Assembly (NCBI GenBank): GCA_030625775.1
Contig: DAOUQC010000036.1
Location: 1 to 45,219 of the forward strand
Source: Verrucomicrobiota bacterium
GTDB taxonomy: Bacteria > Verrucomicrobiota > Verrucomicrobiia > Verrucomicrobiales > DEV007
DNA: 45,219 nt
Direction: 5' to 3'
A model generated the notes under the pieces. It was not told where the DNA came from. It saw nothing but the letters and a program-made list of their open reading frames with translations, and did no database searches. Below are positions 1-45,219 of the stretch, in pieces. Position numbers and translations under genes: made by a program. How positions within the stretch are numbered: the first letter of the stretch is position 1; the number at the start of each line of letters is the position of its first letter.

Positions 1-663
1 GCCGTTGCCCAGCATACCCTCACCTTGCTACTCAATCTGGCTACCCAGATTCACAGCTACGCAGCAGAATCGGCCGAATGGCCAAAATCCCCTTATTTTA
101 CCCGCCTCAACCATCCCATCTCTGAACTCGCAGGGAAAACCCTCGGCATCGCAGGAATGGGAACCATTGGTTCCCTCGTGGCCTCCATCGCCGAAACCCT
201 GGCAATGAATGTCGTCTGCCTGAAACGAGAAGGACAGAGCACTGCCTCGTCTGACTCAAACAAACGCCCGCGACTGGATCGCGATGAATTTTTTACCACT
301 TGCGACGCCATCAGCCTGCATTGCCCGCTCACCCCGGAAACCCATCACCTCATCAATGCAGAGACTCTCAGCCAGATGAAATCCTCCGCCTTTCTCATCA
401 ACACCGGCCGAGGCGACCTGATTGACGAACCCGCTTTGGCCGAAGCCCTGCAAAACAAAAAAATCGCAGGTGCCGCCCTCGATGTGCTTTCCAGCGAACC
501 ACCAGCAGCCGACCACATCCTCCTCTCACCCGACATTCCCAACCTCATCATCACTCCTCACACCGCCTGGGCCTCCATCGAAGCCCGCCAACGCCTACTT
601 GACGGCGTCGTAAAAAACATTCAAGCCTTCCAGACAGGAGAGTCGCTCAATCGGCTCGATTAA
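1..663 (+). CDS. D-2-hydroxyacid dehydrogenase, 5'-truncated by window edge
   Basis: C-terminal 220 residues of an NAD(P)-dependent D-isomer-specific 2-hydroxyacid dehydrogenase, which interconverts 2-oxo acids and D-2-hydroxy acids (glycerate/hydroxypyruvate type or similar). The open frame runs in from base 1 with an AVAQHTLTLLL-like helix, typical of the segment just before the Rossmann domain, so the true start lies upstream of the window. The nucleotide-binding GMGTIG motif lies near residues 55-60. The LHCPLTPET segment, the NTGRGDLIDE motif (catalytic Arg region), the GAALDVLSSEPP motif (catalytic Glu region) and ITPHTAW (catalytic His) follow in the usual order. The substrate cannot be decided from this half. 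It is convergent with the cupin gene. Confident on family. Confidence 0.93.
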   Translation, partial: AVAQHTLTLLLNLATQIHSYAAESAEWPKSPYFTRLNHPISELAGKTLGIAGMGTIGSLVASIAETLAMNVVCLKREGQSTASSDSNKRPRLDRDEFFTTCDAISLHCPLTPETHHLINAETLSQMKSSAFLINTGRGDLIDEPALAEALQNKKIAGAALDVLSSEPPAADHILLSPDIPNLIITPHTAWASIEARQRLLDGVVKNIQAFQTGESLNRLD

Positions 664-693
664 ACCTCCCCCCAATCCCCTATTCGCAATTCT

Positions 694-1035
694 TCAATCA
701 AACCACTCATCCTCCGGATCAAACTTCGGCACAGGCACGTTGATAATCTTCAAATCCCCCACTGCCCGATGTCGGCAACCTGGTTTAATCATCACTGATA
801 CTCCCGGTCTCAACGGATAACTCTCACCATCCAGTTCGATCGTGCCCTCTCCCTCAAGCACGTAATAAATCTCGGTCATCTTTTTATGGTAGTGCACCCG
901 GCTGTCTTCCTTGATCGTGGTCACATGCAAAGACGCCACCCCCTCTTCATCATCCATGAAAGCCCGTTTTGACGAGCCACAGGGACAAGGCACACCACCG
1001 ACTTCCTCAAAATCTACAATTTTAAACTTCTTCAT
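694..1035 (-). CDS. Small single-domain cupin protein
   Basis: A 113-residue single cupin barrel, probably cytoplasmic. The metal-binding set of the cupin motifs is intact: His48, His50 and Glu55 in the HYHKKMTEIYYV segment and His89 in the PGCRHRA segment. The N-terminus carries an unusual CPCG (residues 17-20). Small cupins of this shape are isomerases, dioxygenases or simple ligand binders, and the exact reaction cannot be read here. It is the last gene of a leftward set after the ATP-grasp and M20 genes. The gap before it is 29 bp and consists largely of heptamer repeats that read GGAGCTA on this strand, so they supply the only Shine-Dalgarno-like sequence. Confidence 0.85.
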   Translation of the reverse strand: MKKFKIVDFEEVGGVPCPCGSSKRAFMDDEEGVASLHVTTIKEDSRVHYHKKMTEIYYVLEGEGTIELDGESYPLRPGVSVMIKPGCRHRAVGDLKIINVPVPKFDPEDEWFD

Positions 1036-1043
1036 TCTGCCTA

Positions 1044-1085
1044 CTAGCTCCTAGCTCCTAGCTCCTATCTCCTATCTCCTATCTT
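1044..1085. repeat. Heptamer tandem repeat (CTAGCTC/CTATCTC)
   Basis: Six contiguous 7-bp units: three CTAGCTC, two CTATCTC and one CTATCTT. The array covers the last codons and stop of the M20 gene and the spacer before the cupin gene. The C-terminal residues GDRR and the stop of the peptidase are read out of the repeat. Confidence 0.9.
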
Positions 1086-2207
1086 CTTTCCAATATACCG
1101 ATCGCAAATCTCATAATAAACCAGCATCGAGTCTACATCAATCCACTCATCCTCTCCATGTAGATTACCCACCTCGGGTCTAGACAACATCACAGGTATT
1201 CCCTGTTCAGCAAAAAAGCGACCATCACTGGCACCCGAAGATCGAATCAAATCAACCGGTTCTCCGGTTACTTCAGTCGTCAATTTTACAAAACTCTCAT
1301 CGGGAGCCAAATGACTCGGCTCAGCTCCAATGATTTTTTCTATTTCAACCTCTTCGCCCAATAGTTTCCCAAGCTTCTCAATCAGAGTATCACAGGTCCA
1401 CGGCGGCGGAAAACGTATATCAAGAGTGGCCATTGCCGTTTCAGGTATACAGTTCACGCTGTCATTCGGGGTCTCCATCATCGTCACCGAACAAGTCGGA
1501 TACCAATGGGGATCGCTTTCAAGACTACCCTCCTGGCTCCCCCTCTGCTCCTTGAACCAGTGCAACACAGGGGGGATCCGGACCAGTAATCGCTCAAGCG
1601 GATTCTCCGCCAACCATGGGCGTGCGGCATGTGAAGAATGTCCGCGGGCCCTTATCTGCAAATGAAGAATCCCCTTTTCCTCAACGGTGATCCGATTCAA
1701 TGATCCCCCATCCGGGATGATCGCCACCCCGCACCTCAATCCAGCTTCTTTGAGCAGACAACAAACACCCGCTTCACCGCCCTGTTCCTCATCCGAAGTA
1801 ATGGCCAGGCCCAGGGATATGCCCGGGTTTTCGCTATGCCGTTTACGAAAAAGTTCAAGCAGGATCGCCATCTGCCCCTTCATGTCACCAGCCCCTGCAC
1901 CGATGATTCTGCCGTCTTTGATTTCAGAGCGATAACTTTCCGATTGCGGATGCTCAACCACGTCCAGATGAGCGCACAGCAAAATTTCCGGGTGATCCGT
2001 TCCCTCGGGTAACGCGAGCAGGGATTCATAACCACTGTATTCATGGCGTTTCAAGACAACCCCTGGAACTTCATCCAAATGATTGCGAACCACTTGAAAA
2101 CACCGTGCTCGTTCCTCCGGTTTGGAATCGGTACTCTCAATCACAATCAAATCACGGGTCAGGCGAATCAATTGATCCTGTAATATTTTTGCATTAGCAG
2201 ATTTCAT
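1065..2207 (-). CDS. M20-family metallopeptidase/deacylase (ArgE/DapE/CPG2-like)
   Basis: A 380-residue cytoplasmic zinc amidohydrolase of the M20 clan, which cleaves amide bonds of N-acyl amino acids or small peptides. The metal and catalytic residues appear in the standard order: His80 and Asp82 in CAHLDVVE, bridging Asp108 in GAGDMKG, the general-base pair Glu140-Glu141 in TSDEEQGG, Asp166 in IIPDGG, and a C-terminal LHGEDEW segment with the last His. The dimerisation lid lies around residues 175-290. It starts 8 bp after the stop of the ATP-grasp gene, behind an AGAGGG ribosome-binding sequence, so the two are almost certainly co-transcribed. A ligase next to a peptidase suggests making or trimming of an N-acyl amino acid or dipeptide (inference). 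Its last codons lie inside a heptamer repeat. Confidence 0.92.
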   Translation of the reverse strand: MKSANAKILQDQLIRLTRDLIVIESTDSKPEERARCFQVVRNHLDEVPGVVLKRHEYSGYESLLALPEGTDHPEILLCAHLDVVEHPQSESYRSEIKDGRIIGAGAGDMKGQMAILLELFRKRHSENPGISLGLAITSDEEQGGEAGVCCLLKEAGLRCGVAIIPDGGSLNRITVEEKGILHLQIRARGHSSHAARPWLAENPLERLLVRIPPVLHWFKEQRGSQEGSLESDPHWYPTCSVTMMETPNDSVNCIPETAMATLDIRFPPPWTCDTLIEKLGKLLGEEVEIEKIIGAEPSHLAPDESFVKLTTEVTGEPVDLIRSSGASDGRFFAEQGIPVMLSRPEVGNLHGEDEWIDVDSMLVYYEICDRYIGKKIGDRR

Positions 2208-2215
2208 ATCCCTCT

Positions 2216-3586
2216 TCAGTCTCTAACTAATTTCATCATTATCGGCAGATCGTTCTCAGTAAGATCCAAAAGTTCATGACAATGCTCCGGTGTATCTGCA
2301 AGGCAAAGAAACTGCCCTTTGTGCACCTTTCCGTCTTCACCAAAATTAAAATTAAGGGGCACTACCCCCTCCTTCATTCCCGGCATGAAAAGGTGCCCGG
2401 GACGATCCAGCATTTCCAATAATATATCACCTGACTGCGGCTCTGAAAGACGCAGATTCCTCATCAACCAGGCACCACCCTTTTTCAAGTGCCTGGCCAA
2501 TACAGAGGGATAAGTTGCCCCGGTCACCCGGGCATTGATTTCACACACATAGACGTCGGGAGCAGATTGCCGATCACGCTCGGCCACGATGAAGTCCACA
2601 CTGGCGGTGCCCCGGTATCCTGTGCCATGAAGCCAGAGACCCGCCTCCCTGGCTTGGCGTAAAAGCTCTGCCTCAATCTCCGGGTGCTCGGCAAGGTAAG
2701 TCGGCGGCGATTCATTGCCTTCGTGAACACTTGCTCCGCTCAAAATTTGTTCAGTGATATCATACAAAGTCACTGCGCTATCATCGAGAAACATTTGCAC
2801 ACTGGGACTACGCATCCCAAGGACACCTTTCTCACCGACCTTCAACCAAGTCTGAACCATCACTGAGCCCTCAAAAAAATAATGCTCCGGCACCTTGATT
2901 TCATCCGCTGTATCCACTTTCATCATTCCAATACCGGAAGCCCCTATCTGTGATTTGATCACTGCCTGTGAATAACCTGCGTGCTTGAATCCAGCAATTA
3001 TCGCATTGGCTTCAGCCGTACTTTCAGCAATCCCTGTTTCCACTACCGGCAAATCACAAGCACACAGATGCTGATGCAGCATGTATTTATTATTTCCAGA
3101 CTGGCTCCCCCGTACTGTAGCGATCGTATCCTTGCCAACTGAATGGGCGATCAGTGACAAAGTTTGATCCGTTACATAGCCATCCACCCAATGCGAAGAG
3201 TGATCCTTAATTTTTTTGAGTATAGGGTGCGTATTATCCCCGTCAGCCAGAGCCCTACCTATTTTCTCATATTCCAGATGTTTCAGAGTAATCAACTCCG
3301 GCAGTTTCAAACCCAGACCCTCCTTGAAATAACGACACAGATGTTCGTCGGGTTCACGTTCCAAAATGAGAAGGCTCTTCTTTTCCCGATAGATCAAATT
3401 GAGCACGGGAATCAAACGCCCACCGTAAGAATCAATTTCACCTACCTCTTGCGCCAGGGCTTCCGTCTCCGCTTTGTTACCAAAAAATAGTGCTAACAAG
3501 TTGGCAAAAAAAACGGCATGGCGATCCCAAAATTGCGGCAGGTGCCCAGGCTTGATGACAACTTTGACTGGTGTTTCGCTTTGCAT
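2216..3586 (-). CDS. ATP-grasp ligase, possibly peptide ligase PGM1-like
   Basis: A 456-residue protein with a preATP-grasp N-terminal region (about 1-150) followed by an ATP-grasp fold. The segment QAVIKSQIGASGIGMM gives the ATP-binding lysine and glycine-rich loop, and the acidic metal-binding CEINARVTGATYP motif comes near residue 370. ATP-grasp enzymes join a carboxylate to an amine or thiol through an acylphosphate. The preATP-grasp arrangement and the INARVTGATYPS motif recall the pheganomycin-type peptide ligase PGM1 and relatives; this is a family impression, not a search result. The first ATG is at 3586; a TTG at 3628 would add 14 residues but has no ribosome-binding site. It is the first gene of the operon with the M20 peptidase and the cupin. 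Confidence 0.82.
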   Translation of the reverse strand: MQSETPVKVVIKPGHLPQFWDRHAVFFANLLALFFGNKAETEALAQEVGEIDSYGGRLIPVLNLIYREKKSLLILEREPDEHLCRYFKEGLGLKLPELITLKHLEYEKIGRALADGDNTHPILKKIKDHSSHWVDGYVTDQTLSLIAHSVGKDTIATVRGSQSGNNKYMLHQHLCACDLPVVETGIAESTAEANAIIAGFKHAGYSQAVIKSQIGASGIGMMKVDTADEIKVPEHYFFEGSVMVQTWLKVGEKGVLGMRSPSVQMFLDDSAVTLYDITEQILSGASVHEGNESPPTYLAEHPEIEAELLRQAREAGLWLHGTGYRGTASVDFIVAERDRQSAPDVYVCEINARVTGATYPSVLARHLKKGGAWLMRNLRLSEPQSGDILLEMLDRPGHLFMPGMKEGVVPLNFNFGEDGKVHKGQFLCLADTPEHCHELLDLTENDLPIMMKLVRD

Positions 3587-3778
3587 GTATAACAATGAGT
3601 GCTCTAACAAACCCCCAACGAGACTCAAATCAATAGCATCTACTCATATAAAATGAGAATGACTTTCCCATTTTTTGTGTAGACTTGTAGTAAAACAAAA
3701 ACAAGCTATTGGCCTTTCCCATCTATGCCTTGATTGGAAAGGTAGCTTGAAAACTTGTACCACATTGCCTCCAACCCC

Positions 3779-6733
3779 ATGTTCACCCGTCCCCTCCCAG
3801 CCCTCTGCATTCTTCTACTCCCTGTTTTTTGGATCCAGGCCCAGGAAGACCTCCTGCTCCCCCCTGAAAAAGCCGCTGCAACGATGGAGGTACCCGATGG
3901 CTTCTCCGTTTCTCTTTTTGCCGGCGAGCCTGACCTGAAACAACCCATCGGATTTTGTATCGATGACCGCGGACGTCTGTGGGTTGCAGAAGCCAACAAC
4001 TACCCCGACAAAAAAGCAGGACTCAATGACCGCATCCTGATTTACGAAGACAGTGACAATGACGGTCGTTTCGACAAAAGCACTGTTTTTTACGACAAAC
4101 TCGAATACGTCACTGGCATCGAAGTGGGGTTCGGTGGCGCCTGGGTGATGTCTCCCCCCAATTTCTATTTCATTCCGGATCATAATGGTGACGATATTCC
4201 CGACGGCAAAGCGGAAATCCTGCTCGACGGTTTTGGCACCGCCTTTAATGCCCACAACATTGCCAACGGATTTTCCTGGGGGCCGGATGGCTGGCTCTAT
4301 GGATGTCATGGCCGCACCAACTGGTCGGCGCCGGGCAAACCCGACACTGCAGAAAAGGACCGCCAGCGTTTTGATGGGGGCATATACCGCTACCACCCAA
4401 CCCGCCATATCTGGGAACCTTTCTCAGACGGCACCACCAATCCCTGGGGTATCGACTTCAACGACTACGGCCAGGCTTTCACCTGTAACTGCGTCAACCC
4501 GCACCTGTTTCACATGATCCAGGGAGCCCACTACGACCCCTGGCGCAATCGTGAGTCGAGCCAGCATGCCTATCAACGCATCCAATCCATCGCTGACCAC
4601 CTGCATTACGCAGGCGGCTCTCACACTAAAAACCGCGGAACCAGTAGCGAACTGGACGTCGGGGGTGGACACGCCCACTGCGGCACCATGATCTATCTGG
4701 GCGATTCCTGGCCCGACAGCTATCGCAACAACGTGTTCATGAACAACATTCACGGACGCCGTATGAACAACGACATCATTAAAAGAATGGGCTCGGGTTA
4801 CACCGCCACCCATGGGGACAACCTGATGGTATCACGGGACCCCTGGTTCATGGGGGTAACCATTCGTTACGGCCCGGATGGCTCCGCCTTCGTCAGTGAC
4901 TGGTCGGACACCGGTGAATGCCACAGCATCAAAGACACCCGGAAGAATACAGGTCGATTATACAAAATCACCTACGGCAAAGCCAAACCTGCCATCACCA
5001 ACTTGGCTGATAAAGATAATACCGAACTGGTAAAATTACAGTTGCATAAAAACGACTGGTTCGTCCAGCATGCCCGGCGCTTACTTCAGGAACGTGCTGC
5101 TGCAGGCCTGGACATGAAAAAAAGCCATCAAATGCTGCGAGCCATGCTGACAGACAATCCCGATGCAACCCGAAAGCTACGCGCCCTATGGACACTGCAC
5201 GCCACCGGTGGGACGGATGAAAAGCTCTTGCTCTCCTTACTCGACCATCACAACGAGTATCTAAGAGCCTGGGCCATTCAACTGTTATGCGAAAACAAAG
5301 CACCCTCATCCAAAACCCTGGCCAGATTCACTGCACTCGCAGCTGATGGAAACTCACCCTTTGTCAGACTCTATCTGGCCAGTGCCTTGCAACGCATCAA
5401 AAGGGAACAACGCTGGTCTATTGCCGAAGCATTGGCCACACACGGAGAAGATGCCGATGATGCCAACCTTCCCATGATGCTCTGGTATGGCATCGAACCC
5501 CTGGTTGAGATCGATCAAAAGCGCTTTATCCAACTGACATCCACATCTGAAATCTCAATGATTCGTCTTCATGTTGCCCGGCGCGTCGCATCGCTGCCTC
5601 CTGCCCGGGCCGACCAGGGCCTGGCCACACTGGTCTCAGTGATGAAAACAATGACCGATGAGAAATATTTAACAGACATCCTTAGCGGAATCAGCGAAGG
5701 CCTGAAAGGACGACCAGAAACCCCCATGCCGCAAGAATGGACCAGCCTCTATCAGAAACTATCAAACAGCCCCGACTCCCAGGTTCGCGAACAAGCAATA
5801 CTGCTTGCCCTGACTTTCGGCGATGCAAACGCGCTTTCAAATCTCCGCAAACTGGCAGCCGACACCAAAGCCGGAGGTGAAATTCGCAGACGTACCATCG
5901 ATGCTCTGGTCGAGAATAAAGATAAACAATTACCCGCCTTGCTAATCAACCTGGTAAAGGATGCCGAAACCCGCCATGCCGCAATCAAGGGACTGGCAAG
6001 TTATAATCACCCACAAAGTGTCACGGCCATCATCGGCACTTACTCCGACTATGATCTGCAAGCCAAACAGGATGCCGTGCAAACTCTGACCTCGCGTCCC
6101 GAATGGGCACTCAAACTGCTCGAACAAATCCAACAGGAAAACATTCCAAAAACCGATGTTCCCGCTTTTACGCTGCGCCAAATGGCGGGTTTCAACAATA
6201 AACAGATCAATTCCCACATCGAAAAAATCTGGGGCAAGGTTCGCCCCACAGCGAAAGACAAAGCCCGGCTGATTGCTAAATTCAAAAAACAATTCACTCC
6301 TGCCCTTATAGAAAAAGGGGATGCAGCGAACGGACGTTTGATGTTCCAACGAACCTGTATGGCCTGCCACCAGCTTTTTGGCGAAGGAGTTGAAATTGGC
6401 CCGGATCTCACCGGCTCGGATCGCAGGAATCTTGATTACGTGCTGGAAAACGTTCTTGATCCCAACGCTTTTGTTGCCAAAGACTTCCAGATCACCACAG
6501 TAGAAACCAAAGACGGACGCCTGATCACCGGAATGATCAAATCAGAGAACCAGAATGCCCTGGCTATTCAAACTCTCAACGAAGAGCTCATCGTACCACT
6601 GAAAGATGTCAAAACGAGGAACAGTCCCCCGCTGTCGATGATGCCCGAGGGACTTGCCTCCACCATGTCTACCGAGCAGTTTCGTGATTTGATCCGCTAT
6701 CTGTCAAGCGATCAGCAAGTGCCGCTGAAGTAA
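3779..6733 (+). CDS. Secreted PVC-type haem-binding CxxCH protein with dehydrogenase propeller and HEAT repeats
   Basis: A 984-residue exported protein. From the ATG at 3779 it has a clear signal peptide (PLPALCILLLPVFWIQAQ); the upstream ATG at 3755 would put eight extra residues before it. Three parts follow: an NHL/glucose-dehydrogenase-like beta-propeller (about 35-400) typical of the PVC 'membrane-bound dehydrogenase' family, an alpha-helical HEAT-repeat region (about 420-830), and a C-terminal cytochrome c domain with one CMACH haem site at residues 860-864 and a possible distal Met in SMMPEG. Such proteins are abundant in Planctomycetota and Verrucomicrobiota and are presumed to oxidise sugars or alcohols in the periplasm and pass electrons to cytochromes; substrates are mostly unknown. 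It stands alone on this strand, 36 bp from the convergent nagB. Confidence 0.93.
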   Translation: MFTRPLPALCILLLPVFWIQAQEDLLLPPEKAAATMEVPDGFSVSLFAGEPDLKQPIGFCIDDRGRLWVAEANNYPDKKAGLNDRILIYEDSDNDGRFDKSTVFYDKLEYVTGIEVGFGGAWVMSPPNFYFIPDHNGDDIPDGKAEILLDGFGTAFNAHNIANGFSWGPDGWLYGCHGRTNWSAPGKPDTAEKDRQRFDGGIYRYHPTRHIWEPFSDGTTNPWGIDFNDYGQAFTCNCVNPHLFHMIQGAHYDPWRNRESSQHAYQRIQSIADHLHYAGGSHTKNRGTSSELDVGGGHAHCGTMIYLGDSWPDSYRNNVFMNNIHGRRMNNDIIKRMGSGYTATHGDNLMVSRDPWFMGVTIRYGPDGSAFVSDWSDTGECHSIKDTRKNTGRLYKITYGKAKPAITNLADKDNTELVKLQLHKNDWFVQHARRLLQERAAAGLDMKKSHQMLRAMLTDNPDATRKLRALWTLHATGGTDEKLLLSLLDHHNEYLRAWAIQLLCENKAPSSKTLARFTALAADGNSPFVRLYLASALQRIKREQRWSIAEALATHGEDADDANLPMMLWYGIEPLVEIDQKRFIQLTSTSEISMIRLHVARRVASLPPARADQGLATLVSVMKTMTDEKYLTDILSGISEGLKGRPETPMPQEWTSLYQKLSNSPDSQVREQAILLALTFGDANALSNLRKLAADTKAGGEIRRRTIDALVENKDKQLPALLINLVKDAETRHAAIKGLASYNHPQSVTAIIGTYSDYDLQAKQDAVQTLTSRPEWALKLLEQIQQENIPKTDVPAFTLRQMAGFNNKQINSHIEKIWGKVRPTAKDKARLIAKFKKQFTPALIEKGDAANGRLMFQRTCMACHQLFGEGVEIGPDLTGSDRRNLDYVLENVLDPNAFVAKDFQITTVETKDGRLITGMIKSENQNALAIQTLNEELIVPLKDVKTRNSPPLSMMPEGLASTMSTEQFRDLIRYLSSDQQVPLK

Positions 6734-6769
6734 TTGCCGTAAGAAGCTCCGTCCCGGGCTCCTGCCGAT

Positions 6770-8662
6770 TTAGTGTCGTTGAAATGCTTCGATGGCTTCA
6801 TACTCCGCCATTCCGAGTTGATCATAACGTCTCGCCGTCGTCTGGTTGCGAACACTGGAATCAAGTTCATCCTGGCTGATTGACTGGAACTTTCGAATCG
6901 CCTCGCGCTTGAGATCCAATTGGTCCGGACTCATCGGCACCGCCATCTCAATCTCATTGGAATTCATTTCACTTTCTTTCCCGCGATACAACCACACCCG
7001 GCAATCTGCCACCCAGGTTTCGTCTTTAAGTTGCTCCATCGCTTGCTCAATCGAACGATAACACAGGGTCTGCAAAGCACTGGGATCGGCCAGATGACCG
7101 GTCGCATAAATTTGATGAGGCTGGTATTCGGCCAGTATCCGGCTTGTTTGCTCCACATCCGCATCCGTCAGTTGGAACTGGCGGTAACGACCCTTTTCAT
7201 AAAAAGGCAAGTCTTGAAAGACAACCGCCTCTGGGTCCAATCCGCAAATGCCTGCCGCATCACGAACCTCTCCCCGTAGAATCAATGCCTTCAAATGCCT
7301 GACGTTTTCAGGATCATCACCAAAAGCCCCCTTCTCTTGCAATTGAACCAAAATCTCACGGGCATAATCCTCCTTACCCGAACTGGTATCACCAATCAGC
7401 TCAGCCACTTCCAGCAACACACTGGCAAATTTCTGCGCTGCCAGATCAGGCACCCGCAATCCCCCCGAAGTCTGGACAATCAGTTTCACCTCGTGGCCCT
7501 GCTCCACCAAGCGGTGAATAGTGCCCGCCAGCGAAGCCACGGCATCACTCGGTTCCGGACTGAAAATGAGAACCCTCTTGGGATGCGGTGAAGCTCGTTC
7601 AGGGCGATGCGCATCATCAGCTCCAGGCTTGCCTCCCGGCCACCCCGTGATGGTATGCTTTACCATATCAAAGACGCCGATGTTCACGTTATAAGCCCGT
7701 CCACTCACCGTCAGCAACTCTCCTGCCCCACATTCATTGTAATCCTCGTCTACCAGTCTAAGGATGGGTTTTTCCAAACGATGGGATAACCAAGTAACGG
7801 CCCGTTGAATCATCTTTGCCTCCCATTTCACCGAGCCTACCAACCAGGGCAGATTTATTCTCGTCAATTGAGACGATGCGGCTTCATCAACCAGGAAAGT
7901 GGCATTGTCGTGATCCTGCAGAAAACTTGCCGAAATCCGATCAGTCACCTCACCCTCTACGGCCTCCTGCACTATCTCTGCTTTATTCCCTCCCCAAGCC
8001 ATCAATACCAGACGCTTTGCGCTCAGGATAGTCCCCACCCCCATTGTAATCGCATTCCGTGGCACATTGGCTTCTCCCAAAAAATCAGCGGCAGCATCGC
8101 GTCGCGTGATGCGGTCCAAAGTGATCATTCGTGTCCTCGAATCCCGTGACGAGCCCGGCTCGTTGAATCCAATATGGCCCGTCCGCCCAATGCCCAGGAT
8201 TTGCAAATCGATGCCCCCTGCATCCTCGATTTTCTTTTCATATTCCAAACAAGACTCATACACCACATCGAGGGAAACCGTGCCGTCGGGAATGTTGATA
8301 TTTCCATTAGGGATGTCGATATGATCAAACAACTGTTCCCGCATGAAGCGATTGTAGCTTTCCCGGTGATCCGACTGTAGCCCGTGATATTCATCAAGAT
8401 TGAAAGTGATGACATTCTGGAAACTCAAACCCTCTTCGCGATGCAAACGAATCAGCTCGCGATAGAAAGGAACCGGAGTCGATCCGGTTGCTAATCCCAA
8501 TACCACGTTTTTCTTTTCGCCCTGCCGCTGCCGAATCAAGCCGGCCACTTCCCCCGCGAGTTGGCTGCAGCCCATGGTTGAATCTTTAACAATCACGCTA
8601 CGCGTCTTCTCGTAGCGTTCTTTTTGCGTCTGTTGCTTGCCTGGTGAATCAAGAATGCTCAT
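6770..8662 (-). CDS. nagB: Glucosamine-6-phosphate deaminase fused to a degenerate PIG-L/LmbE-like domain
   Basis: A 630-residue fusion. Residues 20-290 are a NagB-type deaminase/isomerase that converts glucosamine 6-phosphate to fructose 6-phosphate and ammonia. Visible motifs are the phosphate loop LGLATGSTP, catalytic FNLDEYHGL (Asp90), GRTGHIGFNEPGS (His163) and ITMGVGTIL. Residues 362-600 have the fold signature of PIG-L/LmbE deacetylases, as in the long NagB proteins of Bacteroidota. The zinc-binding HPDD is replaced by EPSD (residues 370-373), and the second metal motif reads DPSALQ (526-531) instead of the usual DPHGTH. The C-terminal domain is therefore probably not a metal deacetylase. 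A 27-bp palindrome begins 2 bp upstream of the ATG, implying repression. The gene indicates amino-sugar use. Confidence 0.88.
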   Translation of the reverse strand: MSILDSPGKQQTQKERYEKTRSVIVKDSTMGCSQLAGEVAGLIRQRQGEKKNVVLGLATGSTPVPFYRELIRLHREEGLSFQNVITFNLDEYHGLQSDHRESYNRFMREQLFDHIDIPNGNINIPDGTVSLDVVYESCLEYEKKIEDAGGIDLQILGIGRTGHIGFNEPGSSRDSRTRMITLDRITRRDAAADFLGEANVPRNAITMGVGTILSAKRLVLMAWGGNKAEIVQEAVEGEVTDRISASFLQDHDNATFLVDEAASSQLTRINLPWLVGSVKWEAKMIQRAVTWLSHRLEKPILRLVDEDYNECGAGELLTVSGRAYNVNIGVFDMVKHTITGWPGGKPGADDAHRPERASPHPKRVLIFSPEPSDAVASLAGTIHRLVEQGHEVKLIVQTSGGLRVPDLAAQKFASVLLEVAELIGDTSSGKEDYAREILVQLQEKGAFGDDPENVRHLKALILRGEVRDAAGICGLDPEAVVFQDLPFYEKGRYRQFQLTDADVEQTSRILAEYQPHQIYATGHLADPSALQTLCYRSIEQAMEQLKDETWVADCRVWLYRGKESEMNSNEIEMAVPMSPDQLDLKREAIRKFQSISQDELDSSVRNQTTARRYDQLGMAEYEAIEAFQRH

Positions 8663-8663
8663 A

Positions 8664-8690
8664 GTATATTTACGTGATCACGTTATATAC
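8664..8690. promoter_or_regulatory. Palindromic operator candidate between nagB and a sulfatase
   Basis: The core ACGTGATCACGT is a perfect 12-bp palindrome, flanked by GTATAT on one side and ATATAC on the other. The site sits immediately upstream of the nagB start and 80 bp before the divergent sulfatase. The regulator is unknown; the core resembles fused half-sites of a GntR-, LacI- or CRP-type protein. Confidence 0.6.
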
Positions 8691-8770
8691 AAACCCTTGC
8701 CCTGACAACACGGAACCTCATATTTGAAACCAAACCTCACTTCATAATTTTACTTCACCAAAGCCCATTC

Positions 8771-10210
8771 ATGAAAACACCTCTGAGACTTCTCAAACAA
8801 ATCTCTGCCACCCTGCTCTTCACGCTCATTGCACTGACGTTTTCCCCCACCCAGGCCGCAGACGGCAAACCCAATTTCATCGTCATTTTTGCGGATGACC
8901 TCGGTTACGGTGACCTCTCCTGCTTTGGTCACCCTACCATCACAACCCCCAATCTTGATCAAATGGCCGCCGAAGGTCAAAAGTGGACCAATTTTTATGT
9001 GGCTGCTTGTGTCTGTACCCCCAGCCGCGCAGGACTGCTGACCGGGCGACTGCCCATCCGCAACGGTATGTGCTCGGACACCCGCCGGGTTTTATTTCCC
9101 AACTCAGCAGGCGGCCTTCCACCAACTGAAATCACTATCGCCAAATTCCTCAAACAAAACGGTTACCAGACCGCGGCAATTGGTAAATGGCATCTGGGAC
9201 ATCTGCCACAATACCTCCCCACCTCGCACGGTTTCGATTCTTATTACGGAATCCCATATTCCAACGACATGGACCGCATCGTCAAAGGATCCAATGTCGA
9301 TCTGGCCAACAAGGAAGATTATAAAGCTTATGATCTGCCCCTGATGCGCAATACCGAAGTCATCGAACGCCCTGTGGATCAACGCACCATCACGAAACGT
9401 TATACCGAAGAAGCGGTTAAATTTATCCATCACGCACAGGAAAAAGGAGACTCAGCCAAACCCTACTTTATTTATCTCGCCCACAATCTGCCCCATGTGC
9501 CGCTTTTCCGCTCGGAAAAATTCAAAGACAGCAGCCTCGCCGGAATCTATGGCGATGTGATTGCAGAAATCGACTGGTCGGTTGGCCAGGTCATGAAAGC
9601 CGTGAAAGAAACCTCTGAAAAATCACCTCACTCACAGACCTACGTAATCTTCACATCCGACAATGGCCCTTGGCTGACTTACAAAACCCATGGGGGATCA
9701 GCCGGCCTGTTGCGTGATGGCAAAGGCTCCACCTGGGAGGGCGGCATGCGGGAGCCCACCGCCATGTGGGCCTGGCCCAAGCAAGTGAACAGTGGAGTCG
9801 TCCAGGAAATGGGCAGCACTTTGGATCTGCTGCCTACTTTTGCCTCTTTGATGGGAGCCAAGCTGCCAAACGACCGCACCTATGACGGCTACGATTTGTC
9901 CCCTGTCCTACTTGGCACGGGCCCCAGTCAGAGAAAGGAAATGTTCTACTACCACGGCGCCCAACTTTTTGCGGTTCGCTCAGGACAATACAAAGCCCAT
10001 TTCAAAACCAAAACCTCCTATGTCAAAGGCAAAAAAATGGAAGAGCACAATCCCCCCTTGCTTTATCACCTTGGTCACGATCCCAGCGAAAAATACGACA
10101 TCTCCAAGGATCATCCGGACATTATCGAGAAAATCAAACAACTGGCCGCTGAGCACAAAGCCGGGATAAAACCCGTAAAAAACCAGCTGCTCGGAAAAAT
10201 TGAAGGCTGA
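8771..10210 (+). CDS. Secreted sulfatase (arylsulfatase family, type I)
   Basis: A 479-residue exported type I sulfatase. The signal peptide covers residues 1-30 (KQISATLLFTLIALTF, cleavage near TQAA). Metal ligands lie in FADDLGYGD. The active-site signature C82-T-P-S-R-A-G-L-L-T-G has the cysteine that is converted to formylglycine. GKWHLGH and TSDNGPW supply the other conserved metal and sulfate ligands. The family removes sulfate esters from glycans, and the S1 subfamily cannot be set by eye. It is divergent from nagB across a palindromic operator, so shared control with amino-sugar use is plausible. No formylglycine-generating enzyme is seen in this window. Confidence 0.93.
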   Translation: MKTPLRLLKQISATLLFTLIALTFSPTQAADGKPNFIVIFADDLGYGDLSCFGHPTITTPNLDQMAAEGQKWTNFYVAACVCTPSRAGLLTGRLPIRNGMCSDTRRVLFPNSAGGLPPTEITIAKFLKQNGYQTAAIGKWHLGHLPQYLPTSHGFDSYYGIPYSNDMDRIVKGSNVDLANKEDYKAYDLPLMRNTEVIERPVDQRTITKRYTEEAVKFIHHAQEKGDSAKPYFIYLAHNLPHVPLFRSEKFKDSSLAGIYGDVIAEIDWSVGQVMKAVKETSEKSPHSQTYVIFTSDNGPWLTYKTHGGSAGLLRDGKGSTWEGGMREPTAMWAWPKQVNSGVVQEMGSTLDLLPTFASLMGAKLPNDRTYDGYDLSPVLLGTGPSQRKEMFYYHGAQLFAVRSGQYKAHFKTKTSYVKGKKMEEHNPPLLYHLGHDPSEKYDISKDHPDIIEKIKQLAAEHKAGIKPVKNQLLGKIEG

Positions 10211-10228
10211 AGAGTAAGCACCTCCGTA

Positions 10229-10249
10229 AAACGGATTGCCTATCCGTTT
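10229..10249. terminator. Hairpin between converging sulfatase and sigma genes
   Basis: AAACGGAT and ATCCGTTT form a perfect 8-bp stem with a 5-nt loop, 18 bp after the sulfatase stop. There is no long T tract, so it may be a weak or bidirectional terminator. Confidence 0.45.
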
Positions 10250-10338
10250 ATTCGAATGCCCAAAATCAAACGCATACCATACCCTTCTACATATCCATCC
10301 AGCATACCCAATTTACTAAGAGCCAATCACCCGCCGCT

Positions 10339-10947
10339 CTAAGCCGCTGCCTGAAGATCGTCCATACTCCACACCCCGTTAAAGTGATCCTGCAATCCGG
10401 ACTTCGCCCGGTGAATCAACACCCAAAGATTACTCTTGGTGATATTGAGGGATCGGGTGATTTCCTCTGTGGATAAACCTTGTATCTCACGCATACGGAA
10501 CACCCTGCCAGAAAGATCCGGCAAACGGGCAATACCCTCGTCAAGTTGCTGTATGAACTCAAAGCGTTCGGTATTCTTGGCAGGATTAAACCGATCGCTG
10601 GCTACGGCATGTCGATCGAGCCATGCCTCACTGCTGCTAGAATCCTCCCGGGCATAACCCTCCAAATCCGTCTCAGTCATCAGCGGACGACGCGAAGTCC
10701 GTCGGTAGTGATCAATGATTTTATTTCGCAACACACCCGTCAACCAGGTCTTTTCACTGCAGTTACCTTGAAAATTTTCCCTGGCCGACCAGACAGACAA
10801 AAACGTATCCTGGACGAGATCCTCCGCGATCCCCTGATCAGACACCTTCTTTCGTGCAAAATTCACCAGGTATTCTTGATAATCACGAATCCAGGATTCC
10901 GGATTCAATTGATGCTTCCCTTTGTTCTCAGTGCGTTCTCTTTTCAT
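10339..10947 (-). CDS. ECF RNA polymerase sigma factor
   Basis: A 202-residue sigma-70 family factor of the ECF group. Region 2 is visible at residues 22-90 with the core-binding DLVQDTFLSVW segment and the -10-recognising WLTGVLRNKIIDHYRR. Region 4 lies at residues 130-190 with the helix-turn-helix LSTEEITRSLNITKSNLWVLIHRAK. The linker between them is long, about 45 residues. The TSNxWVLIHRAR-type helix recalls the TIGR02943-like sigma factors (family impression). No anti-sigma gene follows. The ATG at 10947 is preceded at 10970-10983 by the palindrome that also lies before the TetR gene 56 bp upstream, so its expression is probably repressed by that TetR protein. Targets are unknown. Confidence 0.9.
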   Translation of the reverse strand: MKRERTENKGKHQLNPESWIRDYQEYLVNFARKKVSDQGIAEDLVQDTFLSVWSARENFQGNCSEKTWLTGVLRNKIIDHYRRTSRRPLMTETDLEGYAREDSSSSEAWLDRHAVASDRFNPAKNTERFEFIQQLDEGIARLPDLSGRVFRMREIQGLSTEEITRSLNITKSNLWVLIHRAKSGLQDHFNGVWSMDDLQAAA

Positions 10948-10969
10948 GACGTTTTAGGTGTTAGTCTAG

Positions 10970-10983
10970 ACAGACCAGTCTGT
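10970..10983. promoter_or_regulatory. TetR-type operator copy 2 (before the ECF sigma gene)
   Basis: ACAGAC-CA-GTCTGT, a perfect 6-bp inverted repeat with a 2-bp centre, 22 bp upstream of the sigma start. An overlapping GTCTAGAC palindrome lies at 10964-10971. The arms are identical to the site before the TetR gene. Confidence 0.72.
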
Positions 10984-11003
10984 TTCTTTTTCGGTAAAAA
11001 AAT

Positions 11004-11579
11004 CTATTTTTGTTGCTCTTGTTCACACCTTTCGCGCGCCGCACGCCTCGCCGCACGAACTGGCCAGATGGCACGGAGATTTTGAGCCTCCATCGTAGCC
11101 CCTGAATAAAGCAGGAAGAATTCATCACCGATCTCTTTAGCCCGGCTGTCGGTTGCTGTGAATTGTCTTGCCAAATCACGGAAAAAATCCCGAATTGAAA
11201 TTTTGTGTTCTTCAATCTTTTTGCGGATTGGCTCACAACAGGCTTCAGTGATGGAGCTAGTATTGGTAAACGGACATCCCCTGAACTGCCTCTCTTCGAG
11301 GAATCGTTCCAAATCAGTAAAATACTGATCAATTTTTTCCACAGGCTCTTCAGGCGATTTCAAAATAGCTGCCCTCGCACCCTCCGAACCTTCGTGCATG
11401 CTATCCAACCAGGTCACACACAAATCCTCTTTTGAAGGGAAATGCTGATAAAAAGTCGCTTTTGCGGTACCCGCTTCTTCGATAATCTGATTCACCCCCA
11501 CACCGCAATAGCCATTTTCATAGAACAGCCTACCAGCTGTTTCCAGAATTCTCTCTCTCGCATTTCCCTTTTTTGTCAT
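11004..11579 (-). CDS. TetR/AcrR-family transcriptional regulator
   Basis: A 191-residue TetR-type repressor. The DNA-binding domain is at residues 7-55: RERILETAGRLFYENG, then the recognition helix region KATFYQHFPSKEDL. The C-terminal ligand domain contains Cys67 or thereabouts (CVTW), a CPFTN segment and an EACCEPI segment, so several cysteines are present; whether they sense thiol-reactive ligands is speculation. The gene starts 20 bp from an ACAGAC-TT-GTCTGT palindrome, suggesting autoregulation, and the same arms recur before the sigma gene downstream. The gap to the sigma gene is 56 bp, so the two may also be co-transcribed. Confidence 0.92.
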   Translation of the reverse strand: MTKKGNARERILETAGRLFYENGYCGVGVNQIIEEAGTAKATFYQHFPSKEDLCVTWLDSMHEGSEGARAAILKSPEEPVEKIDQYFTDLERFLEERQFRGCPFTNTSSITEACCEPIRKKIEEHKISIRDFFRDLARQFTATDSRAKEIGDEFFLLYSGATMEAQNLRAIWPVRAARRAARERCEQEQQK

Positions 11580-11599
11580 CCTGCAAACACAATAAACAG

Positions 11600-11613
11600 A
11601 CAGACTTGTCTGT
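11600..11613. promoter_or_regulatory. TetR-type operator copy 1 (before the TetR gene)
   Basis: ACAGAC-TT-GTCTGT, a perfect 6-bp inverted repeat with a 2-bp centre, 20 bp upstream of the TetR start codon. It overlaps a further AGAC half-site at 11598-11601. Confidence 0.74.
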
Positions 11614-11638
11614 AAAGTTTTTTATGAAATAATTTTTA

Positions 11639-11744
11639 GGGGGGTAGATTTTGATGTCTGCGGGGTAAAGAGCAAGCTGTGCAAGTAAGATATGAAAATC
11701 ATGCTCAATGATGATATCAACCAGGCTGCTCTTGGATACCCCCC
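11639..11744. repeat. MITE-like imperfect palindrome, 106 bp
   Basis: Ends are GGGGGGTA (11639-11646) and TACCCCCC (11737-11744). Inside, AAGAGCA and TGCTCTT arms and GATAT/ATATC arms continue the inverted symmetry with unequal spacing. It holds no coding frame. It lies between the TetR gene and the PQQ-propeller gene. It could be a non-autonomous element remnant or a strong hairpin. Confidence 0.5.
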
Positions 11745-11837
11745 ATTACTTTCATTATCACTCCCGTCTGTCCTGAATCTTGACACTAAGAGGGAAAGAG
11801 CTGACAGTTGCCACCCCTCAAGTATTCACCCTCTATT

Positions 11838-14800
11838 ATGAAAAACCGCCTTCTCTGTCTTTGCTCTCTCTTACTCACTTCAGCCTTTTGTCATCTGACC
11901 TTAACCGCTGCAGAAAAAGAAAATGCTGCCACACTGGCAAAAATCCACGGAGGAGCAGTGGTTCAACTTGGAGCTGCCAACACCGAAACAGCAACTGATC
12001 TAGCCAAAACCGGCCGATACATCATCAATTTGCTGGATTCCGATGCCAAGGCCGTAGCCAAAGCTCAAACGGCTTTACACAAAAACGCTATTTATGGTGT
12101 TGCATCAGCTGAAACCCTGGCTGATTTCTCCCACCTCCCCTACACCGAAAATTTAATCAACCTGATCATTGCAGACTCAAGCCCTGCCAAAGCAAAGGAA
12201 ATTTTCCGGGTACTGGTTCCCGACGGGGCTCTGGTTGTTACCAATCCCGGTTCGCTGAACAAAATCAATCTCAAGGATGCGGGTTTTCTCAACATCCAGG
12301 AAGTCCCGGATCCCAACGGCGGAAACAAAAACTGGATTGTGGCTCACAAACCCTGGCCCGACAACATGGGCCATTGGTCACACCCGCGCCATGATTCCAA
12401 TGGCAATGCCGTTTCACCTGACACCGCAGTGGGTGAACCCCGACGCATCCGCTGGATCGCTGGTCATTCCGGCAGTGAAGTCGAAGGCATGGTCAGCGAT
12501 GATGGACGTAATTTTTACGGGCAATCCCTCACCCGTGACAGTTTCAACGGTCTGCGTTTGTGGCATCGCAATCTCGCCCTTGCGGAAGACAAAATGGATC
12601 CGGCTAAATTTACCATGACGAGACTGAGCCGCGATTACGCCCGTCCCGTTGCGACTGAGAAATACCTTTTTGCGGTTGCCTTCCCCACCAAGAACCTCGT
12701 TGCAATCGATTCTGTGACTGGTGAGATTGTGCGTTCCTTCCCGGAAATCGTAAAACCAAAAGAACTGGTGCAACACAAGGGAACCGTAGTGGCTACCGCC
12801 CAGACTGGAATCTATGCGTTCAGCACGGAAACCGGAGATATTCTCTGGAAAAAAGAATCCTCCTCACCGCGCACTATTGTCGCTGGCAGTGATCGCGTAA
12901 GTTACATCCAGGGCGAGCCACGAAAGGGAGAAAAGTCCGAAGCGGTCACCGTCGATCTTTATTCCGGCAAAGTTCTGTGGAAAAATTCCGACTACCCCTG
13001 GCTCGACAAAGTCAGACGCAGCGTACTTTATGGCGATCAACTCACCTACGAAGTTTCCAGCTTCAATAACAGTGATACCGACAACGGAATTCACATCGTT
13101 GATGCCAAAAATGGCGATCTCACCTGGGAAAAAACTTATGCGCCCGGCATGAACCACGCACGCCAGGCCCGCGCCATGTTCATCGGTGATGACCTGTGGA
13201 TCCAACAGGGCGGAAAGGTCGACTATGATGACAAGGAAAAAGCAAAATTCCAGCCGGTTGAAGTGGTATCCATTGACCGGAAAACCGGCGAAGCCAAAAA
13301 GAGCTACGCTGCCGGACTCGGCCATTGTGCCCCTCCTGTCGCTACGGTCAACATGATCTTCTCCGGAGTGGTGGAAATGACCAATCTGATTACCGGCGAA
13401 CTGGTCACCAACTCCATCACCAAGTCTAACTGCTCAAGTGAAAACGGATTCATCCCGGCAAACGGATTAATTTACGCGACACCAAAACACTGCACCTGCT
13501 GGCCAATGCTGCGTGGTTATGTTGCCATGGCCCCCGAGCATCCCGGTTTGAAAAAAGGTACTTACCCGCCTGATTTTCCTGCTGAGAAAATCAACTTCAT
13601 CCTGACCCAAGAAGGTGCCAAAGCAGATCCCAAAGCGACCAAACCTTCCGCCTCTGATTGGCCAATGTATCGTCACGATGCCTGGCGCAGTTCCAGCTCC
13701 ACAACTGCGGGTCCCAAACAGACCAATGTTCTCTGGTCAGCAGCAATCGCCCCGAAACAAGATCCCCTCACAGATTCCAGCCCACTTCTCTTTGACTGGA
13801 ATGACAACCCCTTTGTTAAAGGACGCCTTAGCCCACCTACTATCGCCAACGGTATCGCCTACGTCGCTCGTCCCGATGCCCATGAAGTTGTTGCGATTAA
13901 CACCGCTAGTGGCAAAGTCGTATGGCGCTTCACCGCTCGCGGACGGGTGGATACTCCACCCACCATCCACAATGGTCTGGCCCTGTTTGGTGATCATGGC
14001 GGCTATGTTCACGCTGTAAGAGCTGACAATGGCAAACCTGTCTGGCGTTTCCAAGCCTCCCCCATCGACGAACGCATGGGCGCTTACGGACAGATCGAAT
14101 CCGCCTGGCCGGTTGCCGGTTCGGTTTTGATCTCGGATGACAAAGCTTATTTTGTTGCCGGACGTCAGGAACTTTCCGACGGCGGTGTATTCATTTTTTC
14201 CGTCGACCCAATGACTGGTGAAAAGCAGTGGGTGCACAAGCTCAACAACATCCCGCAGAAAAGTTACGACGGCACCAACGATGAGTCGTTCGGTTTCTAC
14301 AAAAACTCAGGGCTCGAATTTGACCCCGTTGATTTGCTGCACAAAGAAGGTGACCGCATCGCCATGTCACGTTGGATGATTTCAAAAGACGGCAAAGAAA
14401 TTGAAGTCGATACCTGGAACGGTTTTGCCAAACTCAACACCGGAAAAGGATCGGTTTACGCCCCTCGGGGAACCTGGACTTACGGCTTCCGCCAGATCCA
14501 CCGCTTCTCCAATGAAGCCTTCAAACGTCCATTGGCTGCATGGCGAGACAATACCATCATCGGTGCACTCAACAGCACCACTGCTCTTTACCGTCGCGAT
14601 TTCGACCTTGAGAACGGTGAAGAGTTCAATAGCAAATGGATCACCGGATGGCAGGCCGCAGGTGAAGGCCGCAAAGGTGGCAGACCTTACCGCAGTGACC
14701 GCATTGCTGAAAAAGCCGCGTGGAAGGTCAATCCATGGACCGACAGTTCTGACCCCAAAAAACTTCTCGAACCCACCACCGTCGAAGGCAAGAAGCAGAT

Positions 14801-15035
14801 GGAAAACAAACTCTACGGCATGGTGATGGATTCACAGGATCGCCTTTATGTTGTGCATCAGGACGGCACACTGAAAGTGATCAATAGCAAGGACGGATCA
14901 ACTCTTTCCGAAAGCAAAGTCCCCGCCCCCATGTGGGATGGACTCGCACTGGCAGACGGCAAGCTTTTCCTCAGCACCGCTGATGGACAGCTGGTCTGCA
15001 TCGGTGATGGCGCCAAAGTCGCTGATGCTCGTTAA
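11838..15035 (+). CDS. Exported PQQ-like beta-propeller protein with methyltransferase-like N-terminal domain
   Basis: A 1065-residue exported protein. The ATG at 11838 gives a signal peptide (CLCSLLLTSAFCHLTLTAA); a TTG at 11808 would only add ten residues ahead of it. Residues 35-175 look like the C-terminal half of a SAM-methyltransferase fold (LINLIIADSSPAKAKEIFRV, then LVPDGALVVTNPG), but no GxGxG SAM-binding loop is seen. Residues 190-1060 contain repeated PQQ/BamB-type beta-propeller blades (VAIDSVTGEIV, GLALFGDHGGYVHAVRADNG, KVVWRF, DGQLVCIGDG). A CSSENGF / CTCW cysteine cluster lies near residues 535-555. Such fusions occur in PVC bacteria, and the activity is unknown; a quinoprotein dehydrogenase or a scaffold are both possible. 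Confidence 0.87.
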   Translation: MKNRLLCLCSLLLTSAFCHLTLTAAEKENAATLAKIHGGAVVQLGAANTETATDLAKTGRYIINLLDSDAKAVAKAQTALHKNAIYGVASAETLADFSHLPYTENLINLIIADSSPAKAKEIFRVLVPDGALVVTNPGSLNKINLKDAGFLNIQEVPDPNGGNKNWIVAHKPWPDNMGHWSHPRHDSNGNAVSPDTAVGEPRRIRWIAGHSGSEVEGMVSDDGRNFYGQSLTRDSFNGLRLWHRNLALAEDKMDPAKFTMTRLSRDYARPVATEKYLFAVAFPTKNLVAIDSVTGEIVRSFPEIVKPKELVQHKGTVVATAQTGIYAFSTETGDILWKKESSSPRTIVAGSDRVSYIQGEPRKGEKSEAVTVDLYSGKVLWKNSDYPWLDKVRRSVLYGDQLTYEVSSFNNSDTDNGIHIVDAKNGDLTWEKTYAPGMNHARQARAMFIGDDLWIQQGGKVDYDDKEKAKFQPVEVVSIDRKTGEAKKSYAAGLGHCAPPVATVNMIFSGVVEMTNLITGELVTNSITKSNCSSENGFIPANGLIYATPKHCTCWPMLRGYVAMAPEHPGLKKGTYPPDFPAEKINFILTQEGAKADPKATKPSASDWPMYRHDAWRSSSSTTAGPKQTNVLWSAAIAPKQDPLTDSSPLLFDWNDNPFVKGRLSPPTIANGIAYVARPDAHEVVAINTASGKVVWRFTARGRVDTPPTIHNGLALFGDHGGYVHAVRADNGKPVWRFQASPIDERMGAYGQIESAWPVAGSVLISDDKAYFVAGRQELSDGGVFIFSVDPMTGEKQWVHKLNNIPQKSYDGTNDESFGFYKNSGLEFDPVDLLHKEGDRIAMSRWMISKDGKEIEVDTWNGFAKLNTGKGSVYAPRGTWTYGFRQIHRFSNEAFKRPLAAWRDNTIIGALNSTTALYRRDFDLENGEEFNSKWITGWQAAGEGRKGGRPYRSDRIAEKAAWKVNPWTDSSDPKKLLEPTTVEGKKQMENKLYGMVMDSQDRLYVVHQDGTLKVINSKDGSTLSESKVPAPMWDGLALADGKLFLSTADGQLVCIGDGAKVADAR

Positions 15036-15119
15036 CCCTGTATCTACGAAACCCTGTTCGAACCGAACACCAGACCCGATCGTCCCCCGGCCAACACACC
15101 GGAAAAATGGACGGTCGCC

Positions 15120-15707
15120 TTGTTTACTTTTCTCTTCATCGGCCTCTTCACCGCCGAAATAGCCCGTGACTTTCGTATCGCCAAACTTTCCCTGCCCTTC
15201 TTCCTGATCTCCTGGGCACTGCTTTTGATCATCCATGAATTTGGTCATGCCCTCATGGCGCGGGCCGTCGGCTGGAGGGTTGATCTGATTTCCCTTGGTT
15301 TTGGCAAAATTCGCAGAAAATTACGCATACTGAACATGTCCGTTGAAATCCGAACCTTTCCTCTTTCAGGTTTTGTCCGCCCCCGGCCACTCGATCTCAT
15401 CTCCCCTCAGCTGAAAAATTTCCTCATTTATGCTGCTGGTCCGGGCATAGAGATCCTATTGGTTCTCATCATAGCCATTCTGCTCGGCCCTTCAACTCTC
15501 CTGCATCGCTCCGACTCCATCCTCCTGATCGCGACCCAAAGCTTCTGCCTCGCAGCACTCTTCGGTGCTTTTTTCAATCTCCTCCCCCTGCCTCACCGCA
15601 ATGATGACGGCAGCCAGTCCTTATCAGACGGCCTCGGCATGATCCTCTGCTGGACCCTGCCTGACTCCTACTACGCCGGACAGATGGATGCCGGGAAGGA
15701 AGGCTGA
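15120..15707 (+). CDS. M50-family intramembrane zinc protease (site-2 protease-like), start uncertain
   Basis: A 195-residue integral membrane metalloprotease. Hydrophobic segments lie at residues 1-15, 22-40, 95-125 and 130-165. The zinc motif HEFGH is at residues 39-43, within a membrane helix, and a FNLLPLPHRNDDG segment near residue 165 gives the second motif (NxxPxxxxDG-like). The family cleaves membrane proteins, often anti-sigma factors. No ATG is available: the frame is open back to the stop of the preceding gene at 15035. In that stretch the predicted sequence YETLFEPNTRPDRPP looks like a real N-terminus, which would need an ATC (15042) or CTG (15054) start. TTG at 15120 is the first conventional start. 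Confidence 0.72.
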   Translation: MFTFLFIGLFTAEIARDFRIAKLSLPFFLISWALLLIIHEFGHALMARAVGWRVDLISLGFGKIRRKLRILNMSVEIRTFPLSGFVRPRPLDLISPQLKNFLIYAAGPGIEILLVLIIAILLGPSTLLHRSDSILLIATQSFCLAALFGAFFNLLPLPHRNDDGSQSLSDGLGMILCWTLPDSYYAGQMDAGKEG

Positions 15708-15745
15708 CTGCGCCACTACTTGCCATTACTTCAGCAAAATTCAGC

Positions 15746-16516
15746 CTACAAAGCCCGCGCATACGCGCCCCCATCCACCAGGATAGTCGTGCCGGTCGTA
15801 TAACTTCCCGCTTCACTCGCCAAAAACAGGGCCGGCCCCGCCAATTCACGCGGTTTACCCCAACGATCCAGTGCGGTCATATTTGAAAACTGTTTTTTCT
15901 CTTCATCATCCAACAAGCTCATCGGCAAGTCAGTGAGAATCGGTCCTGGCGCGATGCAGTTCACCGTGATGTTATGCGGCCCAAGATCCAGAGCACTCGC
16001 TTTGGCCATGCCAATCAAACCCGCCTTGGTCGCCGAGTACACATTGCGAGCCTCTTTCGAGCCCAATCCCAGCACCGATGAAATATGAATCACCCGTCCC
16101 CATTTGCGCTCAATCATTCCCGGCACCACTGCACGTGTCAGACGCATGCAGGAAGTCAGATTCAATTCAATAATCCGATCCCAGTCTTCGTCCACAATCT
16201 GATCAATCGGCTGCGGTGTGTTCGACCCGGCATTGTTGACCACGATATCCACCTTACCTAATCGCGAAATGGTCTCTGCCGCCAAGTGATCTGAAGCCTT
16301 TCGATCCCCCATGTCCGCAACCATCCACTCCACCTTCACATCCAATCCTTCGCCCACTTCAGCAGCCGCCGCCTTGAGTTCATCTTCCGAACGGCTGGAA
16401 ATCATCACATCAGCGCCAGCTTCTGCAAAACCTCTTGCCATTGCCTTGCCCAGGCCCTTGCTTCCGCCCGTGACCAATGCCACACGCCCGTCCAGATTAA
16501 ATAGATCACAGTTCAT
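15746..16516 (-). CDS. SDR-family oxidoreductase (gluconate 5-dehydrogenase-like)
   Basis: A 256-residue classical short-chain dehydrogenase/reductase. The cofactor loop TGGSKGLG is near residues 17-24, NNAG follows in the middle, and the catalytic set is Ser in HISSVLGLG with Tyr and Lys in YSATK. Family members interconvert keto and hydroxy groups of sugar acids or sugars with NAD(P)H. The ATG at 16516 follows AAGGGG; a TTG at 16537 is the alternative. It is divergent from a UxaA-type dehydratase and close to an FAH hydrolase, so a 2-keto-3-deoxy sugar-acid dehydrogenase role is likely (inference from context). Confidence 0.92.
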   Translation of the reverse strand: MNCDLFNLDGRVALVTGGSKGLGKAMARGFAEAGADVMISSRSEDELKAAAAEVGEGLDVKVEWMVADMGDRKASDHLAAETISRLGKVDIVVNNAGSNTPQPIDQIVDEDWDRIIELNLTSCMRLTRAVVPGMIERKWGRVIHISSVLGLGSKEARNVYSATKAGLIGMAKASALDLGPHNITVNCIAPGPILTDLPMSLLDDEEKKQFSNMTALDRWGKPRELAGPALFLASEAGSYTTGTTILVDGGAYARAL

Positions 16517-16576
16517 TCCCCTTAAAAACCCCGCCAACTCAACTTGGCAAGTATTTTATACCATTTGAGCAGTTAG

Positions 16577-16744
16577 ATCATCGGAATGACCGGAGAGATT
16601 TGCTGTCAAATCAAGGCGTCATGAGGGAATGTGGCGAGCCATATGACTGAGTGAGAACGCTAAGTTGACAGCAAAGATCCCGGCCTCCTTAATGTTGGCG
16701 CGTAGCGCGTAATAATTAACCAAAAAACTGCTCATTCCGATGAT
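16577..16744. repeat. MITE-like inverted-repeat element, 168 bp
   Basis: Perfect 13-bp terminal inverted repeats ATCATCGGAATGA (16577-16589) and TCATTCCGATGAT (16732-16744), and perfect 11-bp inner arms TTTGCTGTCAA (16599-16609) and TTGACAGCAAA (16665-16675). It fills most of the divergent promoter region between the SDR and UxaA genes. No coding frame. Confidence 0.65.
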
Positions 16745-16810
16745 ATAAAGGGGAGGATGGTATTAACAGTTTCCCTGCCCGCATTTTGATTGTATCGAGT
16801 AGCTCACATA

Positions 16811-18466
16811 ATGAAATCCGCCCTGCAACTTGATCCCCGCGACAATATCGCCGTCGCTTTGACTGATTTATCTTCAGGTGATTCCGTCACACTGAATGAC
16901 AAATCCATCAACATTACCGAAACTGTTCCCGCCAAGCATAAACTGGCGATGCGTGATTTTGCAATCGATGAGATCGCTATACAATACGGGGTCACCGTGG
17001 GAAAAATAACCCAACCCGTTGCCAAAGGAGGACGCCTGACCACTGACAACCTCGTTCATCTCTCCGACAAATTCGCTGCAGATCAGCGCTCCGAAAGTAC
17101 AGATGCCTGGACTCCTCCCGACATTACTCAATGGCAGGATCGAAGCTTTGAGGGCTATCACCGCAGTGATGGCTCTGTCGGAACCAGCAACCACTGGATC
17201 GTTGTGCCACTGGTCTTCTGTGAAAACCGCAATATAGAAGTCATGCGCGAAGCCTTCGAGAAAAATCTCGGTTATGCACGCGCAGGTAAATACGAAAGCT
17301 TTGCCGCTAAACTTGTCGACCTGCAACGCTCTGGTGCTGACCGCAAAGCCCTGCTTGCAGCCGAACTGGATAGCAAAAATGATTCAATACCCGATCGACT
17401 TTTCCCCAACATCGACGGTGTGCAATTCCTCACCCACGCCCTGGGCTGCGGCGGCACCCGTGCCGATGCACAAACTCTCTGCGGGCTGCTCGCTGGATAC
17501 ATGACCCATCCGAATGTCGCCGGAGTCACGGTACTCAGCCTGGGATGTCAAAACGCCCAGATCGAAACCCTGCAAGAGGAACTCGCCAAACGCACGCCAA
17601 ACTTTGACAAAAGCCTGCTCATCTTCGAACAGCAACAGTGGCCTTCCGAACAGGCCATGTTAACTGCCGCGATGCGTGAAACTTTTGCCGGTCTTGTCGA
17701 AGCCAACAAAATTGAACGCCAACCTGCACCACTTTCCAAACTCGTTCTCGGTGTCGAGTGTGGAGGCTCTGACGGTTTTTCCGGCATCTCCGCCAATCCA
17801 CTGATCGGTCAGGTTTCAGATCTGCTCGTCGCCCTCGAGGGAGCCGTTATTCTCGCCGAGTTTCCCGAGCTCTGCGGCGTTGAGCAGAATCTTCTCAATC
17901 GCTGCGTCAATGACATCACAGCTCAACGCTTTGCCACTTTGATGGAAGCCTACGCTACCCGTGCAGAAGCGTCCGGTGCCGGTTTTGACCAGAACCCCTC
18001 ACCCGGCAATATCCGTGACGGCCTCACCACCGATGCCATCAAGTCAGCCGGTGCAGCCAAAAAAGGCGGCACCTCCCCGGTCGTTGATGTGCTCGACTAT
18101 CCTGAGCAAGTCACCCAAGCCGGGCTCAATCTGCTCTGTACCCCCGGCGGGGATGTTGAGTCCACCACCGCCATGGCTGGTGCCCACGCCAATATGATGG
18201 TGTTCTCAACCGGCCTCGGAACACCCACTGGAAACCCTGTGTGTCCCGTTCTCAAAATTTCCACCAATACATCCCTCGCACAACGCATGTCAGACATTAT
18301 CGACTTTGATGCCGGCCCCATCATCGACGGACGAGCACCCATTGAAAGCCTGGCTGACGACCTGCTCAATCTGATCATCGAAGTCGCCTCAGGCCGTGCG
18401 CAAAGCAAAGCCCAGCAGCTCGGCCAGAAAGATTTCCTCCCTTGGAAACGCGACGTCTCTTTGTAG
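16811..18466 (+). CDS. UxaA-family sugar-acid dehydratase (altronate/galactarate dehydratase type)
   Basis: A 551-residue iron-dependent dehydratase of the UxaA/GarD family, which removes water from a sugar acid to give a 2-keto-3-deoxy acid. An SAF domain occupies about residues 1-90. The catalytic region follows with conserved cysteines in HALGCGGTRADAQTLCG, LSLGCQN, LGVECGGSDGFSG and LCTPGGDVESTT, plus the C-terminal GNPVCPVLKISTN. The ATG at 16811 is chosen over a TTG at 16790. FAH hydrolase follows after 81 bp and an SDR is divergent. This combination resembles the non-phosphorylative route for L-fucose or related sugars, where the substrate would be L-fuconate; altronate is an alternative. 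Confidence 0.92.
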   Translation: MKSALQLDPRDNIAVALTDLSSGDSVTLNDKSINITETVPAKHKLAMRDFAIDEIAIQYGVTVGKITQPVAKGGRLTTDNLVHLSDKFAADQRSESTDAWTPPDITQWQDRSFEGYHRSDGSVGTSNHWIVVPLVFCENRNIEVMREAFEKNLGYARAGKYESFAAKLVDLQRSGADRKALLAAELDSKNDSIPDRLFPNIDGVQFLTHALGCGGTRADAQTLCGLLAGYMTHPNVAGVTVLSLGCQNAQIETLQEELAKRTPNFDKSLLIFEQQQWPSEQAMLTAAMRETFAGLVEANKIERQPAPLSKLVLGVECGGSDGFSGISANPLIGQVSDLLVALEGAVILAEFPELCGVEQNLLNRCVNDITAQRFATLMEAYATRAEASGAGFDQNPSPGNIRDGLTTDAIKSAGAAKKGGTSPVVDVLDYPEQVTQAGLNLLCTPGGDVESTTAMAGAHANMMVFSTGLGTPTGNPVCPVLKISTNTSLAQRMSDIIDFDAGPIIDGRAPIESLADDLLNLIIEVASGRAQSKAQQLGQKDFLPWKRDVSL

Positions 18467-18547
18467 ATGTCATTTGAACATCACTCTGATCTCTGCTTAC
18501 ATCCCTTCACAGACATAAGCGTTTAAAAATATAAAATCCCACTGCAC

Positions 18548-19414
18548 ATGAAACTCATTCGCCACGGACAAACCGGACAGGAAAAACCAGGCCTTCAACT
18601 CGATGCTGACGGTGAACAGCGCATCGACGCCTCCGCATTTGGCCAGGACTACGACGAAGCCTTTTTTGCTGACCCATCCAATCTCGACCGATTGAAAGAA
18701 TGGGCAGCTGCCAATGCGGACTCTGCCCCACGCCTCACCCCAGATGTTCGCCTCGGGCCACCCGTATCCCGTCCGGGCAAAATCGTCTGCATCGGCCTGA
18801 ATTTCAGTGATCATGCCAAGGAAACCGGTCAGGACTGCCCCAGCGAACCCATCATTTTTTTCAAAGCAACCACGGCGCTCTGTGGTCCCAACGACAATTT
18901 GACCATTCCTAAAAATGCGACCAAGACCGACTGGGAAGTTGAACTCGCATTTGTTATCGGCAAAAAAACATCCTATGTCGAAGAAGCCGACGCCCTGGAT
19001 CACGTCGCTGGATACGTTCTCCACAATGACTATTCCGAACGTGCCTTCCAAATCGAACGCGGCGGGCAGTGGGTCAAAGGCAAGTCCTGCGATACCTTCG
19101 CTCCACTCGGACCCTTCATTGCCACCCAGGATGAAATCGGAGACGTTGATAATCTGCGCATGTGGCTCACGGTGAATGGCGAAAGCAGACAAGAGGGAAA
19201 CTCCAGCACCATGATTTTCAACATTCCCACCATCATCAGCTACCTCAGCCAGTTCATGACCCTGATGCCCGGTGATGTCGTCACCACCGGAACCCCTCCC
19301 GGCGTTGGCATGGGAATGAATCCACAACAATGGATTCAACCCGGTGACGTGATCGAACTTGGTATTGATGGACTCGGCTCATCAAAGCAGACTGCAGAGG
19401 TGTGGTCGGACTAA
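18548..19414 (+). CDS. Fumarylacetoacetate hydrolase family protein (2,4-diketo-3-deoxy sugar-acid hydrolase-like)
   Basis: A 288-residue FAH-fold enzyme. The fold starts near residue 75 (GKIVCIGLNFSDHAKE). Metal-binding acidic residues are in WEVELAFVIGKK, and the conserved FAPLGPF and VVTTGTPPGVG loops are present. FAH proteins hydrolyse carbon-carbon bonds in 2,4-diketo acids. Next to a UxaA dehydratase and an SDR it fits 2,4-diketo-3-deoxy-L-fuconate hydrolase (yielding pyruvate and lactate) better than tyrosine breakdown; this is inference. The stop overlaps the convergent kinase gene by 4 bp. Confidence 0.9.
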   Translation: MKLIRHGQTGQEKPGLQLDADGEQRIDASAFGQDYDEAFFADPSNLDRLKEWAAANADSAPRLTPDVRLGPPVSRPGKIVCIGLNFSDHAKETGQDCPSEPIIFFKATTALCGPNDNLTIPKNATKTDWEVELAFVIGKKTSYVEEADALDHVAGYVLHNDYSERAFQIERGGQWVKGKSCDTFAPLGPFIATQDEIGDVDNLRMWLTVNGESRQEGNSSTMIFNIPTIISYLSQFMTLMPGDVVTTGTPPGVGMGMNPQQWIQPGDVIELGIDGLGSSKQTAEVWSD

Positions 19415-20331
19415 TTTCCAACTGAGCTCGCGCTGGCTTTGGCCGTCTTGAATTTTGCTATCAGTTGCTCTTCGATTTGGTCGAGGTCGGCTCTGATCAT
19501 CGTTGCAGAACCGTAACGATGATCAGGATTGGCCTGCATGGCTTTTTCCACAATATCGTCCACTCTCGGATCTAAATCTGCGTTCAATTCGCTGGGCATT
19601 TTGAAACAACCTTGCGGCATGTTGCCTGTCAGCATTTTATAAAGTATGACCCCTACCGAATAGAGATCCACCCGATGATCCGCCTGCGCCTTCCCCTTTG
19701 AATCAAATAACTCAGGAGCCATGAAATAAGGCGTCCCCATTGCATATTTTTCCGAATCAACAACAACCGTGCTTTCGCTTTGATCGAAGCGCTTCAGTAA
19801 ACCAAAATCAGTCACCTTCACTCTCCCCTCCCGATTGATCAATATGTTAGCCGGTTTGACATCTCGATGAACAATACCGTGGCTGTGTGCGTAGGCCAGA
19901 GCATCCAATACATGCGCTATCACGGCAAGGGCTACCTCTTGAGATAACTTCCCCCCATAAAGCTGTATATACTCATGGATGTCCATTCCGTTGACATACT
20001 CCATCACCAAATAAAAATGACCATCGTCGGTTTCTCCAAAATCGAATACCGAAACGATCGACGGGTGGTCAAATTTGGCCATTGTCCAGGCCTCTTGTTT
20101 GAATCGGGCTACGATGAGCTCGTCTTCTTCACTCTGCTCGGCATGATCACAAAGGACCTTGATAGCAACGTCACGTTTCAATTTAATCTGATGCCCCTTA
20201 TACACCGCCCCCATTCCCCCGTGACCGATAATACCAGAAATTTGATACTGGGGAAGCATGCGATACAGCTCAGCAACTGTAGGCAACTTCCACCGAGCCC
20301 TCCTGGGAGAGCCTGGGCAGCTTGCAGTCAT
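19411..20331 (-). CDS. Ser/Thr protein kinase, soluble (Hanks type)
   Basis: A 306-residue Hanks-type kinase with an almost bare catalytic domain. The glycine loop GHGGMG is at residues 36-41, the ATP lysine at Lys58 in VAIKVL, the catalytic loop HRDVKPAN has Asp157, DFG at 175-177 reads DFGLLK, and MAPE follows. The C-terminal tail is short and has no membrane segment, unlike the paralogue at 23.7-25.1 kb. The N-terminus before the kinase (VAELYRMLPQYQISGIIG) closely matches that paralogue. The ATG at 20331 is preferred to a TTG at 20364. It converges on the FAH gene and is divergent from a sulfatase. Substrates are unknown. Confidence 0.92.
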   Translation of the reverse strand: MTASCPGSPRRARWKLPTVAELYRMLPQYQISGIIGHGGMGAVYKGHQIKLKRDVAIKVLCDHAEQSEEDELIVARFKQEAWTMAKFDHPSIVSVFDFGETDDGHFYLVMEYVNGMDIHEYIQLYGGKLSQEVALAVIAHVLDALAYAHSHGIVHRDVKPANILINREGRVKVTDFGLLKRFDQSESTVVVDSEKYAMGTPYFMAPELFDSKGKAQADHRVDLYSVGVILYKMLTGNMPQGCFKMPSELNADLDPRVDDIVEKAMQANPDHRYGSATMIRADLDQIEEQLIAKFKTAKASASSVGN

Positions 20332-20485
20332 TAGGATTATTATGGTTGAATAAATTTCTACCAAATTTAACCGTAATAAAATACACAGCTTGATGTCTAG
20401 TATTAAAAGAACAATATATTATAAAATAAAAATCGGGTGACATGGCTACAAGATTTAACGCCCCATCCCAGCTTCCCCTAAAAAA

Positions 20486-22135
20486 ATGATGCCACGCCAT
20501 TTCCCATTACCCCCCTACTTCGGATCTCTCAAAAATCTGGTTATTACGGTTTTAGTCTGTTTATTCAGTTATAATGGTAAAGCAGCGCCACCCAACATCC
20601 TCTTCATCGTTGCCGATGATTTAGGCTACAGCGACCTCGGCTGCTACGGAGGTGAAATCGATACACCGCATCTTGATGCTCTCGCCAAGGGCGGCATTCG
20701 CCTGACGCAGTTTTACACTATGGGACGTTGTTGCCCTTCACGAGCAAGCATCCTGACTGGACAATATCCGCATCGGATCGGACTCGGCCACATGACCCAG
20801 GACATCAAGCAACCGGGATACCGCGGACAGGTGTCAGACCAGGCTCAGACCATTGCCCAGGCCCTCAAGCCAGCCGGTTACCGCTCTTTCATTGCTGGCA
20901 AGTGGCACCTTGGAACTCCTGATCCCACCCAACACGGATTCGAAGAGTTTTATGGCACCCTGACCAGCGCCAAGCGTTTCTTCGATCCAAATCACCTCAT
21001 CCGCCTTCCCCAAGGTCGGAAAAAAATCGAATACCCCGAAGGTGACTTTTACGCTACCGACGCAGTCACCGATCATGCACTCAGCTTTCTCAAACAAACC
21101 GACGCAACACCGGACCAACCGTGGTTTCTTTACCTCGCATACAACGCGCCGCATTTCCCTCTGCATGCACGACCCGAGGACATCGCCAAATACAAAGACC
21201 GCTTTCACGACGGCTGGGACACCTTGCGAACAAAACGTCTCGATCGAATGAAAAAACTCGGCATCATTGCCAAGGAAACCTGTCTCACTCCACGCTCCCC
21301 TTACTGGAATTACGGAGAGAGCAAAACCGGCACCAATCCAGCCTGGGATTCACTGCCGAAAAATCGGCGCATCGACCTGGCCCGGCGTATGGCCATTTAC
21401 GCCGCCATGGTCGACCGTATGGATCAGCAAATCGGACGAATCATTGCCAATCTGAAAGCCCGTGGTGAGCTCGACAATACCCTCATCGTTTTCCTTTCCG
21501 ACAACGGCGCTTGTGCCGAATGGGATCCGAGAGGATTCGACATCAAGTCCAGCAACCAGAACATCCAGCACAACAAAAATGGTCTCGATAAAATGGGTGG
21601 TCCAGACACTTTCCACAGTGCAGGTTCAGGATGGGCCAACGCCTCCAACACCCCATGGAGACTCTACAAACATTTCAGTCATGAAGGCGGAATCAATTCC
21701 CCCTGCATCGTTCACTGGCCTGCTGGTCTCGCTGATCACGCAGGAAAAATCGACCACCAACCCGCTCACATCATTGACTTAATGCAAACGGCCATCATCG
21801 TCTCCGGCAGCAAATACTCAGGTACCCTCGACTTGCCCGGCACTGATTTGATTGCCCAGTTAAAAAATAACAACCCACAAAATCGTACGCTTTATTTCGA
21901 GCACGAGGGCAACCGCGCCATCCGCTCGGGTGATTGGAAACTGGTATCTTTAAGAGACCAACCGTGGGAACTTTATGATTTCAAAACTACCCGAACCGAA
22001 TTGAAAAATCTGGCCAACGAGTACCCGGCAATCGTCAAAAACCTCAGTAAACAATGGAAAACCTGGGCAAAAAAAAATCAGGTGAGCCCACTTCCCCGTG
22101 ATTATCAGGTTGATTATTTACGAGCTCTAAAATAA
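20486..22135 (+). CDS. Secreted sulfatase (type I, CCPSR active site)
   Basis: A 549-residue exported sulfatase. The signal peptide is near residues 14-33 (LVITVLVCLFSYNGKA). IVADDLGYSD supplies metal ligands. The active-site motif is C82-C-P-S-R-A-S-I-L-T-G with the formylglycine cysteine at 82. GKWHLG and LSDNGAC follow, although here the usual DNG-proline segment reads DNGAC. It is about 70 residues longer than the other two sulfatases, mostly through inserts at 165-290. It likely desulfates a polysaccharide; the neighbouring sugar-acid pathway makes fucose-containing glycans one candidate (inference). Tandem hairpins follow the stop. Confidence 0.92.
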   Translation: MMPRHFPLPPYFGSLKNLVITVLVCLFSYNGKAAPPNILFIVADDLGYSDLGCYGGEIDTPHLDALAKGGIRLTQFYTMGRCCPSRASILTGQYPHRIGLGHMTQDIKQPGYRGQVSDQAQTIAQALKPAGYRSFIAGKWHLGTPDPTQHGFEEFYGTLTSAKRFFDPNHLIRLPQGRKKIEYPEGDFYATDAVTDHALSFLKQTDATPDQPWFLYLAYNAPHFPLHARPEDIAKYKDRFHDGWDTLRTKRLDRMKKLGIIAKETCLTPRSPYWNYGESKTGTNPAWDSLPKNRRIDLARRMAIYAAMVDRMDQQIGRIIANLKARGELDNTLIVFLSDNGACAEWDPRGFDIKSSNQNIQHNKNGLDKMGGPDTFHSAGSGWANASNTPWRLYKHFSHEGGINSPCIVHWPAGLADHAGKIDHQPAHIIDLMQTAIIVSGSKYSGTLDLPGTDLIAQLKNNNPQNRTLYFEHEGNRAIRSGDWKLVSLRDQPWELYDFKTTRTELKNLANEYPAIVKNLSKQWKTWAKKNQVSPLPRDYQVDYLRALK

Positions 22136-22166
22136 ACAAACCGAGCGGGATACAAAAAAGTTGTAG

Positions 22167-22201
22167 GACAAATTTCCATATTTGTCGGTGTGGTTTACAC
22201 C
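22167..22201. repeat. Tandem hairpins after sulfatase gene
   Basis: GACAAAT/ATTTGTC (7-bp stem, 6-nt loop, 22167-22186) directly followed by GGTGT/ACACC (5-bp stem, 22187-22201). There is no T tract, so it may be an intergenic hairpin repeat that also acts as a terminator or mRNA stabiliser. Confidence 0.5.
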
Positions 22202-22281
22202 TCTCTCAAATGGCAGAACCTGAACCCGGCTGCCCCAGAGTCAGCTCGAGGAAATACTTCTCCACCCACTGATTTAACAAT

Positions 22282-22378
22282 CACTGCTCCAAGCTTCAGC
22301 AAAAGCAGTTTTTTAAAATCTCACAATTCCTTATTGTCCACCATCACCAGATCGGAAACTAGCGCTCAAACGGCGGAG
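22282..22378 (-). pseudogene. Remnant of a second cyclic-nucleotide-binding gene (3' end only)
   Basis: This stretch aligns end to end, with small indels, to the last 90 or so bases of the cNMP-binding gene at 25.69-25.78 kb. Shared blocks are AAGCTTC, CAATTCCTT, GTCCAC, CCAGAT and GCGCTCAAACGGCGG. On the minus strand it would encode the RRLSA-to-end tail. The reading frame is broken by indels and the stop codon is changed. Similarity ends at about 22378. A 96-residue plus-strand frame covering the same bases is an artefact. Confidence 0.75.
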
Positions 22379-22406
22379 ACTGCAGGGTTCCAGTTTCAAC
22401 CTAACC

Positions 22407-22463
22407 CTGTTATTTGCTGGTATCAGTTAAAATTTGCATTTTCGGGGACCGCCCTTTTTCTAG
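22407..22463. repeat. Diverged direct repeat, left copy
   Basis: Starts CTGTTA, then ATCAG, AAATTTGC, TTTTC and TTTTC-TAG blocks that recur in the same order at 23581-23640. It flanks the decayed protease/oxidoreductase segment. Confidence 0.55.
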
Positions 22464-22496
22464 GCTCATTGAAAAAATAGAAATTCGGATCCCGTC

Positions 22497-23465
22497 TTGC
22501 TTGTGATATCGTTAGGTGTGATTTGTTGCCTTCGCCACCTTTCTCGTTTGGGATTGATTCTGCCCGCGCTCTCCAGCCTGGTCTTTATTTCAGCCAATGT
22601 GAAAGCACAACACGTGCTTAAGCCCATGCCCGCCAAGCAATGGTTCGGCAACTACCAGTCTTATCTGAAACAGGCCGTGCTCACAAAAAAAACCGCCTAC
22701 AGTCACTTCCAATTCGGTCAGTAGGCCTGGGATAACGGGCTCGAAGATGAAGCATGGGAGCAGTGGGTGCTGGCACTTCGTATCGATCCCGATCACAGCA
22801 CCACTCGCAAAGCAACGGGATACTCGAGAAAAAGCGATGAAGTGAACTGGACTCGCTCCGGTGAAATCAATCAAAAATGGATAAACTCCCTGCAAGCCAA
22901 CAAGCAGGCTCTATCACTGAGTATCACGATTGAAGATGATGCCGATGCTGTTTTTATTGAAGAATATCAATGGCGTCTGCAACGATTGAATCGCTTCATC
23001 TGGCAAATCACAGAAGGCCAGACTTACATCAAGGACATCCATATTCGGGACAAAACTCCGGGCGACTCCAACTCTTCTCTCCATAGGATTGTTATTCCTA
23101 AGGGACAATTAACCATTCCGGTTATGGAAGGAGGGGGCGCCTTGTGTAAAAACTCCGGACGTCCTGATTGGCAAGTAATCAGCGGAGGGCGCTGTTACGT
23201 TAGAATCCTGGCTCATGAAATTTGTCATGGCCTGTTCGGTGTGCCGAATGAACGGCACGGCTGTTATTGCCTCATGCAAGGGGGGCTTTACGGAATCAAA
23301 ACCAAGGACCTGGTTCTTTGTGATAGTCGTTCCCACCGGCCGGCACCCATTACACCAACATCCTGTTGGGACACCATTCTAAAACGTTACTCTGGAATGA
23401 AACACCCGAACACTGAAAGATTCGGCCGTGCCCCGGAAACACTGATCACTGTCACCGACCATTAA
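22497..23465 (+). pseudogene. Exported metalloprotease-like gene interrupted by an in-frame TAG
   Basis: One reading frame is broken once, by TAG at 22722-22724. Before it, residues 1-75 form a signal-peptide-like hydrophobic start (LGLILPALSSLVFISANVKA) and a short helical stretch. After it, 246 residues continue without another stop, beginning AWDNGLEDEAWEQWVLAL, which looks like uninterrupted helical-repeat sequence. The C-terminal half has HEICHGLFGVPNE, a zinc-protease HExxH motif with metzincin-like spacing. The start is TTG 22497 or GTG 22503. The stop is one transition away from TGG (Trp). It could also be a recent nonsense mutation or a sequencing error. It sits between diverged direct repeats. 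Confidence 0.68.
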
Positions 23466-23497
23466 CCCCCCTTCGACAATTTCAATCCTCCCCCTCC

Positions 23498-23575
23498 ATG
23501 AAAAACACTACGACATCATTGTCATCGGAGTCGGTGCTATGGCACTGCGGCTTGTAGCCATCTGAGCAAACATCG
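23498..23575 (+). pseudogene. Remnant of the N-terminus of an FAD-dependent oxidoreductase
   Basis: In one frame the bases from 23503 read KHYDIIVIGVGAM; shifting by one base at about 23541 continues as GTAACSHLSKHR. Together they match the FAD/NAD-binding beta-alpha-beta start of DAO-family enzymes such as monomeric sarcosine oxidase. A nearby ATG at 23498 is out of frame with it by one base. At least two single-base indels are needed, and nothing of the remaining enzyme follows. Only the first 25-35 codons survive. Confidence 0.62.
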
Positions 23576-23580
23576 CTAGC

Positions 23581-23640
23581 CTGTTAAAATACTGGGCATC
23601 AGCTCAAATTTGCGTTTTCTAGAACTGACCCTTTTCATAG
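23581..23640. repeat. Diverged direct repeat, right copy
   Basis: Same order of blocks as 22407-22463 (CTGTTA, ATCAG, AAATTTGC, TTTTC, CTTTTC-TAG). By eye about two thirds or more of the positions match. Together the copies bound a 1.1-kb decayed segment. They may be ends of a lost insertion sequence. Confidence 0.55.
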
Positions 23641-23723
23641 ATTTCAGATTACTACTGTCCAAAACAACTTGGAATCCTCTAAATCTATGTTAAGCAAATC
23701 GTAAAAGATGGGAATGAGGATTA

Positions 23724-25100
23724 CTAATTCGTAATTAGCTTAGCCGTTAGGATAGAGTCCCCATGTGGCCATGACATTTCCTTCAAATTTTCATTTAGCG
23801 TTGCTATTATTTTGAAATCATAGCCTAATTCAACTTGCCGTCCTTCAATGCTCAATAGCTTCCAGTCATGAGTTTTTGGCAAAAATTCTCTTCCATCACT
23901 TCCTGTAAAACTAAGCATGAATGTATTTTTTTCGAATTTCATCGCTGTTCTTCCCCCGGAGTCCTTGTAATCCCACTCTGTCCCAATCAGATAAGCATCT
24001 GTGAATTCAGGCTTGGAATTTCCACCCTCATCATTTGGCATAAAAACTTTCGCAAGACCAATCACCGCTAATAAGGCTACAATTCCAACACCCATATAAA
24101 GTGCGATTTTTGATTTTCCCTTCTCTGCCTGTTTGGGATCTTTCTTCACAACTACACCGTCATTCTCAGGTAAAATTAGTTTTTTTACCAGTGCTGGAGC
24201 CGCTTCTTGCTCCGCGTCAACTTTGATCTGTGTAATTGGCTGACTGATGATTTGGTCAATGTCCGCCCGAATTTCAGTCGCGGAGCCATAGCGATATTCA
24301 GGATCAGACTCGATCGCCTTCTCTACAATGTCGTCCAGCCTTGGGTCCAGTTCCGAAAATAACTGGCTAGGCATCTTGAAACTCTCTCTCGGCAGTTTGC
24401 CTGTCAGCATTCGATACAGCATGACTCCTACCGCATAGAGATCGGCTCTATGATCGACCGTTTTCCCGGATATCAATGCTTCTGGCGCAACAAAATCTGG
24501 CGTACCAACCGTTGTATCTGTCCTGGTCAAGGATGGCATGGACTCATCCACTGCATCCCCATATTTCTTTGCCAAACCGAAGTCCGCAATTTTCACCCGA
24601 CCATCTTGATTGAGTAGAATATTGGCTGGTTTGATATCGCGATGAATGATGCCTTTGCTGTGTGCATAACCAAGGGCATCAAGAACATGCGAAGTAATTG
24701 AGAGAGCATCTTGCTGGGATAATTTACCGCCATGACTTTGGATGTATTGATGGATATCCATTCCATCAATGAATTCCATCACGAAATAGAATTGTCCGTC
24801 TGGAGTCTGCCCGAAATCAATCACGTGCACGATGGCAGGATGATCAAGTTGAGCCATTGCCTTAGCTTCCTGCTTAAAACGTTCGGCAAAATTAAAGTCA
24901 TCCTCGTTTTCTGAAGCTACGTCACCAAGAATCTTAATAGCAACATTCCGCTCGAGATTAGCTTGCCTCCCTTTGTAAACTGCACCCATGCCTCCAACTC
25001 CGAGCAAAGCCGAAATTTCGTAATGAGGAAGCAATCGGTGGAGTTTTTCCAGAGAAGGCGGTTCCCAGTCAGCCGGAGATGGTGATGATAGCGAAGGCAT
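23724..25100 (-). CDS. Membrane-anchored Ser/Thr protein kinase with external domain
   Basis: A 458-residue Hanks-type kinase. GVGGMG is at residues 34-39, Lys56 in VAIKIL, Asp155 in HRDIKPAN, Asp173 in DFGLAKK, and APEAL follows. After a charged linker, a single membrane helix spans about 332-353 (ALYMGVGIVALLAVIGLAKV). The last 95 residues lie outside the cytoplasm and look like a small beta-rich sensor (IGTEWDYKD, LPKTHDWKLLSIEGRQVELG). This is the classical bacterial receptor-kinase layout. Close paralogue of the soluble kinase at 19.4-20.3 kb, sharing even the pre-kinase helix. ATG at 25100. Ligand and targets are unknown. Confidence 0.92.
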   Translation of the reverse strand: MPSLSSPSPADWEPPSLEKLHRLLPHYEISALLGVGGMGAVYKGRQANLERNVAIKILGDVASENEDDFNFAERFKQEAKAMAQLDHPAIVHVIDFGQTPDGQFYFVMEFIDGMDIHQYIQSHGGKLSQQDALSITSHVLDALGYAHSKGIIHRDIKPANILLNQDGRVKIADFGLAKKYGDAVDESMPSLTRTDTTVGTPDFVAPEALISGKTVDHRADLYAVGVMLYRMLTGKLPRESFKMPSQLFSELDPRLDDIVEKAIESDPEYRYGSATEIRADIDQIISQPITQIKVDAEQEAAPALVKKLILPENDGVVVKKDPKQAEKGKSKIALYMGVGIVALLAVIGLAKVFMPNDEGGNSKPEFTDAYLIGTEWDYKDSGGRTAMKFEKNTFMLSFTGSDGREFLPKTHDWKLLSIEGRQVELGYDFKIIATLNENLKEMSWPHGDSILTAKLITN

Positions 25101-25207
25101 TTAGGAAAGTAGGGAATAGTAATATTCGCTCAAAATTTACTTTATTGTAAACGCCTGGTTAATTCCAGTAAGCTTTGAGTTATTTTGATTTCAAGTTGAG
25201 TGTCCGT

Positions 25208-25480
25208 CTAGAGTGAGTTTCTGCAGCCCCCCTTTTTGTTTTTTACGTTTTGCGTGGTAGCCTTCAGGAAAAGGCTCTCGCCGTTGGTCTCGATAATTTG
25301 AACCCGGCAGGTCAGCCGATCAAGCATTCGCTGCCCATCACCCCGGTCCACTGCATTGGCGGTGAGGACCAGGCTGCAGCGTTCGTTAGCCCGGCTGACA
25401 ACCTCATAGAGTAGTTTCCGCTAGCTTTCGAGAACGGCTACGTAACCCGGCTCATCAAGGGTGACCAGGTCGTAGCAGGG
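25208..25480 (-). pseudogene. IS21-family istB ATPase remnant (C-terminal part)
   Basis: Read leftward from about 25480 the frame gives YDLVTLDEPGYVAVLES, a TAG at 25423-25421, then RKLLYEVVSRANERCSLVLT and DGQRMLDRLTCRVQIIETNG, ending at the TAG at 25208. This is the Walker B strand, sensor region and C-terminal LLDRLTH-x-HILEMNGES-like motif of IstB, the ATP-binding transposition helper of IS21 elements. The N-terminal P-loop half and istA are missing, and the internal stop shows decay. Confidence 0.75.
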
Positions 25481-25661
25481 ATCCTCAAAAACGAACATTT
25501 TTTTGAAAATAATCAGCTCAATCTCTCCACAATTTTTCTTATTTTTTACTCTCCCTGTTTTGTTAGAGCTCATTCCAGCCGCGGTCGTCACACAGTTGTA
25601 GCTCCCCATAGCTAACTTTTCTGTAAACCATTCAAGGCTCACTGTGCATACCCCCCGCTAC

Positions 25662-25685
25662 AACCCTAAGTGACAAAATAGGGTT
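25662..25685. terminator. Hairpin downstream of the cNMP-binding gene
   Basis: AACCCTA and TAGGGTT form a 7-bp stem with a 10-nt loop, 8 bp past the stop of the leftward gene. No T run follows; weak terminator candidate. Confidence 0.4.
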
Positions 25686-25692
25686 CACCTCT

Positions 25693-26205
25693 CTAAGCTT
25701 CCGCCAGGGCAGATTTTTTCAAAGCCCGCAATTCCTTGTCCACTGTCGCCAGATACTCGGAAGTCGCGCTCAAACGGCGGGCTAACAACTTGGCGATGAA
25801 TTCATAGAGTGAAGCATAAAACGAAGGGTTCTCGTCTTTCGGCATCATATGCTCCAGAAATTTTTGATCCACAGCCAGGCAGAAAGCCTTACTTTTTGCT
25901 ACCACCGAAGCACTTCGGGTTTCATCCTCCAAGGCTGCCAATTCGCCAAAAATATCACCAATGGAAGATAGTGTGGTCAACGTATCATCGTCCTTGATGA
26001 CCTCGAGCTCTCCAGTCAGTAGAATATAAATGCGAGTGGCGTCGGCCCCCTCGGTAACAATGGCATCTCCAGGATCGCACTCTAAAACCGCGCTGGCGTC
26101 CAGCACGGCATTCAAATGTTCTTCGGAAAATGATTCCAAAAATGGAATCTGCCGCAGTTCATCCGGCATAGCCGCATCGTCGTGTATGTAGGCGAATTCT
26201 TTCAC
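25693..26205 (-). CDS. Cyclic nucleotide-binding (CRP-like) domain protein without DNA-binding domain
   Basis: A 170-residue protein, mostly one cNMP-binding barrel (about 15-130): the LECDPGDAIVTEGADATRIYILLTG-type strands and GDIFGELAALEDETRSASV, the phosphate-binding cassette with the conserved Glu and Arg positions. A helical tail of about 40 residues follows (FIAKLLARRLSATSEYLATV) and there is no helix-turn-helix, so it is not a CRP/FNR activator; it may regulate a partner by binding cAMP or cGMP. Start choice: GTG at 26205 gives VKEF at the N-terminus; TTG 26226 and ATG 26169 are alternatives. A decayed copy of its 3' end lies at 22.3 kb. Confidence 0.85.
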   Translation of the reverse strand: MKEFAYIHDDAAMPDELRQIPFLESFSEEHLNAVLDASAVLECDPGDAIVTEGADATRIYILLTGELEVIKDDDTLTTLSSIGDIFGELAALEDETRSASVVAKSKAFCLAVDQKFLEHMMPKDENPSFYASLYEFIAKLLARRLSATSEYLATVDKELRALKKSALAEA

Positions 26206-26260
26206 AGGTCTTAAGTATAAAGGCAAAATCTGCCAAAATGGAAGCCTGAATTACGGAAAG

Positions 26261-27703
26261 CTACGATTTCTTTTTCTTCCCTCCCACTTGCCCCGCTTCC
26301 CGAACCCCGCTTCCCTTGCGTTTCTGGAGTCTGTCACCAAGTTCAATACGGGCTTCTTCAGCAAAATTCTGCATCTTTTTCACCAGCTCAGGGTGCTGGT
26401 CGGCGACATTATCAGTCTCACTGACGTCCGTGCTGAGATCGTAGAGCTCCAATTCCTTCACTTTCCCCTGACTGTATTTCACCGGAGTCCCGCCTTTACC
26501 TCCAGAGATACCCGCCAGCGTTCTGTAAGAATGCGGAAGGTAAAGTTTCCATTTCCCCATCGATACCGCATGAAGTTCATTTTGTTTGTAATAATACCAG
26601 TAACCCTTATGCGGATTTTTCGTGCCAACTGGGCCACTGATCATTGGCCAGACATCCATTCCATCAATCGTATGTGCTGGCAATTTGGCTCCGATCAGCT
26701 TTGCCAAAGTAGGCAGAATATCGATGTTCATTCCTGGTTCGCTGCAAACCGTGCCTGCTGGAATTTTCCCCGGCCAACGCATCACGCAAGGCTCTCGCAC
26801 CCCGCCCTCCCAAGCTGTCCCCTTCCCCTCACGAAGAGGCAAAGCTGACCCTCCGTGTTCGCCATAACTCAACCACGGTCCATTATCCGAGGTGAATATC
26901 ACCAGGGTATTGTCATCGATGCCGTTTTCCTTGATAGCTTTCAAAACTTCCCCGACCGACCAGTCGATTTCCGAGATCACATCTCCATACAATCCCCGTT
27001 TGGTCTTGCCTCGAAACTTATCCGAAACATAAAGCGGCACATGCGGCTGGGGATGGGGCAGGTAGAGGAAAAAAGGCTTTTCCCTGTTTCGATGAATGAA
27101 ATCCACCGCACGCTCTGTGAGCCGGGTTGTCATCATCGTCTGATCCTCCTCACCCGCATGTCCGATCGTTTTTTCCCCTTCGATTAAAGGCAAGGGAGGA
27201 AACCTGTCTCCGGCCGTCGGATGTTTTGGCCACATGTCGTTTGAATAAGGGATGCCGTAGTACTCGTCAAAACCATGGCGCAATGGTAGGAACTCAGGAT
27301 GGTGCCCCAAATGCCATTTGCCAAAAATAGCCGTGGAGTAGCCCTGTTGCTTGAACATATCAGCCAAAGTCATCTCGCTGCCATTGATGCCATGGGTATT
27401 TTTAGGTCCCAGAGCACCATGAATCCCTACTCGATTGGGGTAACAACCCGTCAACATCGCCGTGCGCGAAGCCGAACACACGGCTTGCGCTGCATACCAT
27501 CGGGTGAAAATTCGCCCCTCGGCGGCCATACGGTCGATATTCGGGGTTTCAAAACCCTGGGCTCCGAACACGCCGATATCCTGATAGCCCTGGTCATCGG
27601 TGAAAATGATCACCACATTGGGTTGCTGTTTCTCAGCCAAGGTAGAAAAGGTGAGCAGCGTCAGGCTTGCACACAATAGGGATTTTTTTAAAATTTTAAA
27701 CAT
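26261..27703 (-). CDS. Secreted sulfatase (type I, CSASR active site)
   Basis: A 480-residue exported sulfatase. The signal peptide is at residues 5-23 (LKKSLLCASLTLLTFSTLA). FTDDQGYQD gives metal ligands. The formylglycine signature is C76-S-A-S-R-T-A-M-L-T-G. GKWHLGH and TSDNGPW are present. The C-terminus ends in a lysine-rich tail after GSGVREAGQVGG, possibly cell-surface related but unproven. It resembles the sulfatase at 8.8-10.2 kb more than the one at 20.5-22.1 kb. It is preceded by a GTATG-A-CATAC palindrome at 27744-27754 and two AAATAAGAC repeats (27757-27776). It lies downstream of the lacI-type gene on the same strand, 247 bp away, so separate promotion is likely. Confidence 0.93.
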   Translation of the reverse strand: MFKILKKSLLCASLTLLTFSTLAEKQQPNVVIIFTDDQGYQDIGVFGAQGFETPNIDRMAAEGRIFTRWYAAQAVCSASRTAMLTGCYPNRVGIHGALGPKNTHGINGSEMTLADMFKQQGYSTAIFGKWHLGHHPEFLPLRHGFDEYYGIPYSNDMWPKHPTAGDRFPPLPLIEGEKTIGHAGEEDQTMMTTRLTERAVDFIHRNREKPFFLYLPHPQPHVPLYVSDKFRGKTKRGLYGDVISEIDWSVGEVLKAIKENGIDDNTLVIFTSDNGPWLSYGEHGGSALPLREGKGTAWEGGVREPCVMRWPGKIPAGTVCSEPGMNIDILPTLAKLIGAKLPAHTIDGMDVWPMISGPVGTKNPHKGYWYYYKQNELHAVSMGKWKLYLPHSYRTLAGISGGKGGTPVKYSQGKVKELELYDLSTDVSETDNVADQHPELVKKMQNFAEEARIELGDRLQKRKGSGVREAGQVGGKKKKS

Positions 27704-27743
27704 AAAGCATTTAATTTAAATTAGTTACACAACTTATTACCTG

Positions 27744-27776
27744 GTATGACATACATAAATAAGACCCAAATAAGAC
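27744..27776. promoter_or_regulatory. Possible operator region before sulfatase
   Basis: GTATG-A-CATAC, an 11-bp palindrome, followed by two direct repeats AAATAAGAC separated by CC. It lies 41-73 bp upstream of the sulfatase start. The binding protein is unknown; short motifs may arise by chance in AT-rich DNA. Confidence 0.35.
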
Positions 27777-27950
27777 TTAAATCGAACTGAGCTCTATAAT
27801 ACCCAGCACTCAATCCATCTGATTTATTTCGAGCAACTTCCTATTCCTCTCCTCTTTGTGCGAGTAAAAAGACACACGCAATGACGCTATTCAAGAATCA
27901 CAAAACTGGACAAACCTTCTCAGCCCCTCCAAAATCAAGCGCCAGCTCTG

Positions 27951-28985
27951 TCACTCTTCCCTCACGACCAATTGCGGCTCAACCGTCAATTGAACTGGAC
28001 GCTGCTCACCCGGAAAGCGGGCCTGTACCAACAATTCATAAACCGCTCTTCGTCCCCTCTCCTCACCCGCAATATCAATCGTCGCAGGTCGCGGAGACAA
28101 TCCCGCCAGATAAGCCTCCTCATTATCACAGGATACGATGTCGATAGCTTCGCCCGGAGTCACACCACAACGATTGAGCTCCCGATAGACCAACGCTGCC
28201 ATCAAATCAGACGGAACAAACAATGCGGTTGGGCGAGGTTTGCAAGCCAGCAATTTTTTGATCCCCTCCGCCACCCTGGAATCGAGTTGCTTCAGCGATT
28301 TTTCCTCATCGGAAGAACAAGAATCCGTAAGGGCCAGATGATGAACTTTCACCCCGGCTGCTTTGACGCACTTCACAAAAGCTTCCCCTCTCGCCTGATA
28401 CGAAGGATTAAGATCATCCAGATTGAGGAAAGCCAGCGATTGATGGTCACGCCCCAGCAAATAGTCTGCCGCCATTTTTCCCGCGGCTTCGTTACCTGGA
28501 AGGATGGCATCCGCTCCGGCATTGGCGTGAGAGGTCAGCCACACCACCGGCTTGCCGAGCGACTTCCGTGAAATACCCGGCAACGATTCCACCCCTGCCA
28601 GCAATACACCATCTGCTCCCACCGCCCTAACCATTGTGGCAACATCCCCTTCATCACGAATATTACCCAACCACACGGAAATCCCCTCCCGCTCCGCCGC
28701 CTCGCGGGCTCCACGAAACATCTTCAATACAAAATCCGCATGACGTGTCAGGGAATGTTCAGTCACCAGAACTGCAATCAGCTTCACGTTTGATGAGCTC
28801 AAAGCATCCTGCTTGCGGCTACGCCTCTTACGCTTTTTGGGAGGCGTCGGCACAAACCCGAGCTCCTTCATCGCCTGTTTAACCTTGAGGCGGGTATGAG
28901 CTGAAACGGATGATGAGCCCGCAACTACCCGGGATACGGTCGCCTGGGAAACCCCGGCCAGCTCTGCTACTTTTGTCATGGACAT
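27951..28985 (-). CDS. LacI-family transcriptional regulator
   Basis: A 344-residue LacI-type repressor. The helix-turn-helix opens almost at once: MTKVAELAGVSQATVSRV, then the hinge helix KVKQAMKELGFVP. A basic linker (PPKKRKRRSRKQ) of unusual charge precedes the periplasmic-binding-protein-like effector domain, which runs from VKLIAVLVTEHS to the end. The start is ATG 28985 or 28979; ATGs at 29018 and 29039 would place the operator palindrome inside the coding region. It is divergent from a Gfo/Idh/MocA gene, with three matching palindromes in the shared region, so it probably controls itself and the catabolic cluster to its right. The ligand is likely a sugar or sugar derivative. Confidence 0.92.
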   Translation of the reverse strand: MSMTKVAELAGVSQATVSRVVAGSSSVSAHTRLKVKQAMKELGFVPTPPKKRKRRSRKQDALSSSNVKLIAVLVTEHSLTRHADFVLKMFRGAREAAEREGISVWLGNIRDEGDVATMVRAVGADGVLLAGVESLPGISRKSLGKPVVWLTSHANAGADAILPGNEAAGKMAADYLLGRDHQSLAFLNLDDLNPSYQARGEAFVKCVKAAGVKVHHLALTDSCSSDEEKSLKQLDSRVAEGIKKLLACKPRPTALFVPSDLMAALVYRELNRCGVTPGEAIDIVSCDNEEAYLAGLSPRPATIDIAGEERGRRAVYELLVQARFPGEQRPVQLTVEPQLVVREE

Positions 28986-29011
28986 GGTGATCGTAGTTCG
29001 TAAATGGTTAC

Positions 29012-29026
29012 TATACATTATGTATA
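29012..29026. promoter_or_regulatory. LacI operator candidate O1 (before lacI-type gene)
   Basis: TATACAT-T-ATGTATA, a perfect 15-bp palindrome, 26 bp upstream of the regulator start. Same arms as the two sites 160-180 bp away. Confidence 0.75.
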
Positions 29027-29169
29027 AGGAATAATTCAAGAGCTTTTAACGCAAAGGAGGAAAAAATCGAGATTCTGAGATACTAATTTCACCACAAAAG
29101 CAGCTATTTTTCTTAAATAACTGAACATCATCTCACAAACCTTGTATATAATTTCTCTTTGACTCCTCT

Positions 29170-29183
29170 TATACACATGTATA
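29170..29183. promoter_or_regulatory. LacI operator candidate O2
   Basis: TATACA-CA-TGTATA, perfect 6-bp arms. Its centre is 22 bp (about two helical turns) from O3 and about 157 bp from O1. Confidence 0.72.
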
Positions 29184-29189
29184 TTACTA

Positions 29190-29207
29190 TTATACATTTA
29201 TGTATAA
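29190..29207. promoter_or_regulatory. LacI operator candidate O3
   Basis: TTATACAT-TT-ATGTATAA, perfect 8-bp arms, ending 23 bp before the Gfo/Idh start. It is the longest of the three copies. Confidence 0.77.
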
Positions 29208-29230
29208 GAATGAATTAACTATCTGAACCC

Positions 29231-30553
29231 ATGCCCCAAGCAGCCAAGCCCACTCGTCGCGACTTCGTCAAAAAATCCTCCGCTCTGGCGGGCTCCGTCG
29301 CCATCGCTGGATTTGCCAGCTCCTCTATCACCGGACACGCAGCCGATAACAAAACACTGAAGCTCGGACTTATAGGCTGTGGCGGACGAGGTTCCGGCGC
29401 TGCTCGCCAGGCCCTGATCGCCGATGACAAGGTTGAACTGGTGGCAATGGCGGATGTCTTTGATCATCAATTACAGAACAGCTTGGAGACTTTGCAAAAA
29501 ACCGAAGTCGGTGAGCGGGTCAAAGTGAACAAGGGCCGGCAATATCTGGGACTCGATGCCTATGAAAAAATGTTAGCCAGTGATGTTGATGTCGTTATTC
29601 TAGCCACTCCCCCGGCCTTCCGGCCACAGTTCATTGACGCCGCGATCGACGCAGGAAAACACGTATTTGCAGAAAAACCCGGTGCAACGGATGTCGCCGG
29701 TGCACTGAGCATTCTCGAGTCTGCAAAAAAAGCAGCGGAAAAAGGATTGTTTCTGGTCGCTGGTCTGCAAGGCAGATACGAAGCGCAACCCATCGAGATG
29801 GTCAAGCGCCTGCACGCGGGTGACATCGGCGATCTCACTTCGATGCGCATGACACGTTATCTCGGACCGGTAAAAGTTCACGAGCGCAAGGAAGATATGA
29901 CCGACCTCGAATACCAGATCGCCAACTGGCAGTACTTCACCTGGTTATCCGGCGACGGCATGGTGGAATTATTCATTCATGAAATCGACCGTATGGCCTG
30001 GATCGCCGGAGAATATCCGGAAAGCTGTCTGGCAACCGGCGGGCGCCAGACACGCATTGAGGAAAAACACGGCCATGTCTTCGATCATTTTGCCGCCTGT
30101 TATAAATTCCCCAGTGGTTTGGAACTCTACGCTTCGACCCGTCAGCAACTCGGCTGCGACCGAACCTTTGAAATGGTGGTCAACGGTAACAAGGGACGCT
30201 GTATCGGAAACGGAAAAGTTGATTTCACCATCGAGGGCGACAAAGCCTGGGCATCGATTGATAAAAGCGGATCTCGTAGAAGTCGTAAAGCGAGCGGACA
30301 ACAAGGGCATCAACTCGAACACAATGCCATGTATGCCGCCCTGCGCTCGGGAGGCTACATCAACAACGGCGACTATCTGGCCAAGTCTACTCTGATGGCC
30401 ATCATGGCGAGAGACTCCGCTTACAGTGGCAAGAACATCACCTGGAAGGACATGATCAAAAAACCACAACGCCTCGTCCCTACCGAACTCAGTTGGGATA
30501 TGGAACTCCCAAAATGGAAAGTCGCTATGCCCGGCCAACATGGAATCATTTAA
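29231..30553 (+). CDS. Tat-exported Gfo/Idh/MocA-family oxidoreductase
   Basis: A 440-residue NAD(P)-dependent sugar oxidoreductase. The N-terminus has a Tat signal: T8-R-R-D-F-V-K followed by a hydrophobic stretch (LAGSVAIAGFASSSI) and a cleavage region near HAAD. The Rossmann motif GLIGCGGRG follows, then AEKPGATDV with the conserved EKP lysine, and a C-terminal alpha/beta domain with an EIDRMAW helix. The family oxidises or reduces hydroxyls of sugars and inositols, and in some members acts as a glycosidase. Tat export implies folding with cofactor before secretion. First gene of the LacI-controlled set; its promoter region carries two operator palindromes. Confidence 0.94.
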   Translation: MPQAAKPTRRDFVKKSSALAGSVAIAGFASSSITGHAADNKTLKLGLIGCGGRGSGAARQALIADDKVELVAMADVFDHQLQNSLETLQKTEVGERVKVNKGRQYLGLDAYEKMLASDVDVVILATPPAFRPQFIDAAIDAGKHVFAEKPGATDVAGALSILESAKKAAEKGLFLVAGLQGRYEAQPIEMVKRLHAGDIGDLTSMRMTRYLGPVKVHERKEDMTDLEYQIANWQYFTWLSGDGMVELFIHEIDRMAWIAGEYPESCLATGGRQTRIEEKHGHVFDHFAACYKFPSGLELYASTRQQLGCDRTFEMVVNGNKGRCIGNGKVDFTIEGDKAWASIDKSGSRRSRKASGQQGHQLEHNAMYAALRSGGYINNGDYLAKSTLMAIMARDSAYSGKNITWKDMIKKPQRLVPTELSWDMELPKWKVAMPGQHGII

Positions 30554-30599
30554 CTAAGCATTTTTGATTTATCATTCAGAATTTGTGAGATTTTTGGGA

Positions 30600-30697
30600 T
30601 GTATTCGGTAGGGCGAGCTGTCCCTGGCGAGCCGCAGAACAACTCTAAATCGAACGGCTCAGCGGGACGCTTCGCCTTACCTAGTCGCTCAAATACA
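30600..30697. repeat. Long hairpin repeat, 98 bp
   Basis: Outer TGTATT/AATACA arms, then GGTAGGGCGA with TCGCCTTACC (one mismatch), GTCCC with GGGAC, and GAGCCG with CGGCTC. The arms nest in correct order with short unpaired bulges. It has the look of a dispersed intergenic repeat. It separates the Gfo/Idh and DUF3604 genes. Confidence 0.65.
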
Positions 30698-30713
30698 CAC
30701 ACTCTTTTTACTT

Positions 30714-32231
30714 ATGACTTATTCTGATCTTCAACCCTACTACGGTGATATTCACAATCACTGTAACATTTCCTACGGTCTTGGTTCGCTCGAAGACGCG
30801 CTGGCCAATGCGCGGGAGCGGCTCGATTTTGTATCGATCACCGGACATGCTCACTGGCCGGATATGCCGGAGCCAAATGAACGAGTCCAGCATATCATCG
30901 ACTTTCATGAAGAGGGTTTTGCCAAACTAAAAAAGGGCTGGCGGGCTATGATGAAGACCCTGCGTGAGACCGATGAAGAAGGAAGTTTCATCGTTTACCC
31001 TGCTTTTGAAGTTCACTTCTGTGCCACGGGTGACCGCAATGTGCTCTACAAGGATCTGGAGGGCGATATTCTCTATCCGAAAGATCTGAACGACCTGAAC
31101 AACCAGCTTCGGGAACTGAGAAAACAAGGGCACGACAGTCTGGCCCAACCGCATCATGTCGGTTATAAAACAGGCACCCGTGGGATCGACTGGGCGACTT
31201 TCGACCCGGAGTTCGCTCCGGTCACCGAGATGTTGTCGATGCACGGGTGCTCGGAAAGCAGCGAGAACCCCCTACCCTTCCTGCATGTCATGGGCCCCTC
31301 TGATTGGGAAAGCACTATTCAATACGGACTCGCCCAGGGAAATATTTTCGGCTTCACTGGTGGAACGGATCATCACAGTGGCCACCCCGGAAGTTACGGT
31401 CACGGTTTGACCGGCGTCTGGGCAAAAAATCTTAGCCGTGACGCCATCTGGGAAGCCATGTATCAACGCCGCACCTGGGCGATGACCGGTGACCGCATTG
31501 ATTTGAAATTTGCGATTAACGATCAGCCCATGGGCTCTGTCATCGAACCCTCTATGGAAAACAACATCACTCTCGATGTTGCCGCCGGCGCAGCCATCGA
31601 CTACGTGGATATCATCAAGAACAACCGTTTGTTAAAACGGTTTTCCCAATGTGATTTCGAAAGCCTGGAACCCCGCGACACCATCTGCACCAAGCTGCAT
31701 CTAGAACTCGGTTGGGGGCCGCGGAAAAAGACCCAGGATTGGGAAGTTGAATTCGGAATCCAGGAGGGAAAAATCCTCCAGGTCGAACCCCGTTTCAGAG
31801 GTCAACAAGTCGTCTCTCCACTCGAAGCCGAGGGTGAAAATGAATCCCACTACACAGCGCACGTAATTCAAAGCTCCGACACCGCCGTCAATTTTTCTGC
31901 TGTCAGCGGAGGCAATGCAAACAACTTCAGTCCCAATATGCAGGGTATGTGCCTGGAAGTTGAAGCATCTCGAGATGCTACAGTTTACGCCGTCATCAAC
32001 GGCAAAACCTGGCAGTGGCCACTCTCCACCTTGATCGAAGGAGCCCGCTCCGATCTCACCAATGGTATCGAATCCCCCGCCCTGCGCATCCATCGCGCCG
32101 CCCAACCGGAAGAACTCAAGTGGCACTGCCAATTCAAAGACGACAGCAACAACGGGGATTTCTACTACACCCGCGTCCGCCAGAAAAACGAACAATGGGC
32201 CTGGTCCTCCCCCATATTCATCAGATCTTAA
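30714..32231 (+). CDS. DUF3604/PHP-like metallohydrolase, cytoplasmic form
   Basis: A 505-residue protein with no export signal. The N-terminal half has PHP-type metal ligands: YYGDIHNHC with His14 and His16, ITGHAHW (His45 and His47), LAQPHHVGY and GGTDHHSGHPGS. The C-terminal half is beta-rich and ends WAWSSPIFI. It matches the DUF3604 (PF12228)-type family, related to PHP phosphoesterases and CehA/McbA hydrolases; substrates in PVC bacteria are not established. A Tat-exported paralogue lies at 42.5-44.1 kb and shares the same motifs and the same end. Position between Gfo/Idh genes and a permease argues for a sugar-derivative substrate (inference). Confidence 0.85.
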   Translation: MTYSDLQPYYGDIHNHCNISYGLGSLEDALANARERLDFVSITGHAHWPDMPEPNERVQHIIDFHEEGFAKLKKGWRAMMKTLRETDEEGSFIVYPAFEVHFCATGDRNVLYKDLEGDILYPKDLNDLNNQLRELRKQGHDSLAQPHHVGYKTGTRGIDWATFDPEFAPVTEMLSMHGCSESSENPLPFLHVMGPSDWESTIQYGLAQGNIFGFTGGTDHHSGHPGSYGHGLTGVWAKNLSRDAIWEAMYQRRTWAMTGDRIDLKFAINDQPMGSVIEPSMENNITLDVAAGAAIDYVDIIKNNRLLKRFSQCDFESLEPRDTICTKLHLELGWGPRKKTQDWEVEFGIQEGKILQVEPRFRGQQVVSPLEAEGENESHYTAHVIQSSDTAVNFSAVSGGNANNFSPNMQGMCLEVEASRDATVYAVINGKTWQWPLSTLIEGARSDLTNGIESPALRIHRAAQPEELKWHCQFKDDSNNGDFYYTRVRQKNEQWAWSSPIFIRS

Positions 32232-32363
32232 TTCAAAACTCACTACTCAAAACTCCTCCCTCCCCTACCTTCCTCAGAAAATAACTTCATGTTCTTCAAT
32301 TCCTTCATGATAATATTTTTCCCGGATTGCCTCCCCTTGGTAAACTCCGCTTGCCTCTTCTTC

Positions 32364-32398
32364 TGAATCCTGAATCCTGAATTCTAACTCCTTCCTCC
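32364..32398. repeat. Heptamer tandem repeat running to a start codon
   Basis: Five 7-bp units: TGAATCC, TGAATCC, TGAATTC, TAACTCC, TTCCTCC. One base (C) separates the array from the ATG of the MFS gene at 32400. No Shine-Dalgarno sequence is present; the last unit contains CCTCC. Confidence 0.75.
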
Positions 32399-32399
32399 C

Positions 32400-33677
32400 A
32401 TGCCCCGCCACTACACCAAGCTCAGCGCCATGATGTTCTTCCAGTTCGGCATCTACGGCCTCTGGTTGCCGATTGCCGGTAAATTTCTGACAGCCGACCC
32501 TGTTGAAAAAGGTGGACTCGGTTTCTCCGAAGGCCAGATGGGAATGATCGTCGGATTTGCGGCATCGATTGGCGCGCTTTGCTCCCCTCTGATTGTTCAG
32601 TTTGCGGATCGCCGATTTCCCGCACAACGAGTTCTCGGCGTACTGATGATGATCGGTGGACTGTTAAAAATTGCCGTCTATCCCCAATCGACATTCATCG
32701 CGTGGCTTTTACTTTCCGTTTCTTTCACCCTGATGTTCATGCCTGCCGCAGCCATTTGTAATGCTCTGGCAATGCGAAATCTCGATGACCCGGATCGCCA
32801 GTTTCCCGGAGTGCGGCTCTGGACTGCGGTAGGCTGGGTTCTATGCGGATGGACTTTTTCTTTTCTCGTGTTGAAAACAAACGTCGAGCCGAGCTGGCTG
32901 CCTCCGTTTTTCAAAGGTGACGACGTGCCCATGGTTGCTGCCGAGATGAAAAAATCTGTGATGTGGTCGGGAATTATTGCCTTTTTCTACGGAGTCTGGG
33001 CTTTTTTCTTTTTGCCAAAAGCCCCGCCTTTTGAATCCAAATCAAAACGCCCCGCGATTGCGGATGCCTTTGCTTTGCTGAAAATTCCGTCTATTGCCGT
33101 TTTACTAACCGTTACCCTGATCATCAGCCCGATGAATCATCTCTATTTCATGCAATGCGCAAAGTTCCTGGGAGAGGCGGGATTAAGCGATGCTTACCTG
33201 TTACCAGCGATGGCACTCGGCCAGATTTGTGAAATATTAATGTATATCGTTCTCGGTAGATTGCTTCCGAAAATCGGATTTAAAGCCATCCTGTCGATTG
33301 GAATCACCGCCTATGCCTTTCGCTTCTTTCTATTCGGGACACTCGGAATTCCGATGTGGTTAATCATTGCCGGCCTGGGTGTTCACGGACTTTGTTATGC
33401 ATTTTTTACCAGCACTTGTTTTATTTACATGAATAAAATCGCAGCTAAAAATGTGGCTAATTCCGCACAATCTGTTTTCAACTTTATCTGGTATGGTATC
33501 GGCCCTCTATTGGCGGTTCTAATGAACGGTTTACTCGCCAAATTTTTTGCTGGAGGAAATAGATTCGTTTATGCCGAATTCCAACCGTTTTGGTATTCGC
33601 TTGGAGTGATTTCCCTGGTCGGGCTTATCGTTTTTCTCCTTTGCTTTCGCGAACAAAAAGACAGCACTGCATCCTGA
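32400..33677 (+). CDS. MFS transporter (nucleoside/sugar:H+ symporter-like)
   Basis: A 425-residue inner-membrane permease with about 12 hydrophobic segments. It opens KLSAMMFFQFGIYGLWLPI and has GMIVGFAASIGALCSPLI and the cytoplasmic loop ADRRFPAQR between helices 2 and 3. The first-helix pattern and the PVC-specific GGLGFSEGQMGMI segment resemble NupG-type MFS proteins. Placed between DUF3604 and Gfo/Idh genes, it probably imports the substrate handled by the cluster. No ribosome-binding site is visible; the 5' flank is a heptamer repeat. Confidence 0.88.
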   Translation: MPRHYTKLSAMMFFQFGIYGLWLPIAGKFLTADPVEKGGLGFSEGQMGMIVGFAASIGALCSPLIVQFADRRFPAQRVLGVLMMIGGLLKIAVYPQSTFIAWLLLSVSFTLMFMPAAAICNALAMRNLDDPDRQFPGVRLWTAVGWVLCGWTFSFLVLKTNVEPSWLPPFFKGDDVPMVAAEMKKSVMWSGIIAFFYGVWAFFFLPKAPPFESKSKRPAIADAFALLKIPSIAVLLTVTLIISPMNHLYFMQCAKFLGEAGLSDAYLLPAMALGQICEILMYIVLGRLLPKIGFKAILSIGITAYAFRFFLFGTLGIPMWLIIAGLGVHGLCYAFFTSTCFIYMNKIAAKNVANSAQSVFNFIWYGIGPLLAVLMNGLLAKFFAGGNRFVYAEFQPFWYSLGVISLVGLIVFLLCFREQKDSTAS

Positions 33678-33698
33678 TTTTAACCAACTTTATCACGA

Positions 33699-34958
33699 AT
33701 GAAAACTAACACTATCCGGGTAGGCATTATTGGCACAGGAAATCGAGGCATTACCTGCATCGGACGTCAGATAGCCGCCCAAGGCAAAGAGTTGGATATC
33801 ACCATCACCGCCCTCTGCAATCGCACGCCCATCCGGATGAAGGTTGCACTGGGAGACTTGAACCAAGCCGCCAAAGCCGCAGGCAACGAAGCTTTTACAC
33901 CGACTTTCTATAGTGATCCGAAAGACCTGATCAATGATGAAGAAGTGGATGTGATAGTGATCACTACCGCAACGGCGTCTCATCTGGAAGCCGCGATCCC
34001 GGCGATTCAATCAGGCAAAAAAGTCTATCTGGACAAACCCATTGCCCACACGATTGAAGACTCGGTTGCGATTCGTGAAGCAGAACATCAGGCGGACAAT
34101 CCAATCATCATGGGCTTCACCCGGCGTTATGAAAAACCGTGGACCGATCTTCACGCCCTGGTCGAAAGCGGGGTGATCGGCGATCTGAAAATGATGCTGA
34201 TCCGGGCGGTCTTGCCATACTCCTTTTATTTTCAGACCTGGCACCGTACTCGTGCCATGAGCGGCGGAGCGCTAAACGACAAAGCTTCACACTACACCGA
34301 TGTGTTCAATTGGTTTGCCGGGGGTCGTTGTCTGCAAACCAATGCCTTTGGAGGTCGCAATGTTTTTAAAGAACGCAAAGATGCACCTGAATTTTGCTCT
34401 GTCTGCGATGATCAGGATTGCCCCTACCGGGCAGAAACCGCCAGACCCGACACCCAGGATCAGCATCGCGGAGCCGTAGATAAGGCCATAAGCAGAGACG
34501 CTGATGCTTCACAGCGGAAAGACAATTGCGTTTATAAAGCAGGGGCCGACATCTTTGATCATGCTTCAATCCACTATCAATATGACAATGGCATTGTCGC
34601 CTCCATCTTCTATTCCATCTACGGCCCACAAGCTGAAGATGAAGAAACCCTTGAACTGATCGGCACCAAAGGCCGGGTCATTCTGACCCGCTTGAAAGGC
34701 GAGATCGACATCGTGACTGATTACGGCAAAAAAACACATGATGTCATTCACTGCAAAGCCGAAGCCTTCGAAACCTCACACTTCGGTGCTGACCGACAAC
34801 TGGTACAGGACATCGCCGCTTTTGCCCGCGGTGATGAATCACTGGTAAATGGCTGGTATGGCATGGAAGCAAGCCGCATGGCCATCGCCGCCATCCAGTC
34901 CATCGACGAAGGAGGCCAAACTATCCGTATGTCTGATTTACCCGACGGGCCAGGCTAA
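33699..34958 (+). CDS. Gfo/Idh/MocA-family oxidoreductase, cytoplasmic
   Basis: A 419-residue oxidoreductase without export signal. VGIIGTGNRG binds the dinucleotide, and LDKPIAHT carries the conserved lysine of the EKP motif (here DKP). An insert in the second domain has FCSVCDDQDCPYRA (Cys at about 229, 232 and 237), then NCVYKAGADIFDHASI. This cysteine-rich insert is seen in a subset of the family and may bind metal (inference). It starts 21 bp after the MFS stop and is probably the last gene of the cluster begun at 29.2 kb. The hairpin at 34991-35031 follows. Confidence 0.92.
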   Translation: MKTNTIRVGIIGTGNRGITCIGRQIAAQGKELDITITALCNRTPIRMKVALGDLNQAAKAAGNEAFTPTFYSDPKDLINDEEVDVIVITTATASHLEAAIPAIQSGKKVYLDKPIAHTIEDSVAIREAEHQADNPIIMGFTRRYEKPWTDLHALVESGVIGDLKMMLIRAVLPYSFYFQTWHRTRAMSGGALNDKASHYTDVFNWFAGGRCLQTNAFGGRNVFKERKDAPEFCSVCDDQDCPYRAETARPDTQDQHRGAVDKAISRDADASQRKDNCVYKAGADIFDHASIHYQYDNGIVASIFYSIYGPQAEDEETLELIGTKGRVILTRLKGEIDIVTDYGKKTHDVIHCKAEAFETSHFGADRQLVQDIAAFARGDESLVNGWYGMEASRMAIAAIQSIDEGGQTIRMSDLPDGPG

Positions 34959-34990
34959 AAGCGAAACTCTTTTTTACCACAGAGCACACT

Positions 34991-35031
34991 TTTGGAGCGT
35001 CGATCCCGTGGCCGCAGACCGACGCTCCAAA
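34991..35031. terminator. Strong hairpin between convergent genes
   Basis: TTTGGAGCGTCG and CGACGCTCCAAA make a perfect 12-bp stem with a 17-nt loop. It lies 32 bp after the Gfo/Idh stop and 53 bp from the convergent aminotransferase end, so it could terminate both. Its style also fits a dispersed hairpin repeat. Confidence 0.65.
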
Positions 35032-35084
35032 GGATTAAACTCCTCCTCCTTTGCATTTCTTAGCCTCTGGGCAAGATACCGCTT

Positions 35085-36008
35085 TCAATCAAAGCGAAAC
35101 CCATCAGCCGACGGATCAGGATTACGCCTCACAAAATCCTTAAACCCCTGCCTGACCTTCTGCGTGATCGACCCTGGCGCTGACGACAGATCCACCCCGT
35201 CCACACTCGCTATTCCCTGCACTTCACGCAAGCTACCCGTCAAAAAGGCTTCTTCCGCCTTCTTCAAATCATCCAGAGGAATATCTTTTTCACTCACCTC
35301 GATTTTCAATTGATCACAAATATCCAATACCACCGAACGAGTCACTCCAGCCAAACAACCACTGGCAAGCGTTGGCGTGATGAGTTCACCATCAATCACT
35401 ACAAAAATATTTGATCCAGTCCCCTCGCAAAGCATTCCTGAATTGTTGGGAAATATCGCTTCATCAGCACCCTGTTTTTTGGCAAGAGAAAGAGCAATCA
35501 CGTTCTCCCCGTATGAAGTCGATTTTACTCCAGCCAGAGCACTCTTCTCATTACGGGTAAAGGGAACCGTAATCACCTTCCCCACTTCCTTGTATTCCGG
35601 AATCAATGACGCAGCTACTAATACCGTGTGTTCCGCCGTTCCCCGGTCAGAGCCTAATGGAGAAATACCTCCCGTAATCGTAATTCGAATCCTGGCTTTA
35701 CTGAGCCCGTTCGCCTGCATCACCTCTCGCATCGCCTCAAGCAGGTCATTTTCATCCGGCACCTGCAAACCCAGCTTGCCCGCCGAGTTCTGGAGCCGGA
35801 CATAATGCCGTGAAGCGGCAAAGGGTTCACTATTGTAGGAATTCAAAGTCTCAAAAACGCCATCCCCCACCAGAACCCCGTGATCGAAGGGCGAAACCCT
35901 GGCTTCATCGGCACTGATTACTTTCCCGTTTCGCCACACCTGCGGCTCGACTACATCAGACACTTCACTTGATGACTTGGATTTTGCTTCTTTTTCCGTA
36001 AACTGCAT
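35085..36008 (-). CDS. Class IV aminotransferase (BCAT / D-amino-acid aminotransferase / ADC lyase fold)
   Basis: A 307-residue PLP enzyme of fold type IV. VSPFDHGVLVGDGVFET is the typical N-terminal segment, the PLP lysine is probably Lys162 in VKSTSYGEN, and Glu195 lies in CEGTGSNIF, the conserved EgtgsN motif. The C-terminal LTGSLREVQG segment is also typical. It could be a branched-chain or D-amino-acid aminotransferase or aminodeoxychorismate lyase; sequence alone does not decide. The N-terminus carries about 20 extra polar residues before the domain. It is divergent from the EamA gene, 68 bp away. Confidence 0.92.
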   Translation of the reverse strand: MQFTEKEAKSKSSSEVSDVVEPQVWRNGKVISADEARVSPFDHGVLVGDGVFETLNSYNSEPFAASRHYVRLQNSAGKLGLQVPDENDLLEAMREVMQANGLSKARIRITITGGISPLGSDRGTAEHTVLVAASLIPEYKEVGKVITVPFTRNEKSALAGVKSTSYGENVIALSLAKKQGADEAIFPNNSGMLCEGTGSNIFVVIDGELITPTLASGCLAGVTRSVVLDICDQLKIEVSEKDIPLDDLKKAEEAFLTGSLREVQGIASVDGVDLSSAPGSITQKVRQGFKDFVRRNPDPSADGFRFD

Positions 36009-36076
36009 GAGTGGATATCGTTATTTTTAGTTATTTAACCTGACGCAGGAGAGATGAAATTGCCACTGGATTTTGC

Positions 36077-36988
36077 ATGATTGCTGCTGTTCTCACGACG
36101 ATTCTTTTTGCCCTCTCGGCTATTTGCGGTCACCGCATCGCTATGGAAATGGGCAGTTTGCGGGCAAACTTCTGGCGATTGCTGATCGCCTCCGCTGTTC
36201 TGGGGGCCTTAGTATTTCTTATTTGGCCGGATTCCCTCCACCGCAGCACCTTCACCTGGCTCTTCATCAGCGGGGCGGTCGGTTTTGGACTCGGCGATAT
36301 CGCCCTGTTTTACGCCTTCGAGCGAATCGGCACCCGGCTGACCATTCTGATGAATCTGTGCCTTGCCCCTATTTTTGCCGCCTCAGTGGAATTCCTCTGG
36401 CTGGGGAATGGCCTGCTCCCTCATCAATGGCTGGCAATCACCGTGATTCTTTTTGGCGTTGGCCTATCCATCCATCCTGGAAAAACAGGCAGGAATACCA
36501 CCCGACGGGGGCGATTTGTACCCGGTATCATTGCTGGAATGATTGCCGGTTTTGGCCAGGGGTGCGGAGCGGTGATCAGTCGGCGGGCTCAGGAAGTCGA
36601 AGAATTGATTGGTATCGACATCAATGGTCTCAGTGAGGCCTTCCAACGAGTGATTGCCGGTTTCATCGTAGTCGCCATTGTTTTTGCCATTCGCCGCCCC
36701 ACTCATCCCCCGGCAAAAATCATCGGGGAAAAAGCCCGCCTCCCCGCCTCCACCCTCTCCTACTGGATTATCGGATCTGCCCTGTTCGGTCCGGTCATCG
36801 GTGTGAGTTGCTTTCAATGGGCCCTGCAGTCAATGGAAAGTGCCCTGGTGCTGTCAGTTGTCGCCACCGCTCCCATCCTCTTGATTCCCATGACCTGGTA
36901 TCTCGACGGAGAACGCCCTCCAATGAAAACCCTCTTCGGTGCCATCATCGCTGTGCAGGGGGTGATATATCTGCAGTTGAGTTCGTAG
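36077..36988 (+). CDS. EamA/DMT-superfamily permease
   Basis: A 303-residue inner-membrane protein with about ten hydrophobic helices and two EamA repeats (about 1-130 and 165-300). It starts MIAAVLTTILFALSAICGHR; the second half ends ILLIPMTWYLDGERPPMKT followed by GAIIAVQGVIYLQL, the classical end of the drug/metabolite transporter fold. A soluble loop (HPGKTGRNTTRRG) joins the halves. DMT carriers move amino acids, nucleotide sugars or metabolites. It converges on the FecR-like gene, which ends 6 bp away. Confidence 0.9.
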   Translation: MIAAVLTTILFALSAICGHRIAMEMGSLRANFWRLLIASAVLGALVFLIWPDSLHRSTFTWLFISGAVGFGLGDIALFYAFERIGTRLTILMNLCLAPIFAASVEFLWLGNGLLPHQWLAITVILFGVGLSIHPGKTGRNTTRRGRFVPGIIAGMIAGFGQGCGAVISRRAQEVEELIGIDINGLSEAFQRVIAGFIVVAIVFAIRRPTHPPAKIIGEKARLPASTLSYWIIGSALFGPVIGVSCFQWALQSMESALVLSVVATAPILLIPMTWYLDGERPPMKTLFGAIIAVQGVIYLQLSS

Positions 36989-36994
36989 AGAACT

Positions 36995-38662
36995 TCAATT
37001 CAGTGCCACCAGCACTCTCACGCTTCCTAAAGCAAGATGGGAACCTTCATTGGGAAGAAGCAGATTAACCGTTCGACCGTCATCACTCAACAGCACCTGT
37101 CCTTTGGCGATGGATTTGTTAAGCAATTCGTTTCCCCCTCCCAGCAATTCATTTGAGTCCAGCAAGCGGTCATCAGAAAAAATCAACCCGACCACAGGGT
37201 AATCAAAGGTCATCGATGCTTCGAGTGTGGATGCAGGGCTGGCATTCTCGCCAGGTTTGAGTTCCAACAAATAAGAACGCAGCCGCCCTTTTTCAGAAAG
37301 AACTTCTCCCGCTTGGTTTGCGTCCAACGATACAAACCGGCCTTTTGATAAAGTATCCACTTCCAATTGCCCATTATCAGGCAATTCAAATTGATCACGC
37401 TCCACCGTCACCCGAACTCGATTACCACCTAGAACACGCCGGTTTTGGCTTCCCGGCACCACTACTTCTACTGTTCCTGTATTGGCAGCCACTCCGGCCA
37501 TCAGTTCCCAGGCTTTGGAAAACGGGCGCGCATTAAATGGAATGTCCACCAACTTGTCTCGCTCAAGGTCCGCACGGACAGCTTCAAAATTACGCAGTCG
37601 GCGTCTCTCCCCTCCTGATGCCAGACGTATGTCAGCTCCACCGCTTAATACACTCAGTTCCGGGGCCTCCCCGTCCCTGACATCGACCCCCATCGTAGAT
37701 CCGTCACCAGCCAGATCCAGACCCCTGGCCTGGAAAACAAAATCCTGTTTGTCATGAAGCCCATCACGCGCAACCACCAGGCCCGAATGAACCTCAACTT
37801 CCCGTTTCCCTTTGATTTCAAATTCTGCCGGCCCCTCCACGCTCATTTCAGCGCCATCTGGAAATCGCAGATACACCACCCCGCTTTGTAAACGATAAAG
37901 CCCCTTTCCAAATCCCCCGTCAGATCCCGGTGTTTCACCAAACTCTGCATCCCAAATCACCTCACCGCTTTCTGCTACCAATTGCCCTACTTCAAAACCC
38001 GGCAGAACATTCCACAAAACAATTCCGCTCAAAGCCACCACCGCGGCGGCTGCCAAAACAGGTTTCGGCAAAAAAGCCCACCAGGCCGGGTTTGTTTGTT
38101 CCGGGGGATTCCCGGCTTCTCCCGCCAACGCAATGGAAACGATACGGTTATCCCGATGCGTTTGAGTCGTGTCTAACTCAATGATTTTCGAAGCCAGATC
38201 CTCTACAAAGTGATCTTCCTCCACCTCAGCCCACATTCGTGTCGACAGGGCTTGCACAAAAGCCTCCTCCGACTTTGTCGCCGAAGCCGCCTGGGCAATC
38301 AATTCCTCGAACTCAAGCTCGCCACGCAGTTGTTTGCTCAAGCCTGGTTGAGCTGCCAGATTATCAACCCATGCCGCATCTTCGTCCGCAGCCACTGTTT
38401 CCCCGGCCAGAAGGCGCTCGAGATGAAGTTCTGCGCCAGCTCTCGCTAAACCTAGCTCTTCCTGCACTCCGGCCTCAAAATCATCCTTCTTCACACAAGC
38501 TTGATGCAACAGCTCTGAAAAGGATAACGCCTGCATTACTGTCTGGCAATGTTCCCGGTCAGCCGCACACCATTGAGCCAATTCATTGCGTTCGGACGGC
38601 CCACACTCACCGTTTATGAAACGGGTGAGCAGTTTTTCAAACCTGTCAGCGTCTTTATTCAT
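36995..38662 (-). CDS. FecR-like membrane protein coupled to the ECF sigma factor
   Basis: A 555-residue single-pass membrane protein. The cytoplasmic N-terminus has two copies of a short helical module (about 5-55 and 78-128: RFINGE..ELAQWCAAD and RLLAGE..AWVDNLAAQ). A membrane helix spans about 201-220. A FecR domain follows (about 225-345: YRLQSGVVYLRFPDGAEMSV, VLSGGADI). The last 100 residues have a TFDYPVVGLIFSDD segment often seen at the end of such proteins in this phylum. The ATG at 38662 overlaps the sigma stop (ATGA), so the pair is translationally coupled. It probably controls the sigma factor as an anti-sigma or signal receiver. Confidence 0.86.
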   Translation of the reverse strand: MNKDADRFEKLLTRFINGECGPSERNELAQWCAADREHCQTVMQALSFSELLHQACVKKDDFEAGVQEELGLARAGAELHLERLLAGETVAADEDAAWVDNLAAQPGLSKQLRGELEFEELIAQAASATKSEEAFVQALSTRMWAEVEEDHFVEDLASKIIELDTTQTHRDNRIVSIALAGEAGNPPEQTNPAWWAFLPKPVLAAAAVVALSGIVLWNVLPGFEVGQLVAESGEVIWDAEFGETPGSDGGFGKGLYRLQSGVVYLRFPDGAEMSVEGPAEFEIKGKREVEVHSGLVVARDGLHDKQDFVFQARGLDLAGDGSTMGVDVRDGEAPELSVLSGGADIRLASGGERRRLRNFEAVRADLERDKLVDIPFNARPFSKAWELMAGVAANTGTVEVVVPGSQNRRVLGGNRVRVTVERDQFELPDNGQLEVDTLSKGRFVSLDANQAGEVLSEKGRLRSYLLELKPGENASPASTLEASMTFDYPVVGLIFSDDRLLDSNELLGGGNELLNKSIAKGQVLLSDDGRTVNLLLPNEGSHLALGSVRVLVALN

Positions 38663-39210
38663 CCCGCACTTCCCCCCCCCGCTAATCGCACTTGCATGCA
38701 TTTATGCAGCGCCTTCCGGATTCGTTCCAAGCTTTTCCTGACGGCTGCAGCTGACATATCCAGTTGAGTCGCTATGTCAGGAGCTGACAACTCCATTTCA
38801 TATTTTGCCTGAACCAAAGTCCTGCTTTTTTCCGGCACGCGCTTCAAACACTCTCTCAAAGCAGCCACCTTTGCCTGGGCGCGGTCCCCTTTTTCCTCAG
38901 GCTCATTTTCAGGCATCGAGGACGAGGCCAGCAAGACCTCCGTCAAGTTATCGGATATAATACGTTTCCTACGGGCATCCTTACGGCGTTCATTGATTAC
39001 CAAATTGCGGGCAATTCCCCTCACCCAGGCCCCGAAGTCCCGGGTCTCATCAAAATCATCCATTCGTTGATAGGCAATCACCAAAGCTTCCTGAGCCAAA
39101 TCATCCACCCACATCGATGCAACCCCCAAACTTCTCACGAAGCCGCGTAACCCTGCGTGATTCTCACGCACGTAGTCTATAAATTTTTCAGATGAATATC
39201 CACCAGCCAT
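38659..39210 (-). CDS. ECF sigma factor, Rhodopirellula/Verrucomicrobium family
   Basis: A 183-residue ECF-type sigma factor. Region 2 is at residues 10-75 (DDLAQEALVIAYQRMDDFD, then FGAWVRGIARNLVINERRK). Region 4 is at 125-175 with SAPDIATQLDMSAAAVRKSL as the helix-turn-helix. Length and sequence fit the sigma family TIGR02989, which is largely restricted to PVC bacteria. It is coupled through an ATGA overlap to the FecR-like gene, the usual pairing in this group. Expression of these pairs is thought to respond to cell-surface signals; targets here are unknown. Confidence 0.92.
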   Translation of the reverse strand: MAGGYSSEKFIDYVRENHAGLRGFVRSLGVASMWVDDLAQEALVIAYQRMDDFDETRDFGAWVRGIARNLVINERRKDARRKRIISDNLTEVLLASSSMPENEPEEKGDRAQAKVAALRECLKRVPEKSRTLVQAKYEMELSAPDIATQLDMSAAAVRKSLERIRKALHKCMQVRLAGGGSAG

Positions 39211-39339
39211 CAGTATTTAAGGGATTTTACCCAGTCCGCATGCATTCATTCTTCTATTGTCACTGCCACCCCCTCTGTGACTGCTATTTTGCATGAAAAA
39301 GCTATACAAGGCGACTTTTAACTTTTTTACAAAAAAACC

Positions 39340-39369
39340 TTGACCCTCCTATTATAAAAAAGCTAATTT
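39340..39369 (+). promoter_or_regulatory. Possible sigma-70 promoter for the small exported protein
   Basis: TTGACC at 39340-39345 and TAATTT at 39364-39369 with an 18-bp AT-rich spacer, about 100 bp before the 95-codon gene. Consensus match is only moderate. Confidence 0.3.
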
Positions 39370-39472
39370 GTATAAATCGAACACAATGTAATTACACGTT
39401 TTCCAAAAAACGGCTCTAGCTCGGCTTGCCAGGTCTTGTTTTTGGAAGAAAGAAACTGACCTCATTATCATC

Positions 39473-39760
39473 ATGGGTATAATCAAAACCGCATTTTTCT
39501 TTCTGGTTCTTATTTCGATATCTATGGGAGGTGTCTACATAAAAAGCAGCGCATCATCACGCGCCAGTGCAAATCGTATGGCACAAATAGCACCCATCAT
39601 TATCGGAAACAATGGATCAGTCAGATTCCCTGAACGGGTTCCTTCACCTGAAACGGTGTTCCAGATTCAAACAGCCATCCAAACGGATGATGCCCAGAGT
39701 CTGAATGCACTGTTAGTTAAGTACCACTTTTACGTGCTTCCAGGAAGAAGGACAAAATAA
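39473..39760 (+). CDS. Small exported or membrane-anchored hypothetical protein
   Basis: A 95-residue protein that I do not recognise. A hydrophobic start (FFFLVLISISMGGVYI) can act as a signal peptide or membrane anchor. The rest is short and polar, with a segment SLNALLVKYHFYVLPGRR near the end. No cysteines and no known domain are seen. No Shine-Dalgarno sequence is visible. The AT-rich 260-bp region before it, shared with the divergent sigma/FecR operon, could hold promoters for both. It may be a target of that sigma factor (speculation). Reality of the gene is moderately supported by codon use and the leader-like start. Confidence 0.5.
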   Translation: MGIIKTAFFFLVLISISMGGVYIKSSASSRASANRMAQIAPIIIGNNGSVRFPERVPSPETVFQIQTAIQTDDAQSLNALLVKYHFYVLPGRRTK

Positions 39761-40124
39761 ACAATCCAATAATAGAATAAAGGAATCTCAAGGCAGAGAT
39801 CACTCAACAACCCGAACCCCGGTTCGGAGCATTAGTGGTGAACTTCTGAACTGACGGTTCGCCCCCCAATTTGACAACTGCTTGTTTGTAAAGCAGGTAT
39901 TTATCTGTCAAATCATCTCACCTCTACTGCAATACTGCCGCAACGTTCTGCGCAGATTGCCCTGACAATTCCCAGGTTTTTTTGCTTCCGGTGATTGCTT
40001 GACTCTTACCCGACTTTATCGCCAACGGTTAACCCAGTTATCCCCAGCCGAGCCTTTGCCCATCCCTCTCCATTTCCTTTGTAATGAATAGGGGCTACCA
40101 TTAAGCTGAAAACTCCAAACTTTA
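39761..40124. other. Gene-free region with stem-loops
   Basis: No coding frame seen. It holds a compact hairpin CCGAACC/GGTTCGG (39812-39827) and a two-part stem-loop at 39870-39912 (outer TTTGACA/TGTCAAA, inner CTGCTT/AAGCAG). Either could be a terminator, an RNA element or a dispersed repeat. Confidence 0.5.
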
Positions 40125-42440
40125 ATGAATCGATATCGAATCTGCCTCAAAGCCCTAACGCTCAGCACTTTTGCGGCATTGACAGCCTCCCCTTTCATTT
40201 TTGCGCAAGACAAACCGGACCCTACGGATCCTTTCACCGCCACAGACACTCCCCAGCCTGTGTTCAAATCCAACGGGACGGTATTTGAAGATGGTCGCAT
40301 TGAAAAGCTGACAGAAAAATCGCTACCCTCATTAGTAACCATTACCCATTCCAGCCGTGAGGGGAAAATCCGAGGCACGGGCACCGGCTTCATCATTTCT
40401 GCAGACGGACTGATCGCCACCAACCTTCATGTGATCGGTGACGGGCGCCCCATACAAGTCGAACTTCACGACGGCACCAGTTACAATGCGACAGCAGTTC
40501 ATGCCTGGGATCGCAGGGCTGATATTGCCATCATCAAAATCAACGCCAAAGAAAAACTGCAAGCTCTGCACATTGGCGACTCTGACAAAATCAAACAAGG
40601 ACAAGCCATTGTAGCTTTTGGCAATCCACGAGGTTTGCAATTCAGCGTTGTGAACGGCCTTGTCTCGGCCATCCGCAAACTTGAGGAAGACTTCACCATA
40701 GAAGGCGGGGTTCCTGATTTCCCCATGATCCAGGTGGCCATACCGATTGAAATGGGGAACAGCGGTGGACCCATCGTTGACCTTGATGGCAAAGTGCTGG
40801 GAATCGTAACCATCAAGTCACTGGTCACACCAAACCTCGGATTTGCTACTCCTGTGAATATCCTGAAATCGATGATCGACAAACCCAATCCGGTTCCGAT
40901 CAAAAGCTGGCTGACTATTGGTAACCTCGACCCCAACCAATGGCAGCCTATCATGGGAGGCGAATGGAAGCAGCATGCCGGAATCATCACTATCGATGCC
41001 TATGGCAGTGGCTTTGGCGGACGCACCCTCTGCCTGTCCGAGCAATCCGTCCCTAACGCTCCCTACGAGGTGGCGGTCAAAGTGAAACTGGAGGATGAGA
41101 GCGGAGCTGCTGGACTGGCTTTTGCTTCAGATGGCAATGAAGTACACTATGGCTTTTATCCCAGCAACGGACAGCTGCGACTCACCCGATTCGAGGGACC
41201 GGATATCTATTCCTGGAAAATTCTCAAACAAGTGGGAAGCGATGCCTACCGTTCCGGTGAATGGAATCAAATCCGGGCTCGAATCACAAAGGACAAAATC
41301 ACCTGCTTTGTGAACGGACAAGTTGTCATGGAAGTCAAAGATGATGCTTTGCGTGGAGGAAAAGTTGGTCTCTGTCGTTTTCGAAAACCCGTTGCCCATT
41401 TCAAGGCGTTCCGGATTGGCTCTGACCTATCAGAGAAACCTCTCGCAAAGGAACTGATGACCAGGCTCTCCAAACAGATCAACGCTTTCTCAAACAAGGG
41501 AGGTGACCGACGAAAATTTGCAGCTGCCCTGGCCTCCCATGTAAAACCCAGCAGAAAATTACTAAGTGAAAAAGCAGATGAACTCGAAGCCCGGGCTCTC
41601 GAACTCAGAAGACTAACTACAATGCTACACGAAACTAACATCCAACAACGCTTGCTGAAAATTCTCAATCAGAATGAAGACAATATAAACCTACTCGAAG
41701 CAGGTTTACTGATCGCCAAACTTGACAATATCGAACTGGATGTCGGTGGCTACTTACTGGAATTCGACCGCCTGGCCGCATCGGCCAGGCAAACCCTTTC
41801 AGAAGAGTTTTCCGACCTCGAAAAAGTAGAACGTCTCGGACAGTTCCTATTCCAGGAAAACGGTTTTCACGGCAGCCGGGGGGAATATTACCACCGCTCC
41901 AACAGCTATCTCAATGAAGTGCTCGATGATCGTGAAGGCATTCCCATCACCCTTTCCGTTGTTTACATCGAACTCGCCCGCCTGCTCGACATCCCCCACG
42001 TTTACGGTATCCCTCTGCCCGGACATTTTGCCGTCGGCTACCTCCCTTCAAAAAACGAGCTTCATCTATTTGATACTTTCCAAGCAGGTAAATCCATCTC
42101 AAAATCCGAGGCCGCCGATCTCGTCAGAGGCACCACCGGTCAAGCTCTCGATGAACGCTCACTAGAGCCCTCACCCAAGCGCAACATCGTGCTGCGTATG
42201 CTCAACAACCTCATCAATCTTGAAATCAATGAAAAAGACTCAAGCAAGGCGCTTCCCTACCTCGATCTCCTACTGAGCATCGATCCTGACCGTGCGCCCG
42301 AACGTTTTGAACGAAGCCGGATCCGCTTCCAAGCTGATGACCGCGATGGCGCCATTGAAGATCTGCAATGGATGATCGATAATGAACCTCCCGGCGTAAA
42401 CATCGACCTCATCCGCCAATTGTTAGAGAGATTGCAATAG
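40125..42440 (+). CDS. Exported HtrA-like serine protease fused to LamG-like and SirB1-like/TPR domains
   Basis: A 771-residue exported mosaic protein. The signal peptide ends near FIFAQ (residue 28). Residues 60-255 form an S1C trypsin-like protease: His102 in TNLHVIG, Asp133 in RRADIAIIKI, Ser213 in GNSGGPI, and the GFATPV strand. No PDZ domain follows. Residues 265-430 resemble a LamG/3-keto-disaccharide-hydrolase-type jelly roll (YEVAVKVKLEDESGAAGLAF, GKVGLCRFRKP). Residues 545-690 match the SirB1/transglutaminase-core-2 fold (GIPITLSVVYIELARLL at about 605, PGHFAVGY with His634), with no cysteine nucleophile visible. TPR helices end the protein. It lies 42 bp before the DUF3604 paralogue, same strand. 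Confidence 0.86.
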   Translation: MNRYRICLKALTLSTFAALTASPFIFAQDKPDPTDPFTATDTPQPVFKSNGTVFEDGRIEKLTEKSLPSLVTITHSSREGKIRGTGTGFIISADGLIATNLHVIGDGRPIQVELHDGTSYNATAVHAWDRRADIAIIKINAKEKLQALHIGDSDKIKQGQAIVAFGNPRGLQFSVVNGLVSAIRKLEEDFTIEGGVPDFPMIQVAIPIEMGNSGGPIVDLDGKVLGIVTIKSLVTPNLGFATPVNILKSMIDKPNPVPIKSWLTIGNLDPNQWQPIMGGEWKQHAGIITIDAYGSGFGGRTLCLSEQSVPNAPYEVAVKVKLEDESGAAGLAFASDGNEVHYGFYPSNGQLRLTRFEGPDIYSWKILKQVGSDAYRSGEWNQIRARITKDKITCFVNGQVVMEVKDDALRGGKVGLCRFRKPVAHFKAFRIGSDLSEKPLAKELMTRLSKQINAFSNKGGDRRKFAAALASHVKPSRKLLSEKADELEARALELRRLTTMLHETNIQQRLLKILNQNEDNINLLEAGLLIAKLDNIELDVGGYLLEFDRLAASARQTLSEEFSDLEKVERLGQFLFQENGFHGSRGEYYHRSNSYLNEVLDDREGIPITLSVVYIELARLLDIPHVYGIPLPGHFAVGYLPSKNELHLFDTFQAGKSISKSEAADLVRGTTGQALDERSLEPSPKRNIVLRMLNNLINLEINEKDSSKALPYLDLLLSIDPDRAPERFERSRIRFQADDRDGAIEDLQWMIDNEPPGVNIDLIRQLLERLQ

Positions 42441-42482
42441 TCACTCTTCACTTTTTACTTTTCACTCTTCACTCATCCTCCC
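42441..42482. repeat. Heptamer tandem repeat abutting a start codon
   Basis: Six 7-bp units in exact phase: TCACTCT, TCACTTT, TTACTTT, TCACTCT, TCACTCA, TCCTCCC, directly followed by the ATG at 42483. The whole spacer between the two genes is repeat; there is no Shine-Dalgarno sequence. Confidence 0.78.
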
Positions 42483-44075
42483 ATGCCTCTCACCCGCAGA
42501 AAATTTGTAGGAACCTCACTGGCCGCCAGCTTGCTCGGAGCCATACGCCCAATCTCCAGAGCCCAGGCTCAGAACAATGACGACAAGTCCGGCTACCAGC
42601 TTTACTGGGGAGACCTGCACAATCACAATGCTGTCGGATACGCCAAGGGCACACTCGAAAGATCCATCGAAATTGCCCAGGAACATCTCGACTTCTTTGC
42701 TTTCACCGGGCACGCCTCCTGGCACGATTTGCCCCTAATGCCCGGCGACAGCCACTTGAAGTGGGTCAAGGGATTCAAAGTCCATAGTGATCACTGGGAA
42801 AAAACCCGTGGACTCATCCAGGAAGCCAACTCCGATAAATTTGGAGCCCTGCTGGGCTACGAATGGCACTCCAGCAAGTTCGGTGACTACTGCATGATCT
42901 TCCCCGAAGACCAGCCGGAGCTTTTTCTGCCCGACCATGTGGATAAACTACTCAAGTTTTCCGGGGCTAAAAACGCCCTGGCCATCCCCCATCATCTGGC
43001 CTACGCACGCGGTTGGCGCGGCGCCAACTTTGATCACTTCAACTCATCGGTTTCACCGGTTGTTGAAATTTTTTCTGAGCACGGCTGCAGCGAATCCGTC
43101 ACCGCCCCCGGTGACTTCATCCGCCATTCCATGGGAGGGCGCTCCACCGAGAACACCGTCGAACGCCAACTCGCGCAAGGATTGCGTTTTGGTTTTGTCG
43201 CCTCCACCGACAATCATCGCGGATACCCCGGCGCTTATGGTGAGGGGCTGGTTGCCGTCTGGGCACGCGACCCTTCCCCTGAATCCATCGTCGATGCCGT
43301 TCGCAATCGTCGAACCTATGCCATCACCGGAGACCGCATTGAGGTGGATTTTACCATCAATGACCAGCCCATGGGTTCTGAGCTGAAAGCCACCAAGGAC
43401 CGTCAGATCGATGTCAAAGTCAACGCGCCCGACAGCATCAAAATGATTGAGCTTATCCGCAACGGCCAGGTCATTGAACGCCACTTTCCGGAAGACACCG
43501 CGCAACATCCGGCCGCCCTTCCTGGCAGAGTCCAATGTCGACTTCGATATGGCTGGGGGCCTTGGGGAGCCCTCGATATCGCACGGGTCTGCGACTGGGA
43601 TATGGATATTAAAATTGAAGGGGGTAAATTCGTCGATGCCATCCCCTGTTTTCAATCCGGTCCTTTCGATGAAAAGCGCCGCGACCAGTTACGGGTGATC
43701 GATCCCACCCGCCTGCAGCTAAAATCTTACACCACCCGGGTCAAAGCCTATGCAGAAGACCCCACCAAAGCCGTTATTCTAGAAATCGATGCGACCGATC
43801 CCGACGCAGCACTCACTATCGGTATGCGCGAACCCACAGCAGAAAGGTTGACCACCCCACTGCGCGATCTTCAAGAAGACAACCAGATCCATTTTACCGG
43901 AACCTTCACCGCCGAGAGTTTTTCACTGCAACGACTGGTCGGTCCCTCTGAGCGCAGCGCGACCCTCCGCTGGCAGGATTCCCGCTCCGACAGCAAGCAA
44001 GCAGATTGGTATTACGTTCGTGTGCAGCAACACAATGGCCACATGGCCTGGTCGAGTCCAATCTGGATCGGGTGA
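42483..44075 (+). CDS. DUF3604/PHP-like metallohydrolase, Tat-exported form
   Basis: A 530-residue paralogue of the protein at 30.7-32.2 kb, with a Tat signal in front: L3-T-R-R-K-F-V-G then a hydrophobic stretch (LAASLLGAI) and cleavage near RAQAQ. Metal-ligand segments are YWGDLHNHNA (His46, His48), FTGHASWHD, LAIPHHLAY and ASTDNHRGYPGA. In this copy the TDHH of the paralogue reads TDNH, so one potential ligand differs. The beta-rich C-terminus ends MAWSSPIWIG as in the paralogue. The two forms would act on both sides of the inner membrane. The function is not established; metallohydrolase action on a sugar or organic ester is inference. Confidence 0.86.
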   Translation: MPLTRRKFVGTSLAASLLGAIRPISRAQAQNNDDKSGYQLYWGDLHNHNAVGYAKGTLERSIEIAQEHLDFFAFTGHASWHDLPLMPGDSHLKWVKGFKVHSDHWEKTRGLIQEANSDKFGALLGYEWHSSKFGDYCMIFPEDQPELFLPDHVDKLLKFSGAKNALAIPHHLAYARGWRGANFDHFNSSVSPVVEIFSEHGCSESVTAPGDFIRHSMGGRSTENTVERQLAQGLRFGFVASTDNHRGYPGAYGEGLVAVWARDPSPESIVDAVRNRRTYAITGDRIEVDFTINDQPMGSELKATKDRQIDVKVNAPDSIKMIELIRNGQVIERHFPEDTAQHPAALPGRVQCRLRYGWGPWGALDIARVCDWDMDIKIEGGKFVDAIPCFQSGPFDEKRRDQLRVIDPTRLQLKSYTTRVKAYAEDPTKAVILEIDATDPDAALTIGMREPTAERLTTPLRDLQEDNQIHFTGTFTAESFSLQRLVGPSERSATLRWQDSRSDSKQADWYYVRVQQHNGHMAWSSPIWIG

Positions 44076-44225
44076 TTGAGTGCGGAATATAATTATAACT
44101 GCCGGGAGCTTGAAGGCCAGGTTTAAATTTCCTACCTGACATATTCACTTTCATACGGCGGAGGGTGGAGTGGTTCGAGTTCAGCGGAAACCTGTTGCTT
44201 CTGTTTGCAAGAATATTCTCCTGAC

Positions 44226-44250
44226 CCGTTTTTGTGCTAACACAAAACGG
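44226..44250. terminator. Hairpin upstream of the toxin gene end
   Basis: CCGTTTTTGTG and CACAAAACGG pair with one bulged base around a CTAA loop, between the DUF3604 gene and the end of the leftward toxin gene. Possible bidirectional terminator. Confidence 0.45.
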
Positions 44251-44278
44251 TGCGGCGAATCAAGGCGGCTAAAAAAAA

Positions 44279-44578
44279 TCAGATCCGTTCTTTCCACAAA
44301 TCAGGATCCTTGCTGTGGTGGAACACCGAAACGATATGCACGGCTTGCCTGTCTTCGAGGACTTCAAAAATTACTTTGTAGGGAAAGGGCTCGCACAACA
44401 CCCTGCGGTATTCCAAGTGGATTTTCGGATGGTGCCACGGCGATTCTTTTGCACGCTCGATGCACCCGTAGACTATATCACTCAGCCGTACCGCCAGTTC
44501 AGGGTCGATCCCCTTGTACCAATTGACAGCCTCCGCGACATCATCGCCCACCTCCGGATGGATGACGAGGTTGGTCAT
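44279..44578 (-). CDS. ParE/RelE-superfamily toxin
   Basis: A 99-residue toxin-like protein of the ParE/RelE fold. The N-terminal helix-rich segment (HPEVGDDVAEAVNWYKGI) and the C-terminal strands RRVLCEPFPYKVIFEVLED and VHIVSVFHHSKDPDLW are typical, with conserved Arg and a FHHSKDP-type end. ParE proteins poison gyrase, while RelE proteins cut mRNA; which applies is not decided by sequence here. Its ATG overlaps the antitoxin stop by 4 bp (ATGA), so the pair is coupled. It lies about 360 bp from a candidate tRNA attachment site. Confidence 0.9.
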   Translation of the reverse strand: MTNLVIHPEVGDDVAEAVNWYKGIDPELAVRLSDIVYGCIERAKESPWHHPKIHLEYRRVLCEPFPYKVIFEVLEDRQAVHIVSVFHHSKDPDLWKERI

Positions 44579-44802
44579 GCCGTCTTCTGGCGCACGGCTT
44601 CCTTGAGATCCTCCAACCCCATTGCCGCCACCGTCCCGTCCCTGAGCTCCTGAGAACGGCGCTCCAGGGTATGCTTCTGCGTCTCGGTGAGCGCTTCCTC
44701 CTTGTCGAGACTCTCAAGGAGTTTTTTGGTGAGGTAAGTCCGATCTGTCCTCGGCAAGTCGAGAACGTCGCTCATGAGTTCTGTGACAGTTGGCATGTTC
44801 AT
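44575..44802 (-). CDS. Antitoxin of the addiction-module component type
   Basis: A 75-residue protein, first of the pair. It matches the small helical antitoxins of the addiction-module component family (TIGR02574-like): MSDVLDLPRTDRTYLTKKLLESL, then a charged C-terminal half ending AVRQKTA that would wrap the toxin. ATG 44802 has TTAAGG before it; ATG 44796 is an alternative. It probably represses its own promoter together with the toxin. The remaining right-hand DNA to 44,930 shows no gene. Confidence 0.88.
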   Translation of the reverse strand: MNMPTVTELMSDVLDLPRTDRTYLTKKLLESLDKEEALTETQKHTLERRSQELRDGTVAAMGLEDLKEAVRQKTA

Positions 44803-44937
44803 ACCTTAACCGATATTCTTTCCGCAAGCGAGTATTTTCAACATCCCCCGCATTGAGGCATATTGATTACCAGTCCTAGAAAACGAGTATTTCCTCCAAG
44901 TCGTTTTCACCTTTAATCCCTCACCCCCCCGCCAAAA

Positions 44938-44983
44938 TACACCCAGTAGGAATCGAACCTACATCTATGGTTCCGGAAACCGC
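44938..44983 (-). tRNA. 3' half of tRNA-Arg(CCG), candidate attachment site
   Basis: Read leftward: anticodon stem-loop GCGGT-TTCCGGA-ACCAT with CCG in the anticodon position, a short variable loop, T arm GTAGG-TTCGATT-CCTAC, acceptor strand TGGGTGT and discriminator A. CCA is not encoded. No D arm or matching 5' acceptor strand (ACACCCA) is found to the right, so only the 3' half is present. That is the pattern left at one end of an element integrated into a tRNA-Arg gene; the complete gene would then lie right of the window. It could instead be a decayed tRNA. Confidence 0.6.
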
Positions 44984-45078
44984 TGTATTTAACGATAGCA
45001 TAAGGCCTGTGGAGTTTTTATATCTATTACATACCCTTTTTGTGTTTACATCTGGCCACCATCAGGCACAGTGGGGCC

Positions 45079-45219
45079 ATGCAAGGCACGGATAAACGAG
45101 AGGTAAAAGGCAAGGTTATCAAGTCGGAGCGAGGAGTTGCTCTATCTCGATTCGAGCCAAAGAAAGATTCTCCATTAGCTGTTTACTCCAGAACAGTTCG
45201 TTGGCCCAAAAATGACGGA
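45079..45219 (+). CDS. Unidentified gene start, cut by window edge
   Basis: An open frame of 47 codons begins with ATG at 45079 and continues past the end of the window. It is basic at the start (GTDKREVKGKVIKSERG) and contains RFEPKKDSPLAVYSRTVRW. No domain can be recognised. Its position about 95 bp from the tRNA-Arg fragment, pointing away from it, would suit an integrase or another gene at the edge of an integrated element; that is inference from place only. Confidence 0.4.
   Translation, partial: MQGTDKREVKGKVIKSERGVALSRFEPKKDSPLAVYSRTVRWPKNDG

Follow-up and report, generated by a model that had tools for sequence, protein, structure and literature searches.

A conserved putative operator shared by a NemR-like TetR repressor gene and an ECF sigma factor gene suggests a thiol/electrophile-responsive switch in a family of Verrucomicrobiota

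In the 45,219-nucleotide stretch of a Verrucomicrobiota genome analysed here (the window), a gene encoding a TetR-type repressor is followed on the minus strand, across a gap of 56 bp, by a gene encoding an ECF sigma factor (Table 1). The 14-bp palindrome ACAGAC-NN-GTCTGT is found 5' of each, as ACAGACTTGTCTGT 20 bp from the ATG of tetR (operator 1) and as ACAGACCAGTCTGT inside the gap, 22 bp from the ATG of the sigma gene (operator 2). Both copies are exact, and the positions and spacings reported for them in the initial annotation were all reproduced; the conserved operator extends further, to ACAGAC-NN-GTCTGT-CTGT, and is longer than the palindrome first described. A sulfatase gene (window 8771-10210) converges on the sigma gene, as it does in several relatives bearing the pair (L007, L008 and L009), and beyond it lies a gene (6770-8662) for a 630-aa protein with a glucosamine-6-phosphate deaminase domain and a PIG-L-type deacetylase-like domain. 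Divergent from tetR, a gene at 11841-15035 encodes a 1064-aa beta-propeller protein of the PQQ/BamB type. In two sister genomes (L008 and L010) the region 5' of tetR holds a TolC-like gene and a membrane-fusion-like gene with a heavy-metal-binding-like motif (WTCSMHPQVQQ).

Table 1. Features of the tetR-sigma locus in the window, and small-protein genes at other loci
Feature	Position	Strand	Basis or remark
NemR-like TetR repressor, 191 aa (Cys54, Cys102, Cys115)	11004..11579	-	Pfam TetR_N and LmrA/YxaF-like C-terminal domain; model; cysteine pattern
202-aa ECF sigma factor with only regions 2 and 4	10339..10947	-	Sigma70_r2, Sigma70_r4_2
Operator 1 (predicted), 5' of tetR	11600..11613; extended form 11596-11613	.	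exact motif; conservation
Operator 2 (predicted), tetR-sigma gap	10970..10983	.	exact motif; conservation
TTTACA, predicted -35 box for tetR, overlaps operator 1	11611..11616	-	highest-scoring conserved position when 29 upstream regions are aligned
TATTGT, predicted -10 box for tetR, 16 bp from the -35 box	11589..11594	-	TATnnT conserved at this spacing
T-tract directly following the tetR stop codon, ~15-20 bp ahead of operator 2	10996..11002	-	conserved column block, 26 loci
Small protein, examples	L008:5392-5562, L009:1430-1600, L010:5397-5567, L122-L147		no Pfam match

The nearest relatives are Verrucomicrobiota assemblies. When 75 genomes from this family were searched, 38 sigma homologues reached 189 bits or more, and 35 of these adjoin a TetR homologue; the gene pair is conserved together with the two operator sites in about 30 related species. 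Among 289 sampled genomes of the phylum the next best sigma homologues were far more distant (164 bits at best, against 379 for the window sigma) and those inspected had no TetR neighbour, so that the tetR-sigma pair appears to be confined to this one bacterial family.

The C-terminal domain of the repressor, which follows a TetR_N domain, is LmrA/YxaF-like according to Pfam, and the predicted structure of the protein (pLDDT 92) has E. coli NemR (PDB 4yze) as its top Foldseek match, with a TM of 0.80; a profile match to the same entry (E 1.3e-19) indicates full-length similarity to NemR. Cys102 aligns with Cys106 of NemR, and all 50 aligned relatives have it. Cys115 occurs in 30 of the 32 sigma-linked TetRs and in none of the 18 others, while the corresponding counts for Cys54 are 32 of 32 and 15 of 18; since the sigma-linked TetRs form one clade, Cys115 may be a marker of ancestry rather than a functional residue. 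In the 4yze alignment, the NemR residues Lys175, Cys21 and Cys116 are not conserved, and Cys115 lies near Cys116 without aligning with it. Consequently, the exact chemistry of NemR cannot apply, and the repressor may work like NemR but is not classed as one. In relatives that lack the sigma, the same kind of site is found near a gene for a flavin reductase of the OYE type (L015, L017), a nitroreductase (L013, L016), thioredoxin (L121) or a DUF1348 protein (L023-L025); relatives with this site lie ahead of the reductase, nitroreductase or thioredoxin genes and probably control them directly. NemR itself acts as the repressor of a glyoxalase and of an OYE-type reductase, and senses electrophiles and HOCl via its cysteines (PMC7464077). 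An early guess, made from the cysteines of the TetR protein, was that its ligand is reactive, and this is strengthened, as far as the model and the alignments go, by NemR being the top fold match, by one invariant cysteine and by a second that tracks the sigma output. A second TetR of the same family, 41% identical, is encoded elsewhere in the genome (L032, G000:C154:5078-5617) and is followed by a DUF1348 (SnoaL-like) gene.

Alternatively, the repressor might govern both genes but respond to a small molecule that it binds non-covalently in the ordinary way, as LmrA/YxaF or QacR do, with a structural role for the cysteines. Many members of this fold bind their ligands non-covalently, and the C-terminal domain of the present protein does score as LmrA/YxaF-like. 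However, Cys102 is invariant at the redox position of NemR, Cys115 is tied to the sigma-linked TetRs, and the neighbours in the relatives are reductases or thioredoxin; we consider a non-covalent inducer a minority possibility, although the best placed of the alternatives.

The sigma factor has the plain ECF architecture, comprising regions 2 and 4 without region 1.1 or 3, and its closest model is TIGR02943, at a score (136.4 bits) under the family cut-off of 162.2. As a rule, an ECF sigma factor is kept in check by an anti-sigma factor. The window sigma had been described at the outset as having no such partner, and in fact none appears to be adjacent: the next gene follows at only 128 bp, and the HxxxCxxC motif is absent within 700 nt downstream of the sigma gene in 30 distinct loci. 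In contrast, a paralogous sigma of the same genome (C133:18279-18836, within L241, G000:C133:16000-21000), 37% identical to the window sigma, is followed by a 96-aa protein with HxxxCxxC, the usual arrangement, as in zinc-binding anti-sigmas.

In sister genera a conserved small protein of ~43-60 aa, with the consensus M-ELARQIIRQQWPLRH--DP--R-QARSLIRTHV-LLR-W, is encoded downstream of the sigma. Its gene was found in 25 of the 75 family genomes, in sigma-bearing genera and mostly directly after the sigma; the window's genus lacks it, as do several genomes that have the sigma. The model is a confident helical hairpin (pLDDT 87) for which the fold search returned no significant match; the protein has no Pfam match and no zinc motif. 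Upstream of this gene, GTCAC-N15-[AG][AG]CA[AT] occurs in 17 of 26 regions, compared with 0-2 for each of the other spacings between 8 and 25 and with 0.05 for shuffles, and copies distant from the sigma gene still carry the element. We infer that GTCAC-N15-RRCAA is the kind of promoter that an ECF sigma would read, its -35 part resembling the TGTCAC of ECF41 promoters, and that the small-protein gene is likely the best candidate for a sigma target in the sister genera. The same element is located 49 bp before trxA in G304 (L208) and 75 bp before it in G301 (L224), and is degraded in G311; it is absent before trxA in most other relatives, and thioredoxin was set aside as a general target of the sigma and kept as a lead only. 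No regulon emerged in the window genome, where TGTCAC-N15-GACAA with at most one mismatch matched 78 places, versus 68 for the reversed control, and where its single exact copy lies inside a gene. A wider regulon in 15 sister genomes was likewise rejected; there were 69 matches at N15, against 42 at the in-frame N18 control, and part of the excess is the small-protein gene itself.

Sigma factors often drive the gene of their own anti-sigma, and the small protein may accordingly be seen as an unrecognised anti-sigma, in which case the sigma of the sister genera would not be truly free of an inhibitor. Its frequency in sigma-bearing genera, its usual place straight after the sigma and its ECF-like promoter would all fit such a role. 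Nevertheless, genomes of the window's genus and several others have the sigma and no small protein, and neither Pfam, nor the fold search, nor a zinc motif points to an anti-sigma; we regard this as unlikely, and somewhat more so than a non-covalent inducer.

Returning to the NemR-like repressor and its operators, the alignment of 29 upstream regions of tetR yields ACTTTACAGACAAGTCTGTCTGTTTATnnT, in which TTTACA and TATnnT boxes are separated by 16 bp, and operator 1 overlaps the TTTACA box and fills the spacer of this conserved promoter (TTTACA-N16-TATnnT). Given this geometry, repression of tetR would be expected to operate by blocking RNA polymerase. At operator 2, no housekeeping promoter stands out in the alignment, which shows only the conserved T-tract. 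Both sites are kept in relatives that have the gene pair; a lack of such conservation had been named in the initial annotation as grounds against its proposal. Of 32 loci, the window included, 31 have operator 1 with no more than one mismatch; operator 2 is found with at most two mismatches in 28 of them (24 with at most one) and is missing from the other four, whereas the shuffled-sequence control gives well under one locus. Loci L007-L011, apparently from the same genomes as five of the 32, were not counted twice. In genome G308 the two genes are unlinked, the sigma being on contig 33 and the TetR on contig 1; here the sigma gene is preceded by two exact operators, ACAGACCGGTCTGT and ACAGACAAGTCTGT, and the TetR gene has an operator with one mismatch ~39 bp 5' of its start. 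We take this genome as the clearest sign that the site would serve the sigma gene, beyond autoregulation of the TetR alone. Genome G315, which was handled as a diverged system, counts against the proposed switch: it has sigma genes without operators and also TetRs without operators, one of them lacking Cys115.

A further alternative is that the TetR regulates only itself, operator 2 being a leftover and the sigma gene being read through from the tetR promoter. Operator 2 is indeed the less well kept of the two sites and has no clear promoter, but its retention in most loci and the two operators that the unlinked G308 sigma has of its own make this improbable; read-through from the tetR promoter would still put the sigma under TetR control. 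In the whole 4.88 Mb genome the exact 14-bp motif has two copies, both at the tetR-sigma locus; many unrelated copies across the genome would, according to the initial annotation, have refuted its proposal. One-mismatch copies occur in four further places, equal to the number from the reversed-pattern control and with none at a promoter, and were rejected as additional operators. Two-mismatch matches are common at the size of the window (chance mean 1.2), yet a chance repeat is refuted for the two palindromes, to the point of being negligible, by exact copies unique in the genome and conserved over dozens of divergent loci.

Based on these sequence features, a repressor of the type in which cysteines sense reactive chemicals very probably controls an adjacent sigma factor that lacks the usual inhibitor, and we assign a probability of about 0.7 to the whole explanation, namely a switch in which a NemR-like TetR gates the sigma on thiol/electrophile stress. 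The circuit first predicted, in which release of the TetR switches on a lone sigma, finds support in the unique exact operators and in the conservation of the pair and its sites. We hypothesize that a dimer of the repressor binds operator 1, which overlaps the -35 box and the spacer in the tetR promoter, as well as operator 2 before the sigma gene, so that both genes would be kept low. An electrophile or thiol-oxidising compound would then modify Cys102, probably together with Cys115 in a nearby loop, the modified repressor would come off its operators, allowing tetR and the sigma gene to be expressed. As there is no anti-sigma, sigma activity would depend on how much of the protein is present, and newly made TetR would close the circuit.

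The closest known counterpart of the repressor is the NemR-nemA-gloA system of E. coli, which has in common with the present locus the TetR fold, a cysteine at the Cys106 position and an autoregulated gene upstream of its target, and relatives of the TetR described here also adjoin OYE-type reductases. It differs in that the output here is a sigma factor and in that the operator is another one, besides the NemR residues that are not conserved. TIGR02943-type sigmas with a zinc anti-sigma represent the closest family on the sigma side, with the paralogue of the same genome as an example, but the window sigma falls below the cut-off and has the TetR in place of an anti-sigma partner. Like HrpL, SigE and SigQ, which have no anti-sigma, it would have its activity set by transcription of its own gene; those sigma genes, however, depend on two-component or enhancer-binding activation, whereas release of a one-component repressor is proposed here. 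For ECF203, which has a Streptomyces protein as its representative, a review considers regulation by TetR repressors conserved in the neighbourhood possible, and PadR repressors adjoin ECF265 (PMC8999054). ECF203 resembles our locus in arrangement, as a lone ECF sigma gene with proposed TetR control (PMC8999054), and differs from it in that the present sigma comes from Verrucomicrobiota and is closest to TIGR02943, and in that operators are identified here. The initial annotation had called a small-molecule-gated sigma factor uncommon; the gating is supported by our analysis, but a lack of precedent is not, in view of the proposal for ECF203 (PMC8999054). In the open-access literature we found no experimentally shown TetR-gated ECF sigma, the gating of sigma genes by one-component repressors having so far been proposed from gene neighbourhoods.

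As for its origin, we tentatively suggest, as the less likely turn of events, that a cysteine-gated TetR took over an ECF sigma of a type that an anti-sigma normally restrains, by which a local detoxification switch would have become a cascade, with the small protein as a dedicated output or a feedback inhibitor in the sister genera. The locus represents a compact and testable case, with two defined operators and named cysteines, and with a promoter motif and a candidate target in the sister genera. It also suggests a route by which bacteria may give a reactive-chemical sensor a sigma factor as its output in place of a single enzyme.
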